DNA of 42,815 nucleotides, from positions 1 through 42,815 of IMG/VR virus record IMGVR_UViG_3300015245_000053. One strand, 5' to 3'. Positions 1 through 42,815 of this stretch are shown here, in pieces. The position numbers were made by a program, and so were the translations under genes. Position 1 is the first letter of the stretch; every line of letters begins with the position of its first letter. Source of the stretch: a virus. The notes under the pieces are model-generated. The model worked only from the letters and a program-made list of their open reading frames with translations. It was not told the origin of the DNA and searched no databases.

Positions 1-1
1 C

Positions 2-76
2 GAGATCCCGTCGCACCGCGCGTTGATCTTCCTGGAAGAGCTCGAGGGGCTGCCTCAGGAGGATTACGACGAATAG
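2..76 (+). CDS. 3' end of an unidentified bacterial gene (partial)
   Basis: An open frame enters from the left edge and ends at the TAG at 74-76. The last 24 residues read EIPSHRALIFLEELEGLPQE followed by DYDE, an acidic, helix-like tail typical of a real C-terminus. The GC-rich third positions differ sharply from the phage genes after about position 388. A strong hairpin follows 26 bases downstream, as expected at the end of a transcription unit. No family can be assigned from 24 residues. I read this as bacterial sequence that is not part of the phage genome. Confidence 0.5.
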   Translation, partial: EIPSHRALIFLEELEGLPQEDYDE

Positions 77-102
77 CGGGCAGCGGGCAGTAACAGGCGT
101 AG

Positions 103-124
103 GGGCCGACCTTCAGGTCGGCCC
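103..124. terminator. Perfect GC-rich hairpin between two bacterial genes
   Basis: The arms GGGCCGACCT and AGGTCGGCCC form a perfect 10-bp inverted repeat around a TC centre (physically about 8-9 bp with a 4-base loop). It lies between the gene end at 76 and the next start at 234. There is no long T-run, so it could be an atypical terminator or a dispersed palindromic repeat. Nothing similar occurs in the phage part of the window, which supports a separate origin for 1-388. Confidence 0.5.
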
Positions 125-233
125 TGTTAATACGGAATCTTCACTCCCTCACAACTCAGCACACTCGAATCGATCTCCGCGAGGTACGCGATCGTGCCGC
201 GGGCCAACAGCGAGCCGGTCAAGGAGACATCTC

Positions 234-419
234 ATGCAGATCACGCGTCGAAGCTTCTCACGCACTCTCGCGGCCGGACTGGCCGTCGCCGCGCTGCCCG
301 CCACCGCGCAAATCAATGGCCACGTGCAGGACAGCTTCCACAATCCCGTTTCGGGCATCGGCATCATCAGTTCCGCCACCATCAATGGGGTATCGTTCAG
401 ATTCAGCCAACTGGAATAG
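234..419 (+). CDS. 5' fragment of a Tat-exported protein, cut at the phage junction
   Basis: The ATG at 234 has a good ribosome site (AAGGAG, about 221-226). Residues 4-8 are TRRSF, a twin-arginine motif, followed by an alanine-rich hydrophobic stretch and an ALPATA cleavage site near residue 25: a classical Tat signal peptide. The mature start (QINGHVQDSFHNPVSG) resembles the beginning of a carboxypeptidase-regulatory-like beta domain, a weak match. Only about 50 residues are GC-rich and natural. The frame then runs into phage DNA and stops at 419, so the last ten or so residues are probably not native. I see a truncated bacterial gene start, not a phage gene. Confidence 0.55.
   Translation: MQITRRSFSRTLAAGLAVAALPATAQINGHVQDSFHNPVSGIGIISSATINGVSFRFSQLE
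375..400. other. Composition junction between bacterial and phage sequence
   Basis: Sequence up to about 388 is GC-rich with bacterial gene signals; from about 390 it becomes AT-richer with the codon use of the phage late genes. The Tat-protein frame and the phage tail frame are different and both are cut here: the first loses its C-terminus and the second its N-terminus. This looks like a chimeric contig end or an illegitimate recombination joint. I see no att-like repeat and no integrase in the window, so ordinary prophage integration is not supported. Confidence 0.6.
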
Positions 420-1300
420 GATTAGCCCCGTTTTATTTTACTCCTATCGCAAATAGCAATATCGGCAACATTGTCCCACGTTCTTTAGATCATTTTAATA
501 GAGACGGTGTAGAATGCGCTGCGTATGTAGGCAAAGACAATGTTTATATTTTCAATCAATCCTCAGTTATTCCAATCGGGGATATGCCTCTTGATGGCAA
601 GCGTAGGATAGGAGCACGTTCGAGGATTTTTGCTGATTTATATTCAGGTAACCCTCTTAACGCCTATTCTTATGTAACACAGGCTATTAATGGTCAGGTT
701 TTCAATGCTTACTGGCTTATTATCCCGAACATTCGTACATGGGTTTATAACTTCGATGAGAATAACTGGACTGATTTTAGTTACAACGGAACTCAAACTG
801 TTGCGGGCTTGTTCTTTAAGAATACTGGTATACGTATTATCGATCTTGTTGGACGTATTCTAGATCAAAGCTGGTCACCCGTTACTATAAACGCAGCGAA
901 TCCTCTAGACGGATTTGCTATTGGGTATAACAACGGTCAAATTGCTTATATTGATTTCACGAATTACTCCGAGATAGCCGCGTCGATAACCTCTGGGAAA
1001 CATATTTTCAAGGATCGTAGACATAAGCATACTGTTAAGAAGTTTCGTCTTACGGTACAGGATCAAGGAGCAGTAACGTACACCATCGTTATATCAAATG
1101 ATAAAGGCTATTCCGAAACTCAAGTAGTAACTCTTGGAAGCGGGACCGGGGATTCGATAAGCACTATTTTAGGATTCAATGTCACGGGTCTTAGAATTAC
1201 GTGGACCTGCTCAGTGGCTGCTGGTCAGCCCGGTGCTGTGATTGAATTTTGTCCGATGTTTGACGTTTCTGGGGAGCAGCGTGGGGGAACAATAGATTGA
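389..1300 (+). CDS. DNA-stabilisation/tail hub-type protein, N-terminus missing
   Basis: About 303 residues of phage frame remain, continuing a longer open frame that runs back into the foreign flank, so the true start is lost. The sequence is beta-rich (short strands, many Asn, Tyr and Trp) and ends in FDVSGEQRGGTID. A closing of this kind (SGEQRGG plus an acidic residue) is one I associate with podoviral packaged-DNA stabilisation proteins of the P22 gp10 functional class. It is followed directly by the fibre gene, with the TTG start at 1297 overlapping its TGA stop. It most likely sits at the head-tail junction or tail hub. The functional class is inferred from the C-terminal style and gene order. 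Confidence 0.55.
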   Translation, partial: GIVQIQPTGIGLAPFYFTPIANSNIGNIVPRSLDHFNRDGVECAAYVGKDNVYIFNQSSVIPIGDMPLDGKRRIGARSRIFADLYSGNPLNAYSYVTQAINGQVFNAYWLIIPNIRTWVYNFDENNWTDFSYNGTQTVAGLFFKNTGIRIIDLVGRILDQSWSPVTINAANPLDGFAIGYNNGQIAYIDFTNYSEIAASITSGKHIFKDRRHKHTVKKFRLTVQDQGAVTYTIVISNDKGYSETQVVTLGSGTGDSISTILGFNVTGLRITWTCSVAAGQPGAVIEFCPMFDVSGEQRGGTID

Positions 1301-2688
1301 AAGCCTCTCCAAATCTTAATTTCACCGTTATTAAGCCCGAACAAAAGTCTCTAAATGATTTTGTTCAGATGTTGAAAACCGTGTACCAGAACTTTATTCA
1401 AGTTTTGAATGGGAATATCGGATTCGGAGATGGGACAATTCCTGATAATATATCAGGATCCTGGATAAACGTAGTAGCTCCTGTAGCTCCGAATACTGAT
1501 TTTACTGTGAATCACAATCTCCAGAGACTTCCCGTGGGGTATTGGGTTATGCAAAAAGATCGGGCTTGTGATGTTTATACCGGAAGCGTAGCCGCGACAA
1601 CGACGCAGTTAACTCTGAGAGCTACGGTGGCTTCTGCTGTATTGAGATTGTTTATCATTGGTATTTTATTGGGCTTATTCTCTGCGAGTAGCTACGCTCA
1701 AGGAGCTGGACATAGAGATATTGCTTTAGTCTCCGTAAACACATCTGCTGGTTCTGGAATGGTGAAGATTGTTCCAAGTGCTGTTATAACAGTATGTAAT
1801 GGAACCACTCTCCCTCCTGATGGTTCTGCATGTACAGGGGCTGCGAGTATATTCTCCAATGTTGCTTTGACTCTGCCGCTTCCTAATCCTACTAATGCTG
1901 ATGCTAAAGGAAATTATGTATTCTTCGCCGCGGCGGGTCAGAATTACGTAGTGAGTGTCGGGGGAGTCGGGGTATCTACATACTCATATATATGGACAGC
2001 TCCGATAATCTCATCGGGGGCTTTGATAGTTAGTTCGTTGAGTAGCACCTCCGCCAATCCTGCGTTAACGGGTTTTATTAGAATGGCGAGCGTTGATACC
2101 ATCGACTGGAGGAACAACACTAACACCGCTGATATTTTACTAGGTAAGAATGTCTCAGACTCTCTTACCTACGCAGGTAACGCTTTTTTAGATTCTATAG
2201 GAAACTTCAGAATAGGAGCGTTTAATAGTGGAGCTGGCGCCTCAAGTTCTACCTTTTGGCGTGGAGATGGTACTTGGGCAGCTCCAATATCTATAGCCGC
2301 GTCCGTTAATCTAACCGGACAGGGTGCTAACATCGGCGGGACAACACTCTTTACACCTGGTGTTAACGGATTCTATCGAATATCCTGTTATACGGTGGTA
2401 ACTCAAGCTGCTACTACTAGCTCCACCCTCCCTAGCTGTCTTCTGTTCTCGTACGGTGATGCTGATACTAGTGCTACAGAAACCAATTTCGCTCTCACCG
2501 CTATAAGCACATGCAACGCTGTAGGATGTGGCCCTCCATCAAGTAGTAGTTCACCGGTAGCTAGTGGCTCGTACACGTTTAACGCGAAAGGAGGCGTTGC
2601 GATTCAATACGCTACCGCAAACTACGCCTCGGTTGGGGGTACTTCTATGCAATACGCGATCCATCTACGATTGGAGGGACCGTTTTAA
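1297..2688 (+). CDS. Tail fibre protein: short fibre-base domain fused to a signal-peptide-bearing adhesin
   Basis: 463 residues. TTG start overlapping the previous TGA, ribosome site GGGGG at about 1283. Residues 1-114 look like a small podoviral protein family with an NHNLQRLPVGYWVM motif; members usually end about here. Immediately after, residues 116-136 form a Sec-type signal peptide (arginine, hydrophobic IIGILLGLF, then SSYAQ). The middle part (SANPALTGFIRMASVDTIDW region) resembles phage fibre shafts, and the C-terminal ~130 residues (from about 335) look like a jelly-roll trimer domain. The TTG at 1642 (codon 116) could be an internal start that makes the exported adhesin alone. Either two genes have fused by stop loss, or two products come from one frame. 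It probably binds the host surface. Confidence 0.65.
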   Translation: MKASPNLNFTVIKPEQKSLNDFVQMLKTVYQNFIQVLNGNIGFGDGTIPDNISGSWINVVAPVAPNTDFTVNHNLQRLPVGYWVMQKDRACDVYTGSVAATTTQLTLRATVASAVLRLFIIGILLGLFSASSYAQGAGHRDIALVSVNTSAGSGMVKIVPSAVITVCNGTTLPPDGSACTGAASIFSNVALTLPLPNPTNADAKGNYVFFAAAGQNYVVSVGGVGVSTYSYIWTAPIISSGALIVSSLSSTSANPALTGFIRMASVDTIDWRNNTNTADILLGKNVSDSLTYAGNAFLDSIGNFRIGAFNSGAGASSSTFWRGDGTWAAPISIAASVNLTGQGANIGGTTLFTPGVNGFYRISCYTVVTQAATTSSTLPSCLLFSYGDADTSATETNFALTAISTCNAVGCGPPSSSSSPVASGSYTFNAKGGVAIQYATANYASVGGTSMQYAIHLRLEGPF

Positions 2689-5021
2689 TGTTGAGAAAAA
2701 TACTCGTCGTTTCGTTTTTTTCTCTGCTATTTATATTTAGTGTTCATGCTCAGAACACTAACGTAACCGCGACTATTACTGACGCTGGTGGGCAGACGTG
2801 GAATAATGGTACATACACGTTTAATTTCATCCCGAAGCCTCAGTTTAACGGAACTTATCGACTAAGCGGGGCGCCGTATACTCCTGTTCCTGTAACAGGC
2901 TCTCTTAGCTCCGTTGGGGCTTTTACTAGCGTACCTGTTCCAGATAATAATTTAATCACCCCGACAGGAACTCAATGGACTGTTACAGTATGCGCTCAGA
3001 CTCAGTTTATTTGCTTTACTTCTGGATTTCTTACCATAACTGGCGCTTCTCAGACAATTACTAGCAGTGTTATACCGCCTGCGATTTCTATTACATGCGG
3101 ACCTGGGGTTGTTGCATATGCTGATTCAGAAGTAAATTGTAGTATCGGGGGACAGTATTATAATTTAATAAGTTTAGGCAATCGTCAATGTACAGCAGTT
3201 ACGGGAAATGCGTGTACTACTTGGACAGCAGGAGGGAGCGTCACGTCCGGGTCGAACTTGCCCGGCCAGTTCAATATCAAGAACCCTCTCTATGGCGCAA
3301 TCGGGGACGCCAAGAGTACCACAACCGCTGTTACAACGAATACAAGCAGCACAATTACGGATGCGACGAATTCTCCGTGGCTTGTTAGTGATGTAGGCCA
3401 TAAGATTTTCTGTGTTTCTCCTCAATTTGGAACTAGCGAACTCTCAACGACAATCTCTACAATCTCAGCATTCACGTCTGCAAGCTCCATATCCATTGCC
3501 CCCGCAACCGGGAACGGGCAATCAGGTAGCAGTAGCAAGTGTGTTTGGTTTACCCAGAAAGAAACTACCGCCATGCTCGCCGCTGAAACAGCAGCAGTAG
3601 CGGCGCTGCGCTCGAACAGACCAGTCTTCGGACCTAACCTTGCATCCCCAGGAGCAGTTATATGTCCTCCCGGTGGTTACGTAGTTGATGGGCCATTCTT
3701 TTTGCAGAATAGTGCGGCTCAATCACAAGGCGTGAGTTTCATCGGTTCAAGTAGATCAGGCTGTATAATTTACATGAGTCCTGACACGACATCCTCCAAC
3801 GTGGCTTGGATGATGAACAGTACGCAAAACTTTGGCTTTACATTTAGCGACTTTACTGTAGATTGCAGCGCGTTCAATTTTGCTCTCCCTGTAGCACAAG
3901 CGTTTAGAATCAATGCTAGTGGAAACTTTACGATCCGCAACGTGGAGTTAGATTCCTGTGGGAACACCGATAATTCTGGAAGAATCGCAATACTTCAATC
4001 ATCTAATGCTATCATCGATGGACTAGTACTTAATGCGAGTTCGAGTACCTTGGGGCAAGACCCAGGAATTATAATCCAGAATTCTTCTGTCATTCATCTG
4101 CGGAATATTAATACGACAAATCCTAGTATCGTACCGCTTCAATTTGTTGGTTCCGGTGGACAAGCCAGTGCTGGAGGGCCGCGTAACGGGACTGGGGGTG
4201 GGGTCGTAGTTGAGAATAGCGTATTCGATGAAGGTGGGAACCCTGGTATTATCAGTGTCACTTCAGGTTCTTCTGTTAACTTCATAGGGATAGGATGCTT
4301 CGCTGGGATTGTCACCTGTCTCACGGTAGACGGGACTTCCAGCGCGTACATCACAGATAGCCAATTCATACCGTTCAACGGCAGTTGCGGTGGTGGCACG
4401 CGTAACGGGATTACGATAGCTTCCGGTGGATTAGTTGAAGCAATGAGTTCTTCTATACAAGGTTGCGGCGCTGGTGCAGCAGGGGCGGCGGTAACAGGCC
4501 CAGCTGGAGCAACTTTTTATGACCTTGGTGGGAACGATTACAGAAATTGTACTGGTACTCTCCCTTGTTCGCTTGCTACATTAGCGCAATCATTTAGTAG
4601 CGGCGTGTTTCCTGTTTTTCCCTTAGCTACTGGTTCAACTACGCAACTAGGGGGGAGACAAACCGTAAGTGGTACAGCACCAACGTTTGCCGTGACCGGA
4701 TTCGGGACAGGCCCTACCGTCACTGTCGGGGCGGGGTCAACCGATGCGGCAGGCTCAGTTCTAATAACCGCAGGAACCACTCCAGGGTCGTCTGGAACCT
4801 TCACTCTTACTTTTAGCACCATTGCTGGAGCTTATGGCACAAATCCACCAGTATGCATTTTTGGGTTGCAAAACGGTACCGGCTCGTGGAACGCACTCGC
4901 TCAAGAGCCGGTTATACAAACACCAACAACAACTTCCGTCGTTGGGAACTGGGCAGATAACTCAGTTCCGCTTACTGCGGCTTCGACATACGGTTTTATT
5001 TGGAGTTGTTACGGGAAATAG
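2688..5021 (+). CDS. Tail spike, right-handed beta-helix (pectate-lyase-like) with Sec signal peptide
   Basis: 777 residues; the ATG overlaps the previous TAA by one base, ribosome site GGAGGGA at 2673. Residues 1-22 form a textbook Sec signal peptide (MLRK, a long Phe/Leu core, then SVHAQ). Residues 23 to about 130 are an Ig-like beta domain. From about 195 (NIKNPLYGAIGD) the sequence follows the pectate-lyase superfamily pattern seen in phage spikes: GAxGD opening, a GGYVVDGP strand, then rung after rung of Asn/Ser/Gly beta-helix to about 620 and a beta-rich C-terminal cap. Such spikes bind and often cleave surface polysaccharide. No catalytic residues can be assigned by eye. A signal peptide is unexpected on a virion protein assembled in the cytoplasm. 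Confidence 0.8.
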   Translation: MLRKILVVSFFSLLFIFSVHAQNTNVTATITDAGGQTWNNGTYTFNFIPKPQFNGTYRLSGAPYTPVPVTGSLSSVGAFTSVPVPDNNLITPTGTQWTVTVCAQTQFICFTSGFLTITGASQTITSSVIPPAISITCGPGVVAYADSEVNCSIGGQYYNLISLGNRQCTAVTGNACTTWTAGGSVTSGSNLPGQFNIKNPLYGAIGDAKSTTTAVTTNTSSTITDATNSPWLVSDVGHKIFCVSPQFGTSELSTTISTISAFTSASSISIAPATGNGQSGSSSKCVWFTQKETTAMLAAETAAVAALRSNRPVFGPNLASPGAVICPPGGYVVDGPFFLQNSAAQSQGVSFIGSSRSGCIIYMSPDTTSSNVAWMMNSTQNFGFTFSDFTVDCSAFNFALPVAQAFRINASGNFTIRNVELDSCGNTDNSGRIAILQSSNAIIDGLVLNASSSTLGQDPGIIIQNSSVIHLRNINTTNPSIVPLQFVGSGGQASAGGPRNGTGGGVVVENSVFDEGGNPGIISVTSGSSVNFIGIGCFAGIVTCLTVDGTSSAYITDSQFIPFNGSCGGGTRNGITIASGGLVEAMSSSIQGCGAGAAGAAVTGPAGATFYDLGGNDYRNCTGTLPCSLATLAQSFSSGVFPVFPLATGSTTQLGGRQTVSGTAPTFAVTGFGTGPTVTVGAGSTDAAGSVLITAGTTPGSSGTFTLTFSTIAGAYGTNPPVCIFGLQNGTGSWNALAQEPVIQTPTTTSVVGNWADNSVPLTAASTYGFIWSCYGK

Positions 5022-5024
5022 TCA

Positions 5025-5204
5025 ATGACCAGCGCATAGCAATTAAAGGAAAAAGCAAATGGAAAAACTAAAACTGGCTGTATGTCAAGGTGCAATTATG
5101 GGGACTTGCCTTGCTCTAGCCATTGAAATAGTTATCTGGTCTACCTGGGGAGCAATGGAGTTTTCCAGGTGGATTCTGAGCAACTAACATGACCAGCGCA
5201 TGGC
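5025..5204 (+). repeat. Duplicated gene start: 16-base direct repeat with one mismatch at 5025-5040 and 5189-5204
   Basis: The first 16 bases of the gene at 5189 (ATGACCAGCGCATGGC) also occur at 5025-5040 with one change, which creates a TAG, so the first copy encodes only MTSA-stop. The 42-codon membrane gene at 5059 lies between the two copies. The simplest reading is that the small gene was inserted with a short target duplication, or that the start was duplicated and the first copy decayed. Confidence 0.65.
5059..5187 (+). CDS. 42-aa single-span membrane protein
   Basis: ATG at 5059 after an AAAGGAAA ribosome site, stop TAA 5185-5187. Residues 5-28 are a hydrophobic segment rich in Ala, Ile, Leu and Cys that ends in a tryptophan-containing turn (IWSTWGAME). 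The gene lies between the tail spike and another one-span protein. A holin or lysis-accessory role is possible from size and position, but no family is recognised and no endolysin is seen nearby. The good ribosome site and fit between neighbours support it being real. Confidence 0.6.
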   Translation: MEKLKLAVCQGAIMGTCLALAIEIVIWSTWGAMEFSRWILSN

Positions 5205-5410
5205 TCATCGCCGCTGTTATGGCCGCTTGCTTGTTTGTAGGCGCTCTTCTGATGCTCAACGGTTATCAGTGGTTTCGTTTACGGGATCAACAAAAGTACT
5301 ACGAAGGGCGACTAGAGGAACAAAGCAAAGTTCATGGTGAGCGGATAAAGAGCATCGGTCAACAGCTTCGTAACGTGCCTAAAAGGAAGTCAGATAGAGA
5401 GCATGAATAG
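5189..5410 (+). CDS. 73-aa membrane-anchored coiled-coil protein (spanin-like topology)
   Basis: ATG at 5189, one base after the preceding stop. Residues 4-26 form one hydrophobic span (WLIAAVMAACLFVGALLML), and residues 32-73 are charged and helical with a heptad-like pattern (DQQKYYEGRLEEQSKVHGER), ending in a basic/acidic tail. One N-terminal span plus a coiled coil is the layout of inner-membrane spanins (Rz-like), and the gene lies in a run of tiny membrane proteins after the tail genes. No matching outer-membrane lipoprotein partner is encoded next to it; the only lipoprotein in the window is at 36234. The lysis role is inference. Confidence 0.6.
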   Translation: MTSAWLIAAVMAACLFVGALLMLNGYQWFRLRDQQKYYEGRLEEQSKVHGERIKSIGQQLRNVPKRKSDREHE

Positions 5411-5413
5411 ATA

Positions 5414-5524
5414 ATGGCTATAATATGATCATTATTGTGTATCATCATTGGCCTAGCAATAGCTCCGTTAGTTTATCCTTTAATAGATTTAATCATTCTC
5501 TGGCTGAAAAGAAGAAGGAATTAA
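5414..5524 (+). pseudogene. Tiny membrane ORF interrupted by an in-frame TGA
   Basis: From the ATG at 5414 the frame reads M-A-I-I, then TGA at 5426, then SLL followed by a hydrophobic stretch (CIIIGLAIAPLVYPLIDLII) and a basic end (LWLKRRRN), stopping at 5524. Without the TGA this would be a normal 36-residue one-span protein like its neighbours. A TTG at 5435 could restart translation and give 29 residues. TGA is a true stop elsewhere in this genome. This may be a decayed gene, a restart, or a sequencing error. Confidence 0.35.
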
Positions 5525-5528
5525 TCTA

Positions 5529-5846
5529 ATGGAAAGGGTCTCTTCTACTACAATGAATGGGAACTATATCTACGCAGATTCAGAAGAAGAGCGAGTTGCC
5601 ATTGCTATAGTTGCCTGTAATGAAGACGAACGTATTAGAAACCCGAGAGGGGTTCTTCCTGGATATGATACATACAGAGAATGGATAAGACCTTTTATTC
5701 GACGGGAGATTATACACGCTTTGCTTCAGAAAATACACAAAGGTACAAAAGGGGATGTTAAATACGAAGCGGAGCTGGCTGCGGAGTTAATAGTTATTAA
5801 TAAGGCTATAGGCGAGAAATTGCATGTTGTGAAAGAGGGGGTCTAG
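5529..5846 (+). CDS. Unknown 105-aa virion-region protein
   Basis: ATG at 5529 after GAAGGAATTAATCTA (slightly long spacing); ends in TAG one base before the next ATG. The protein is charged and mostly helical, with no membrane span. The C-terminal half (about residues 45-105, YREWIRPFIRREIIHALLQK onwards) looks like an amphipathic helical bundle. It precedes and is probably cotranslated with the adaptor candidate at 5847, so a small head-tail joining or assembly role is plausible. No family recognised. Confidence 0.6.
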   Translation: MERVSSTTMNGNYIYADSEEERVAIAIVACNEDERIRNPRGVLPGYDTYREWIRPFIRREIIHALLQKIHKGTKGDVKYEAELAAELIVINKAIGEKLHVVKEGV

Positions 5847-6581
5847 ATGCCTATTCTGAGTCCTAGCGGGATACAGTTTTTCATTGGAGATTTGGTTAAC
5901 GAAGTTCTTTTGCGAACTGAGAATCGTACCAACGACTCCTCTCGTGCAGCGATTTGGCTTCGTGACGCGCTTTTGGAGATAAGTGGCTCTCCTGATTATA
6001 GAGACGACTTCGTGGAGTTGGAGGAACTTGGGCCTGTTTTTAATTTGACTGCTAAACAACAAGAGTATGATGAGACTCTTCTCGCCCCAGCGGGTGACAT
6101 AGTATCCGTTGTAGACGATATTCTAATCTGGGTTAACTTTCCAACAAACTCAGTTCGCCGGAAGCTGGATACGAGTCATTATCAGAAAACCGACAGATTT
6201 ACTCCCGTACTCTCGCTGCCTACGGAATGGTATCGTCATTCTACGAATATCGGATTTAACCCTACTCCCGATAAAGCGTACCAAGTGCAGTGGCGTATGG
6301 TTAAGCAACATCCGATTAATGATAATGTCTTGACACAAACTCAGATCCTACTTCCCCGCGATTGGAATGAAGTTCTCGTATGGTCGGCAGTGTACAGAGG
6401 CTTTTCTGAGTTGATGGAATTTGAAAAGGCCGCCAAAGTATATCAACTTATTCACGGTGATCCTAAGGACTCATCCCAACCTGGTCTTATATACTCTGTT
6501 AAGAGAAAAAGGAGAAAAGAACAATGGAGAATGGAGAGTCGCTTATCAATGACTCGAAGACCGTACATGTTCGGGAACTAA
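5847..6581 (+). CDS. Head-tail adaptor / tail-completion candidate
   Basis: 244 residues, ATG after GAGGGGGTCTAG. Residues 1-75 are helical and acidic; residues 80-180 contain beta strands and aromatic motifs (VRRKLDTSHY, PTEWYRHSTNIGFNPTPD). The C-terminus is helical and basic and ends TRRPYMFGN. This arrangement, an N-terminal helical part followed by a beta domain with a WYR...F.P.P region, resembles proteins found beside stabilisation/tail genes in environmental podoviruses that are thought to close the portal. Its last 58 bases overlap the HNH gene that follows, in another frame, which suggests the endonuclease gene invaded the 3' end. Function inferred from context. Confidence 0.5.
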   Translation: MPILSPSGIQFFIGDLVNEVLLRTENRTNDSSRAAIWLRDALLEISGSPDYRDDFVELEELGPVFNLTAKQQEYDETLLAPAGDIVSVVDDILIWVNFPTNSVRRKLDTSHYQKTDRFTPVLSLPTEWYRHSTNIGFNPTPDKAYQVQWRMVKQHPINDNVLTQTQILLPRDWNEVLVWSAVYRGFSELMEFEKAAKVYQLIHGDPKDSSQPGLIYSVKRKRRKEQWRMESRLSMTRRPYMFGN

Positions 6582-6991
6582 AAATTTGTAGAAAATGTCT
6601 TCTGTCTAAGCCCAAAACTGAGTTTCATAAGGCTCGTACTAATGTAGGTAGGTTTATGCATTGGTGTAAAACGTGCTGGAATAAGAGAGCAAATCAACAT
6701 AAGATTAATCTTCGTCAAACGGTTTTAAAGATCCTTTGTCCAAATGGGGTAAAGTGTCAATGTTGTTGTGAGTATAGAGACGAATTTATGACAATAGATC
6801 ATATTAAAGGGCGTAAGAAAGTGAGCGATACCGGAAGTAATCTATATACAAGGCTTATAGCCCTACATAAACTTGGTATTCCTTTGGAAACGGATTATAG
6901 AGTTCTATGCATGAATTGTAATCTTTCGTATGGAAGAAGAGGGTACTGTCCTCATGAAGTAGAACGTAAAAATTGCTTACAGGTGGCCTAA
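6524..6991 (+). CDS. HNH-type endonuclease with N-terminal zinc knuckle (free-standing homing type)
   Basis: 155 residues. ATG preceded by AAAAAGGAG, placing the start inside the previous gene. Residues 22-50 carry CRKC, a Phe/His segment and CKTC (a zinc knuckle). Residues 73-79 hold a Cys cluster (CPNGVKCQCCCEY region), followed by the HNH core: IDHIKG, a spacer, then YRVLCMNCN and SYGRRGYCPH. These cysteines and histidines fit a beta-beta-alpha metal nuclease. It sits between structural genes with a 58-base overlap upstream and a two-base gap downstream, typical of a mobile endonuclease gene and not of a virion part. Confidence 0.75.
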   Translation: MENGESLINDSKTVHVRELKICRKCLLSKPKTEFHKARTNVGRFMHWCKTCWNKRANQHKINLRQTVLKILCPNGVKCQCCCEYRDEFMTIDHIKGRKKVSDTGSNLYTRLIALHKLGIPLETDYRVLCMNCNLSYGRRGYCPHEVERKNCLQVA

Positions 6992-6993
6992 AT

Positions 6994-7875
6994 ATGCAAA
7001 CCGGAGCAGGCGATCTTTTTGGTTCTGGCGGTGGAACAAGTCAGATAAAATCAGGCGGAGTTTTCACTGACGCTCCGTGGGGTGGGGGCGGGGTTTCCCC
7101 TGGTGGCTCTAATCAATGGATGAGTTATCCTGCTCTTCCGAACTTTAATGTTAGCGGTGGTGGCTCGATGCCACAGCAGTATACACTCGCGGATCAGCTT
7201 ATTGGAGGTAAGCATAAGCTAGGCGGTGGGATGACGGCAGAGCCGACGATGGATCCGTTATTTACTAATAATTTTTATGGTATGCTGCGACAGTTGATGA
7301 GCGGAGGAGGAGGTGATCTTCAGAATCAACTGCTGAGTTTTCTAGGTGGTGGTCAATCTAATATACCCGGAGCGTCTTCGCTAACTAGCATGGCACAGAC
7401 CGGAAACCCGATTTCTGCACTCCCGGAATGGCAGAAAATGATTCAAGCGCAGCAGCGTGGTATAGGAGAGAACGCCGCGAATCTAAAAGAACAGTTTGCT
7501 TTTATGGGTGATCTCGCCAGTAGCCCGATGGCTACGGGAATGTCTGATTACTTTGCACAGACTTCTAAAGATCAGAATGCTTTACTTGGTCAACTCGAAA
7601 CACAGTCTATGGAAGCCGCAATGCAGCGTGAGCTGGCTGCGAGTCAGGATATAACGGGAATGGCTGGGGCTGAGACTCAATTCTTGAATCAGCTTTTCCA
7701 AGGAAGCGCTCTAGCAAGTCCGAATATCTATGGTGGAGGAAAGGGAAGCAGTATCTTAGGTGGAATCGGCTCCTTACTCGGAGCGGGAGCGTCAGGAGCA
7801 GGTGCCGGGCTTGCTGCCTCTGCTGGTGGAGCGGGGACGATGGAAGCCATTTTAGCAGGATTAGCGGCTATATGA
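6994..7875 (+). CDS. Gly/Ala-rich ejection (internal virion) protein candidate
   Basis: 293 residues from the ATG at 6994, chosen over an upstream in-frame TTG at 6973 because AGGTGG lies five bases before this ATG. Composition is extreme: Gly runs in the first 130 residues, a helical Gln/Ala/Met-rich middle (AANLKEQFAFMGDLASS), then a glycine/alanine C-terminus (SILGGIGSLLGAGASGAGAG) able to insert in membranes. It opens a block of five such genes after the tail cluster, as internal ejection proteins do in podoviruses. These are carried in the head and injected with DNA. No sequence family is recognised by eye; the role is inferred from position and composition. Confidence 0.55.
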   Translation: MQTGAGDLFGSGGGTSQIKSGGVFTDAPWGGGGVSPGGSNQWMSYPALPNFNVSGGGSMPQQYTLADQLIGGKHKLGGGMTAEPTMDPLFTNNFYGMLRQLMSGGGGDLQNQLLSFLGGGQSNIPGASSLTSMAQTGNPISALPEWQKMIQAQQRGIGENAANLKEQFAFMGDLASSPMATGMSDYFAQTSKDQNALLGQLETQSMEAAMQRELAASQDITGMAGAETQFLNQLFQGSALASPNIYGGGKGSSILGGIGSLLGAGASGAGAGLAASAGGAGTMEAILAGLAAI

Positions 7876-8105
7876 TACTTGATACAAACACCGAAGGTTA
7901 TTTTGAGGCTTTGAATCAGCAAATTCTCGACAAGCCAATGACACCTGATGGTCAGTATTACTATCAACTTACGGAAAAAGGTTTTATTACCTTACACAAG
8001 GATCATCCCTTGATGAAAATGACCGACGATGAATTCGTCGCTACTCTGGATGATCCTTTTTATGATTTAGTAGCCGAGGTAACATACAATGCCGCCATGG
8101 GATGA
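7872..8105 (+). CDS. Unknown 77-aa acidic protein in the ejection-protein block
   Basis: The ATG at 7872 overlaps the previous TGA (ATGA), and its own end overlaps the next gene by 17 bases, so it is tightly coupled on both sides. The protein is acidic, with a helix-turn pattern and aromatic residues (QYYYQLTEKGFITLHKDHPL); no cysteine pair, signal or membrane span. It may be a small chaperone or minor structural part that works with the flanking ejection proteins. Function unknown. Confidence 0.6.
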   Translation: MILDTNTEGYFEALNQQILDKPMTPDGQYYYQLTEKGFITLHKDHPLMKMTDDEFVATLDDPFYDLVAEVTYNAAMG

Positions 8106-9372
8106 GAAAGTTCCTGGGCAACAGGATCAGTCTGCTCAGATAATGCAGTCGATTATGAAAATGCTTCAAAGCGTGGGTGGTGCTACTGGAGCTACTAGCG
8201 GCGGAGGCCCGATCGTACAGCCTGGGACTACTCCACCTCCTCCGCAATCGACGATTCAGTTTGATCCGCATCGCGGAGGCTCTAGTCCGATTTCTACGGC
8301 TCCTCCAAGACCGTATACCCCGATGCCGCAGACAGAGCAGACTGGAGAACAAAGCACTAGAAGCGGGCAGGTAAACGCTGGTCTTACGAGTTTAGGTAAT
8401 TCTCTAAGTGGGATTTTTAATACCATCGGTCAGAAAGAACATGCTAAGAAAGCCGCTCTCGCGGAGAATTATTTAATGCAGATTAATGGTTTACTCGCCT
8501 CTGGCGATCCTGGAGATAAGCAGAAGGCAATGATGATTCTGGAGGATCCGAAGATCCGTAAAGTCTTAAAGACTGGTCTTGAGTATGTCCCTCTCGAAGA
8601 GGAAGTTCCTCCAGAGGCTCACGGAGTTCAGAGCGCGATTCAGAAGATTCAGAAAGGCGGAGCTGGACAGCCTCCTCAAGGACAATCTCAAGGACAGCCA
8701 CAGAGACAGCCTATTATTCCGCAGGCTTCTCAGGAACAACAGCTTAAAGCTGCTATGACTTCGGCTTTATTACAGAAAATAAAGCAGGATCCAGCTGCCG
8801 CGATTAGCATGATGGGACAGTCGCAAATGGATTCTGCGGAGCAACATGCTTCTGAATTCTATAAATCTGGTCTTGGCTTGAGTCCTGCTGATATACAGAC
8901 TATGACCGCCCAGGAGAAACTAGCAGGCTTGAAGATATACGAACAAGCCGTCGGTGCAGCTATACGCGGTGAGATTGATATGTACAAAGCGGGAATGGGT
9001 TATAAAGGTAAAGTAGACTCCGCTACTGTTCTTGGAAATGCTCGTAAATACGCCGCGGACGCAATGAAATCAGCCTGGGCAGCCAGAGATAAAAAGAAAG
9101 GCGGAGCCTCCAACTATGCCGCAGGGGCAAAGGTTTACGAGGATTACGCTAAGAAGTATCTCGATCTCGCAGAGAAAGGAAAAGATGCCAAGGGTATGCC
9201 TTTGTCAGAAGAACAGAAAAAGATTTATCAGCAAAAAGCCGACGCTTATCAACGGCAAGCGGACGAATATCTGAATCAAGTCGGCGATCAGGAATTAATG
9301 GAAATGTTTATGAAGTCCGTTGAAGAGGAGCCAGATGCCTCAGAGTCAGACCCAGAGCCAAAGCCCAATTAA
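8089..9372 (+). CDS. Ejection/internal virion protein candidate
   Basis: 427 residues, ATG after GAGGTAACATACA. Residues 1-110 are Pro/Gln/Gly-rich and disordered, residues 111-180 helical, 190-220 a Gln-rich linker, and 225-427 long amphipathic helices rich in Ala, Lys, Gln and Glu (KKKGGASNYAAGAKVYEDYA) with an acidic end. Mixed disordered and helical content fits the internal proteins of podoviruses that unfold to cross the tail. Its 3' end overlaps the start of the next gene by 38 bases. Assignment rests on composition and order, with no motif to confirm it. Confidence 0.55.
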   Translation: MPPWDEKVPGQQDQSAQIMQSIMKMLQSVGGATGATSGGGPIVQPGTTPPPPQSTIQFDPHRGGSSPISTAPPRPYTPMPQTEQTGEQSTRSGQVNAGLTSLGNSLSGIFNTIGQKEHAKKAALAENYLMQINGLLASGDPGDKQKAMMILEDPKIRKVLKTGLEYVPLEEEVPPEAHGVQSAIQKIQKGGAGQPPQGQSQGQPQRQPIIPQASQEQQLKAAMTSALLQKIKQDPAAAISMMGQSQMDSAEQHASEFYKSGLGLSPADIQTMTAQEKLAGLKIYEQAVGAAIRGEIDMYKAGMGYKGKVDSATVLGNARKYAADAMKSAWAARDKKKGGASNYAAGAKVYEDYAKKYLDLAEKGKDAKGMPLSEEQKKIYQQKADAYQRQADEYLNQVGDQELMEMFMKSVEEEPDASESDPEPKPN

Positions 9373-10894
9373 CGGCGTTCCGCAAGGAGATTATCAAGCA
9401 GTTGATCCTCGGAAGGATCCTATCGCATTTGTGTTTCAGAATAAAGAAGCTCTTGGAAGAATGGATCCTGATAAGGCTGTTAAATTCGTTGATATGCTTT
9501 TCAGAAGAGTAGCGTTACCGAAATACCAGAAGGTAAATCAACAGCGTCCGCTTGATGAAGAGGAATTAGAAGGACTACGACTTCAATTTGCAGCGAGAAT
9601 GTTCGGAATCCCGTATGAGCAGAAAACGAAGTTAAAAGATCCGGAAGTTAAGCATGGTACTTTAGCGAAAGCTGGTGCTTTAGCAGCCGGTGCTGGGGCA
9701 GGTGTAATAGGAGGTTTACGAAGTATTGAGGAATTAAGAGAGAAGATTCAAAAGAGTCTTGGTCCTATTGGAAAGATTGCTCAGTATGATCCAGTTAACA
9801 TAGCCATGAAAAAGGCTATGACCCCCGCAGGCAAAGTAGAAAGCAGAGCCTTCGAAGAAGCCAAGACAGTTTCTCCAGGTGGGGCTGATGTAGCCGCTGG
9901 GATAGGGCATCAAATACCTGCTGCTATCGCTACGGCTGGTGTAGGATCTATCCTACCTGGTGCTGCTAAAACTGCCCCATTGGCTGGGAGAGTAATAGCA
10001 GGGGGAGCCAAGGGAGCTTTAGAGGGTGGAACTTTCGAAGCGTCAAGACCGGGGGGTGATTCGGCTAGCGGCGCACAATGGGGAGGAGTTCTTGGCGCAG
10101 CATTTCCAATGCTCGGAAAGATGTTCGGACTTGGGCGTAAAGCTGTTTCCTCAACTGCGCCTGAGGCTGCTAAGGCTGTGGGGTCCGCGACAGCGGAAGG
10201 GGCCACAGCCAAAGCGGCAGCCGTTGCTGCTAAGGCAGCGGAGGAGAATCCGTCCATAGGAAAGACTCTTGGTCAAGTCGAGAAGCGCGTATCTGAAGGC
10301 AAGTCTCCGACTGGTACGGAACGTCGAGCGGGTCCGTTGAGTGAGATTAAAGGTCCTGACCCAATTAGAGACGCGCGTATTTCTGAACTGAGGAATCTCG
10401 CCAAGACAGGCACAGCCGAGGAGAAAGCATACGCCGAATCTGCTCTGAAGGATATGAGAGAACATCCTTTCGAAAGCGGAGCTACGCTTGGGGAAGATAT
10501 TCGAAAAGCTAGAGCTAAAGAAGGCTCTAAGCCAATTACGAAGTTATCTCCGGAGGAGACAGGACCGAAGATTAGAGCAAAAGAAGGTAAGCCAGCCTCA
10601 CCTGCACAGCAAGCGGCGGATAGAGAGAGAATAGCCGCGAAGCGAGAGCTTTCGAAGAAAGAAGAATTCGGGTCTGCCTTAGAAAAACATGCTCAGGGAT
10701 TGGCTGGCAAGTATACCCCTGGTTCCTTAAATATGATGCACATTCCTGAACTAGAAGAGGCTATGAAGGATTTCCCTAACGGAGAATCTTTTCTAAGAGG
10801 CTTTCAGAAGTTAAGAAAACAGGGTAGATTATCCGATGAGCTTTATTTTCATGAAATGAAGGATTGGCTCGAACAACAATTTGGTGCTCAATAA
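9335..10894 (+). CDS. Ejection protein candidate with membrane-active Gly/Ala segments
   Basis: 519 residues from the ATG at 9335; an upstream TTG at 9320 is less likely because GAGGAG sits seven bases before the ATG. Residues 10-95 are charged and helical. Two Gly/Ala-rich hydrophobic stretches follow, at about 110-130 (AGALAAGAGAGVIGGL) and 185-265 (AAIATAGVGSILPGAAK and onward), like pore-forming ejection proteins. Residues 270-460 are low-complexity Lys/Ala/Glu/Gly, and the last 70 are a folded-looking helical cap. The next gene starts inside its stop codon. Likely injected with DNA; no enzymatic motif seen. Confidence 0.55.
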   Translation: MPQSQTQSQSPINGVPQGDYQAVDPRKDPIAFVFQNKEALGRMDPDKAVKFVDMLFRRVALPKYQKVNQQRPLDEEELEGLRLQFAARMFGIPYEQKTKLKDPEVKHGTLAKAGALAAGAGAGVIGGLRSIEELREKIQKSLGPIGKIAQYDPVNIAMKKAMTPAGKVESRAFEEAKTVSPGGADVAAGIGHQIPAAIATAGVGSILPGAAKTAPLAGRVIAGGAKGALEGGTFEASRPGGDSASGAQWGGVLGAAFPMLGKMFGLGRKAVSSTAPEAAKAVGSATAEGATAKAAAVAAKAAEENPSIGKTLGQVEKRVSEGKSPTGTERRAGPLSEIKGPDPIRDARISELRNLAKTGTAEEKAYAESALKDMREHPFESGATLGEDIRKARAKEGSKPITKLSPEETGPKIRAKEGKPASPAQQAADRERIAAKRELSKKEEFGSALEKHAQGLAGKYTPGSLNMMHIPELEEAMKDFPNGESFLRGFQKLRKQGRLSDELYFHEMKDWLEQQFGAQ

Positions 10895-12786
10895 TGAGTT
10901 GGCTTGGCGAAGCAATTTCGACTTTAGGGAAGGGAGTAAAGGAATTTCTCCCTAAGATTTTCTCTAGCGAACTTTCTACCACTGCTGTTATGTCTGGAGA
11001 GGGAGCTTTGAGGAGAGCAGGTCCGTTCGGAGATATGCTCGTAGATTCGATGAAATCTTGGCAGGATAAATCTGCTCAGAATTCCGGAGAGTACTATACA
11101 GAGTTACTACGAAGCATGAAGCCGCTTCTAAAAGACAAAAGTGTTACAAAGGATATAGCTACTCACTGGCAAAACTTCAAGAATCTTCCGGATGGGCCTT
11201 TGAAAGAGTCGATTACTAAAGCGAAGCTAGCGAGGCTGCATATTTATTCTAGTATGCAGCAAAGCGGAATCAAAGTCGGCCCGATGGTTGAGGATGACTG
11301 GCCGCGTATGTATAACAGGGAACTCTTTGAGGGAGTTAATCGTGCTCAGTCTATTAGTAGATTACAGAATCAAGGCATGTCTTTAAGACAAGCCGAAGGG
11401 CTGTTGGATCAAATAAGTGGCAAGTCGCCGAAGGCGCATAACTACGAGTCACCGAGAAAATGGGATCTTCCTGGCTATCGCCGAGATTTGGGGGTTCTAT
11501 TCGAAGATGTCGACAAAGGCTACAAGCGCCTGAATTGGGCTAAGACCTTCGGCGCGAATGACGAGAATCTTGATCTTATTCTTAAAGGAGTTAAAGAAAC
11601 TGGAGGCAAGTCCGCCCAAGACTTAGCTCTCAAATACGTTGATAGCATAACAAAAAGCGGTAAGTATTATAGAGGGATTCGCCCTTGGGAGCAAGGCTTA
11701 GCGTCCTTGGAGGTAGCAAGTAAACTAAGCCTTGCTGTTTTATCGCATACGAGTCAGCCACTTAACGTCGCAGTTTACGCAGGAGTGAAGCCATTCGCAA
11801 AAGCATTGGCTTCATTGGTGACAGAATTCGTAGAGAACGGAAACGTTCGGAGTGCAGAAGATTTCGCCCTGCGCAGCGGAGCGACATGGACAGAATCCAT
11901 GCGGCGATACAAAGAGCTTTACGGACAGCAAACGGGCGCACTAGGGTCCAAACTTCTCCATGCAACGGGGTTTGTGGCGCTCGACAAATATCGGCGCATA
12001 TTTGCATCCGTAGCGGGTAAACATCTAGCCGAGGAGCTGTTTGGAGAAATACAACGAGGTGTCCGGCCAAATGTTGCTCGATCGAAGCTAAGTCAGATGG
12101 GGATAGATGTGGCGAACGCACTAGAACGTGGAAGACTTTCTGAGGATGATCTTCTGCAAGCAGCAAAGCGAACCTCCGATGTTACGCAATTTACATTTGA
12201 TGCGAATCAGCTTCCACTAGCGTGGAAGGCAAGTCCGATGGCGCGTATTGTACTACAGTTTAAGCAGTATTTTTACACGCAAGCTAACTTCGTTAAGAAT
12301 TTTGCTGTCAAACCCGCGGTTCGATATCTTCGAACTGGAGGAGCCGAAGGAGACATCCGGCCACTAGTCTATATGTCACTGCTCTTCCCCACTTTCGGGG
12401 AATTGACCGCGGATTTACGCGAATACGCCCGGAAGGGAACGCTCGAAGAGCGGTCTGAATATCCTTTGGAGAGATTGGTAGATAATGCAGCGCACGCAGG
12501 AGCCTTTGGTATTTTTCAGGATCTAATCTACAACATAGCCTCTCCGTCAGATTCACCAATTTGGCACTTCGTTGCCGGGCCGGTGATTTCTGACTTCGTA
12601 GATCTCGCTCGCTTACCACATACGAAACAGCCGATAGGACTGGAACTTCTCCGACGTGTACCCGTTGTCGGCCCTGTTGCGTCGTATAAATTGAAGGAAT
12701 CTTCACGTAAGTCTCCTCGTAAAAAGGGTTTCCTCGAAAGAGGTGCTATAACAGAGTTTATGGAGAAAAACCTAGGTTCTCTATAA
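10894..12786 (+). CDS. Large ejection protein candidate (LPD38-like C-terminal region)
   Basis: 630 residues; the ATG lies in the TAATG overlap with the previous gene. The N-terminal 100 residues are helical. Residues 270-330 contain a hydrophobic stretch (LASLEVASKLSLAVLSHTSQ), and about 430-520 read like the large polyvalent-protein-associated domain LPD38 (ASPMARIVLQFKQYF, then paired aromatics and VYMSLLFPTFGEL). The end is very basic (SSRKSPRKKGF). LPD38-type proteins are big multi-domain phage proteins delivered with DNA. No lysozyme or polymerase motif is visible. The LPD38 assignment is tentative. Confidence 0.55.
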   Translation: MSWLGEAISTLGKGVKEFLPKIFSSELSTTAVMSGEGALRRAGPFGDMLVDSMKSWQDKSAQNSGEYYTELLRSMKPLLKDKSVTKDIATHWQNFKNLPDGPLKESITKAKLARLHIYSSMQQSGIKVGPMVEDDWPRMYNRELFEGVNRAQSISRLQNQGMSLRQAEGLLDQISGKSPKAHNYESPRKWDLPGYRRDLGVLFEDVDKGYKRLNWAKTFGANDENLDLILKGVKETGGKSAQDLALKYVDSITKSGKYYRGIRPWEQGLASLEVASKLSLAVLSHTSQPLNVAVYAGVKPFAKALASLVTEFVENGNVRSAEDFALRSGATWTESMRRYKELYGQQTGALGSKLLHATGFVALDKYRRIFASVAGKHLAEELFGEIQRGVRPNVARSKLSQMGIDVANALERGRLSEDDLLQAAKRTSDVTQFTFDANQLPLAWKASPMARIVLQFKQYFYTQANFVKNFAVKPAVRYLRTGGAEGDIRPLVYMSLLFPTFGELTADLREYARKGTLEERSEYPLERLVDNAAHAGAFGIFQDLIYNIASPSDSPIWHFVAGPVISDFVDLARLPHTKQPIGLELLRRVPVVGPVASYKLKESSRKSPRKKGFLERGAITEFMEKNLGSL

Positions 12787-12787
12787 A

Positions 12788-12810
12788 TAGTGTTCACTTG
12801 ATGAACACTA
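12788..12810. promoter_or_regulatory. Dyad A: TAGTGTTCA-N5-TGAACACTA
   Basis: Perfect 9-bp arms around CTTGA, placed after the 630-aa gene and about ten bases before the AAGGAG of the gene at 12831. It is the most symmetrical of six related sites in this window (others near 21034, 27286, 29921, 32913 and 33657). As DNA it could be an operator; as RNA it would form a 9-bp stem just upstream of a ribosome site. Confidence 0.75.
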
Positions 12811-12830
12811 ATTCTAATCAAGGAGCATAT

Positions 12831-13088
12831 ATGCCCACATCGCCAATGTCCCACGGTGAAGTAAAGAGCGTCGAAGACATGCTTGAGGTTTCTCCCTCTT
12901 GCAAGCAGCCGACTTCGAATCTCTATTCCGGATCCGCTGATAACCCAACTGCCAAGGCTCACAGCCCAAAGCATGCCGCAGGTGCTAAGGGGCATCTTAC
13001 GAACTCCGAGAGCGGCTTTGGCAAGAAAGGCTCTGGCTTCACCAGGGATATCGCCGCTGGAAAGAAAGCAGCGAAGAATAAGTTGTAG
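12831..13088 (+). CDS. Small basic disordered late protein
   Basis: 85 residues from the ATG at 12831, selected because AAGGAG lies seven to eight bases upstream and dyad A separates it from the previous gene. The protein is rich in Ser, Gly, Lys, Ala and His with little hydrophobic core, ends in a basic AAGKKAAKNKL, and looks unstructured. Another small basic Ser/Gly/Lys-rich protein, at 33694, also follows a dyad of this family directly, so the two may be regulated alike. It is the last plus-strand gene before the convergent early arm. A DNA-binding or internal head protein is possible; function unknown. Confidence 0.6.
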   Translation: MPTSPMSHGEVKSVEDMLEVSPSCKQPTSNLYSGSADNPTAKAHSPKHAAGAKGHLTNSESGFGKKGSGFTRDIAAGKKAAKNKL

Positions 13089-13090
13089 AA

Positions 13091-13441
13091 TCACATCGTA
13101 ATCGGGCCTGATGGAGGAGGCTGGCTTTTGTCAATCTCCTCCATTACTTTGTCTATTACTTCGTCGGATCCCGGAGGGAGTGTTTTAGTTAGTCCAGGGA
13201 ACACGGAGAGTTGGGGATTGGCGTTCATTGTTATATCCAGGACAACGCGAATTTTTGCAGGTGTCATGCCTCTGTTATTCTTATCAATCGAGAGACTTAT
13301 CCCTCCGTCGTTAATCTCCACGATTTTACCAATCCATTTGATATTCTGTGGAGGGAGAATATCAACCCAATCTCCGAGATAGAGAGTATGATTCATGCAA
13401 TCCTTACACTTTGAAGAAGGTTTGTCGTTGTTATTAGTCAT
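13091..13441 (-). CDS. Unknown 116-aa protein with an SH3-like middle
   Basis: Start set at the ATG at 13441 (MTNNNDKPSSKCKDC), preceded by GGAGGAAGAGG; its ATG overlaps the stop of the 42-aa acidic gene. Residues 11-16 hold CKDC, and residues 22-65 look like a small beta barrel (GDWVDILPP, KWIGKIVEINDGGISL). The C-terminus is Pro-rich and acidic. It is the last gene of the leftward early transcription unit. No family assigned; the CxxC and barrel suggest a small nucleic-acid or protein-binding module. Confidence 0.55.
   Translation of the reverse strand: MTNNNDKPSSKCKDCMNHTLYLGDWVDILPPQNIKWIGKIVEINDGGISLSIDKNNRGMTPAKIRVVLDITMNANPQLSVFPGLTKTLPPGSDEVIDKVMEEIDKSQPPPSGPITM
13111..13144. repeat. 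9-bp perfect inverted repeat at the convergent gene junction
   Basis: ATGGAGGAG and CTCCTCCAT are separated by 16 bases. The repeat lies just past the stop of the last rightward gene, inside the 3' end of the leftward gene that stops at 13091. It could slow or end transcription arriving from the left, though no T-run follows on the plus strand, and part of the symmetry may reflect the EEID codons. A weak terminator candidate. Confidence 0.35.
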
Positions 13442-13562
13442 CCTCTTCCTCCATTTCGGTAAATTCATCGTCGTCTTCGGTTAGTTCTTCGTCTTGAAGA
13501 ATGTCTTCGTCTCCGTCCGGAGTTACGTTGTCAGGATTACTTGGATTAGTTCCTCGACTCAT
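13434..13562 (-). CDS. 42-aa extremely acidic protein
   Basis: ATG at 13562 overlaps the stop of the GroES-like gene (ATGA), and its TAA overlaps the next start, so it is coupled on both sides. After residue 16 nearly every residue is Asp or Glu (GDEDILQDEEL, then EDDDEFTEMEEEDD), giving a net charge near -20 in 42 residues. Such peptides can mimic DNA or act as acidic tails. No family can be assigned at this length. Complete overlap with both neighbours supports that it is translated. Confidence 0.6.
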   Translation of the reverse strand: MSRGTNPSNPDNVTPDGDEDILQDEELTEDDDEFTEMEEEDD

Positions 13563-13873
13563 GTGCCTACTCCTTCTAGCTCGGCTTCGCCCTCTACTAC
13601 ACCGAGAATTTCATCCACGTTGCAGACTCGGAAGACTGGTTGGTTCTTGAAGTTGACTACAGTTCCGGAATAAAGCCCATAAACAAGTCTCTGTCCTACT
13701 TCGTAGTTTACTCCTTCTCCTATCCACTTAACGACACCAGTAGTCGGACGGCGTTGTACTTTCTCAGGTATAACAATTCTGCCTTCGTATTTGAATCCGT
13801 CCTCTACAAGCCAGATTCTACCTGGCGCAGGGACTATGTAGAAGCCTTTTTGTTCTTTTGTGGCTGTGCTCAA
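13559..13873 (-). CDS. GroES-like co-chaperonin
   Basis: 104 residues, close to the 95-100 of bacterial Cpn10. The pattern is that of the GroES fold: an N-terminal strand (FYIVPAPGRIWLVED), GRIVIPEKVQ, a GVVKWIGEG turn, GQRLVYGLYSG, and a final strand VCNVDEILGVVEG. The mobile-loop region (about residues 27-45) is present but short. Phage co-chaperonins such as T4 gp31 replace or tune host GroES so that large capsid proteins can fold in GroEL. It lies at the far end of the early operon beside tiny acidic and unknown genes. The start overlaps the preceding stop by four bases. Confidence 0.75.
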   Translation of the reverse strand: MSTATKEQKGFYIVPAPGRIWLVEDGFKYEGRIVIPEKVQRRPTTGVVKWIGEGVNYEVGQRLVYGLYSGTVVNFKNQPVFRVCNVDEILGVVEGEAELEGVGT

Positions 13874-15090
13874 GGTGTGACACCTTTTACCTTTCTAGTT
13901 TGTGTTCCAACTGCGTGTGAAGCCTTAACTGCGTACATCATATTTCTGCCTTGTTGATATTCATAGATAACTGCTCCTTCTAGGAGCGTGGCGAGTATCT
14001 TGTCTAAGTCTTCCCGTGTTACATCACGCCAAAGAGCCTTCAAGATTTCCTGTCGATTAGCAAAGCCCTTAGCTTCCAGGAAACGAAGTATCTTATCAGT
14101 AGCCACAGCCATTTCCGATTCTCCGACCCCTCTGAAGTCTCTAGGTACATTACCTGCTACACTCATAATCGCGTCATAGGATTTACGAAAGTCCTCCTTT
14201 GTGATAATAAGGTCATCGCCGCGACTGGCGCTCAAACACATCGCCAGTTTTACTACTTGGGCCCATAAAGAAGTTTTATACGAAGTTGTTGCCTCATCGT
14301 CGTACTCCGTTGGGTTAGAGTCTATGGAATAACATGCCTCGAATAACGGCTTTACGTCGTTGGCGAATTGGAATTCTCCTTTGAGTCTGGCGATTGATTG
14401 GAGGTCGATGACAAGATTATCTCTAATGGCGGAATGATTCTGAACGATAGGCCAGGGAAGGAGTTTTTCCCGGTTGTTTGCAACAACGAAGTTAACTCTT
14501 CTTGTAAAGCCTCCTCCAACCGCGCTAGACGGGATTGAGGAGATAAGCCACTCTTGCGTAGTTCCTCCAAGAAGAGAGATGCTGGGATTTTTAATTCTAA
14601 ATTCGCCTTTATGACGAGTTCCATATTCGAAATCTCCTTCGTCGAAGTCCCATATGTCGCAGAGAATAGGGAGAGTATTAGGAGATGCTCCAAGGAAAAC
14701 AGATAACTCCGTTGAGAAAATCATACAAGCGGACTCATTTCCTATCTTTAGAGTTCCTCCAAGCATTGGCTGCGGCCATCCTACGCTAAGACGTTCTAGA
14801 ACGTATTCGATTGTTATACGACCCGATAGGGTATTGGCCACTTTCGCTTCTTTCATTAGATTAATCGCCGGCTTAATCGCTGTTCCTTTTCCTATACCGG
14901 GTCTCCCGACCAAGACTGTGTAGAGATTCGGATGTAATTTATAAGTCCCCCGTCCTACATAAACATTCCGCTTTAGCACCGTCGCTATAGCTGTAGCGGC
15001 ACTCCAGAAAATGAAGGAAAGGGGAGATTCCGAAGCTGGAGCAATAAGGGATACGTATTCGCCAATCCAGTTTTTAAGTCGCCTCGGCAC
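13870..15090 (-). CDS. DUF3987-like P-loop ATPase, probable replication helicase/primase-associated
   Basis: 406 residues from a GTG at 15090 that lies 106 bases inside the end of the polymerase gene. Residues 1-45 match the usual opening of DUF3987-type proteins (NWIGEYVSLIAPASESP, then a helix with two Ala/Thr repeats), and residues 54-70 give LYTVLVGRPGIGKGT, a Walker A motif. Further signals are STELSVFLG, a DIWD-containing segment with a following Tyr, SLLGGTTQEWL and GGGFTRRVNFVV (arginine-finger-like). The last 90 residues resemble a winged helix. Placed directly after the polymerase, it is the best candidate for the replicative helicase. No TOPRIM primase is seen. Confidence 0.6.
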   Translation of the reverse strand: MPRRLKNWIGEYVSLIAPASESPLSFIFWSAATAIATVLKRNVYVGRGTYKLHPNLYTVLVGRPGIGKGTAIKPAINLMKEAKVANTLSGRITIEYVLERLSVGWPQPMLGGTLKIGNESACMIFSTELSVFLGASPNTLPILCDIWDFDEGDFEYGTRHKGEFRIKNPSISLLGGTTQEWLISSIPSSAVGGGFTRRVNFVVANNREKLLPWPIVQNHSAIRDNLVIDLQSIARLKGEFQFANDVKPLFEACYSIDSNPTEYDDEATTSYKTSLWAQVVKLAMCLSASRGDDLIITKEDFRKSYDAIMSVAGNVPRDFRGVGESEMAVATDKILRFLEAKGFANRQEILKALWRDVTREDLDKILATLLEGAVIYEYQQGRNMMYAVKASHAVGTQTRKVKGVTP

Positions 15091-16451
15091 GTTTTGAGTT
15101 CCAGTTCCATTTCGTTTTTGAGATCGTACCCCAGGGTGTATTCGATCGGAATCTTAATTTTCGTTCCATTTGGGAAAGTGAATTCTCGGTCAAAGGCATC
15201 TTCTAGTAACTTGAGTCCAGCGAGGATTTCATCTTCTCGGTCATCCAGTTCGAGGGTAATCGCATCGTGTGTGTCCATGATGACCCAACCGGGTTTTGTA
15301 CGCTCACAGTGTAGGATGGCAAGCCCAGTGTTATCTCCGACTGTTGACTGAGGGATATAAGAGAATGCTTCCTTAAATATCTTACTATTGTCAGCATCAG
15401 GTCGGAGGCCAAAGAAGTATCGCTCCCTTCCAACGGGAGTTCGTAGGGTTCGTGTAGTTCTAATGTTATCTTCGATTGATTTTTGAAAAGAATTTCTAAT
15501 CTCAGATTCGAATGCATGGAACCTCTCTAATAGAGTTTCGCAGTATTTTACTCCCAGAGAGAAACCTTCTTTCGCAAGTTCGACGGCCATCTTTGGAGCC
15601 TGCATACCGTAATTCCCCGCATGTCGGGTCTTTTTACCCATAAAGCGGAACATCGTACCTTTTCCACATTCAGCCTCCGGCTTATTGAAAATTTGCGTAG
15701 CTAGTCTTTTATGTCGGTCGATCCCTGAGCGGAGTTCATTAAGCCCGTCCGCGTTCCCAGAAACATCGCATATGATAGCACAGACGATCCAATCCTCAGC
15801 TTGGACTTGATCGCATGAGACAAAGATTTTTCCAGGTCTCGCAATGATACATTCTCTAAATCTCTTTCCAAGTTCGCTCTGCTTAGGTAGATTCTGAACA
15901 TTTGTTCCGATTTTGTGACCTGATTCAGAAGTAAAGGGAGTTTCGCGAGAGGAGCGTCGCCCAGTGACAGTACCAGTGACCGCATACGATGTATATAGAA
16001 CAGAATCGAGTAGAGTTGCTTCGGCGTAGGTGCCTTTGATTTTATTAAGCTCTCGAACTCGGAGTATTTCTTTAAGAACAGGGTTTCCTGTAGTGGCGTA
16101 GGCTTCATTTAGAGCTTCCTCTCCGGTGGATTCGTTTTTGGTTTTCCAATCTTTTTTTAGTTTGATTCTTAATACTTCTGTAAGAACTCTTTTAAGAGAA
16201 GGTACGCTGGAGAGATTAAGTGTATTAGCATCGGTTTTCTTTCCTTTAATTCCTTTTGGAACGACCTTGAGTTTAACAACGGATTCAATTCCTTGACACG
16301 CCTTCGCAAGGTCGGTGTCGATGCTTTGAATGAATTTCGTAAGACGATTTTGGTCAACAAGAACCCCACGGCGATCTATCTCGTGGAACACGCGAGCAAG
16401 GGGCATTTCATAATCGTTGTAAAACGATTCTAGTGTTTTGAATAAAGGCAC
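14985..16451 (-). CDS. polA: Family A DNA polymerase, polymerase domain only
   Basis: 488 residues, GTG start in a TAGTG overlap with the ASCH-like gene. Polymerase motifs are clear: TVTGRRSS (161-168), NVQNLPK (184-190), motif A FVSCDQVQAED with Asp214, motif B with Arg269, Lys273 and Tyr281-Gly282 in the exact Rx3Kx7YG spacing, and motif C THDAI with His395-Asp396. Motif C has Ala where most have Glu (HDE). There is no 3'-5' exonuclease domain; it is in the gene at 16746-17918. The last ~35 residues, after the natural end near GYDLKNEMELELKT, read like an added tail overlapping the next gene. It synthesises phage DNA. Confidence 0.9.
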   Translation of the reverse strand: MPLFKTLESFYNDYEMPLARVFHEIDRRGVLVDQNRLTKFIQSIDTDLAKACQGIESVVKLKVVPKGIKGKKTDANTLNLSSVPSLKRVLTEVLRIKLKKDWKTKNESTGEEALNEAYATTGNPVLKEILRVRELNKIKGTYAEATLLDSVLYTSYAVTGTVTGRRSSRETPFTSESGHKIGTNVQNLPKQSELGKRFRECIIARPGKIFVSCDQVQAEDWIVCAIICDVSGNADGLNELRSGIDRHKRLATQIFNKPEAECGKGTMFRFMGKKTRHAGNYGMQAPKMAVELAKEGFSLGVKYCETLLERFHAFESEIRNSFQKSIEDNIRTTRTLRTPVGRERYFFGLRPDADNSKIFKEAFSYIPQSTVGDNTGLAILHCERTKPGWVIMDTHDAITLELDDREDEILAGLKLLEDAFDREFTFPNGTKIKIPIEYTLGYDLKNEMELELKTCRGDLKTGLANTYPLLLQLRNLPFPSFSGVPLQL

Positions 16452-16804
16452 TAGAGAGTATCCAGTATCCTAAAAGTAACAATCGTTATCGGAGATGTTT
16501 GTGTTATACCTGGATAATACTTCTGTAAGGAAATCAAAGCATGAAACATATGCTTGAATCCTTGTAGCTGAAGAACTTCGAAGGGGGTGTATAGAAGCTG
16601 GGTATGGACGACGGATTGGATCTCAGCTCTCTTGCCGTAGATGGTTATAGAAGGAGCAAAGTTGCGTTTACCAAGACGAATAGTAACACGCTTTGTACCG
16701 CTCATTAAAGCGCGTGTTAGACCGGTTTCGAATTTCAGAATCGTTTCAAGCGGCGGTTTGGCGTCGTTCGATGAATTCTTGTTGTTGAGCATTGTAAATT
16801 TCAT
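16451..16804 (-). CDS. ASCH/PUA-like small protein between the two polymerase genes
   Basis: 117 residues; its first 59 bases overlap the end of the UDG-exonuclease gene, and its stop overlaps the polymerase start by one base. An ATG at codon 5 (16792) is an alternative start. The core LMSGTKRVTIRLGKRNFAPS followed by strands and GFKHMFHALISLQKYYPGIT and TIVTFRIL fits the ASCH fold (beta barrel related to PUA, with a Lys/Thr/Arg nucleic-acid-facing strand). ASCH proteins bind RNA or modified nucleosides; one group removes the acetyl group from N4-acetylcytidine. Its place inside a split polymerase locus suggests a nucleotide-related job. Family call by pattern only. Confidence 0.6.
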   Translation of the reverse strand: MKFTMLNNKNSSNDAKPPLETILKFETGLTRALMSGTKRVTIRLGKRNFAPSITIYGKRAEIQSVVHTQLLYTPFEVLQLQGFKHMFHALISLQKYYPGITQTSPITIVTFRILDTL

Positions 16805-17918
16805 AGGTCACTAAGGTGTCCTTGCAGTTATATGACATTAACTTATCTATTCCGTCTCGCGGGGACCAACTGTGGCCTTCTTCTTTGTAATAGGGTTCTC
16901 TGGTGTATTGGAGGGTTTGAAATTCAAGTTTATGTCTAAGGCCAGGCCAAAGGATGTGGTGTCTGATTAAGGTATCGTGAACTAAATTCAAGTTCACCGA
17001 GAACCCTAGTGCCCGAAGCCAGTGAGCGTCGAAAGTAGTGTAGTTTTGCCCTATTTGCCATTTAGTCTGAAAAATCGTGTCCATTTTTCTCCACAACTGG
17101 GTAAGTTCGTTCGGGGGATAATTCCAGAACGACAAGGAAATTGCCTCGCTCGGGGAGATAGCAAACGATATTGTATACGGAACCTTTCTCCGGAGCAATT
17201 CTATGTCTACGGAAATAGGATTTGGCGAAGCGATACATCGCTGTAGGAAAGTAAAAGCAATGTCGAAGGAAGGACTGGTCGTAATCGACCGGATAGGTAA
17301 AGGCTGTAAAGCCTTCTTCTGTTGATAATACATTAATTCTTCGTGTGCCCTTTGTAAAATGAAGATACATATCTCACGCTCCGAGTACTGACGAAGAACG
17401 AATGCGGGGTGATAAATAGGAATCACGTAGTGAGACCATGTTATAAAAGGCGAAGTCAGAAGGGAACCACGCCAGTGTCCGAAACCATCTTTTTTCTCGT
17501 CTTGTTTCTTGATTATACGCTTTGGTTTTGTAAAAGGACATAGTAGTTGAGTTGGCGTTTTGCCACAGGAGACGATTATTGTTGGTTTGTAGTGTTCGAG
17601 TTCTTCCCAGAATTGGTCGAGAAAGAGCTTGTGAGAAATTCCGAGTTCATGAAGACGATCCATCTTATTGTCAGGCGGTTTTGTCTTAAATGGATTGGTA
17701 AACCAAGTGTCTGAAGTCGAGAAGCCAGCTTCCAACAACATTTTATCAAGGAGATACCCAGAAGGACCGATGAAAGGTAATCCCTTAAGATCCTCTTTCT
17801 CCCCCGGGGCCTCTCCGAGAATACAAACTCTAGATTTGACGTTCCCTCTAGTTCCCACATATCGGAGTCCTTTAAGCGTAAGCGCTTGTCTTAAAGCAAT
17901 ATCAGCACACCCGTTCAT
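16746..17918 (-). CDS. Uracil-DNA glycosylase domain fused to a 3'-5' exonuclease domain
   Basis: 390 residues. Residues 28-200 are a UDG-superfamily domain: CILGEAPGEKEDLKGLPFIG with the GEAPG motif at 35-39, the strand IIVSCGKTP, and the HPAFVLR motif at 170-175. The iron-sulfur cysteines of family 4 enzymes are not evident. Residues 230-385 are a DnaQ/Pol I exonuclease: VDIE (238-240, ExoI), IGQNYTTFDAHWL (289-301, ExoII, Asp297), and YNCKDTLVTYEIY with Tyr363 and Asp367 (ExoIII). In SPO1-type phages UDG-like, exonuclease and polymerase domains lie in one chain; here the polymerase is a separate gene two frames on. It probably proofreads for that polymerase. Confidence 0.8.
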   Translation of the reverse strand: MNGCADIALRQALTLKGLRYVGTRGNVKSRVCILGEAPGEKEDLKGLPFIGPSGYLLDKMLLEAGFSTSDTWFTNPFKTKPPDNKMDRLHELGISHKLFLDQFWEELEHYKPTIIVSCGKTPTQLLCPFTKPKRIIKKQDEKKDGFGHWRGSLLTSPFITWSHYVIPIYHPAFVLRQYSEREICIFILQRAHEELMYYQQKKALQPLPIRSITTSPSFDIAFTFLQRCIASPNPISVDIELLRRKVPYTISFAISPSEAISLSFWNYPPNELTQLWRKMDTIFQTKWQIGQNYTTFDAHWLRALGFSVNLNLVHDTLIRHHILWPGLRHKLEFQTLQYTREPYYKEEGHSWSPRDGIDKLMSYNCKDTLVTYEIYNAQQQEFIERRQTAA

Positions 17919-18111
17919 AAATATCCTGTATCCATTTATACTGATCGTCGGAGATGAAGGTACCTTGGCCGTACTTCGTAAGACGTTCGTCCATATCTTC
18001 GATGAATTTTTGTTCTATAGTGTTTAATTCATCAAGGAAGTCTCTTATTTCCTCCACTAAATGCTGACACTCCGCTGCTCTTTCTGTGTTAGGTGCTCGC
18101 TTGGGTTGCAT
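17902..18111 (-). CDS. Unknown 69-aa helical protein
   Basis: ATG at 18111 after AAGGAGG (excellent site), stop overlapping the UDG-exonuclease start. Mostly acidic amphipathic helix (ECQHLVEEIRDFLDELNTIE), then YGQGTFISDDQYKWIQDIYE; looks like a small helical hairpin. No signal, membrane span or metal site. It is translated just ahead of the replication proteins and may be an accessory subunit. Function unknown. Confidence 0.65.
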   Translation of the reverse strand: MQPKRAPNTERAAECQHLVEEIRDFLDELNTIEQKFIEDMDERLTKYGQGTFISDDQYKWIQDIYERVC

Positions 18112-18272
18112 TCGGGGACTACCTCCTTTAGAATGTCTTCGACTAGTTCTTCAACACGGGTGTGAAAAGGGGTATAGTAACTGTTACGTCTGTCATCGAT
18201 TCCGTTTCTTTCGTAACGGTCGAGGAACTCTTCGATTCTAGTTATTTGAGCACCACTAAGTCGTATTGTCAT
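18057..18272 (-). CDS. Unknown 71-aa helical protein
   Basis: ATG at 18272 with GGAGAAATAG upstream, overlapping the HNH stop (ATGA). The 3' end overlaps the next gene by 55 bases. Charged and helical, with an opening (RLSGAQITRIEEFLDRYERN) that looks like a short coiled coil, and a Ser/Gln-rich end that falls in the overlap. No family recognised. Before the HNH gene was inserted upstream it would have followed the ABC-GNAT gene directly. Confidence 0.6.
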   Translation of the reverse strand: MTIRLSGAQITRIEEFLDRYERNGIDDRRNSYYTPFHTRVEELVEDILKEVVPECNPSEHLTQKEQRSVSI

Positions 18273-18592
18273 CTATTTCTCCAGCTCTTTCCTCTATTGC
18301 TGCCAAATCTCCCTTTCGATACGGCGTCTTTCGTGTTATCTCTAGAAGTGCCTTTGAAAAGGTGATCTGGATTAAAGCAGGGTGGGTTATCGCATGTATG
18401 TAATATCTTGAAGACTGTGTTTTGTTTTAAGCCAAGAGCTAGGCAACCTATATACCTATGAACGAGACGATGCTTTCCATCTAGATATGTAAAGCCATAA
18501 CCGTCTCTATTTCTAGTTCCGGTCCACTCCCAGCATCCTGAGGGAGTTACTAGCCTTTTTGAAAGAAGTTTTTCTGGTATCTCAATTTCCAT
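18269..18592 (-). CDS. HNH_3-type homing endonuclease
   Basis: 107 residues. The pattern is typical: GCWEWTGTRNRDGYG, HRLVHRYIG, then HTCDNPPCFNPDHLFKGT with DN..DAVSKGR. CWEWTG, LxHxCDNPxCxNPxHL and GT..DN are the family landmarks, and all expected Cys and His residues are present. It is squeezed between the ABC-GNAT gene (overlap 11 bases) and a small helical gene (ATGA overlap), as free-standing homing genes often are. It would cut DNA of phages lacking the gene and spread by repair. Confidence 0.85.
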   Translation of the reverse strand: MEIEIPEKLLSKRLVTPSGCWEWTGTRNRDGYGFTYLDGKHRLVHRYIGCLALGLKQNTVFKILHTCDNPPCFNPDHLFKGTSRDNTKDAVSKGRFGSNRGKSWRNR

Positions 18593-20057
18593 TGATTAAT
18601 TTCTCCGCTGCTTCTCGGTTCATCGAACTTCCGATAAATTGAAACACAGCGCATCTTCGGTTCCCAAATCCTCCCACTGTAGATGTTTTTCCTCGTGATG
18701 GTGAAAAGCTCCCGGCCTCCTTAACCTGCATCCAATCCTTACTACGCTGATAGGATCGGATCCAGGCTGGATGGTTTGGATAGCTATGTAGCCTTTTCCC
18801 CAAAGCTCGATAGGCCGAAGCGATTGTATTTGCAAGGACAAAAGCAAGTCCGAGTCCCTGGAAATCTGGAAGAGTGACCATTCTGGTGAACCCCACGATG
18901 TCGGATACTTTCGGATGCGGTCTGTAAAGGACTCCACACATAGCAGCAATTCGATAGGTTGGCTCTGCTGATCTGGGTATAGATACCACGCTGATTTGCT
19001 GGTTAGATATCGATTCATGTACTGTTGATTTTGTGGTACTTGCATCTGTTGATAAAACGCTTGAGGTTGCTTCGGACTTAATCCCTGTGAAAAATTCGGC
19101 ATTGGTCTCGGCGGTGCCTGACCCGCTATCCTCGCATTCGTCATCTTGGCGAAATACCACTGACGAATTGCTATCGCGCTGCGGCAATACTGAGGGTCGG
19201 GGAAGCCGTAGTCCAGTGCCATTTCCTCCGTTACTTCCACTCCCGTCGGAAGATGAACGAAGATATACGTCACTATATTCAGTTGCCAGTCCGGAGTCCA
19301 GTTGTGAGGATTCAACGAAGAGCCCATAACACCTCGCAGCGCGGTTTAGATCGGCGCTCATATAGTGAAAGTCTTTGAATAATTGCCAAGTTTTGTATTG
19401 CACTCTTGAAACTGAGACTGTAATTGGTGGTCTTGATTGAAGAGACCTCCAGGTAAACTTGCATGGGTTGCCTGGCTCTAGAATCCAATCAGGCTGGAGC
19501 CAGGGGATTATGTCGTAGTGACAGGATGCGGCTATGAACTTCTTATACTCACATCCTCGAATATACTTCTGAATCGCGTGACAACCGAATTGCGCTACTT
19601 GTCTATCAACGACAGAGGTAAATTCATCAACACAAATTGGATTAATAGGAGAAAGTAGCCTTCTTGCAACCTCGACTCTAAATCTTTCTCCATTACTAAG
19701 TACAGAATAGGGTCGTAAGTAGGAGGGAATCGTATTAAAACCCACGCTTTGACATACACGGGCGATATCCTCCATTGAGTGGTCGGCTGCGAAGTCATCT
19801 ATTACGGATTTATGATGCCACTCTAGAAGTTCGGAGCCACCAAAAAGATTATTTAGGAGAAGTGTTTTACCAGACCCGGAGGGTCCTACTATCAGTCCTA
19901 TATTCCAAGGACGGTCGTCTAGCGGAAGATCGCCGCTAAGCGAAACGCTTAGTTTGGTTTTCGCAGGGACTTCGAACATTGAGCTAAGGAGCTCGGTTCG
20001 GATGGTGGAGTCGATTTCGACTTCTTTATGAATGTTAATCTTCAAGAAACTCTCCAT
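18582..20057 (-). CDS. ABC-type ATPase fused to GNAT acetyltransferase domain (COG2401-like)
   Basis: 491 residues from the ATG at 20057; a TTG six codons upstream is also open. The N-terminal half is an ABC ATPase: IVGPSGSGKT Walker A (about 58-65), LSNGERFR signature (about 121-128), PICVDEFTS Walker B (about 141-149), and an AASCHYD H-loop. From about residue 225 (YKTWQLFKDFHYMSADLNRA) a GNAT domain begins, resumes at YRIAAMCGVLYRPHP and carries the acetyl-CoA loop LPDFQGLGLAF. Between these GNAT halves lie about 120 Ser/Thr/Asp-rich residues (DNA about 18960-19320), absent from the usual layout of this fusion. There is no membrane segment, so it is not a transporter. Its substrate is unknown. 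Confidence 0.8.
   Translation of the reverse strand: MESFLKINIHKEVEIDSTIRTELLSSMFEVPAKTKLSVSLSGDLPLDDRPWNIGLIVGPSGSGKTLLLNNLFGGSELLEWHHKSVIDDFAADHSMEDIARVCQSVGFNTIPSYLRPYSVLSNGERFRVEVARRLLSPINPICVDEFTSVVDRQVAQFGCHAIQKYIRGCEYKKFIAASCHYDIIPWLQPDWILEPGNPCKFTWRSLQSRPPITVSVSRVQYKTWQLFKDFHYMSADLNRAARCYGLFVESSQLDSGLATEYSDVYLRSSSDGSGSNGGNGTGLRLPRPSVLPQRDSNSSVVFRQDDECEDSGSGTAETNAEFFTGIKSEATSSVLSTDASTTKSTVHESISNQQISVVSIPRSAEPTYRIAAMCGVLYRPHPKVSDIVGFTRMVTLPDFQGLGLAFVLANTIASAYRALGKRLHSYPNHPAWIRSYQRSKDWMQVKEAGSFSPSRGKTSTVGGFGNRRCAVFQFIGSSMNREAAEKLINGN
18620..19327 (-). CDS. Possible overprinted ORF inside the ABC-GNAT gene
   Basis: An alternative frame of the same strand starts with ATG at 19327, has GCGAGGTGTT just upstream, and stays open for 235 codons. 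Its start coincides with the left edge of the insert in the GNAT domain. Residues 1 to about 125 read like a genuine folded protein (NWTPDWQLNIVTYIFVHLPT, EEMALDYGFPDPQYCRSAIA, then a Pro/Gln linker), whereas the ABC-GNAT frame here is low-complexity Ser/Thr/Asp. The C-terminal ~110 codons lie over conserved GNAT sequence and look like shadow translation. Either a real overlapping gene, or the fossil of a foreign gene inserted out of frame. Confidence 0.35.
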   Translation of the reverse strand: MGSSLNPHNWTPDWQLNIVTYIFVHLPTGVEVTEEMALDYGFPDPQYCRSAIAIRQWYFAKMTNARIAGQAPPRPMPNFSQGLSPKQPQAFYQQMQVPQNQQYMNRYLTSKSAWYLYPDQQSQPIELLLCVESFTDRIRKYPTSWGSPEWSLFQISRDSDLLLSLQIQSLRPIELWGKGYIAIQTIQPGSDPISVVRIGCRLRRPGAFHHHEEKHLQWEDLGTEDALCFNLSEVR

Positions 20058-20295
20058 ATCTTGCTCTAAAGGCAATCATAGCGTTATTAAGAAGACGCAG
20101 AGTTGTTTGCGCTAACACAAATTGTCCGTCAGGAAGATCGACTCTTAGTACTACTACAGGTCTGCCTTCATCTGTTCCTTTCGTTAGAATTCCTACCGCT
20201 GATAAACTGTGCAGCTTACCAGGATACATAGGACCTTCTGTAGAGCTACAAAGTGGGTGTTTTTCTACGTCTAAAGATATTTTAAGAGATGTCAT
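20035..20295 (-). CDS. Unknown 86-aa protein coupled to ParB-like gene
   Basis: Start set at the ATG at 20295, which overlaps the ParB-like TGA by four bases; a GTG at 20313 is the other choice. The sequence MTSLKISLDVEKHPL, VGILTKGTDEGRPVVVLRVD, PDGQFVLAQTTLRLL and a helical end suggests a small alpha/beta fold with a central sheet. The 3' end overlaps the ABC-GNAT start by 23 bases. No cysteine or metal motif of note. It may be a cofactor of one of its partners. Function unknown. Confidence 0.6.
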   Translation of the reverse strand: MTSLKISLDVEKHPLCSSTEGPMYPGKLHSLSAVGILTKGTDEGRPVVVLRVDLPDGQFVLAQTTLRLLNNAMIAFRARYGEFLED

Positions 20296-21020
20296 GCCAC
20301 AATCGCCTGACACTTAAGTCCGGCGCTCCTGAACTGTGTTAGTAAAACAATCTGCTGTGCTTCGCTTTCGCATTCTACGAGAATTTTGTACTCCAATGGC
20401 TTAGCCATATGTACGCTATGCGTGCCTGCTTGTATCTTGAGCGCCAGCTCTAGTTTCCTTCTCGCCGCTTCGCGTGAAGGTTCGTTCTTTAGAGACGGAA
20501 TCTTCTCGATTAACGCCGCCATCTGTAAATCTTGACTTGTCGAGCCAACGGCTTCATTTAGAAGCTCGGAGAGTTTACGGACACCGAAGCCTGCGGGTTT
20601 TAGACCTTGTTGTACAGTACGAGAAGGCTGGCCAGGGATAGGAGCGCCGTAGATGCGCTGATAAACTTCGAGAAGCCTGGCTTTGCCCTGAACCTCCTCC
20701 GCCCAGTTCATTTGTTTACGACGAAGATTCTCTTCAAGCTCTACGGCGTTTCGTCGGTACTCATCCGTTGCGAGATCATCGCGCCAGAGGAAGTGTTCAG
20801 CGTGTACTAAAGTAAGAACACCGAGTTTCTTTAGAGCTTCGTACCTGCGGTGACCAGCGACTAGTTTGATTATTGTTAAATCATTTTCCTGAAACGAAGT
20901 TAGCACTATGGGCTGAATAAGCCCATTTTCAGAGATTGACTTGGAGAGCTGCCCAATATCTCCAAGGTCCTTTCTCATTCTATTTTCGATTAGAACCTCG
21001 TTGATATCGACAGTCTCCAA
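20292..21020 (-). CDS. ParB/KorB-like DNA-binding protein
   Basis: 242 residues, TTG start after AAAAGGAG. Residues 1-105 are the ParB N-terminal (ParB/sulfiredoxin) domain: a DINEVLI opening, DIGQLSKSISENGLIQPIVL, the VAGHRRYEALKKLG box that binds CTP in true ParB proteins, and VELEENLRRKQMNWAEE. Residues 145-200 look like the helix-turn-helix domain (VRKLSELLNEAVGSTSQDLQ, then KIPSLKNEPSREAARRK). The last 45 residues form an alpha/beta tail. No ParA is present. Dyad B sits just upstream of its ribosome site, so it may control its own expression, as KorB-type proteins do. It could be a regulator, a partition protein or a replication factor. Confidence 0.75.
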   Translation of the reverse strand: METVDINEVLIENRMRKDLGDIGQLSKSISENGLIQPIVLTSFQENDLTIIKLVAGHRRYEALKKLGVLTLVHAEHFLWRDDLATDEYRRNAVELEENLRRKQMNWAEEVQGKARLLEVYQRIYGAPIPGQPSRTVQQGLKPAGFGVRKLSELLNEAVGSTSQDLQMAALIEKIPSLKNEPSREAARRKLELALKIQAGTHSVHMAKPLEYKILVECESEAQQIVLLTQFRSAGLKCQAIVA

Positions 21021-21033
21021 GTCATTCTCCTTT

Positions 21034-21056
21034 TAATGTTCACTACATGAACAGCA
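21034..21056. promoter_or_regulatory. Dyad B upstream of the ParB-like gene
   Basis: TAATGTTCA-N5-TGAACAGCA: the six-base core TGTTCA/TGAACA is perfect and the outer bases are degenerate. The site lies between the stop at 21060 and the AAAAGGAG of the ParB-like gene. Spacer length and core match the five other dyads. It would place an operator, or an RNA stem, directly in front of the ParB-like reading frame. Confidence 0.7.
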
Positions 21057-21059
21057 AAA

Positions 21060-21521
21060 TTATTTCGCTAGATTCTGAGCATGTTTTGTCTGACATCCTG
21101 TTACCTGACAAAACCACTGATCGACTTTGGATTGATCTTTGCCATTATACGGCGCATTCTTGACGAATGCCTTGGCAATGGCTCCCGTGAGAGGACCAGT
21201 GTATTGCCATTTGGTGGGATCGTCGTCGGGGCCTATGAAGTCCCCTGGCATGTCGCCTCCACCATTTGGGTTAGGGGTTAGTGGAATGCCAAAGGCGTGG
21301 CAGAAGGATTCGACGATCCACGAAGCGGAGGAGTTGAGATTGTCGAATACACGCTTGTTGTTTAGTGTTTGGTGATTCACGATTTTGAGAACAGGGTTTA
21401 GATTTACAGAATCACCTTTCTTGGATTTCTCAGGCTCGAAGCCTTCTAGACGAAGTTCATAGAGTCCGTCTGGGTAGACATTACCTGCGAGGTCTTCCTT
21501 AGAGTATGAAATCTTGGCCAT
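21060..21521 (-). CDS. Possible ssDNA-binding protein (DUF669-like)
   Basis: 153 residues, ATG after AAGGAG. The opening resembles small phage proteins placed beside Sak4-type recombinases: YPDGLYELRLEGFEPEKSKK, a strand with a following VLKIVNHQTLNNKRVFDNL, then WIVESFCHAFGI. A loop rich in Gly, Asp and Pro (PNPNGGGDMPGDFIGPDDD) follows, and an aromatic/Lys C-terminal part. The first 75 residues could form an OB-like barrel. I call it a single-strand-binding candidate because of this pattern and its place two genes after the recombinase. Confidence in the family is modest. Confidence 0.5.
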   Translation of the reverse strand: MAKISYSKEDLAGNVYPDGLYELRLEGFEPEKSKKGDSVNLNPVLKIVNHQTLNNKRVFDNLNSSASWIVESFCHAFGIPLTPNPNGGGDMPGDFIGPDDDPTKWQYTGPLTGAIAKAFVKNAPYNGKDQSKVDQWFCQVTGCQTKHAQNLAK

Positions 21522-21549
21522 TCTTTGATTCTCCTTTTTAGAGTTTTAA

Positions 21550-21768
21550 CTACTGACCGTTACAGGCGATTGATGCATTCGCCGTCATGATAGCCTCACG
21601 GATCAAACGAATCGAAGCTGTTTGATCTGCGGAAGAAGGTGAATTGTTGACAATTACTTCAGCCAGATTCTTTCCAGCTTCTCGAATGGCAAGGTACTTC
21701 GGAAGCTGTTCAGGTGTCGGAGAGTGATATGTAAACCAATTCTCTAGCTGTTCTTTCGTTATGCTCAT
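21550..21768 (-). CDS. Acb2/Tad1-like helical hairpin protein (putative anti-defence sponge)
   Basis: 72 residues, ATG after GAAAGGAGAAATA. The layout matches small phage proteins annotated as Acb2/Tad1 domain: NWFTYHSPTPEQLPKYLAIR, then GKNLAEVIVNNSPSSADQT, and the C-terminal helix IRLIREAIMTANASIACNGQ. The FTYHxPTPEQ..KY..IR opening and the EA.M.ANASIA ending are the diagnostic pieces as I remember them. Characterised members bind cyclic nucleotide signals of CBASS (Acb2) or Thoeris gcADPR (Tad1) and block abortive infection. It sits between the recombinase ATPase and ssDNA-binding candidate. The ligand cannot be read from sequence. Confidence 0.6.
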   Translation of the reverse strand: MSITKEQLENWFTYHSPTPEQLPKYLAIREAGKNLAEVIVNNSPSSADQTASIRLIREAIMTANASIACNGQ

Positions 21769-21780
21769 TATTTCTCCTTT

Positions 21781-22665
21781 CTAAGTTTTTACAAGACTCT
21801 TCACTACAATCGGCCCTTGGGCAGGAACCGAAATTCGAGAGCGGTGCTTTGCGATCATCTTTGAGATATCAGGTTCTTCGATAGCGTCCAGCTTCATGGA
21901 AGTACCGGAATCCATTGAGAAATCCGGGAGGACGTAGACGCGAGGAAGAAACTGAACTGCGTTACCGTTGATTACTTGAGTGAGTTTGACACGCCATATA
22001 TCCGTGAAGTATTTGAGTAGAAGATCCTTATATCTAACTGGGAATACGGAAACACGACCCGTAAACTTCGGTTTCTCTATCGTAGAATCAGGAGTCTCCT
22101 CAGCGCGTTCGTGGAAGGTGCAGAAAACATTAACTGGAAGTGCGAGAGCACGCATGACGATGGATTCTACACCTTGCATCTCCGCGTTCCAAGCATCGAA
22201 ATTCTTTGGAATATGAATGGAGAGTTTCGGGCCGATCTTGATTTCTCTTTTTAGATCATTGGAGTTATAAAGCTCATATGCCATTATAACTCGTCCGAAG
22301 GAAGCCATGGAGTCGAAAATGAGATTATTGACTTTCGTGCCTTCGGGGACTTCTGGGAAGAGGCGTGTACCACGCTTGTCTTTGAGATTATAGAGGTCTA
22401 ACGAAGTTTCTAGTCCGGTCATTATGTCCAGGACTTCTTCGGCTGCATCCGGGAGCATATATCCGCCCTGGGCGTTCTTGAAGGTGATGGCGTATACGTC
22501 TTTGCGACCGGAGAGAACTTGCTTTTTTTGATCGAAGTCCAGAAATAACTTCACCCCTGGGGCGGTGGAACAGAGTATGGATTTACCATTATTCTCTGGA
22601 CCGACCACGGCGACGTGAAGAATGTCGGTGGCGACTTCGGTTTCCATTGATCGCGCGTCAATCAC
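21781..22665 (-). CDS. Sak4-like RecA-fold recombinase ATPase
   Basis: 294 residues; GTG start at 22665 chosen because GAGAGGTGCC lies upstream (ATG six codons later is weaker). Walker A is GPENNGKS at residues 22-29, followed by PGVKLFLDFDQKK. The Walker B strand is NNLIFDSMASFG (about residues 113-124). A VNVFCTFHERAEE strand carries a sensor-like His. Length and one-domain RecA core fit phage Sak4/AAA_24 proteins, which promote strand annealing or exchange with a phage SSB. It lies in the same run as a PD-(D/E)XK nuclease and an ssDNA-binding candidate, forming a plausible recombination module. An HNH gene has inserted directly upstream. Confidence 0.65.
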   Translation of the reverse strand: MIDARSMETEVATDILHVAVVGPENNGKSILCSTAPGVKLFLDFDQKKQVLSGRKDVYAITFKNAQGGYMLPDAAEEVLDIMTGLETSLDLYNLKDKRGTRLFPEVPEGTKVNNLIFDSMASFGRVIMAYELYNSNDLKREIKIGPKLSIHIPKNFDAWNAEMQGVESIVMRALALPVNVFCTFHERAEETPDSTIEKPKFTGRVSVFPVRYKDLLLKYFTDIWRVKLTQVINGNAVQFLPRVYVLPDFSMDSGTSMKLDAIEEPDISKMIAKHRSRISVPAQGPIVVKSLVKT

Positions 22666-23035
22666 TTTTTGGCACCTCTCTTAACGGCTTTAGATGTTTA
22701 TTCTTTCCTATATACTTTTCTCCCACACGTCCTGGGGCCTTCTCAAGATTCTTACCAGGGCCATGAAGTAGATGTTTATTGTAATGTTCTCTTGTGGAGA
22801 CTAACTCAAGATGTTCTGGGTTTACGCAAAGTTTATTACCACACTTATGATGTAAAAGTTTTCCCTTTGGAATAGGCCCGTTTACACGCTCCCATGCGAA
22901 TCTATGTGCTTGAATAGATTTCCCTTTGACTCTCCACTGAGCATACGTAGCTTTTGGGCTCCCAAATCTGAATCTCCAGAGCCAACAAGTCTCTGTTTTT
23001 ATAATGTGATAGTCAAAAGGTCGTTGACTAATCAT
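22658..23035 (-). CDS. HNH_3-type homing endonuclease
   Basis: 125 residues. Diagnostic parts: ETCWLWRFRFGSPKATYAQW, HRFAWERVNGPIPKGKLLHH, then KCGNKLCVNPEHLELVS with the HH, Cys pair and NPEHL expected of this family, followed by a Lys-rich tail that may be a DNA-binding segment (NUMOD-like). The gene overlaps its neighbours by eight bases on each side, between a 63-aa gene and the recombinase. A free-standing mobile endonuclease, related in type to the one at 18269-18592. Confidence 0.85.
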   Translation of the reverse strand: MISQRPFDYHIIKTETCWLWRFRFGSPKATYAQWRVKGKSIQAHRFAWERVNGPIPKGKLLHHKCGNKLCVNPEHLELVSTREHYNKHLLHGPGKNLEKAPGRVGEKYIGKNKHLKPLREVPKSD

Positions 23036-23219
23036 TGCGAAGACTCTCCATAACCTCGTTTGTTATTACCTCCCGCTTTTGCTCGACCGTTAGCATATTC
23101 CAGATTTTGTCTAGAAACTCTCCAAGATTGTCGGTTTGCTTGTGGTTTTTTTTGTTTCTGACTGTATTCATGAATTTCTCGCGTCTTTCAGCAGACCACT
23201 TATAACTTCGTCTTGCCAT
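23028..23219 (-). CDS. Unknown 63-aa basic helical protein
   Basis: Start set at the ATG at 23219, six bases after AAGGAG (the longer frame from 23246 lacks a site). The opening MARRSYKWSAERREKFMNTV is strongly basic, like the start of a small DNA-binding or AT-hook-like peptide; the rest is charged helix (QTDNLGEFLDKIWNMLTVEQ). It follows the PD-(D/E)XK nuclease by overlap. Possibly a nucleic-acid-binding accessory protein; no family recognised. Confidence 0.6.
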   Translation of the reverse strand: MARRSYKWSAERREKFMNTVRNKKNHKQTDNLGEFLDKIWNMLTVEQKREVITNEVMESLRND

Positions 23220-23220
23220 T

Positions 23221-24255
23221 TCATTCTCCTTTTTCTTCGGTTTCATTTTTACTACGTCCGGGGATCCAGAAATCTCGTTTTACGTAGTCGGCGTTTATCA
23301 CGACTTGTCGTACGTCAGGAGGTTTCTCATGTATATTCTGAAACGGACAAGGTTTGTTGTAGAAATTGGAACACGTATTCTCATTCCAGAGCCATTCATT
23401 GAATTCAAAACAATGCCTCACTCGCTCGGCTTGTAAAAGCCTTCTTCTTTTCCACTCTTCCAATTCCGAAGGCGTATAAGTGACAGGTATACGTTTGAAT
23501 CTCGGGTGCTTAGAATCTCCTGATTTATCGGTTCTGTCAGAACGCGCCACGCAGTTAATAACAGCGCGGTCAACTGAAATCTCATAACCGAGACTCTTAG
23601 CGAGAATTTGACCGGCCACGACGTAACCTGGGATTTGTATATTAGGTTTGTACTTGCGTGAAGTATTTGCGTCAATATAAGCGATTGACTTGTGATCCAC
23701 TGGGAAAAGTCGTTCTCCCGAAAGCACAAATAAGTCCGGTTGTCCCATCCAGTAGAGGATGATTTTGTCGGTTTCTCCAATGCAGACCTCTCTGTTACGA
23801 CCGAATGAAGCCTCGGCTGCGACGATTTTCCATGTTTGATAGTCGATAGGAAGCTGACGCTGGGCGTATTCTGCGATCATCTGCAAAGCGCCGTATCGAC
23901 CTCCGAATTCTTTGAAACTACGCGGGTGATGTTTTTCTAGTTCGTCCATCTGGAGTTCATTCCATACTTTCATGGACATATCGACGATTTCTTTAGAATC
24001 GAGACGCTTGGAGTTGAAGTCGGCGGTATAGATGTGCTCGCAAACGGAAGACCACCAACTACCAAGGTCTCTTGCAAATGGTCTATCTCCTTTTGGTGCA
24101 AGGCATTGGACATAGCTCTCATAGAACATTGCCTCGCAGACACCGAAGGTTCCCATCATTGAGGCATCTGTATAGATTTCCCACCGACCGTCAGGGCGAA
24201 TACGGTAGAATTCGCCGGGTTTTATTCTGTCTTCTGCTACTGCTTGTCCGTTCAT
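23221..24255 (-). CDS. PD-(D/E)XK nuclease (RecB/Cas4-like exonuclease)
   Basis: 344 residues, ATG overlapping the previous TGA. The nuclease core is visible: Glu148 in VAAEASFG, GQPDLFVL with Asp174, LFPVDHKS with Asp187 and Lys189 (the DxK), and a QIPGYVV helix (the QxxxY element). Cysteines at residue 40 (FGVCEAMFY) and near the C-terminus (TCSNFYNKPCPF) recall the iron-sulfur cysteines of Cas4/AddB nucleases, but the exact spacing is not met. Partnered with the Sak4-like ATPase and an ssDNA-binding candidate it probably resects double-strand ends for recombination. Confidence 0.75.
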   Translation of the reverse strand: MNGQAVAEDRIKPGEFYRIRPDGRWEIYTDASMMGTFGVCEAMFYESYVQCLAPKGDRPFARDLGSWWSSVCEHIYTADFNSKRLDSKEIVDMSMKVWNELQMDELEKHHPRSFKEFGGRYGALQMIAEYAQRQLPIDYQTWKIVAAEASFGRNREVCIGETDKIILYWMGQPDLFVLSGERLFPVDHKSIAYIDANTSRKYKPNIQIPGYVVAGQILAKSLGYEISVDRAVINCVARSDRTDKSGDSKHPRFKRIPVTYTPSELEEWKRRRLLQAERVRHCFEFNEWLWNENTCSNFYNKPCPFQNIHEKPPDVRQVVINADYVKRDFWIPGRSKNETEEKGE

Positions 24256-24833
24256 GGTACCTTCTTTGTCTGAGCGAGTTTTAAGAGGACGTTAGCGATG
24301 GCATCTTTGTTCAAACCAAGGTTCTTGAGCATCTTCAAGGCATCTTTAGCCACTTCTACTTTCTCACTCTGCGTTCCGGGTATCTTAGTAGCGGATTTAT
24401 GGACGGAATCCATAGCGCCAATTAGGCGTCGCCTACCGAGTTTACGTGAGTATCTGTCACCTTTTTCAGATTCTAACTGCGTTTTCGCAATCCTGCGGAA
24501 ATCTAATATCATTTCGGCTTCGTGTACTGCCTGCGTAATCGCCGTTAGCTTTGCTTCCAGCTCCACATCCGTCATCTTGGCAATAATATCTCGATTACGC
24601 ATCCATGTTTCGCCAGTTAGAATCAACTGACGACCTTTGTGAGCGACGCCTTCGAGGTCTATTAAAGGCTTTGATTCGATTCGAGTATTAGAGAAGTCTA
24701 TACACGCCATGCAGAATGTATGATCTAACTGCGAGGCGTGTAGAGAACAGAATAAATTAGTACACGCTTTGCAGATAGAGATATTTATCTGCTCATCACA
24801 CGCATAGCAATGACTTTCACCGTTGGTGCTCAT
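24252..24833 (-). CDS. Zinc-finger protein with helical C-terminus
   Basis: 193 residues, ATG after GGAGAGTGAAGCGAT. Residues 9-45 hold a cysteine/histidine cluster: CYAC, then CKAC, FCSLHASQLDHTFCMAC, which can bind two zinc ions in a B-box/cross-brace fashion. Residues 70-193 are basic helices (TDVELEAKLTAITQAVHEAE, YSRKLGRRRLIGAM) and a final leucine-rich helical segment. Cross-brace zinc domains are unusual in phages. It starts a tightly coupled run with the PD-(D/E)XK nuclease. A DNA- or protein-binding adaptor is possible. Confidence 0.6.
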   Translation of the reverse strand: MSTNGESHCYACDEQINISICKACTNLFCSLHASQLDHTFCMACIDFSNTRIESKPLIDLEGVAHKGRQLILTGETWMRNRDIIAKMTDVELEAKLTAITQAVHEAEMILDFRRIAKTQLESEKGDRYSRKLGRRRLIGAMDSVHKSATKIPGTQSEKVEVAKDALKMLKNLGLNKDAIANVLLKLAQTKKVP

Positions 24834-24839
24834 ATCGCT

Positions 24840-24989
24840 TCACTCTCCTGCGGTAGCGTCCTGTACTGCGTCGTGATTGGAGATTTCTGATAAAGAATTA
24901 GCTTTGAGTAAAACAGTTAAAATCCAATGTGCGAATAAAAGAATCTGAAGAATACTTGTTTCTTCAGATTCGAGTTTTGTTTCGAGCAT
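24840..24989 (-). CDS. 49-aa small protein, possibly membrane-associated
   Basis: ATG at 24989 overlapping a preceding TAA, with GGTGGAGAAG upstream; stop 24840-24842, seven bases before the next start. Residues 13-33 are hydrophobic (SILQILLFAHWILTVLLKAN) after an acidic Glu-rich start. A perfect 12-bp inverted repeat (24941-24971) lies inside the frame, so it could be an artefact over a terminator. The good spacing favours translation. Confidence 0.45.
   Translation of the reverse strand: MLETKLESEETSILQILLFAHWILTVLLKANSLSEISNHDAVQDATAGE
24941..24971. terminator. 12-bp perfect hairpin followed by a T-rich run on the minus strand
   Basis: GAATCTGAAGAA and TTCTTCAGATTC around a seven-base loop. 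Read on the minus strand the stem is followed at once by TTTTATT, as in an intrinsic terminator, and on the plus strand by GAGTTTTGTTT. It would end or attenuate transcription from the GC-rich cassette (25.0-25.9 kb) before the nuclease/recombinase run. It lies inside the 49-codon frame, so one of the two signals may be accidental. Confidence 0.5.
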
Positions 24990-25054
24990 TATTGCTTCTT
25001 CTCCACCAGCTTTGCTACGGCCTCCGCACTCACTCCAGCTTGTTGGCGGGTCAT
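24989..25054 (-). CDS. 21-codon coupled micro-ORF
   Basis: The ATG at 25054 overlaps the deoxyribosyltransferase-like stop (ATGA), and its TAA overlaps the next ATG (TAATG), so it bridges two genes perfectly. The peptide (MTRQQAGVSAEAVAKLVEKK plus Q) is a short amphipathic helix. It may be a real mini-protein or just a coupling bridge for ribosomes; the length gives little proof. Confidence 0.3.
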   Translation of the reverse strand: MTRQQAGVSAEAVAKLVEKKQ

Positions 25055-25440
25055 GGCTGCCAGTCCTCTCCGCAAATTGCTCGCATGACTTCTGCGTGCT
25101 CTTGCTGGCCCCTGTCTATCTCCTCCAAGAAAGTAATCGGCTTCCCCTCTTTCCATGCGTATGTGATTTCGTTTTTCGTTGAAGAGCCAACATAGCCCCC
25201 GACATTGATGACATGAACACGATCGGCCAAGTCGATTTTTCGCAGGTGGAGTTGATCCAGCTTAATCTTCTGCTCATCTGTAATCTGCATTTGGTCCCAG
25301 GAGCCATCCAGCTTGCGCGGAAAGCAACCGACTGAGAGCACAATCCAACCTTCGACAGTCAAGCGAAACTGCTCAGCCATGAATTCGTTAGCGAATCGCG
25401 TTGATCCACACAAGCAAACTATTTTAGGCCTATCGGCCAT
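25051..25440 (-). CDS. Nucleoside 2-deoxyribosyltransferase-like protein
   Basis: 129 residues. Rossmann-like pattern: KIVCLCGSTRFANEFMAEQ at residues 6-24, a second strand GWIVLSVGCFP, a helix with KLDQLHLRKIDLADRVHVIN, then GGYVGSSTKNEITYAWKEGK and PITFLEE. CGSTRF, the KID.AD.V.V.N strand and the G..G.ST..EI.YA helix are the signature of deoxyribosyltransferase-like proteins common in phages. Such proteins may trim or exchange nucleoside bases; some relatives resemble TIR folds. The gene has GC-rich codons unlike its neighbours, suggesting recent gain. Its end is coupled to a 21-codon ORF. Confidence 0.65.
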   Translation of the reverse strand: MADRPKIVCLCGSTRFANEFMAEQFRLTVEGWIVLSVGCFPRKLDGSWDQMQITDEQKIKLDQLHLRKIDLADRVHVINVGGYVGSSTKNEITYAWKEGKPITFLEEIDRGQQEHAEVMRAICGEDWQP

Positions 25441-25474
25441 TTCCGCCCCCTTCCCTTTCTTGCTGCCTGCCCGC

Positions 25475-25753
25475 TCAATTCAGAAATGCCCATCCTTGCC
25501 GCTTCACCCATTCAATGCTTTCTTCTGTGCTCGGAACACGTCCCTGCTCTGAAATGGTTGCGACCGTTGCCAGCGCCGTCGCTGCAAGCCACTTCGCATT
25601 GTTTAGATTGCGCGTGTCCTCGCTGATGATTTGCCGCATGCAGGCCAGCAATTCAGCCAGGGATGCTTCGCGCTTCTCGTCTAGTGTCACTTCTCGCTCC
25701 CGGCGGCGGCGCTCCCGCCTGCTGCTTTGCTGCCTGCTACAGAATTCTTCCAT
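25475..25753 (-). CDS. Unknown 92-aa protein of the GC-rich cassette
   Basis: ATG at 25753, overlapping the previous gene by 17 bases. The first 30 residues are very basic (FCSRQQSSRRERRRREREVT); the rest is an acidic/Ala helix (SLAELLACMRQIISEDTRNL) and an end containing ATALATVATISEQGR. Third positions are strongly GC-rich. No family recognised. The arginine-rich head could bind nucleic acid or be shadow sequence before an internal start. Confidence 0.45.
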   Translation of the reverse strand: MEEFCSRQQSSRRERRRREREVTLDEKREASLAELLACMRQIISEDTRNLNNAKWLAATALATVATISEQGRVPSTEESIEWVKRQGWAFLN

Positions 25754-25937
25754 CCCTCAATACACGCCGAACGGCCATCAAAACCAAACATGCACCTTGG
25801 AACAACGTGCAAATTGTGAATCTAGTCTGGAACTCCTCATGTGTGCCAATAGCGAAGGCCGCCCACACCAGAGTAGCTACAAGTCCAGCGATGAAGAAAC
25901 CGTTGATTACGAATATAATTACGAATAGAACCTTCAC
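25737..25937 (-). CDS. 66-aa two-span membrane protein
   Basis: GTG at 25937 with AAAGGGTGAGAA upstream. Residues 4-28 (LFVIIFVINGFFIAGLVATL and on) and 42-55 (CTLFQGACLVLMAV) are hydrophobic, with an EEFQTRF loop between and a basic end. Could be a small inner-membrane protein affecting the host envelope or superinfection. Its neighbours form a GC-rich set that looks acquired. Function unknown. Confidence 0.55.
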   Translation of the reverse strand: MKVLFVIIFVINGFFIAGLVATLVWAAFAIGTHEEFQTRFTICTLFQGACLVLMAVRRVLRDGRIL

Positions 25938-25940
25938 TTC

Positions 25941-26123
25941 TCACCCTTTCTTTCTCTCCGCTTCTAAATTCGCTCGCATGTTCTTACATCTCTCACAATC
26001 GCACAGATAACGTGGTCTATCCGCTTGATGACCACAGGTGTGGCACACTGGATAGAACTCTTCATTGGTGAAGTTTATTTCCTTACAATGAGAACAAACT
26101 ACACCAAGGCGTTCTGTAGTCAT
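25941..26123 (-). CDS. 60-aa zinc-ribbon protein
   Basis: ATG at 26123 after AAGGTGAAAGA. Cysteines pair as CSHC (10-13) and CHTC (27-30), the spacing of a treble-clef or rubredoxin-like zinc ribbon, followed by CDCERC (41-46) that could bind a second metal. The end is Lys/Arg-rich. Between the FtsK-like ATPase and the membrane protein. Probably a nucleic-acid or protein-binding zinc protein; no finer call possible. Confidence 0.6.
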   Translation of the reverse strand: MTTERLGVVCSHCKEINFTNEEFYPVCHTCGHQADRPRYLCDCERCKNMRANLEAERKKG

Positions 26124-26127
26124 TCTT

Positions 26128-27300
26128 TCACCTTCTACACGCTACATCAACGGCTGCTCTGATATCTTCGATTGACGCAAGTGGAGCGTGAAGTCTTCTA
26201 ATTGCTGGACTATTTGGCGATACGAAGAGCATGTCTCCTTGAGAGAGGAGTTGTTCAGCTCCACTAGTATTAAGTATCGTGCGAGAATCAGCCTCGCTTG
26301 GGAGTCTGAAGGAGACTCTAGCAGGGAAATTTGCTTTAATGTTTCCTTCGACAACCTTAACACTAGGTCGTTGCGTTGCTGCAATAATGTGGACGCCAGT
26401 TGCTCTAGCTTTTTGAGCGATGAGTCCAAGTCTATGCTCGGCGAGCTTTCCTCTTGCGATAAGTTTGATTTTAGTTCCGCCTTTTCCATCAGGTATCTCC
26501 TGTTCTTCGTTGGATTTGTCCATTAGGATTTCCGCGAGTTCGTCGATTATGAGAAGAATATAAGGCATCTTTTCAGAGCTGTGTTGGGTGATGTACTGAA
26601 GGATATTTTGACAAGATGCTTTAGCAAGTAAAGATAATCTTCGATTAATCTCGTCATTAATCCAATGTAGATGTTCGAGTGTTTCCGGAATTGAAGTGGA
26701 GATTGGATATAGAAGATGTGGAGTACCTGCAAAGTTTGTAAACTCTACCTGCTTTACATCCGAGAGAACGAGTTTTAGCCTCGTCGCAGGTACGGTATAA
26801 ATAAGTGACGCGAGTATGCTGTTAAGGAGTGTAGACTTACCTGAATTTGTAGATCCGGCGACCAAAAGATGTGGAAGGAGAGGCAAGTCTTCCACCACGA
26901 CGGTGCCCATATGGTCAATCCCGAATAAAATGGGGATGTGCTGCGTTCGGTTGTTATACGCATCCCAAACATTCCCCACAACATCGCGAAAACGAACAGG
27001 TTTTTTGTCTTTATTAGGCACATAAATGCCGACTGCCGATTCACCTGGAAGTCTTTTAACTTGGACACATTCGGCTCCTAGTGCGATAGCGAGATCGGGG
27101 GCGACTCGCTCGACGAGGCTAACGCGGGTTGCGTTTTGAGGAACGAATCTGTAGAGTGTAACTACCGGACCTTCCGAGACCGAAGGAAGGAAATGACCTT
27201 CTACGCCCAGAGAGGCGAGTTTCACTTGCAGCGTAGCCAGGACGGCTAGGTGTTTTTCGTCTAGCTTTGCTGAAGGGTCAGTTGTTTTAGTGTTCAGCAT
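26128..27300 (-). CDS. FtsK/SpoIIIE-like DNA translocase motor
   Basis: 390 residues. Residues 40-95 match the domain before the FtsK motor (EGPVVTLYRFVP, then a GIYVPN strand), Walker A is GSTNSGKS at 149-156 in PHLLVAGSTNSGKSTLLN, Walker B is YILLIIDELAEIL (about 247-259), and IIAATQRPS is the usual motor sequence, followed by a GAEQLLSQGDML end. There are no membrane spans and no gamma helix-turn-helix, so it is a soluble motor core. FtsK-type pumps move along duplex DNA. In a phage this could serve segregation, resolution or DNA handling with the ParB-like protein. Dyad C overlaps its start codon. Confidence 0.85.
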   Translation of the reverse strand: MLNTKTTDPSAKLDEKHLAVLATLQVKLASLGVEGHFLPSVSEGPVVTLYRFVPQNATRVSLVERVAPDLAIALGAECVQVKRLPGESAVGIYVPNKDKKPVRFRDVVGNVWDAYNNRTQHIPILFGIDHMGTVVVEDLPLLPHLLVAGSTNSGKSTLLNSILASLIYTVPATRLKLVLSDVKQVEFTNFAGTPHLLYPISTSIPETLEHLHWINDEINRRLSLLAKASCQNILQYITQHSSEKMPYILLIIDELAEILMDKSNEEQEIPDGKGGTKIKLIARGKLAEHRLGLIAQKARATGVHIIAATQRPSVKVVEGNIKANFPARVSFRLPSEADSRTILNTSGAEQLLSQGDMLFVSPNSPAIRRLHAPLASIEDIRAAVDVACRR

Positions 27301-27312
27301 GTGAATGTTAAA
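27286..27312. promoter_or_regulatory. Dyad C across the FtsK-like start codon
   Basis: TTTAGTGTTCA-N5-TGAATGTTAAA. The second arm deviates (TGAAT for TGAAC), but the outer TTTA/TAAA bases and the five-base spacer are kept. The FtsK-like ATG lies in the spacer and first arm bases on the minus strand, so a bound protein or an RNA stem would cover the initiation site. Confidence 0.6.
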
Positions 27313-27317
27313 TCCTT

Positions 27318-28034
27318 TTACTTAACTTCATCCGCTCCAAGCAGATTCGACACCTCACTCGGCAACATGCCGGCGATAGTAGCTCTCTCCGCTGGAAGCA
27401 AGTAATGAAAATTCTGTGAAAAGGATTGTACATCTTTGAACTTCATATACATACCTCCGGTGATCTCCGCAATTCTCTTGAGTCTTTCTTCTCCAGAGGA
27501 CGAAGTACCGATGTGAACACAATCACAGAGAATCTCTTTACTCTTGAAGTGTTCTGCCTGTCTTAGAGAGGCTTCACCGTCGGTTGCTTCGCCGTCGGAG
27601 ATTAACATACAACGCGAAGGAGAGTGATATTCGAGGGCGTAGCTCATCCCTTCTCCCATCGGCGTATCTCCGAGAGTAGAGATACCGATCATACGCATAT
27701 AAACGCTCTGCGTGTCGTTGGTTAGATCGATACGAAAGCCACGAGGAAAGGACTCCACTGCTATAGCCGTATCCTGCGGATTACTTCGTAGCGCGAAGTC
27801 TTGAACGGCTTCTTGGAGAAGCTGGAGTTTGGTTTTTAGATTATCGGTGTCCCAACGTCCGCTTGCTCGATCTCCCATGGAACCGCTGAAATCGGCGATA
27901 ATGGCCAAGCGATTAGGAAGATTACGTGGATCGAGTGTCGGCACAGCCTCTTTCAGAACCTCGGCTTGTCGGAGACGGTTATGGAGACCACCACCGACGG
28001 TGATTTTATTGGGTTTTGTGAGTTCGTTAGCCAT
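27318..28034 (-). CDS. VWA-domain protein with intact MIDAS
   Basis: 238 residues, ATG after AGGATTAACT. Residues 42-200 form a von Willebrand A domain: LAIIADFSGSMGD with Asp48, Ser50 and Ser52 (DxSxS MIDAS), STLGDTPMGEGM supplying the Thr, and CMLISDGEATDGE supplying the acidic residue. The last strand region (CDCVHIGTSSSGEER) completes the fold. The N-terminal 40 residues are basic and helical. VWA proteins in bacteria often pair with AAA or other ATPases and act in metal-dependent assembly; here the neighbour is an FtsK-type motor. Its partner and role are unknown. Confidence 0.85.
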   Translation of the reverse strand: MANELTKPNKITVGGGLHNRLRQAEVLKEAVPTLDPRNLPNRLAIIADFSGSMGDRASGRWDTDNLKTKLQLLQEAVQDFALRSNPQDTAIAVESFPRGFRIDLTNDTQSVYMRMIGISTLGDTPMGEGMSYALEYHSPSRCMLISDGEATDGEASLRQAEHFKSKEILCDCVHIGTSSSGEERLKRIAEITGGMYMKFKDVQSFSQNFHYLLPAERATIAGMLPSEVSNLLGADEVK

Positions 28035-28036
28035 AG

Positions 28037-28336
28037 TTAATCCTCATTCTCCTCCGGAGCGTTATCATCAGTTGGGAACTGTCGCTCCATCTCTTTCTTG
28101 ATGGCGTATTTATAGCCGATGGTTACACCAAGTTTGAAGAGACGATTTACTAATTCGATTGCCACTTCTGGGTGAGTCATTACGGCGCTGTGTGTGATGT
28201 TTGTAACACAATCGGACATTGTTTTCGGGTCGATGCCGAGTTCTTTCAAGAAAACCCCGACAGGAGGTCTATCTTCGCCGATTGTGTCGAGATAATCGTG
28301 GAGGTCAATAATGGCTTTCAGGCGGTTATTGTCCAT
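28037..28336 (-). CDS. Unknown 99-aa helical protein
   Basis: ATG at 28336 with GAAGGAAATCT upstream, overlapping the J-domain gene by 11 bases. A longer frame upstream has no ribosome site. Acidic and helical: NNRLKAIIDLHDYLDTIGED, TMSDCVTNITHSAVMTHPE, then KLGVTIGYKYAIKKEMERQF and an acidic end. No motif recognised. It lies between the J-domain and VWA proteins and may bind one of them. Confidence 0.6.
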   Translation of the reverse strand: MDNNRLKAIIDLHDYLDTIGEDRPPVGVFLKELGIDPKTMSDCVTNITHSAVMTHPEVAIELVNRLFKLGVTIGYKYAIKKEMERQFPTDDNAPEENED

Positions 28337-28811
28337 AGATTTCCTTCTGAAGTTTAGTCCAGAGTGAATTAACTCTCGACATGGCTTCCATATCCCCTCC
28401 GCGGTCTGGGTGGAGGCGAATCGCCGCAGAGCGGTATGCTTTCTGAGCGTCTTCGTAGGAAATGGCTTTGAGAAATTCATAACACGTAGAAGCGAGAGGA
28501 TTGCCATTTACTGCCAACGGCATCCTCGGCTGCTGGGCGGCTTCTACTTGCTGTCTTGTTACGGACGCTACCTCCGCAGCGCCGTAGATTAATTGAAGGA
28601 ACTTGAGTGTACCGTCGTAGTACTTCTCAGTGAAGGTCCAGGTGTAATCCTTTTTGCCGTTAGGATCGACTTTGACGACGAGTTCTCGATCAGAATGTGG
28701 AATCTGCTGTTTCAGAAACTCCACACACTTTTCGATTTTGTGATAATCGCCTTGCATTTTCAGGCGATAAGCCTGAACTGAGGAATCCCAGAATACGGAG
28801 GCTTTGGCCAT
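28326..28811 (-). CDS. J-domain (DnaJ-like) protein
   Basis: 161 residues; ATG in a TAATG overlap. Residues 1-90 are an N-terminal part with strands (RELVVKVDPNGKKDYTWTF), unlike DnaJ. Residues 108-160 form a J-domain: FLKAISYEDAQKAYRSAAIR, then LHPDRGGD with the HPD triad at 134-136, and VNSLWTKLQKEIY. The triad is the residue set that stimulates Hsp70 (DnaK) ATPase. No Gly/Phe or zinc domain. It may recruit host DnaK to a phage complex, perhaps the VWA or FtsK-like neighbours. Confidence 0.8.
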   Translation of the reverse strand: MAKASVFWDSSVQAYRLKMQGDYHKIEKCVEFLKQQIPHSDRELVVKVDPNGKKDYTWTFTEKYYDGTLKFLQLIYGAAEVASVTRQQVEAAQQPRMPLAVNGNPLASTCYEFLKAISYEDAQKAYRSAAIRLHPDRGGDMEAMSRVNSLWTKLQKEIYGQ

Positions 28812-28993
28812 TATAGCGCCTTGATATTCTGAACGCCTTCAGCTACATACCCCTCTTCGAGGAGCCTGAAGATATTCTCTTGAAGTTTAAGTGAGATAAA
28901 ACTTGGTGCGATGTGCTCAAAGGTTACAACGTAAGGTTGATGTGCCTCGGACATTGGGTAAATCTTGACAGTAATCTTTTCTAACGTCGCCAT
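28811..28993 (-). CDS. Unknown 60-aa alpha/beta protein
   Basis: ATG after AAGGAGTACTTGCT; stop overlaps the J-domain start. Two strands (KITVKIYP, PYVVTFEHIAP) followed by a helix (ISLKLQENIFRLLEEGYVAE). No motif recognised. It is the first gene after the multi-hairpin non-coding stretch 28994-29291 and might be controlled by it. Confidence 0.6.
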   Translation of the reverse strand: MATLEKITVKIYPMSEAHQPYVVTFEHIAPSFISLKLQENIFRLLEEGYVAEGVQNIKAL

Positions 28994-29291
28994 AGCAAGT
29001 ACTCCTTCGTAAAGTGTTTAGCCACTTCCGCAATGGGACTAGGTAGAGTAGGAGGTGAGACCCTAATCCCATTGTGGCTATGGCTAAGCGCCTGTTAGTG
29101 ATCTCGGAGGCAATCCGGGGCTAACAGGATATCAAGAAATGGAGACTTCTTGCTATTGGCGTCTCCGGACCTCAGAGGGTTCCGATTTTTTACGAGTTTG
29201 TCACCCACAATTAGCAGACTTCTCGACGGGTTTGCATACCCGTGTATTGGGCGCAGGAGCCAGAGCGACTGACCGTAAGCGCCCAACTCCG
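28994..29291. ncRNA. 298-base non-coding segment with consecutive stem-loops
   Basis: No gene fits on the minus strand here, although coding is almost continuous elsewhere. Inverted repeats found: TTAGCCA/TGGCTAA (29018-29024, 29081-29087) enclosing CAATGGGA/TCCCATTG (29031-29038, 29067-29074); CCTGTTAG/CTAACAGG (29091-29098, 29121-29128) enclosing CGGA/TCCG; GGAGAC/GTCTCC (29141-29146, 29161-29166), which competes with CAAGAA/TTCTTG (29133-29138, 29147-29152); ACGGGT/ACCCGT (29226-29231, 29238-29243); and TTGGGCGC/GCGCCCAA (29247-29254, 29279-29286). A weak stem then ATTTTTT at about 29165-29189 could end a plus-strand transcript. It may be a structured leader, a processed ncRNA, or a replication origin. 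Not a recognisable tRNA. Confidence 0.5.
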
Positions 29292-29792
29292 TTACGCCGT
29301 CGCGGTTTGAGTAGCACCGAGAGAGGCGATGATATTGGCGAGTTCGTCGATGGAAACGTCTCTGCCGAGGAGCTTAGAGAGAGCGTTAGCCGCCTTCTCC
29401 TGCGGAGTCGCAGACTGACGCTCGGACTTCTGACCGATGATCGGAAAGAGATCGAAAGCCCCTTCCACCGGCGTGAAGTCCTTCTGCATCAACTGCCGAC
29501 GGACGAACTGCTGTTGTTTGAGGACAACCGATCGGTTGATCAGATTTGCCTGTTCATCAACCGAGGGTACGAATTGCAGGAAGTCCGTAATGGGGTCTGT
29601 TTCGGAGACGGTGTGAAAAGTGTAGGTCTGCGAAGCAAGTACATCGACCGTGCGACCCTTGCCTTCGGTGACCAACTCTTCCATCACCTCCTGGACTTTG
29701 TCTTCCTTCACAGAAATCTCCGTCTCGCCGGCTTGGCCGTTCGCTTCGAGGATTCTGTAATTAACACGCGTTTCATTGTAATTCGATGGCAT
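29292..29792 (-). CDS. Unknown 166-aa early protein
   Basis: ATG after GAAAGGAAGTAAACA. Residues 1-90 are beta-rich (VNYRILEANGQAGETEISVK, EGKGRTVDVLASQTYTF), 95-140 helical, and 140-166 a helix with LGRDVSIDELANIIASLGAT, like a small helix-hairpin end. No family recognised. It has the clearest promoter of the early arm directly upstream (29886-29914) and a dyad beyond that, so it is likely an abundant early product. Confidence 0.65.
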   Translation of the reverse strand: MPSNYNETRVNYRILEANGQAGETEISVKEDKVQEVMEELVTEGKGRTVDVLASQTYTFHTVSETDPITDFLQFVPSVDEQANLINRSVVLKQQQFVRRQLMQKDFTPVEGAFDLFPIIGQKSERQSATPQEKAANALSKLLGRDVSIDELANIIASLGATQTATA

Positions 29793-29885
29793 TGTTTACT
29801 TCCTTTCGTATAGAGGTTTTTTAACTCGCTACCCTTGGGTAAAAAAGAAAGTCAGGAAACGGTTGAACGTACTCCTAACTTGAAA

Positions 29886-29914
29886 AGTCTATCGTACTTG
29901 TGTAGCATTGTCAA
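29886..29914 (-). promoter_or_regulatory. Sigma70-type promoter (leftward)
   Basis: On the minus strand TTGACA (29909-29914), a 17-base spacer and TAGACT (29886-29891). The transcript would begin near 29879, about 85 bases before the 166-aa gene. Dyad D lies six bases upstream of the -35 box, a usual place for an activator site. The box sequence and spacer match two other promoters in this window (31221, 33003). Confidence 0.75.
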
Positions 29915-29920
29915 GTTTGC

Positions 29921-29947
29921 TTTAGTGTTCACTGACTGAACAGTAAA
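29921..29947. promoter_or_regulatory. Dyad D: TTTAGTGTTCA-N5-TGAACAGTAAA
   Basis: Eleven-base arms with one mismatch around CTGAC. The dyad abuts the leftward promoter at 29886-29914 on its upstream side. This is the site that best supports a DNA-level role, since it is upstream of the transcription start and would not be in the RNA from that promoter. Confidence 0.75.
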
Positions 29948-29969
29948 TAAACTCTTTGTTCTCAATCGG

Positions 29970-30239
29970 TTACGTGATAGTTTCACTAATAAACTCTTTT
30001 GAGATTTGCTTTTCCTTCGCTTGTGCTTCGCATTCCGGACAGATATATACTTCGATGGCTTCGGCTGTTTGCTGTTTGAATTGACCGTAATTCTGACATT
30101 CTAGATTGGTGCAGAGAATTAAGGACGTTGAGTGGCACTCGGCGTGTGCGAATACTGTTATGCGCCGGACTTCTACGGGACCTTCGCAGCGAGGACAGAG
30201 GTGGGTTTGTTGTAAACAATACTTGCATGAACGAATCAT
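29970..30239 (-). CDS. Multi-CxxC zinc-ribbon protein
   Basis: 89 residues, ATG after GGTGAAAT. Cysteine pairs: CKYC (5-8), CPRC (15-18), CTNLEC (43-48) and CPEC (67-70), plus His/Cys at AHAECH; this suits two zinc ribbons. The middle resembles Ogr/zinc-ribbon transcription factors (VEVRRITVFAHAECHSTSL), but the match is loose. A phage early regulator or adaptor is possible. Coupled to a tiny membrane gene upstream. Confidence 0.6.
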   Translation of the reverse strand: MIRSCKYCLQQTHLCPRCEGPVEVRRITVFAHAECHSTSLILCTNLECQNYGQFKQQTAEAIEVYICPECEAQAKEKQISKEFISETIT

Positions 30240-30242
30240 ATT

Positions 30243-30350
30243 TCACCAACCGTTGGTCCGATCAATCCACCTCGTGACCCATTTGTCGATATACACGAAT
30301 AGCGCCGCAGCGGCTAGGAGAAGGAAGAAAAGGAAGTCGTATTTGGTCAT
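30243..30350 (-). CDS. 35-aa single-span membrane peptide
   Basis: ATG at 30350 overlapping the preceding TGA (ATGA); stop 30243-30245. Residues 4-21 are hydrophobic (YDFLFFLLLAAAALFVYI), followed by a charged tryptophan-rich tail (KWVTRWIDRTNGW). Early, operon-internal membrane peptides of this kind often act on host membranes or on superinfection. Too short for family assignment, but coupling supports it. Confidence 0.55.
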   Translation of the reverse strand: MTKYDFLFFLLLAAAALFVYIDKWVTRWIDRTNGW

Positions 30351-30520
30351 AGTTCACACCCACGCTTGGTAAAATCACAGATGATGTTGTCAATAATCTT
30401 CAGAGTTTGTTCCGCGTTGATGACTCTTTCCTCACGCGAGGATTGAGGCATTCGTTTCCATGAGCGAAGCGTTTCTCTTAGCTTGTCTTCCATCGCAAGC
30501 CAGTTGACTTTTATACTCAT
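30347..30520 (-). CDS. Unknown 57-aa protein
   Basis: ATG at 30520 after a strong AGGAGG, overlapping the preceding stop; ends in ATGA with the 35-aa peptide. Charged helix: NWLAMEDKLRETLRSWKRMP, then SSREERVINAEQTLKIIDNI. No motif. Likely a small early accessory protein. Confidence 0.6.
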   Translation of the reverse strand: MSIKVNWLAMEDKLRETLRSWKRMPQSSREERVINAEQTLKIIDNIICDFTKRGCEL

Positions 30521-31155
30521 TTCGAATCCTCCTGTAAATTCTTGATTGTATCAATTATATCATCGAGTGAAACTGAAGGTGCCTCAGCCATGCTGCTGTC
30601 AGCAAGGGGTACGGCCGTACCACTCCCACCGCTATGTTGTCGTGCTTGCGCCGTGTCAACACCAGCACCTAGTAAACCTCTTTCAATCAAAGCCTGTTTT
30701 ACATCATCTTCCAGTCTGTCGCCGAAGGCTTCCAGATGCCACCCTGCTTTTTGTGCCTCGACATACACTCGGATAGCATCCCATCCATGTTTGCTTTGTT
30801 TCTCTACAATCCAGTCATTTAACAAAGCAAGATGCTCGTCAGAACCTAGCACCGCGCTACCTGTCAAAGGCTGTTCTGGTAATGGCTTAGGCTTCGACGC
30901 TCTTACATACTCAAACCCCTCGCCTGTCTCCACCTTCGGCGCTCTACATTCCATCCCTGTGTGTGTCTGAGTCGGACACTGGTTGCATGAGAATACCCAA
31001 ACTCTGTATCCCAGTTCAAACGACATTTCAGCCGAACGCTTTTTTAGTACATATGGATTCTTACATCCGCACGCTAAACAATGCGTATATAACCTCCCGC
31101 ATGTACACGCTACCGGCTCTTTTTTGCCTTCTAACTGTAACGGTTTACTGCCCAT
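30517..31155 (-). CDS. Zinc-binding early protein with acidic tail
   Basis: 212 residues, ATG after GTGAGGTGAAATAAGCAA. The N-terminal 70 residues contain many cysteines: ACTCGRLYTHCLACGC, then VFSCNQCPTQTHTGMEC, enough for two or three zinc ions. Residues 100-155 are helical, with HGWDAIRVYVEAQKAGWHLE. The C-terminus is Ser/Asp-rich (SVSLDDIIDTIKNLQEDS). It is the first gene behind promoter 31221-31249. Many early phage proteins with zinc ribbons rewire host transcription; here that is only a possibility. Confidence 0.6.
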   Translation of the reverse strand: MGSKPLQLEGKKEPVACTCGRLYTHCLACGCKNPYVLKKRSAEMSFELGYRVWVFSCNQCPTQTHTGMECRAPKVETGEGFEYVRASKPKPLPEQPLTGSAVLGSDEHLALLNDWIVEKQSKHGWDAIRVYVEAQKAGWHLEAFGDRLEDDVKQALIERGLLGAGVDTAQARQHSGGSGTAVPLADSSMAEAPSVSLDDIIDTIKNLQEDSK

Positions 31156-31220
31156 TTGCTTATTTCACCTCACAGAGCTATCCAGTGGATTCCGTCTCTA
31201 CTGAGTAACTCGACCGTTAC

Positions 31221-31249
31221 ATGCTAACACAGTCCGAAGGGCTTGTCAA
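31221..31249 (-). promoter_or_regulatory. Sigma70-type promoter (leftward)
   Basis: Minus strand TTGACA (31244-31249), a 17-base spacer and TAGCAT (31221-31226); start near 31214, leader about 60 bases to the gene at 31155. Same architecture as the promoters at 29886 and 33003. No dyad of the TGTTCA family lies next to it. Confidence 0.75.
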
Positions 31250-31260
31250 ATAGTACTAGT

Positions 31261-31291
31261 CGCTAAGTCGTTTAGAATCACAGACTTAGCG
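31261..31291. terminator. 9-bp perfect hairpin upstream of the early promoter
   Basis: CGCTAAGTC and GACTTAGCG enclose a 13-base loop. On the plus strand TAGCTATTTTTCT follows, so it could stop rightward transcription; on the minus strand no T-run follows. It lies 12 bases upstream of the leftward -35 box and could insulate that promoter. Confidence 0.5.
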
Positions 31292-31326
31292 TAGCTATTT
31301 TTCTTGACGAGAGTAGTACTAGCTAG

Positions 31327-31370
31327 CTCTTCTAGAAAAAGAAGTAAATTTTTTTTATTTTTTAGAAGAG
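31327..31370. terminator. AT-rich inverted repeat after the 31430-31693 gene
   Basis: CTCTTCTA (31327-31334) pairs with TAGAAGAG (31363-31370), extended by A5/T5 tracts inside. It lies downstream of the leftward gene that stops at 31430 and before the hairpin at 31261. Probably terminates the 32.6-31.4 kb early unit, so that the next genes rely on the 31221 promoter. The intergenic stretch 31156-31429 holds these two hairpins and the promoter, and no gene that I can see. Confidence 0.5.
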
Positions 31371-31429
31371 AGATTAAAAACACACACACCCTTCCAATAA
31401 GTCATTCGCTTTTTATTCGCTCTCTTCAA

Positions 31430-31693
31430 TCATCCGTCTATTCCGTTCTTAAGACAGAATACTTCGTATTGACGGCGGGCGTCTTTCCTAGTTCTGCGGC
31501 AGGACGGACAGGTATCGAAGTAGGATTTAGAATGGCAACAGAATAGTAAACCGTAGTTAACAGGTAAATACGGCGCATTGCGCTCGGTTGAGGACGGCTC
31601 ACGGATTGTCCGTGGGGTAGGCAGTGTACGCGAGTCCGCCGCGGCCTGTTTGTTCGACAGGTCACGGAGGATTTTGGATAGATTAATCGACAT
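31430..31693 (-). CDS. 87-aa protein with C-terminal CxxC zinc motif
   Basis: ATG at 31693 with GGAGAGATACCTT upstream. An alternative frame from 31710 to 31438 is open too, but has no such site. Residues 1-20 are helical (SINLSKILRDLSNKQAAADS), 21-45 Thr/Pro-rich, and residues 47-70 read LLFCCHSKSYFDTCPSCRRT with CC and CPSC, then a basic helix. Similar short proteins with a Cys-rich C-terminal knuckle occur in early regions of phages. Function unknown. Confidence 0.55.
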   Translation of the reverse strand: MSINLSKILRDLSNKQAAADSRTLPTPRTIREPSSTERNAPYLPVNYGLLFCCHSKSYFDTCPSCRRTRKDARRQYEVFCLKNGIDG

Positions 31694-31877
31694 AAGGTAT
31701 CTCTCCGCATGTCCAGTAACGAGTACTGTCAGGCTTACCCCACTCGTTATTAAGAAACGAGTTAATGGCAGCGGCTAGAATACCTTTCATCTGTTCCGTT
31801 GGAACTATCTCAAACGTAGCTGACGGAATAGATGAAAAGGGATTATCGGCTACGAATAGCCAGATGGTCCATTTCAT
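31683..31877 (-). CDS. Unknown 64-aa protein
   Basis: Start set at the ATG at 31877 (MKWTIWLFVADNPFSSIPSA), three bases after AAAGGATTATT; the longer frame from 31940 overlaps the end of the previous gene. Strand-helix pattern with PTEQMKGILAAAINSFLNNE and a WGKPDSTRYW end, all compatible with a small alpha/beta fold. It overlaps the next gene by 11 bases. No family recognised. Confidence 0.55.
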   Translation of the reverse strand: MKWTIWLFVADNPFSSIPSATFEIVPTEQMKGILAAAINSFLNNEWGKPDSTRYWTCGEIPYVD

Positions 31878-31929
31878 AATAATCCTTTCTAAACTCCGTT
31901 CGCCTAGCGAGGCTCTCCGCCTCGCGGAG

Positions 31930-32397
31930 TTAAGCAACACCTTCAGGTGCGGTTGCTTTCTCCAGTTCGGACTCGGTTAGTTCAGGTTCAGAATCAGACT
32001 TGTGCTCAGGAGCCGGTTCAGTCTCCGGTTCTTGATCATCCGATTCCGCCGTCGGGTCAGATAGATCAACGGTGTTACCGTTAATTAATCCGTATTGCTT
32101 CGCAAGCTGCGCAATATCCACCGCGTACTTGGCTGGATTCACCATATACGGCGCCACTGCCTTCGCGAAGTCCCGTCGGTTCTTCGACAAATCCCCGTTT
32201 TTCCATTGATTACGGACTTGCCGTCGGCCTTTGTCGAGAACATCCAGAAGGACTCCAAGCATGGAGAGGTGTTCCCCACGTCTAATAAAGTCCTCTTGCA
32301 GCCGAAGGAGTGATACAACCTCCGTCGCTGGGAGTGTTACGACCGGAACAGGCACTTGCTTTCCTGACCGAGTTGTGAACATTTCGTTTGCCATAGC
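31930..32397 (-). CDS. Unknown 155-aa early protein with acidic tail
   Basis: ATG at 32397 after AAGGAGAAACACGCT (the longer frame from 32490 has no site). Residues 1-100 are helical and basic: VVSLLRLQEDFIRRGEHLSM, KGRRQVRNQWKNGDLSKNRR, KYAVDIAQLAKQYGLINGN. The last 50 residues are Glu/Pro/Ser-rich and disordered (EPETEPAPEHKSDSEPELTE). A helical core plus acidic tail is common in early phage regulators, but nothing specific is recognised. Confidence 0.6.
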   Translation of the reverse strand, partial: AMANEMFTTRSGKQVPVPVVTLPATEVVSLLRLQEDFIRRGEHLSMLGVLLDVLDKGRRQVRNQWKNGDLSKNRRDFAKAVAPYMVNPAKYAVDIAQLAKQYGLINGNTVDLSDPTAESDDQEPETEPAPEHKSDSEPELTESELEKATAPEGVA

Positions 32398-32476
32398 GTG
32401 TTTCTCCTTGGTGATGCTCGAATGAAATGGAGAGCATCGCAAGACAAACGGAGTTATCGTGTCCCTTGTGCGGGTG

Positions 32477-32650
32477 TTACTCCCGCACAACTCTTAATTC
32501 TCTGATATACTCGGCGCGTCCGAAGAACGGAGCGAGTAGAGCATCTTGAAAGAAGCGAACGGCAGCGGACTTCTTTAATGCAAGTGTCGTGATTCGTACC
32601 CACTTGCCGTCTCGTTTCTCGAATAAAGAGTATAGACGTTTCTCTTGCAT
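32477..32650 (-). CDS. Unknown 57-aa small early protein
   Basis: ATG at 32650 with GGAGGTGTTAC upstream (the 62-codon version from 32665 is unlikely). MQEKRLYSLFEKRDGKWVRI then TTLALKKSAAVRFFQDALLA: a short strand pair with GKW and a helix, ending AEYIRELRVVRE. Small phage proteins of this general style (read a surface, modify a label) are common, but their job is not known. It is the first gene of the leftward arm. Confidence 0.6.
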   Translation of the reverse strand: MQEKRLYSLFEKRDGKWVRITTLALKKSAAVRFFQDALLAPFFGRAEYIRELRVVRE

Positions 32651-33002
32651 GTAACACCTCCACAAGAGACACGATTGATATGTACATCAGCATTATCAAC
32701 ACGCAATCCGCATAATACGGATATTATCGTGTAGATATTCTGCTAGTACTCATCTATAGTGTCCGCACGCGACGTGAGGCACAAAAACGGGATTTTCGCT
32801 GGGCGGACGGAGTGTTCGCGAAAAATTTTTTCGGTTTTTTCAAACCGGCCCTACAGGCGCCTAATTTTTCTATTTTGGCAGGCGTAGCCTATACCAGGTT
32901 TTGGACCACGGATTTACTGTTCAGCGTGTGAACGCTAATTCGCGTGAAGAATTTTTAATAGGGCAAATTACTGATTTCACTAGACTTATTGACTCTTGAA
33001 AC
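32651..33002. promoter_or_regulatory. Divergent control region between early and late arms
   Basis: About 350 bases without a gene. It holds an AT-rich palindrome ATAATA/TATTAT at 32712-32727 in front of the first early gene; a poor leftward promoter candidate (TTGCGT 32701-32706, TACATA 32679-32684, 16-base spacer); a CGGTTT/AAACCG hairpin amid A- and T-runs at about 32825-32846; a pair of similar GGCG-containing segments near 32850-32890; dyad E at 32913-32939; and then the late promoter. It may also contain the replication origin, but no iterons are seen. Confidence 0.5.
32913..32939. promoter_or_regulatory. Dyad E: TTTACTGTTCA-N5-TGAACGCTAAT
   Basis: Core TGTTCA pairs with TGAACG with one mismatch, and outer TTTA pairs with TAAT with one mismatch. 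It lies 64 bases upstream of the late -35 box (33003) in the divergent control region. Centred near -115 relative to the late start, it could be a distal regulatory site for the late promoter or act on the early side. Confidence 0.65.
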
Positions 33003-33031
33003 TTGACAAAGACGACAAGCTATGCTAGTAT
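33003..33031 (+). promoter_or_regulatory. Sigma70-type promoter of the packaging/late operon
   Basis: TTGACA (33003-33008), 17-base spacer and TAGTAT (33026-33031), with TG two bases before the -10 box (extended -10). Start near 33038, leaving only about 12 bases before the ATG at 33051 with AGGAAGG at 33040. This is why the frame opened at 33003 is not the gene start. Together with 29886 and 31221 it shows a shared TAGnnT-type -10 box. Confidence 0.8.
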
Positions 33032-33050
33032 TCCCTTTCAGGAAGGGTGT

Positions 33051-33656
33051 ATGAAAATCCACGTTCCTAATGGAAGTCCTTCGGGGATGGTAGCGGAGTT
33101 GGACTCGCCATTCCCAGATAACAGCCCGATTAATAATGGACAGGGGAATCATCAAGCAGTTGGGGGGCCGGGGCGCCCGGGCGGGGTTTCGAGTCAACTT
33201 CGGCTTCGCATCCAACGGGTCGCCCGTATGCGCGTAGCGGGTATAAAAGATCAAGTTATCCAGCTCCGCGAAGGCATAACACCCCCCGCTTTTCATTATC
33301 TCATTAATCTTCCTGAATACAAAGAAGTAGAAGAAGCGATCTTCGATGGTACACTATCGGCAATGGACCGGGCGATAGCAGGGAATGTCGAGACACTTCG
33401 TAACGAAGTTAGAGGAGCTGTGCCGGCTGCGCTGCGTACTGTTATAGAAGTGGCGAATCAACGCAGAGACTTGAAGACGGCGCTTGCAGCTTCGCTAGAA
33501 TTACTCGACAGAGACCCTGATCGTGTCGCCCAGCGGAGCAAGCCCTCCGAGCTTCCTGTCGATGCCGTTAGACTGCCCGATGGGGTTATAGATGTTGTTT
33601 CGAAGGAAGCCGATAAAGTCGTAAATGAGATTAACGGATCGAAGAGAGTGCAATAA
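33051..33656 (+). CDS. Terminase small subunit (probable)
   Basis: 201 residues from the ATG at 33051. Residues 1-45 are Pro/Gly/Asn-rich. Residues 50-100 carry a helix-turn-helix-like pattern (RIQRVARMRVAGIKDQVIQL, REGITPPAFHYLINLPEYKE) expected of DNA-recognising TerS, then an Ala-rich helical oligomerisation region (AVPAALRTVIEVANQRRDLK) ending with ELLDRDPDR. First gene of the late operon, two small genes before TerL. The role is to recognise phage DNA and start packaging. Called from fold pattern and order. Confidence 0.65.
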   Translation: MKIHVPNGSPSGMVAELDSPFPDNSPINNGQGNHQAVGGPGRPGGVSSQLRLRIQRVARMRVAGIKDQVIQLREGITPPAFHYLINLPEYKEVEEAIFDGTLSAMDRAIAGNVETLRNEVRGAVPAALRTVIEVANQRRDLKTALAASLELLDRDPDRVAQRSKPSELPVDAVRLPDGVIDVVSKEADKVVNEINGSKRVQ

Positions 33657-33681
33657 TTAGTGTTCACTCTGTGAACAGAAA
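33657..33681. promoter_or_regulatory. Dyad F: TTAGTGTTCA-N5-TGAACAGAAA
   Basis: Six-base core TGTTCA/TGAACA is perfect. It starts immediately after the small-terminase stop codon and ends a few bases before the ribosome site (ACGGAG) of the gene at 33694, the same position relative to a gene as dyad A. As RNA it would be a stem next to a ribosome site. Confidence 0.7.
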
Positions 33682-33693
33682 CGGAGTCTAGCT

Positions 33694-34005
33694 ATGCCAT
33701 CCTCCGACAGCGCGCGCTACGACGATGCGAAAGAAGTAAAGCCGAAGGATGCGCGAACTGCGTCCACTGGATCTGTCCATGACCCACGGAGTGGGAAGTA
33801 TCCTTCCACAATCGAATTTGCTTCGCATGAAGACGAAAATGCCTCGAAAGTAAATAGCGGCAGGATGGCGCGTCGCCCCTCCGGGAAGTTCAGAGGCGCA
33901 GCTCATGGCTTTCATACTGTCAAATGCACTTGCAGTAAACATCCGTGTACCTGCGGTACGGAGAAGGCGCATGAGAGTTTGCAACACTGTAATGTGAATA
34001 TGTGA
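33694..34005 (+). CDS. Small disordered protein with C-terminal Cys/His knuckle
   Basis: 103 residues, ATG after ACGGAGTCTAGCT. Residues 1-70 are charged, polar and Ser/Lys/Asp-rich with no hydrophobic core (like the basic protein at 12831). Residues 73-103 contain CTCSKHPCTCGTEKAHESLQ with five cysteines and several histidines, which could bind zinc. The end overlaps the next gene (TGATG). It lies between TerS and TerL and may be a minor head or packaging factor. No family recognised. Confidence 0.55.
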   Translation: MPSSDSARYDDAKEVKPKDARTASTGSVHDPRSGKYPSTIEFASHEDENASKVNSGRMARRPSGKFRGAAHGFHTVKCTCSKHPCTCGTEKAHESLQHCNVNM

Positions 34006-34298
34006 TGAAATCGGACGAGCCATGTGTTCGCTGTGGTAGTCAGGTGAATATACAAAAGCATCATATTGTATATTCATCCCCTACCGTCCCTGTCTGTTTT
34101 AACTGTCATAAACAGGTAACACTCTTGAATACTGTTGTAGCAAGGATTTTCGGAGGTAAGCTAGACGATAACATGCGTCTTAGGATCTGGGAAATTTTTA
34201 ATGATATTACACAGGAGTACTGGTTTCAGAATTCTATACTCAGATTCTTCATCCCTAAGAAACCCTATTCTTCTAGCCAAGAAGAAAGACTGGAGTAA
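34005..34298 (+). CDS. HNH-like zinc protein next to the large terminase
   Basis: 97 residues from the ATG at 34005 (GTG at 34002 is an alternative). Residues 6-40 read PCVRCGSQVNIQKHHIVYSS, then PVCFNCHKQVT: CxxC, the HHI pair and CFNCH as in short HNH endonucleases, although the final HNH histidine is displaced. In several phage groups an HNH protein encoded beside TerL is needed for cos cleavage and packaging. Here the next gene is TerL, joined stop to start, so a packaging role is as likely as a homing one. Residues 60-97 form an unrelated helical tail. Confidence 0.65.
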   Translation: MKSDEPCVRCGSQVNIQKHHIVYSSPTVPVCFNCHKQVTLLNTVVARIFGGKLDDNMRLRIWEIFNDITQEYWFQNSILRFFIPKKPYSSSQEERLE

Positions 34299-36020
34299 TT
34301 GGAAACTTTAGAACAGCTTAATAAAGATTCTAAAGTATTTGAGTTTGATTCCACCTTCAAGCCACTTCCAATAGTCGGCTTGACTGGTGAGGCTTGGCGC
34401 AAAGCGATGCGCCTTAATAGTCTTGGCAGTCTGTACTTTTTTATCAAGATCACCCTCCGTCGTAGACGCCTCACTGAAGCATTACACAAGCCTTTATGTC
34501 AATCCCTCGAACGTCGGCATGTGAAGGACGTTTATGAAATCCCACGCGACCACTTCAAATCCACTATCTGCGGCGAAGGTCTTCCAATGTGGCGCGTTCT
34601 CTTCTGCTCAGATGAGGATCTACGAGAGTTTCAAAGACTTGGTTACCCTCCTGAGTTTATTCGATGGCAGCAAGAGATACACAGACCAGAAGCCCGCAAT
34701 TTACTGGTCTCTGAGAACATCACCAATGCTGGTAAGCTTGGGAGAAAAATTGACTTTCACTACGAATCCAACCAAGTATATCGTAATATCTTCCCTGAAT
34801 TAATTCCCACCTCCTCTGAAATATGGTCCAACATCTCCAAGTGCCACAGGCTGCCGACACAATGTAAGTCACTGGGGGGACATGGGGAAGGCACCTTCGA
34901 TTTTCTTGGCGTCGGAGGTGCCCTCCAGTCTAGGCACTATAATGGATTAGTGGTTCAGGATGACTTGGTAGGACGCAAAGCCATCGAATCTCCGTCCATT
35001 ATGGACAAGGCTATTGAGTGTCATCAACTCATGGTCGGCGCTTTTGAAAACGAAGATGCTCTTGAAGATAACGATGAGTTAGTAGTTGGAAACCGATGGG
35101 GTTACTACGATCTTAATAGCTGGATAAGAGAGAACGCTCCTTGGTTCTCCTTTCAAACTCACTCCGCAATGGGTGGTTGCTGTGCTACACATCCGATAGA
35201 TACTCCGATTTTTCCAGAAGAGTTCTCCGCTGAGAAGCTCGCTCGTTGGCGTGAGCGTTTAGGCGCGTATCAGTTTAGCTGTCAGTTTCTAAATAACCCC
35301 GCTTCCCCTGAAAACGCTGCCTTCAAAGAATCCGATCTCCGACATTTCTCTATTTTCAAAGGTGAGAACGATGAAGAAATTATTCGACACGAAGTCGTCG
35401 ATGGCGTTATCGTTAAGGATATTAAAGTATCTCATTTATCAGTGTGCATGGTCACTGACCCAAATCATAGCGGCGCTGAAGGCCGCTGCCGTCACGCTAT
35501 CAACGTCGTTGGCCTTTCGTCTGATGGCCGTTATTACCTGCTTGACTGTTGGGCCGAAGCCTGTGAGTCCGATAAATACATCGCAAAGCTCTATGAAATA
35601 GCTGCTAAATGGAACATGCGTAAGCTCGGTATCGAGACTGTTGCGGCTCAGAAGTACCTCGCTTATCACATCAATTATCGAAATAGACTGGAGAATCGTA
35701 ACCTTCGTCTCATTGAGCTTAAAGGTGAAGTCGATGCCCCTGACGGTACTATCACTCGAAAGAAAGAGTGGAGAATCCGAAACGTACTTTCTCCCATCTT
35801 TGAATCTAATAAGTTTTACACTCAGCGTAGGTTTCAAGATTTTAAGGGTGAATTCACTTCTTTTCCTCGTGGCAGATTCGTGGACTTACTCGATGCCTTG
35901 GCCTACGTCCCACAGATGCTACGACTACCACAGTCCTGGGTAGAGGGTCAGAAGTGGAAGATGCAGAACGCAGCTTGGGCACGTAAGATAAATCTGCCCT
36001 ACTCGATAGGAGCACGATGA
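34299..36020 (+). CDS. terL: Terminase large subunit
   Basis: 573 residues, TTG start directly after the upstream TAA with GGAG close by. ATPase half: a deviant Walker A, IPRDHFKST (residues 81-89, Lys87); Walker B LVVQDD (217-222); and an NRWGYYDLNSWI motor segment. Nuclease half: VTDPNHSGAEGR with Asp387, a VVGLSSDGRYYLLD strand pair with Asp416, and DLLDALAYVP with Asp529 and Asp532, together the acidic RNase-H-like site. The motor translocates DNA through the portal and the nuclease cuts it. The deviant P-loop is typical of many terminases. Confidence 0.9.
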   Translation: METLEQLNKDSKVFEFDSTFKPLPIVGLTGEAWRKAMRLNSLGSLYFFIKITLRRRRLTEALHKPLCQSLERRHVKDVYEIPRDHFKSTICGEGLPMWRVLFCSDEDLREFQRLGYPPEFIRWQQEIHRPEARNLLVSENITNAGKLGRKIDFHYESNQVYRNIFPELIPTSSEIWSNISKCHRLPTQCKSLGGHGEGTFDFLGVGGALQSRHYNGLVVQDDLVGRKAIESPSIMDKAIECHQLMVGAFENEDALEDNDELVVGNRWGYYDLNSWIRENAPWFSFQTHSAMGGCCATHPIDTPIFPEEFSAEKLARWRERLGAYQFSCQFLNNPASPENAAFKESDLRHFSIFKGENDEEIIRHEVVDGVIVKDIKVSHLSVCMVTDPNHSGAEGRCRHAINVVGLSSDGRYYLLDCWAEACESDKYIAKLYEIAAKWNMRKLGIETVAAQKYLAYHINYRNRLENRNLRLIELKGEVDAPDGTITRKKEWRIRNVLSPIFESNKFYTQRRFQDFKGEFTSFPRGRFVDLLDALAYVPQMLRLPQSWVEGQKWKMQNAAWARKINLPYSIGAR

Positions 36021-36286
36021 TGCCATCACATCATTATTTTGATATTATCGCTGGTGTTGTTCTTGTTTGCTCACTTATAGGCTCTGTTCTCCCTCCCTAC
36101 GAAGTATTCTCCTTTGCTCCGCGTTTTCAAGTAATCTATAGAATTCTCGTTGTTTTTGTAGGCACCGTTGGCGCTCTTAATCTTCGTAGTATAACAATGA
36201 AACTTTATCCTTCTTATCAAAAGGTGGTAACAAATGGCAAAACGACGAACGATACTTCTGCTCCTCCCGCTCCTCCTACTACTTAG
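36017..36286 (+). CDS. Two-span membrane protein (holin-like)
   Basis: 89 residues; ATG overlaps the TerL TGA, with TAGGAGCACG upstream. Spans at about 9-27 (IIAGVVLVCSLIGSVL) and 41-60 (YRILVVFVGTVGALNLRS), then a short polar Thr/Pro tail (TSAPPAPPTT). Two spans and a size near 90 residues suit class II holins, but its place between TerL and portal genes is not a usual lysis site. The following lipoprotein overlaps its end by 53 bases, as in spanin pairs. Confidence 0.5.
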   Translation: MMPSHHYFDIIAGVVLVCSLIGSVLPPYEVFSFAPRFQVIYRILVVFVGTVGALNLRSITMKLYPSYQKVVTNGKTTNDTSAPPAPPTT

Positions 36287-36662
36287 TGGGTGTCCGCAGG
36301 ACCCCTATAAAGCGGCTTTACAAGGCTCAGCCGATGTTTCTCAGGCTGTTAGTTCTGCTATTAAGATCACAGCCACTTACTATAGTGCTGGTACTATAGA
36401 TGACAAAAAGAAAGCCACCGTCGCTGGTATTCTTGATACTGTTACTAACTGTAACACAGTTTTTCGTCAAGCTGTAGTAAACACTCACAACTCTGGTCAA
36501 ACTGTAAAACAGTCTTTTCTACCAATCGCAGATTCCTTCGTTCGTTGTGCTCAAATTACCCCCCAAGTTATGAATGATCCGAGTGTTTCGGCGATTCTTA
36601 AAGCTGTTGATACGACTATTAACGGATTGGCTCTCGCAGTTCAGAGCGCGAAAGGAAAGTAA
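36234..36662 (+). CDS. Phage lipoprotein
   Basis: 142 residues, ATG after AAAGGTGG. The first 20 residues are a lipoprotein signal: KRR, a run of Leu/Pro, then LLSGC with Cys20 as the lipidation site (followed by Pro, not Asp). Residues 30-142 are an Ala/Val/Thr-rich helical domain with two further cysteines. It would be anchored in an envelope membrane. Possible roles are superinfection exclusion, or an outer-membrane spanin for the preceding membrane protein; it is much longer than a usual o-spanin. Confidence 0.65.
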   Translation: MAKRRTILLLLPLLLLLSGCPQDPYKAALQGSADVSQAVSSAIKITATYYSAGTIDDKKKATVAGILDTVTNCNTVFRQAVVNTHNSGQTVKQSFLPIADSFVRCAQITPQVMNDPSVSAILKAVDTTINGLALAVQSAKGK

Positions 36663-36833
36663 ATGGATCCTAATGTTACAGTTATGCTAGGCTTGACTAT
36701 CCTTGATGAAGTAATCAAATTCGTTAAGTCTGTCAAAGGACAGGCAGGACTAACTCCTGAGCAGTTGGTTGCTTTGGCAGATGCACAGGATTTGCAGAAC
36801 AAGGAAGATATCAAAGCTCTTTTGGCTCTTTAA
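36663..36833 (+). CDS. 56-aa helical protein before the portal
   Basis: ATG at 36663 after GAAAGGAAAGTAA; ends TAATG into the portal start. MDPNVTVMLGLTILDEVIKF, then a Lys/Gly turn and LTPEQLVALADAQDLQNKED: two amphipathic helices. It has no signal or metal site. The holin-like, lipoprotein and 56-aa genes form a trio between packaging and portal genes, all overlapping or adjacent. Function unknown. Confidence 0.6.
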   Translation: MDPNVTVMLGLTILDEVIKFVKSVKGQAGLTPEQLVALADAQDLQNKEDIKALLAL

Positions 36834-38704
36834 TGCCTGATAGAAACTTCATCCCTGTTAAGCTGTCTAACGACGCCGAGTCGAAGCTAAAGGTGCATTT
36901 GAAAATGCGTATTCTGGCGCTCGAAGACGGTCTCCGCGAACTTCATGAAACTAAGATCGTTAAATGGCGCAAGGCGTATGAGGCCACGCCTAGGGAGAAA
37001 ACCCGTGAGTTCCCATTCTATAACGCTTCAAATCTGGTTGTTCCTATTATTGCTACTTTCAGTGACACCTTACTTGCTCGTGTTATGTCGGCGGTATTGA
37101 AGACAAGACCTCCTTGGGTTGCTAAAATTTTTGGTTCTCATAAAGATATTGATGACTCCGTTCGGACGGGACTCGAAGAGTTTATGGAGTATGTTGGAAT
37201 TGAACCAACGGAGTTGGATCTTTACAGAGTCTACCACGAATGGTTTGGTGAAGGTATCAAATACGGTACGTCCGTTCTAAAATGCCCGCATGAAATTCGC
37301 TATCGAGATGAACTCGTAGAATCTGAAGGAGATGGCTCTGGTAGAAAGGAAGTCGCTTTCATGCGTGAAACTGCGTATGAAGGCCCACGTCCTGAGAAGA
37401 TAGCTTTTGAACACTTCTTGATTCCTCCTGGAGCTAAGTCTCTCGAATCTGCTGATATTCGGATTCATAAACGTGTAATGATTAAAAGTGAACTTGAAGA
37501 ACGGCGATTCTTCAAGATTTATGATCCTTTGAGAGTCGATTCTATTCTATCTCGTCCTGATCGGACCTCTCCTGCTTATCCTCAGTTAATGAATGAAGAG
37601 ACTCTCGGAGCCAAGACGACGGGTACCTATGGTTACAAAGAATGGGATCTCTACGAATGTTGGCTAAACTGGCCTACTCCTGATGGTAAGTATAAGCCTG
37701 CAATAATCGCCACGTATCACAAGAACTCTGATACTTTAATGCGTGCTATCTACGATACGCATACGATACTGCCGTTTGCTTTAGCACGCCTTTTCTACCG
37801 CGATGATATGATTTACGGATATGGCTTCTGTGAAACCATGTGGGCTTTTCAGGAGGAGATTTCTGAACAGCATAATCAACGTCTCGATAATCGTACTATC
37901 GCTAACACTCGCGTGTGGCGCGTTTCTCCTGATTCTAAGCTCCACGCAGGATATCGCATCTATCCTTCTGCGTGTGTTCCGGCGGAGAAGGACGAAATTG
38001 AATCCTTACAGGCTGGAGATATATCACAGCAGACTATCGACGATGAAAGATTCTCTCTCGAACTTGCCGAGCGACGAGCTGGAATAAGTCCTCCAATGCA
38101 AGGGGCGGGGGCCGGGTCCCAGGGTAAGCGGGGGATTTATACCGCTATGGGCACTTTATCCGTAATGCAAGAAGGTAATAGAAGAACTGATCTTAATATA
38201 TCGGATCTCCGATATGCTCACACCAAACTCGGTAGAATTCTTCTTGCTGATTATGCTAAGTTCGGTGTTCGTTCTTCTCTTCTTGAGATGTTTGGAGAGA
38301 AGGCGTCGAAAATAACGAAAGCATTGGAGGCTGTGAAATCCGCTAGGATCGGACTTCCGATTTACTCATCTACGGCGTCTGTTAATAAAGAAGTCGAGAA
38401 GCAGAATCTTTTCTTGTTGGTTAACCTAATGCGTCAGCATTATATGGGTATCGCTAACCTGATTAATCAAACATCTAGCATGATGACGCCTCCAGAAGTA
38501 AAAGTTTATCTCGCTCAGGTTATCAAAGCCTCTAACATAGTTATGAAGAACGTACTTCGTAACTTCGATCAGGAGGACGTTGATCTTCTAGTACCAGAAC
38601 CGCAGTTAGGAGGTCAAGGTGGCCAACAAACTGGACAAGCTCCTGGTGCAGGCCCACAAATTCCGGGGATGGCTCCAGGAGGAGGCAGCGGAATGCTTCA
38701 ATGA
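36833..38704 (+). CDS. Portal protein
   Basis: 623 residues. Conserved features of podoviral portals are spread along it: an N-terminal WRKAYEATPREKTREFPFYN, NASNLVVPIIATFSDTLLAR, the VGIEPTELDLYRVYHEWFGEG segment in pieces, a central stem-like helix region after AIYDTHTILPFALARLFYRD, then MQEGNRRTDLNISDLRYAHT, a crown-like helical C-terminus and a Gln/Gly/Pro-rich tail. It forms the dodecameric ring through which DNA enters and leaves. The last 86 bases also encode the start of the next gene in another frame. Confidence 0.85.
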   Translation: MPDRNFIPVKLSNDAESKLKVHLKMRILALEDGLRELHETKIVKWRKAYEATPREKTREFPFYNASNLVVPIIATFSDTLLARVMSAVLKTRPPWVAKIFGSHKDIDDSVRTGLEEFMEYVGIEPTELDLYRVYHEWFGEGIKYGTSVLKCPHEIRYRDELVESEGDGSGRKEVAFMRETAYEGPRPEKIAFEHFLIPPGAKSLESADIRIHKRVMIKSELEERRFFKIYDPLRVDSILSRPDRTSPAYPQLMNEETLGAKTTGTYGYKEWDLYECWLNWPTPDGKYKPAIIATYHKNSDTLMRAIYDTHTILPFALARLFYRDDMIYGYGFCETMWAFQEEISEQHNQRLDNRTIANTRVWRVSPDSKLHAGYRIYPSACVPAEKDEIESLQAGDISQQTIDDERFSLELAERRAGISPPMQGAGAGSQGKRGIYTAMGTLSVMQEGNRRTDLNISDLRYAHTKLGRILLADYAKFGVRSSLLEMFGEKASKITKALEAVKSARIGLPIYSSTASVNKEVEKQNLFLLVNLMRQHYMGIANLINQTSSMMTPPEVKVYLAQVIKASNIVMKNVLRNFDQEDVDLLVPEPQLGGQGGQQTGQAPGAGPQIPGMAPGGGSGMLQ

Positions 38705-38915
38705 GTTTCTTAGAGATTATCGAAAAGAAATCTTCGATAAGCTCGGTACTTCTCACGATACCGTGGAGATATATCGCTTTCAAGGTGCTCTCAAAGTTCT
38801 GGATACTCTGCTCGGACTTCGTGACGAAGTGGATACTTATATCAAAGGCGTATCTAGCGGTAAAATGCGGAAGATAGAAATAGAAAAGGAGAAACCAAAT
38901 GCCCTGGGGAACTAA
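38619..38915 (+). CDS. Unknown 98-aa protein overlapping the portal 3' end
   Basis: GTG at 38619 with AGGAGG five bases upstream, 86 bases inside the portal gene. Helical and charged (KLDKLLVQAHKFRGWLQEEA, FNEFLRDYRKEIFDKLGTSH), with a Lys-rich C-terminus that overlaps the next gene. Similar short helical proteins follow portals in environmental podoviruses. It may act in head assembly. No family recognised. Confidence 0.6.
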   Translation: MANKLDKLLVQAHKFRGWLQEEAAECFNEFLRDYRKEIFDKLGTSHDTVEIYRFQGALKVLDTLLGLRDEVDTYIKGVSSGKMRKIEIEKEKPNALGN

Positions 38916-39648
38916 AAAAGAAGAAATACCCGATGAACTAAAGGATCTAGGTCTGACACCTGCACAAATCCGTGAACAGGTTTTGAATAACAAGAAACTC
39001 ACCGAGGATCTCGCTAACTCGAAAACAGAGCTTTCTACCGTCAAAACTAATTTGTCCCAGTTAGACGGTAAGTTCAACGAAACCAAGCGCACGCTTGATG
39101 AACTCGAAGCTAACGCTAAGAAACCTACTCGCCAGCAGACCGAAGAAAGAGTTTATACTTCTTTTATCGACGACGAGAACAAAGCCTTTACAGAACGTCT
39201 TGTTGATGGAATGCAGCCTGTGGCTCAAGTGGCTTTACAAGCCGCAGCGAATAGCGCGATGCTTCTTGCGAAGCAATCTCTTCAGGGACAATTTGTCACC
39301 ACTCCTGGTGGTAAGATATCTATGTCTCGTCTCTGGGACAAGTGGTCTGGAGAGATTGACAAAGCTGCCTCAGAAGTCGCTCTGCATGTAAAAGGTAATA
39401 TGCAGACTTGGATCAATCTCTTTGATTACATTAAAGGCAAACACTTCAACGAATTGATGGCCGAGCCTCAGACATTCGTTGAGTCTGTCTCAACGAATCA
39501 GGATAGGCTTCCTGGCGACGAGAAAAAATCTGATAAACTTACGACAATGGAAGAAGAAGTCATCAAGAAACAAGCTCGCTACGGCAAGGGTGTTACACCC
39601 GAAGCATATCAGAAAACAAAGGATAAGATGACGTTCGTGAACGTCTAG
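38899..39648 (+). CDS. Scaffold-like coiled-coil head assembly protein
   Basis: 249 residues, ATG after AAAGGAGAAACCAA. Residues 25-80 are a coiled coil (QVLNNKKLTEDLANSKTELS and the next heptads), 85-150 helical, 150-200 mixed, and the C-terminus basic (TMEEEVIKKQARYGKGVT). Position between portal and capsid genes and coiled-coil composition fit a scaffolding protein that templates the procapsid. No protease gene is seen nearby, so the scaffold may exit whole. Confidence 0.65.
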   Translation: MPWGTKKEEIPDELKDLGLTPAQIREQVLNNKKLTEDLANSKTELSTVKTNLSQLDGKFNETKRTLDELEANAKKPTRQQTEERVYTSFIDDENKAFTERLVDGMQPVAQVALQAAANSAMLLAKQSLQGQFVTTPGGKISMSRLWDKWSGEIDKAASEVALHVKGNMQTWINLFDYIKGKHFNELMAEPQTFVESVSTNQDRLPGDEKKSDKLTTMEEEVIKKQARYGKGVTPEAYQKTKDKMTFVNV

Positions 39649-39658
39649 GAGAATTCAA

Positions 39659-40219
39659 ATGAGCATGATTAATCAACAGCACGATACTCCCTACGGGGAC
39701 CCGTTTCCAGGTATTGAAGCACGCCCGCTTCAGTTACCTGATTTCGTGAATGTGAAGCCGCGAAATCCTGGTATCTCGCTTCGCTGGGTTAATCGTGCAG
39801 TTGGAGTTCAAGGTTCGACACAGCGTCTCGACGAAATGATCTACGCTGGCTTTGTGCCTGTTTCTCCAGCGGAAGTCGTAATGCCCGATGGGAAGCCTTT
39901 GATGGCTAATCTTATCAAGGATGGTAAGATCATACGAGGCGATTTGATCTTGATGAAAATTGATCGTAAGCAATACGAAGGCGCTTTGAAGTATAACTGG
40001 GAACGCAGCATCGCTCGCTTAGCGCCTGATCGTCAGCTACAAACCGGTCGCAAAGAACTCGCCAAAGCAGTTACTCAAGCAGGCGTCCCGCGTGACGTGG
40101 GTCGCACCCTCGCATCGAAACTACAGGCTTTCCGTCCAGGATCATCGGATAAAACCGCTGACCCTAATTTTATGGCGGAAGATGACAAACTACCGTCCGA
40201 AAGGACAAAGGAGGATTAG
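39659..40219 (+). CDS. Unknown 186-aa head-region protein
   Basis: ATG after AGGAGAATTCAA. Residues 25-105 are beta-rich with NPGISLRWVNRAVGVQGSTQ and a MPDGKPLMANLIKDGKIIRG pair; residues 105-150 are basic helix (KQYEGALKYNWERSIARLAP); the end is disordered and charged. Proteins of this type occur between scaffold and capsid genes in related environmental phages. Perhaps a minor head protein. Function not recognised. Confidence 0.55.
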   Translation: MSMINQQHDTPYGDPFPGIEARPLQLPDFVNVKPRNPGISLRWVNRAVGVQGSTQRLDEMIYAGFVPVSPAEVVMPDGKPLMANLIKDGKIIRGDLILMKIDRKQYEGALKYNWERSIARLAPDRQLQTGRKELAKAVTQAGVPRDVGRTLASKLQAFRPGSSDKTADPNFMAEDDKLPSERTKED

Positions 40220-40774
40220 TTGGCTAGCATTGAAATACACAGTGTTCAGTCCGTCTCAGGAAACCAACCTCGTGTCCGAAGGATGGCTGAGAAGGCTGGA
40301 CAGACGTTTCTACCTGGTACCCCGGTATTCGTAGACGCAACGGGCTTTCTTCTCGCCGTTGTCTCGCCTGCGACTACCGCGGTGCCTCTCGCTGGATTCT
40401 CCAAAGAGCAAGCGGCGAATCTGGCAGCTAGTGGTGTCGCACAGCAGCAAACCTTCGGTTCTGTACCGAATCAAGCTGCTGCCGTTAATATAGCTAGACC
40501 TTTCTTCAACGACGGTAATACTGGGTTCGAAGTTGCGACTCAGGATACTGTCTTTTTGGGTCAGGTCGGGCCTGCTCAAACTGCCTTAATTACCGATATT
40601 GGTACGACCGTTGGTCTTACCAAAGACGCAGATAATCACTGGTTCCTGGACAAGACCGCAGTCGGCGTTAACAAAGTCGCCACTATTACGAAATTGGACC
40701 CTAACGATCAAGCTGCCGTGCCTCGCGGTGTATATTTTGTTCTTATACCTGCCGCGTTCCAGGCATTGCTATAA
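40220..40774 (+). CDS. Capsid-associated (decoration-type) protein
   Basis: 184 residues, TTG start after AAAGGAGGATTAG. Beta-rich and small-residue-rich: a strand region FLPGTPVFVDATGFLLAVVS, then AQQQTFGSVPNQAAAVNIAR, GQVGPAQTALITDIGTTVGL and VPRGVYFVLIPAAFQALL. Phage genes of this style placed before the major capsid gene often encode head decoration or cement proteins that sit on the shell. The LAGLIDADG gene separates it from the capsid gene. Role by position and composition. Confidence 0.55.
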   Translation: MASIEIHSVQSVSGNQPRVRRMAEKAGQTFLPGTPVFVDATGFLLAVVSPATTAVPLAGFSKEQAANLAASGVAQQQTFGSVPNQAAAVNIARPFFNDGNTGFEVATQDTVFLGQVGPAQTALITDIGTTVGLTKDADNHWFLDKTAVGVNKVATITKLDPNDQAAVPRGVYFVLIPAAFQALL

Positions 40775-40784
40775 GGAGACAAGT

Positions 40785-41234
40785 ATGGAATACAACGAAA
40801 TACTTGAATCCGCTGCAAGATTTACCCCACAGTGGTTGGCCGGTTTCTTCGATGGCGAAGGTTCGGTTCATGTAAAGGCTTGTGACTCGCATCGTTATAC
40901 AAGACTTTGCGTGAGTATTACTAATTCTGATCTTCGTTCTCTTACTCTAGTTGGTCTTCAGTTCTCTGGATGCGGTCCTTATCCAGTAAACGGTAAGAGA
41001 GAACACAAGAAACTTTATCAGGTTTCCTGGTCTGGGAAATCTGCCAAGCCGATTCTTGAGTTTATCAAGGATCATGTGATCATTAAGAAAGAAAGAGTTT
41101 TGCTTGGCATTCGTATGGCAGAACTCACTGGTGAACGTGGTCACGATGTATCTGAACAAAATAAACTAGAGAGGGAGAGAATTGCTGAAGAAGTTACGGC
41201 AATGAATGACTCTCCCCGGAGGGTAGCAAAGTGA
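40785..41234 (+). CDS. LAGLIDADG homing endonuclease (single motif)
   Basis: 149 residues, ATG at 40785 after ATAAGGAGACAAGT; the longer upstream frame is over the previous gene. The motif WLAGFFDGEGSV (about residues 16-27) is the signature helix with its catalytic acidic residues. SVSITNSDLRSL-type strands, a KLYQVSWSGKSAKPILEFIK motif and a Lys/Arg-rich C-terminus follow. Single-motif enzymes work as dimers. It lies between the decoration-type gene and the capsid gene, free-standing and not inside an intron. Its stop overlaps the capsid start. Confidence 0.85.
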   Translation: MEYNEILESAARFTPQWLAGFFDGEGSVHVKACDSHRYTRLCVSITNSDLRSLTLVGLQFSGCGPYPVNGKREHKKLYQVSWSGKSAKPILEFIKDHVIIKKERVLLGIRMAELTGERGHDVSEQNKLERERIAEEVTAMNDSPRRVAK

Positions 41235-42184
41235 CCATGGTCAGAGGACAATTCAGTCAGTTACAGGCTCCTGGTCTCCACGGAGAGTTCGTCCATTGGG
41301 TAGACACTCTCCAACGAGAAGAAGAATTTAGTCATATTCTTCACGTTGAACCTTCCGATAAGGCCTTCGAGGACGAAGTAGAGTTCTCTGGTCTTCCACC
41401 TATGCCGCTGAAGCCTGAGGCTGAGGCGACGATTTATCAAGATGCGGTGCAGGGTGGAACGAAGCGTTATATCAATTTCACCTATGCGCTTGGCGTGCGA
41501 AGCTCTTTCGAACTGTATGAAGATGATCAATACGGCATTATCATGCAAGTTCCGAAAGCGATTGCGCGCTCTGCGCACTTTACTAAAGAGCAGAATGCCT
41601 GGAATCTCTTTAATCTAGGCTTCACCACGCAAGTTACTGCCGATGGAGTTTCGATCTTTAACAACCAACATCCGCTTCTCGGTGGCACAGCCGCAACTTC
41701 GTACGGGCCTGGTTTGGGGAACATTATCAGCGCCGCTGGTACTTACCCGAATCGTCCTGCGACGGACGTTGATATTTCGTTCACAGCTATTCAGTTGATG
41801 GTGAATATGTTTGAACGGCTTGTTGACAGTCAAGGCTTGCCGATTTCGATCAAGCCGCGGTATCTCATCATCCCACCTGAACTGAAGTGGATTGCAAGAG
41901 AAGTTCTTGGATCTCCACACAAGCCTTATACTGCTGATAACGAGATCAACGCCTTGATTAAAGAAGACTTGCAGTACTTCGTATCGCATTATCTCACTTC
42001 TGCGTCAGCATGGTTCGCCGTCACTGAGAAAGAAGGACACTGGCTCAAGTTCTTAGTTCGTAAGGAGCTTGATGAAGATTTCTCGGACGACTTCGATACT
42101 TTCAGTATCAAGCAACTCTCCAGGATGCGCTTTGCGTTTGGAGCGACAACATGGATGGGAACCTGGGGCTCGAATGGGCCGTAG
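41231..42184 (+). CDS. Major capsid protein (Mu gpT-like)
   Basis: 317 residues, GTG at 41231 with GGAGGG seven bases upstream; an ATG at 41237 is the alternative. The sequence follows the gpT-like HK97-fold coat family: EEEFSHILHVEPSDKAFEDE at the start, YQDAVQGGTKRYINFTYALG, an FNNQHPLLGGTAATSYGPG loop, LPISIKPRYLIIPPELKWIA, then a C-terminal axial domain (SAWFAVTEKEGHWLKFLVRK, RMRFAFGATTWMGTWGS). It builds the icosahedral shell. It is bracketed by two LAGLIDADG genes. Confidence 0.85.
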   Translation: MTMVRGQFSQLQAPGLHGEFVHWVDTLQREEEFSHILHVEPSDKAFEDEVEFSGLPPMPLKPEAEATIYQDAVQGGTKRYINFTYALGVRSSFELYEDDQYGIIMQVPKAIARSAHFTKEQNAWNLFNLGFTTQVTADGVSIFNNQHPLLGGTAATSYGPGLGNIISAAGTYPNRPATDVDISFTAIQLMVNMFERLVDSQGLPISIKPRYLIIPPELKWIAREVLGSPHKPYTADNEINALIKEDLQYFVSHYLTSASAWFAVTEKEGHWLKFLVRKELDEDFSDDFDTFSIKQLSRMRFAFGATTWMGTWGSNGP

Positions 42185-42222
42185 GGGGTAATGACCCTTA
42201 TCTAGCCAAGAGAGGGGGTTTT

Positions 42223-42480
42223 ATGCCTCAAACTTCGCACAGCGGTCGTGGTATAGCACCATTCCACGACTGCGACCGCTGTGGTTATACTTATCGTGTA
42301 ACGGAGTTAAAGAAGCAGTTGGGTTTAATTCTATGCCCCACCTGCGTAGACAACACAATCGCTTGGCAACGTCCAATTATTATACAGGACAAGCTCTCTT
42401 TTAGCGGAGACGAAGAACTTCGCATCGCGGAAATTCTAAAAGAAAACCAATCCGATGACGTAGATTCTATATCGTCATAA
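42223..42480 (+). CDS. 85-aa zinc-ribbon protein
   Basis: Start at the ATG at 42223 after GAGAGGGGG; the frame opened earlier is inside the capsid gene. CDRCGYTYRVTELKKQLGLI then CPTC: two CxxC pairs 20 residues apart, a typical zinc ribbon of the kind found after capsid or head genes in many phages. The last 40 residues are acidic and helical. Possibly a minor head or tail assembly factor. Confidence 0.6.
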   Translation: MPQTSHSGRGIAPFHDCDRCGYTYRVTELKKQLGLILCPTCVDNTIAWQRPIIIQDKLSFSGDEELRIAEILKENQSDDVDSISS

Positions 42481-42525
42481 AGGCAACTAGCTGTCGTAAG
42501 ACACGATCCGAGGAGGGTCAATGCC

Positions 42526-42815
42526 ATGTCCTTTACGAAAGAACAAATAACATCACAATGGTTGGCTGGATTTTTTGACGGTGAGGGTTGTGTATGTGCT
42601 TCATATGACAAACGTAGAAACTACTGGACAATTAGTGTTACGATTGCACAAAAGAATTTTGAAATCATTGCTCTAATTTCGACACTCTTTCCGCGAGATT
42701 CTATCTGTATCCGTGGTAGCGGTGTGTCACATGTTTGTTGGTCGGGTGAGGCTAGTCTTCCTGTTTTAAACTTTATAAAAGATTTTGTAGTTTTGAAAAA
42801 ACAACAGGTTGAATA
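42526..42815 (+). CDS. Second LAGLIDADG homing endonuclease, cut by the window end
   Basis: ATG at 42526 after GAGGAGGGTC; 96 codons are visible with no stop. WLAGFFDGEGCV is the catalytic motif, followed by strands (WTISVTIAQKNFEIIALIST) and VCWSGEASLPVLNFIKDFVV. Its plan and several phrases (FFDGEG, SG-A---L-FIKD---KK) match the enzyme at 40785-41234, so the two are paralogues or related invaders on either side of the capsid gene. The C-terminus is outside the window. Confidence 0.8.
   Translation, partial: MSFTKEQITSQWLAGFFDGEGCVCASYDKRRNYWTISVTIAQKNFEIIALISTLFPRDSICIRGSGVSHVCWSGEASLPVLNFIKDFVVLKKQQVE

Follow-up and report, generated by a model that had tools for sequence, protein, structure and literature searches.

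Does the long insert in the GNAT domain of a phage ABC-GNAT fusion do no more than separate the two halves of an enzyme domain, or does it form part of a second gene that is read in another frame? Standard annotation does not see nested genes and, to our knowledge, few have been proven in dsDNA phages. In phage lambda, Rz1 lies wholly inside Rz in the +1 frame and is made by internal initiation, its product being a lysis lipoprotein. The locus considered here lies in a 42.8 kb virus record, the whole of which was analysed and is referred to as the window. An initial annotation had pointed to extra codons in the GNAT domain with a plausible second frame, and had offered two readings: overprinting of a gene, or capture of foreign coding DNA that is out of frame yet still leaves a working linker. 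We conclude, with a probability of roughly 80%, that positions 18620–19327 of the minus strand carry two genes in two frames, and that the second of these, which we call f2, is a nested gene.

Results

The ABC-GNAT gene and its neighbourhood

The host frame of the overlap is that of an ABC-ATPase-GNAT fusion (18582–20057, minus strand), an open reading frame of 491 amino acids which starts at an ATG at 20057. It belongs to an operon-like row on the minus strand of the window, comprising genes for a PD-(D/E)XK nuclease, an AAA ATPase, a ParB-like protein, ABC-GNAT, an HNH protein, a UDG/exonuclease and DNA polymerase A. The ParB-like gene (20292–21020, minus strand; Pfam ParB_N, 1.2e-7, above cut-off) lies upstream of ABC-GNAT in the same operon, and is found 5' of it in every relative examined. 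The position of ABC-GNAT in the operon is the same in seven relatives, and the surrounding gene order is broadly alike in all. The ABC domain matches Pfam ABC_tran (PF00005) at 2.8e-6, above cut-off, and the fusion matches PHROG 11143 at 8e-84. In the window protein the ABC motifs are present and the GNAT half contains a QGLGLA acetyl-CoA motif. The Pfam match to GNAT is only 0.039 in the window, where the domain is split by the insert, and reaches significance (6.9e-5) in one of five aligned members. Comparison with genome contigs for the host of the window phage gave only distant matches, nearly all of them to Planctomycetes.

The ABC ATPase of the window, joined to a predicted GNAT domain beside a ParB-like gene, recalls a phage module of ABC ATPase, GNAT and ParB-like gene that is predicted to acylate DNA bases (PMC7824862, section 3.4.7); Tenacibaculum phage pT24 is named in connection with it (PMC7824862). 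No second gene is reported inside the genes of that module (PMC7824862), whereas the clade of the window has f2. Phage pT24 encodes a homologue of the ABC part, and Gordonia phage Jace has ParB and a 364-amino acid ABC protein in the same order as the window. The pT24 homologue of ABC-GNAT (L199, 1456–2628) is broken into two open reading frames within GNAT, close to the f2 insertion site; in the Lactococcus P335 and Oenococcus phages (L200 and L201), ABC and the following open reading frame are separate genes with a 4-base overlap.

The ABC-GNAT protein of the window is only 72% identical to that of relative L002 while its neighbours are mostly 82–97% identical (97% for ParB), so between these two phages ABC-GNAT changes, or is swapped, more quickly than the genes around it. 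A 92-residue open reading frame lies between ParB and ABC-GNAT (20035–20313, minus strand) and the same gap in L002 holds one in a different frame, MazG-like by reading; the gap is therefore a variable slot. Directly downstream of ABC-GNAT is an HNH endonuclease gene (18269–18592, minus strand; HNH_3, 1.7e-4, below the Pfam cut-off), which is at the same site in L003 (2221–2577) and not at that place in L002. The GNAT C-terminal halves of L002 and L003 are near-identical, with 11% third-position differences versus about 40–50% upstream, which suggests recent recombination near a homing-type gene. Further open reading frames resembling HNH or zinc-loop endonucleases were found by sequence reading (22658–23035, minus strand; 6524–6991 and 34002–34298, plus strand), and suggest that homing genes may have invaded this phage group repeatedly.

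An insert in a turn of the GNAT domain

Relatives of the gene were collected by a direct scan, which gave four (L002–L005), and a profile scan, which gave 80 loci; two further scans added L097 and L167. L002, L003 and L004 have both the insert and the same +1 open reading frame, and L005 has neither. The insert (about 18957–19313, minus strand) occupies a GNAT turn after the sequence ARCYGLFV, and is present only in the window, L002, L003 and L004. In the ABC frame of the window it adds about 119 residues, with a high content of Ser, Thr, Asp and Gly, between ARCYGLFV and YRIAAMCG; in the f2 frame it encodes a domain and a Gln/Pro-rich linker. The distance from FHY to VTLPDxQG is constant at 46–51 residues across 40-odd ABC-GNAT genes, compared with about 165 in the window and 155–191 in L002/L007, L003/L008 and L004/L009. 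Because this spacing is otherwise fixed, the insert is real, and the initial estimate of some 120 extra codons was accurate. It was not found in any other relative, the spacing across the insertion site being near-constant in all other genes. As the four insert-bearing genes are on four separate contigs, it is not an assembly chimera. A transposon or repeat was also considered and rejected, there being no direct, inverted or tandem repeats.

The host protein continues to be conserved beyond the insert. The GNAT C-terminal half (18620–18956, minus strand), which is overlapped by the f2 tail in the +1 frame, retains an ABC-frame codon-position pattern of 22/18/51 between the window and L002, and the GNAT half is 63–92% identical within the eight-member clade described below. 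The suggestion that the insert leaves a working linker is thus in keeping with a conserved protein downstream, which makes it likely that GNAT still works. The window and L002 share 86% identity across the insert and about 73% in its flanks, a difference for which recombination may account.

A +1 frame held open in eight diverged genes

The f2 frame runs for 235 codons from an ATG at 19327 to a TGA located 38 nt before the ABC-GNAT stop (18620–19327, minus strand). The frame and start codon had been correctly recognised, although the reading of about 125 residues stopped well short of the end at 18620. Nor does the ATG sit exactly at the edge of the insert, as had been thought: it is about 14 bases upstream, within the conserved GNAT codons C-Y-G (TGT TAT GGG). 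It is preceded at a distance of 4 nt by a Shine-Dalgarno-like GAGG (19328–19335, minus strand; GAGGTGTTATG), and GCGAGGTGTTATGG is identical in all four insert carriers. The Shine-Dalgarno duplex energy is -7.2 to -7.7 in seven of the eight clade members and weak in L097 (-3.6); for comparison, 12% of other out-of-frame ATGs reach -7 or below. A +1 stop lies six codons 5' of the ATG in the window, and 6–10 codons 5' in all eight genes.

The clade comprises the four insert carriers together with L010, L011, L097 and L167, which are without the insert. In a maximum-likelihood tree, the window, L002–L004, L010, L011 and L097 form one clade (support 92/85), within which the carriers group together (99/91, or 92/74 once L167 is added); L167 is the nearest non-insert gene to the window by tree path. 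Since the carriers group together and genes outside the clade lack the insert, it is most simply explained as a gain. The f2 ATG and TGA are at the same place in all eight genes. An ATG at this position is also present in some outgroups, and the position of the stop is not independent evidence, since the TGA is fixed by a conserved Met codon in GNAT and the A that comes after it. Where the insert is absent, f2 is 117 codons long in all four genes; where it is present, the length is 226–262.

In the C-terminal half of GNAT, 8/8 clade genes have an open +1 frame versus 1/62 other ABC-GNAT genes. The single exception is a gene at 66% GC, and the median of the others is 3 stops. The open frame is more than a product of chance. 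The +2 frame over the same half contains 4–11 stops in the eight clade genes, and the other sense frame has 11–14 stops within the insert of the carriers. In the ABC part the +1 frame contains 7–15 stops in the four carriers and 3–7 in L010, L011 and L097, with none 3' of the f2 ATG. Shared ancestry does not explain the open frame, because third codon positions are about 50% different between most clade pairs. In a tree-matched neutral simulation, which kept the GNAT residues and codon usage and began from an open root, all eight genes stayed open in 0/4000 runs at each of three divergence levels, and the four genes without the insert were jointly open in 0–0.2%. An overprinted gene, one of the two initial proposals, is therefore borne out by genes with and without the insert alike, and f2 predates the insert.

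The opposite strand had also been described as open across most of the insert. This is so in the window (19033–19329, plus strand), but in L002, L003 and L004 this antisense frame contains 2, 3 and 1 stops, respectively; a conserved antisense gene was accordingly rejected and the open stretch put down to chance.

Selection on f2 within the insert

Across f2 codons 1–70, the window and L002 differ at 29 bases. These produce 9 residue changes in f2 against a simulated mean of 19–21 (minimum 12–13; 5000 runs each, 15,000 sequences in all, none below 12), whereas the ABC-frame linker over the same codons shows 20 residue changes against a neutral expectation of about 18.7. Within the insert the f2 frame is under purifying selection, and the ABC-frame linker drifts at the neutral rate. 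Because this test takes the number of changes as given, the higher identity of the insert does not affect it. The f2 motif FxHxxTGVEV(T/S)xx(M/L)xxD(Y/H)GFPxP is largely kept as far as L003 and L004, where f2 is 29–44% identical and free of stops, while the ABC linker is unalignable. A linker shared in the ABC frame, with a second frame free of constraint, would have spoken against the initial proposal; the opposite was found.

The C-terminal half of GNAT gives a different picture. Synonymous sites there are as fast as upstream, with no slowdown seen, so in this half the case for f2 rests on its openness. Residue conservation in the f2 tail is modestly above controls (mean z about 3.5 versus 2.0 for outgroups and 0.8 upstream), an excess that is partly due to stop avoidance; adding controls weakened the residue-level claim. 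The tail must remain open, but its sequence is weakly constrained at best.

The predicted f2 domain

Residues 8–72 of f2 (19112–19306, minus strand) are predicted to form a folded domain, for which AlphaFold2 gave a mean pLDDT of 88.9 and a pTM of 0.73 when the domain was modelled alone. The model consists of two strands, a short strand, a helix and a long helix. The full-length model is confident only at residues 10–67, and pLDDT is below 50 outside the domain. Many residues are invariant in the four sequences, namely W7, T13, H18, T21, D32, G34-F35-P36, P38, A44 and W50-Y51 (numbered along the domain stretch). L004 has an additional 54-residue N-terminal extension, which in the f2 frame reads as a charged, Leu-bearing, helix-like segment.

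Searches of Pfam, PHROGs, NCBIfam, PADLOC and PDB sequences yielded no convincing family for it, and neither did tblastn in phages or plasmids. The domain was found nowhere else in about 90 related contigs, the one partial match (11.8 bits, with a stop) being judged spurious, and Foldseek returned no match to the fold in BFVD (best E 0.79) or the PDB (best E 1.9). Reading of the f2 starts revealed no lipobox in any of them, and no zinc-finger match was shown.

Discussion

We think it probable that f2 was born by overprinting and then grew through the insertion of a folded domain which makes sense in the nested frame alone, with the host enzyme absorbing a neutral, disordered linker; the states before (117 codons) and after (226–262 codons) both survive, and the fold is an orphan. 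The older of the two genes encodes an ABC-GNAT enzyme with a predicted role in modifying phage DNA, and it is the GNAT half of this enzyme that is overlapped. Comparison across the clade shows f2 to be the younger, overprinted as a 117-codon open reading frame over the GNAT C-terminal half in the clade ancestor. Later, on the branch leading to the window, DNA would have entered a surface turn of GNAT, immediately past the start of f2. In the f2 frame this DNA is predicted to give a small folded domain and a Gln/Pro-rich linker, and in the ABC frame a linker which drifts neutrally, as the selection analysis shows, and which is presumably disordered and tolerated by GNAT. Such a site would leave room for a linker in the host enzyme and for an N-terminal domain in the nested gene. 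Translation of f2 most likely begins by internal initiation at ATG 19327 on the ABC-GNAT mRNA, via a GAGG Shine-Dalgarno site formed of GNAT codons, and both proteins would then be made together.

The main rival to internal initiation is +1 ribosomal frameshifting near GCG-AGR-TGY-TAT, which would fuse the ABC domain and first GNAT strands to the domain and tail of f2. In its favour, all eight genes have an f2 frame that is already open a few codons 5' of the ATG, and in seven an AGR Arg codon directly precedes the Cys-Tyr codons of the ATG. Against it, L167 has CGG instead, the +1 stop is just 6–10 codons upstream, and none of the known +1 shift signals, among them the CUU-UGA stop context, is present. 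With a properly placed ATG in every clade member and a Shine-Dalgarno match in all but one, we consider frameshifting improbable. It is harder still to accept that the insert is an ordinary disordered GNAT spacer whose second frame is open through chance or codon bias. Ser/Thr/Asp-rich linkers are common, and synonymous recoding of the insert alone keeps the frame open in 2–23% of trials per sequence. However, it is f2 and not the linker that is under selection in the insert, the open frame extends over the GNAT C-terminal half in every clade gene and in none of the simulated sets, the ABC parts of the carriers are strewn with +1 stops, and the domain is predicted to fold with confidence.

Similarly little credence is due to a relic, in which a scrap of foreign gene was recently captured out of frame and looks coding, like a pseudogene, while making no product. 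The make-up of the f2 domain is that of a normal globular protein and the insert is more alike than its flanks between the window and L002, both of which speak for such a capture. A relic would be expected to decay, yet L003 and L004 keep the motif despite their divergence, the substitutions that arose after the window and L002 parted have tended to spare f2 residues, and the f2 frame was open before the insert in L167, L010, L011 and L097. A nested gene, overprinted before the insert and read from its own start, remains our preferred reading.

Like lambda Rz1, f2 is a tailed-phage gene nested wholly within another in the +1 frame and, most likely, internally initiated; unlike Rz1 it is without a lipobox, has ABC-GNAT rather than Rz as host gene, and includes an inserted domain. 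It also resembles overprinted viral genes generally, which yield novel and fast-evolving proteins from another frame of a gene that existed before them (PMC8227390). It differs from them in having also gained an inserted folded domain, read in its own frame, and in that the states before and after the insertion still exist.

As to function, the likeliest role for f2 is in the ParB/ABC-GNAT DNA-modification module, as a small partner protein or a regulator, which we offer tentatively and as conjecture. A loose parallel is provided by com/mom of phage Mu, where a GNAT-type DNA-modifying enzyme acts together with a small protein encoded on its own transcript; this protein, Com, has a zinc finger and binds mom mRNA (PMC6483171). 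In contrast to Com, f2 is nested in the enzyme gene and has neither a zinc-finger match nor detectable homology to any family. There is close to an even chance that f2 is translated but serves an unrelated function (e.g. anti-host or anti-defence) and merely shares the operon. No homology ties it to modification, and accessory proteins are frequent among the products of overprinted viral genes (PMC8227390, PMC6195259); full nesting in one enzyme gene across the clade nevertheless suits co-production, without proving it.

Although only four genes carry the insert, f2 itself is backed by eight diverged genes, in which the order of events can be read: the frame opened, and a domain was then inserted. 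The f2 domain offers a fold without a match in the libraries searched, and the predicted ABC-GNAT DNA-modification module gains a possible and unsuspected partner. More broadly, f2 shows how an overlapping gene can escape the limits imposed by the frame of its host, by lengthening at a turn in which any sequence is acceptable to the host protein.
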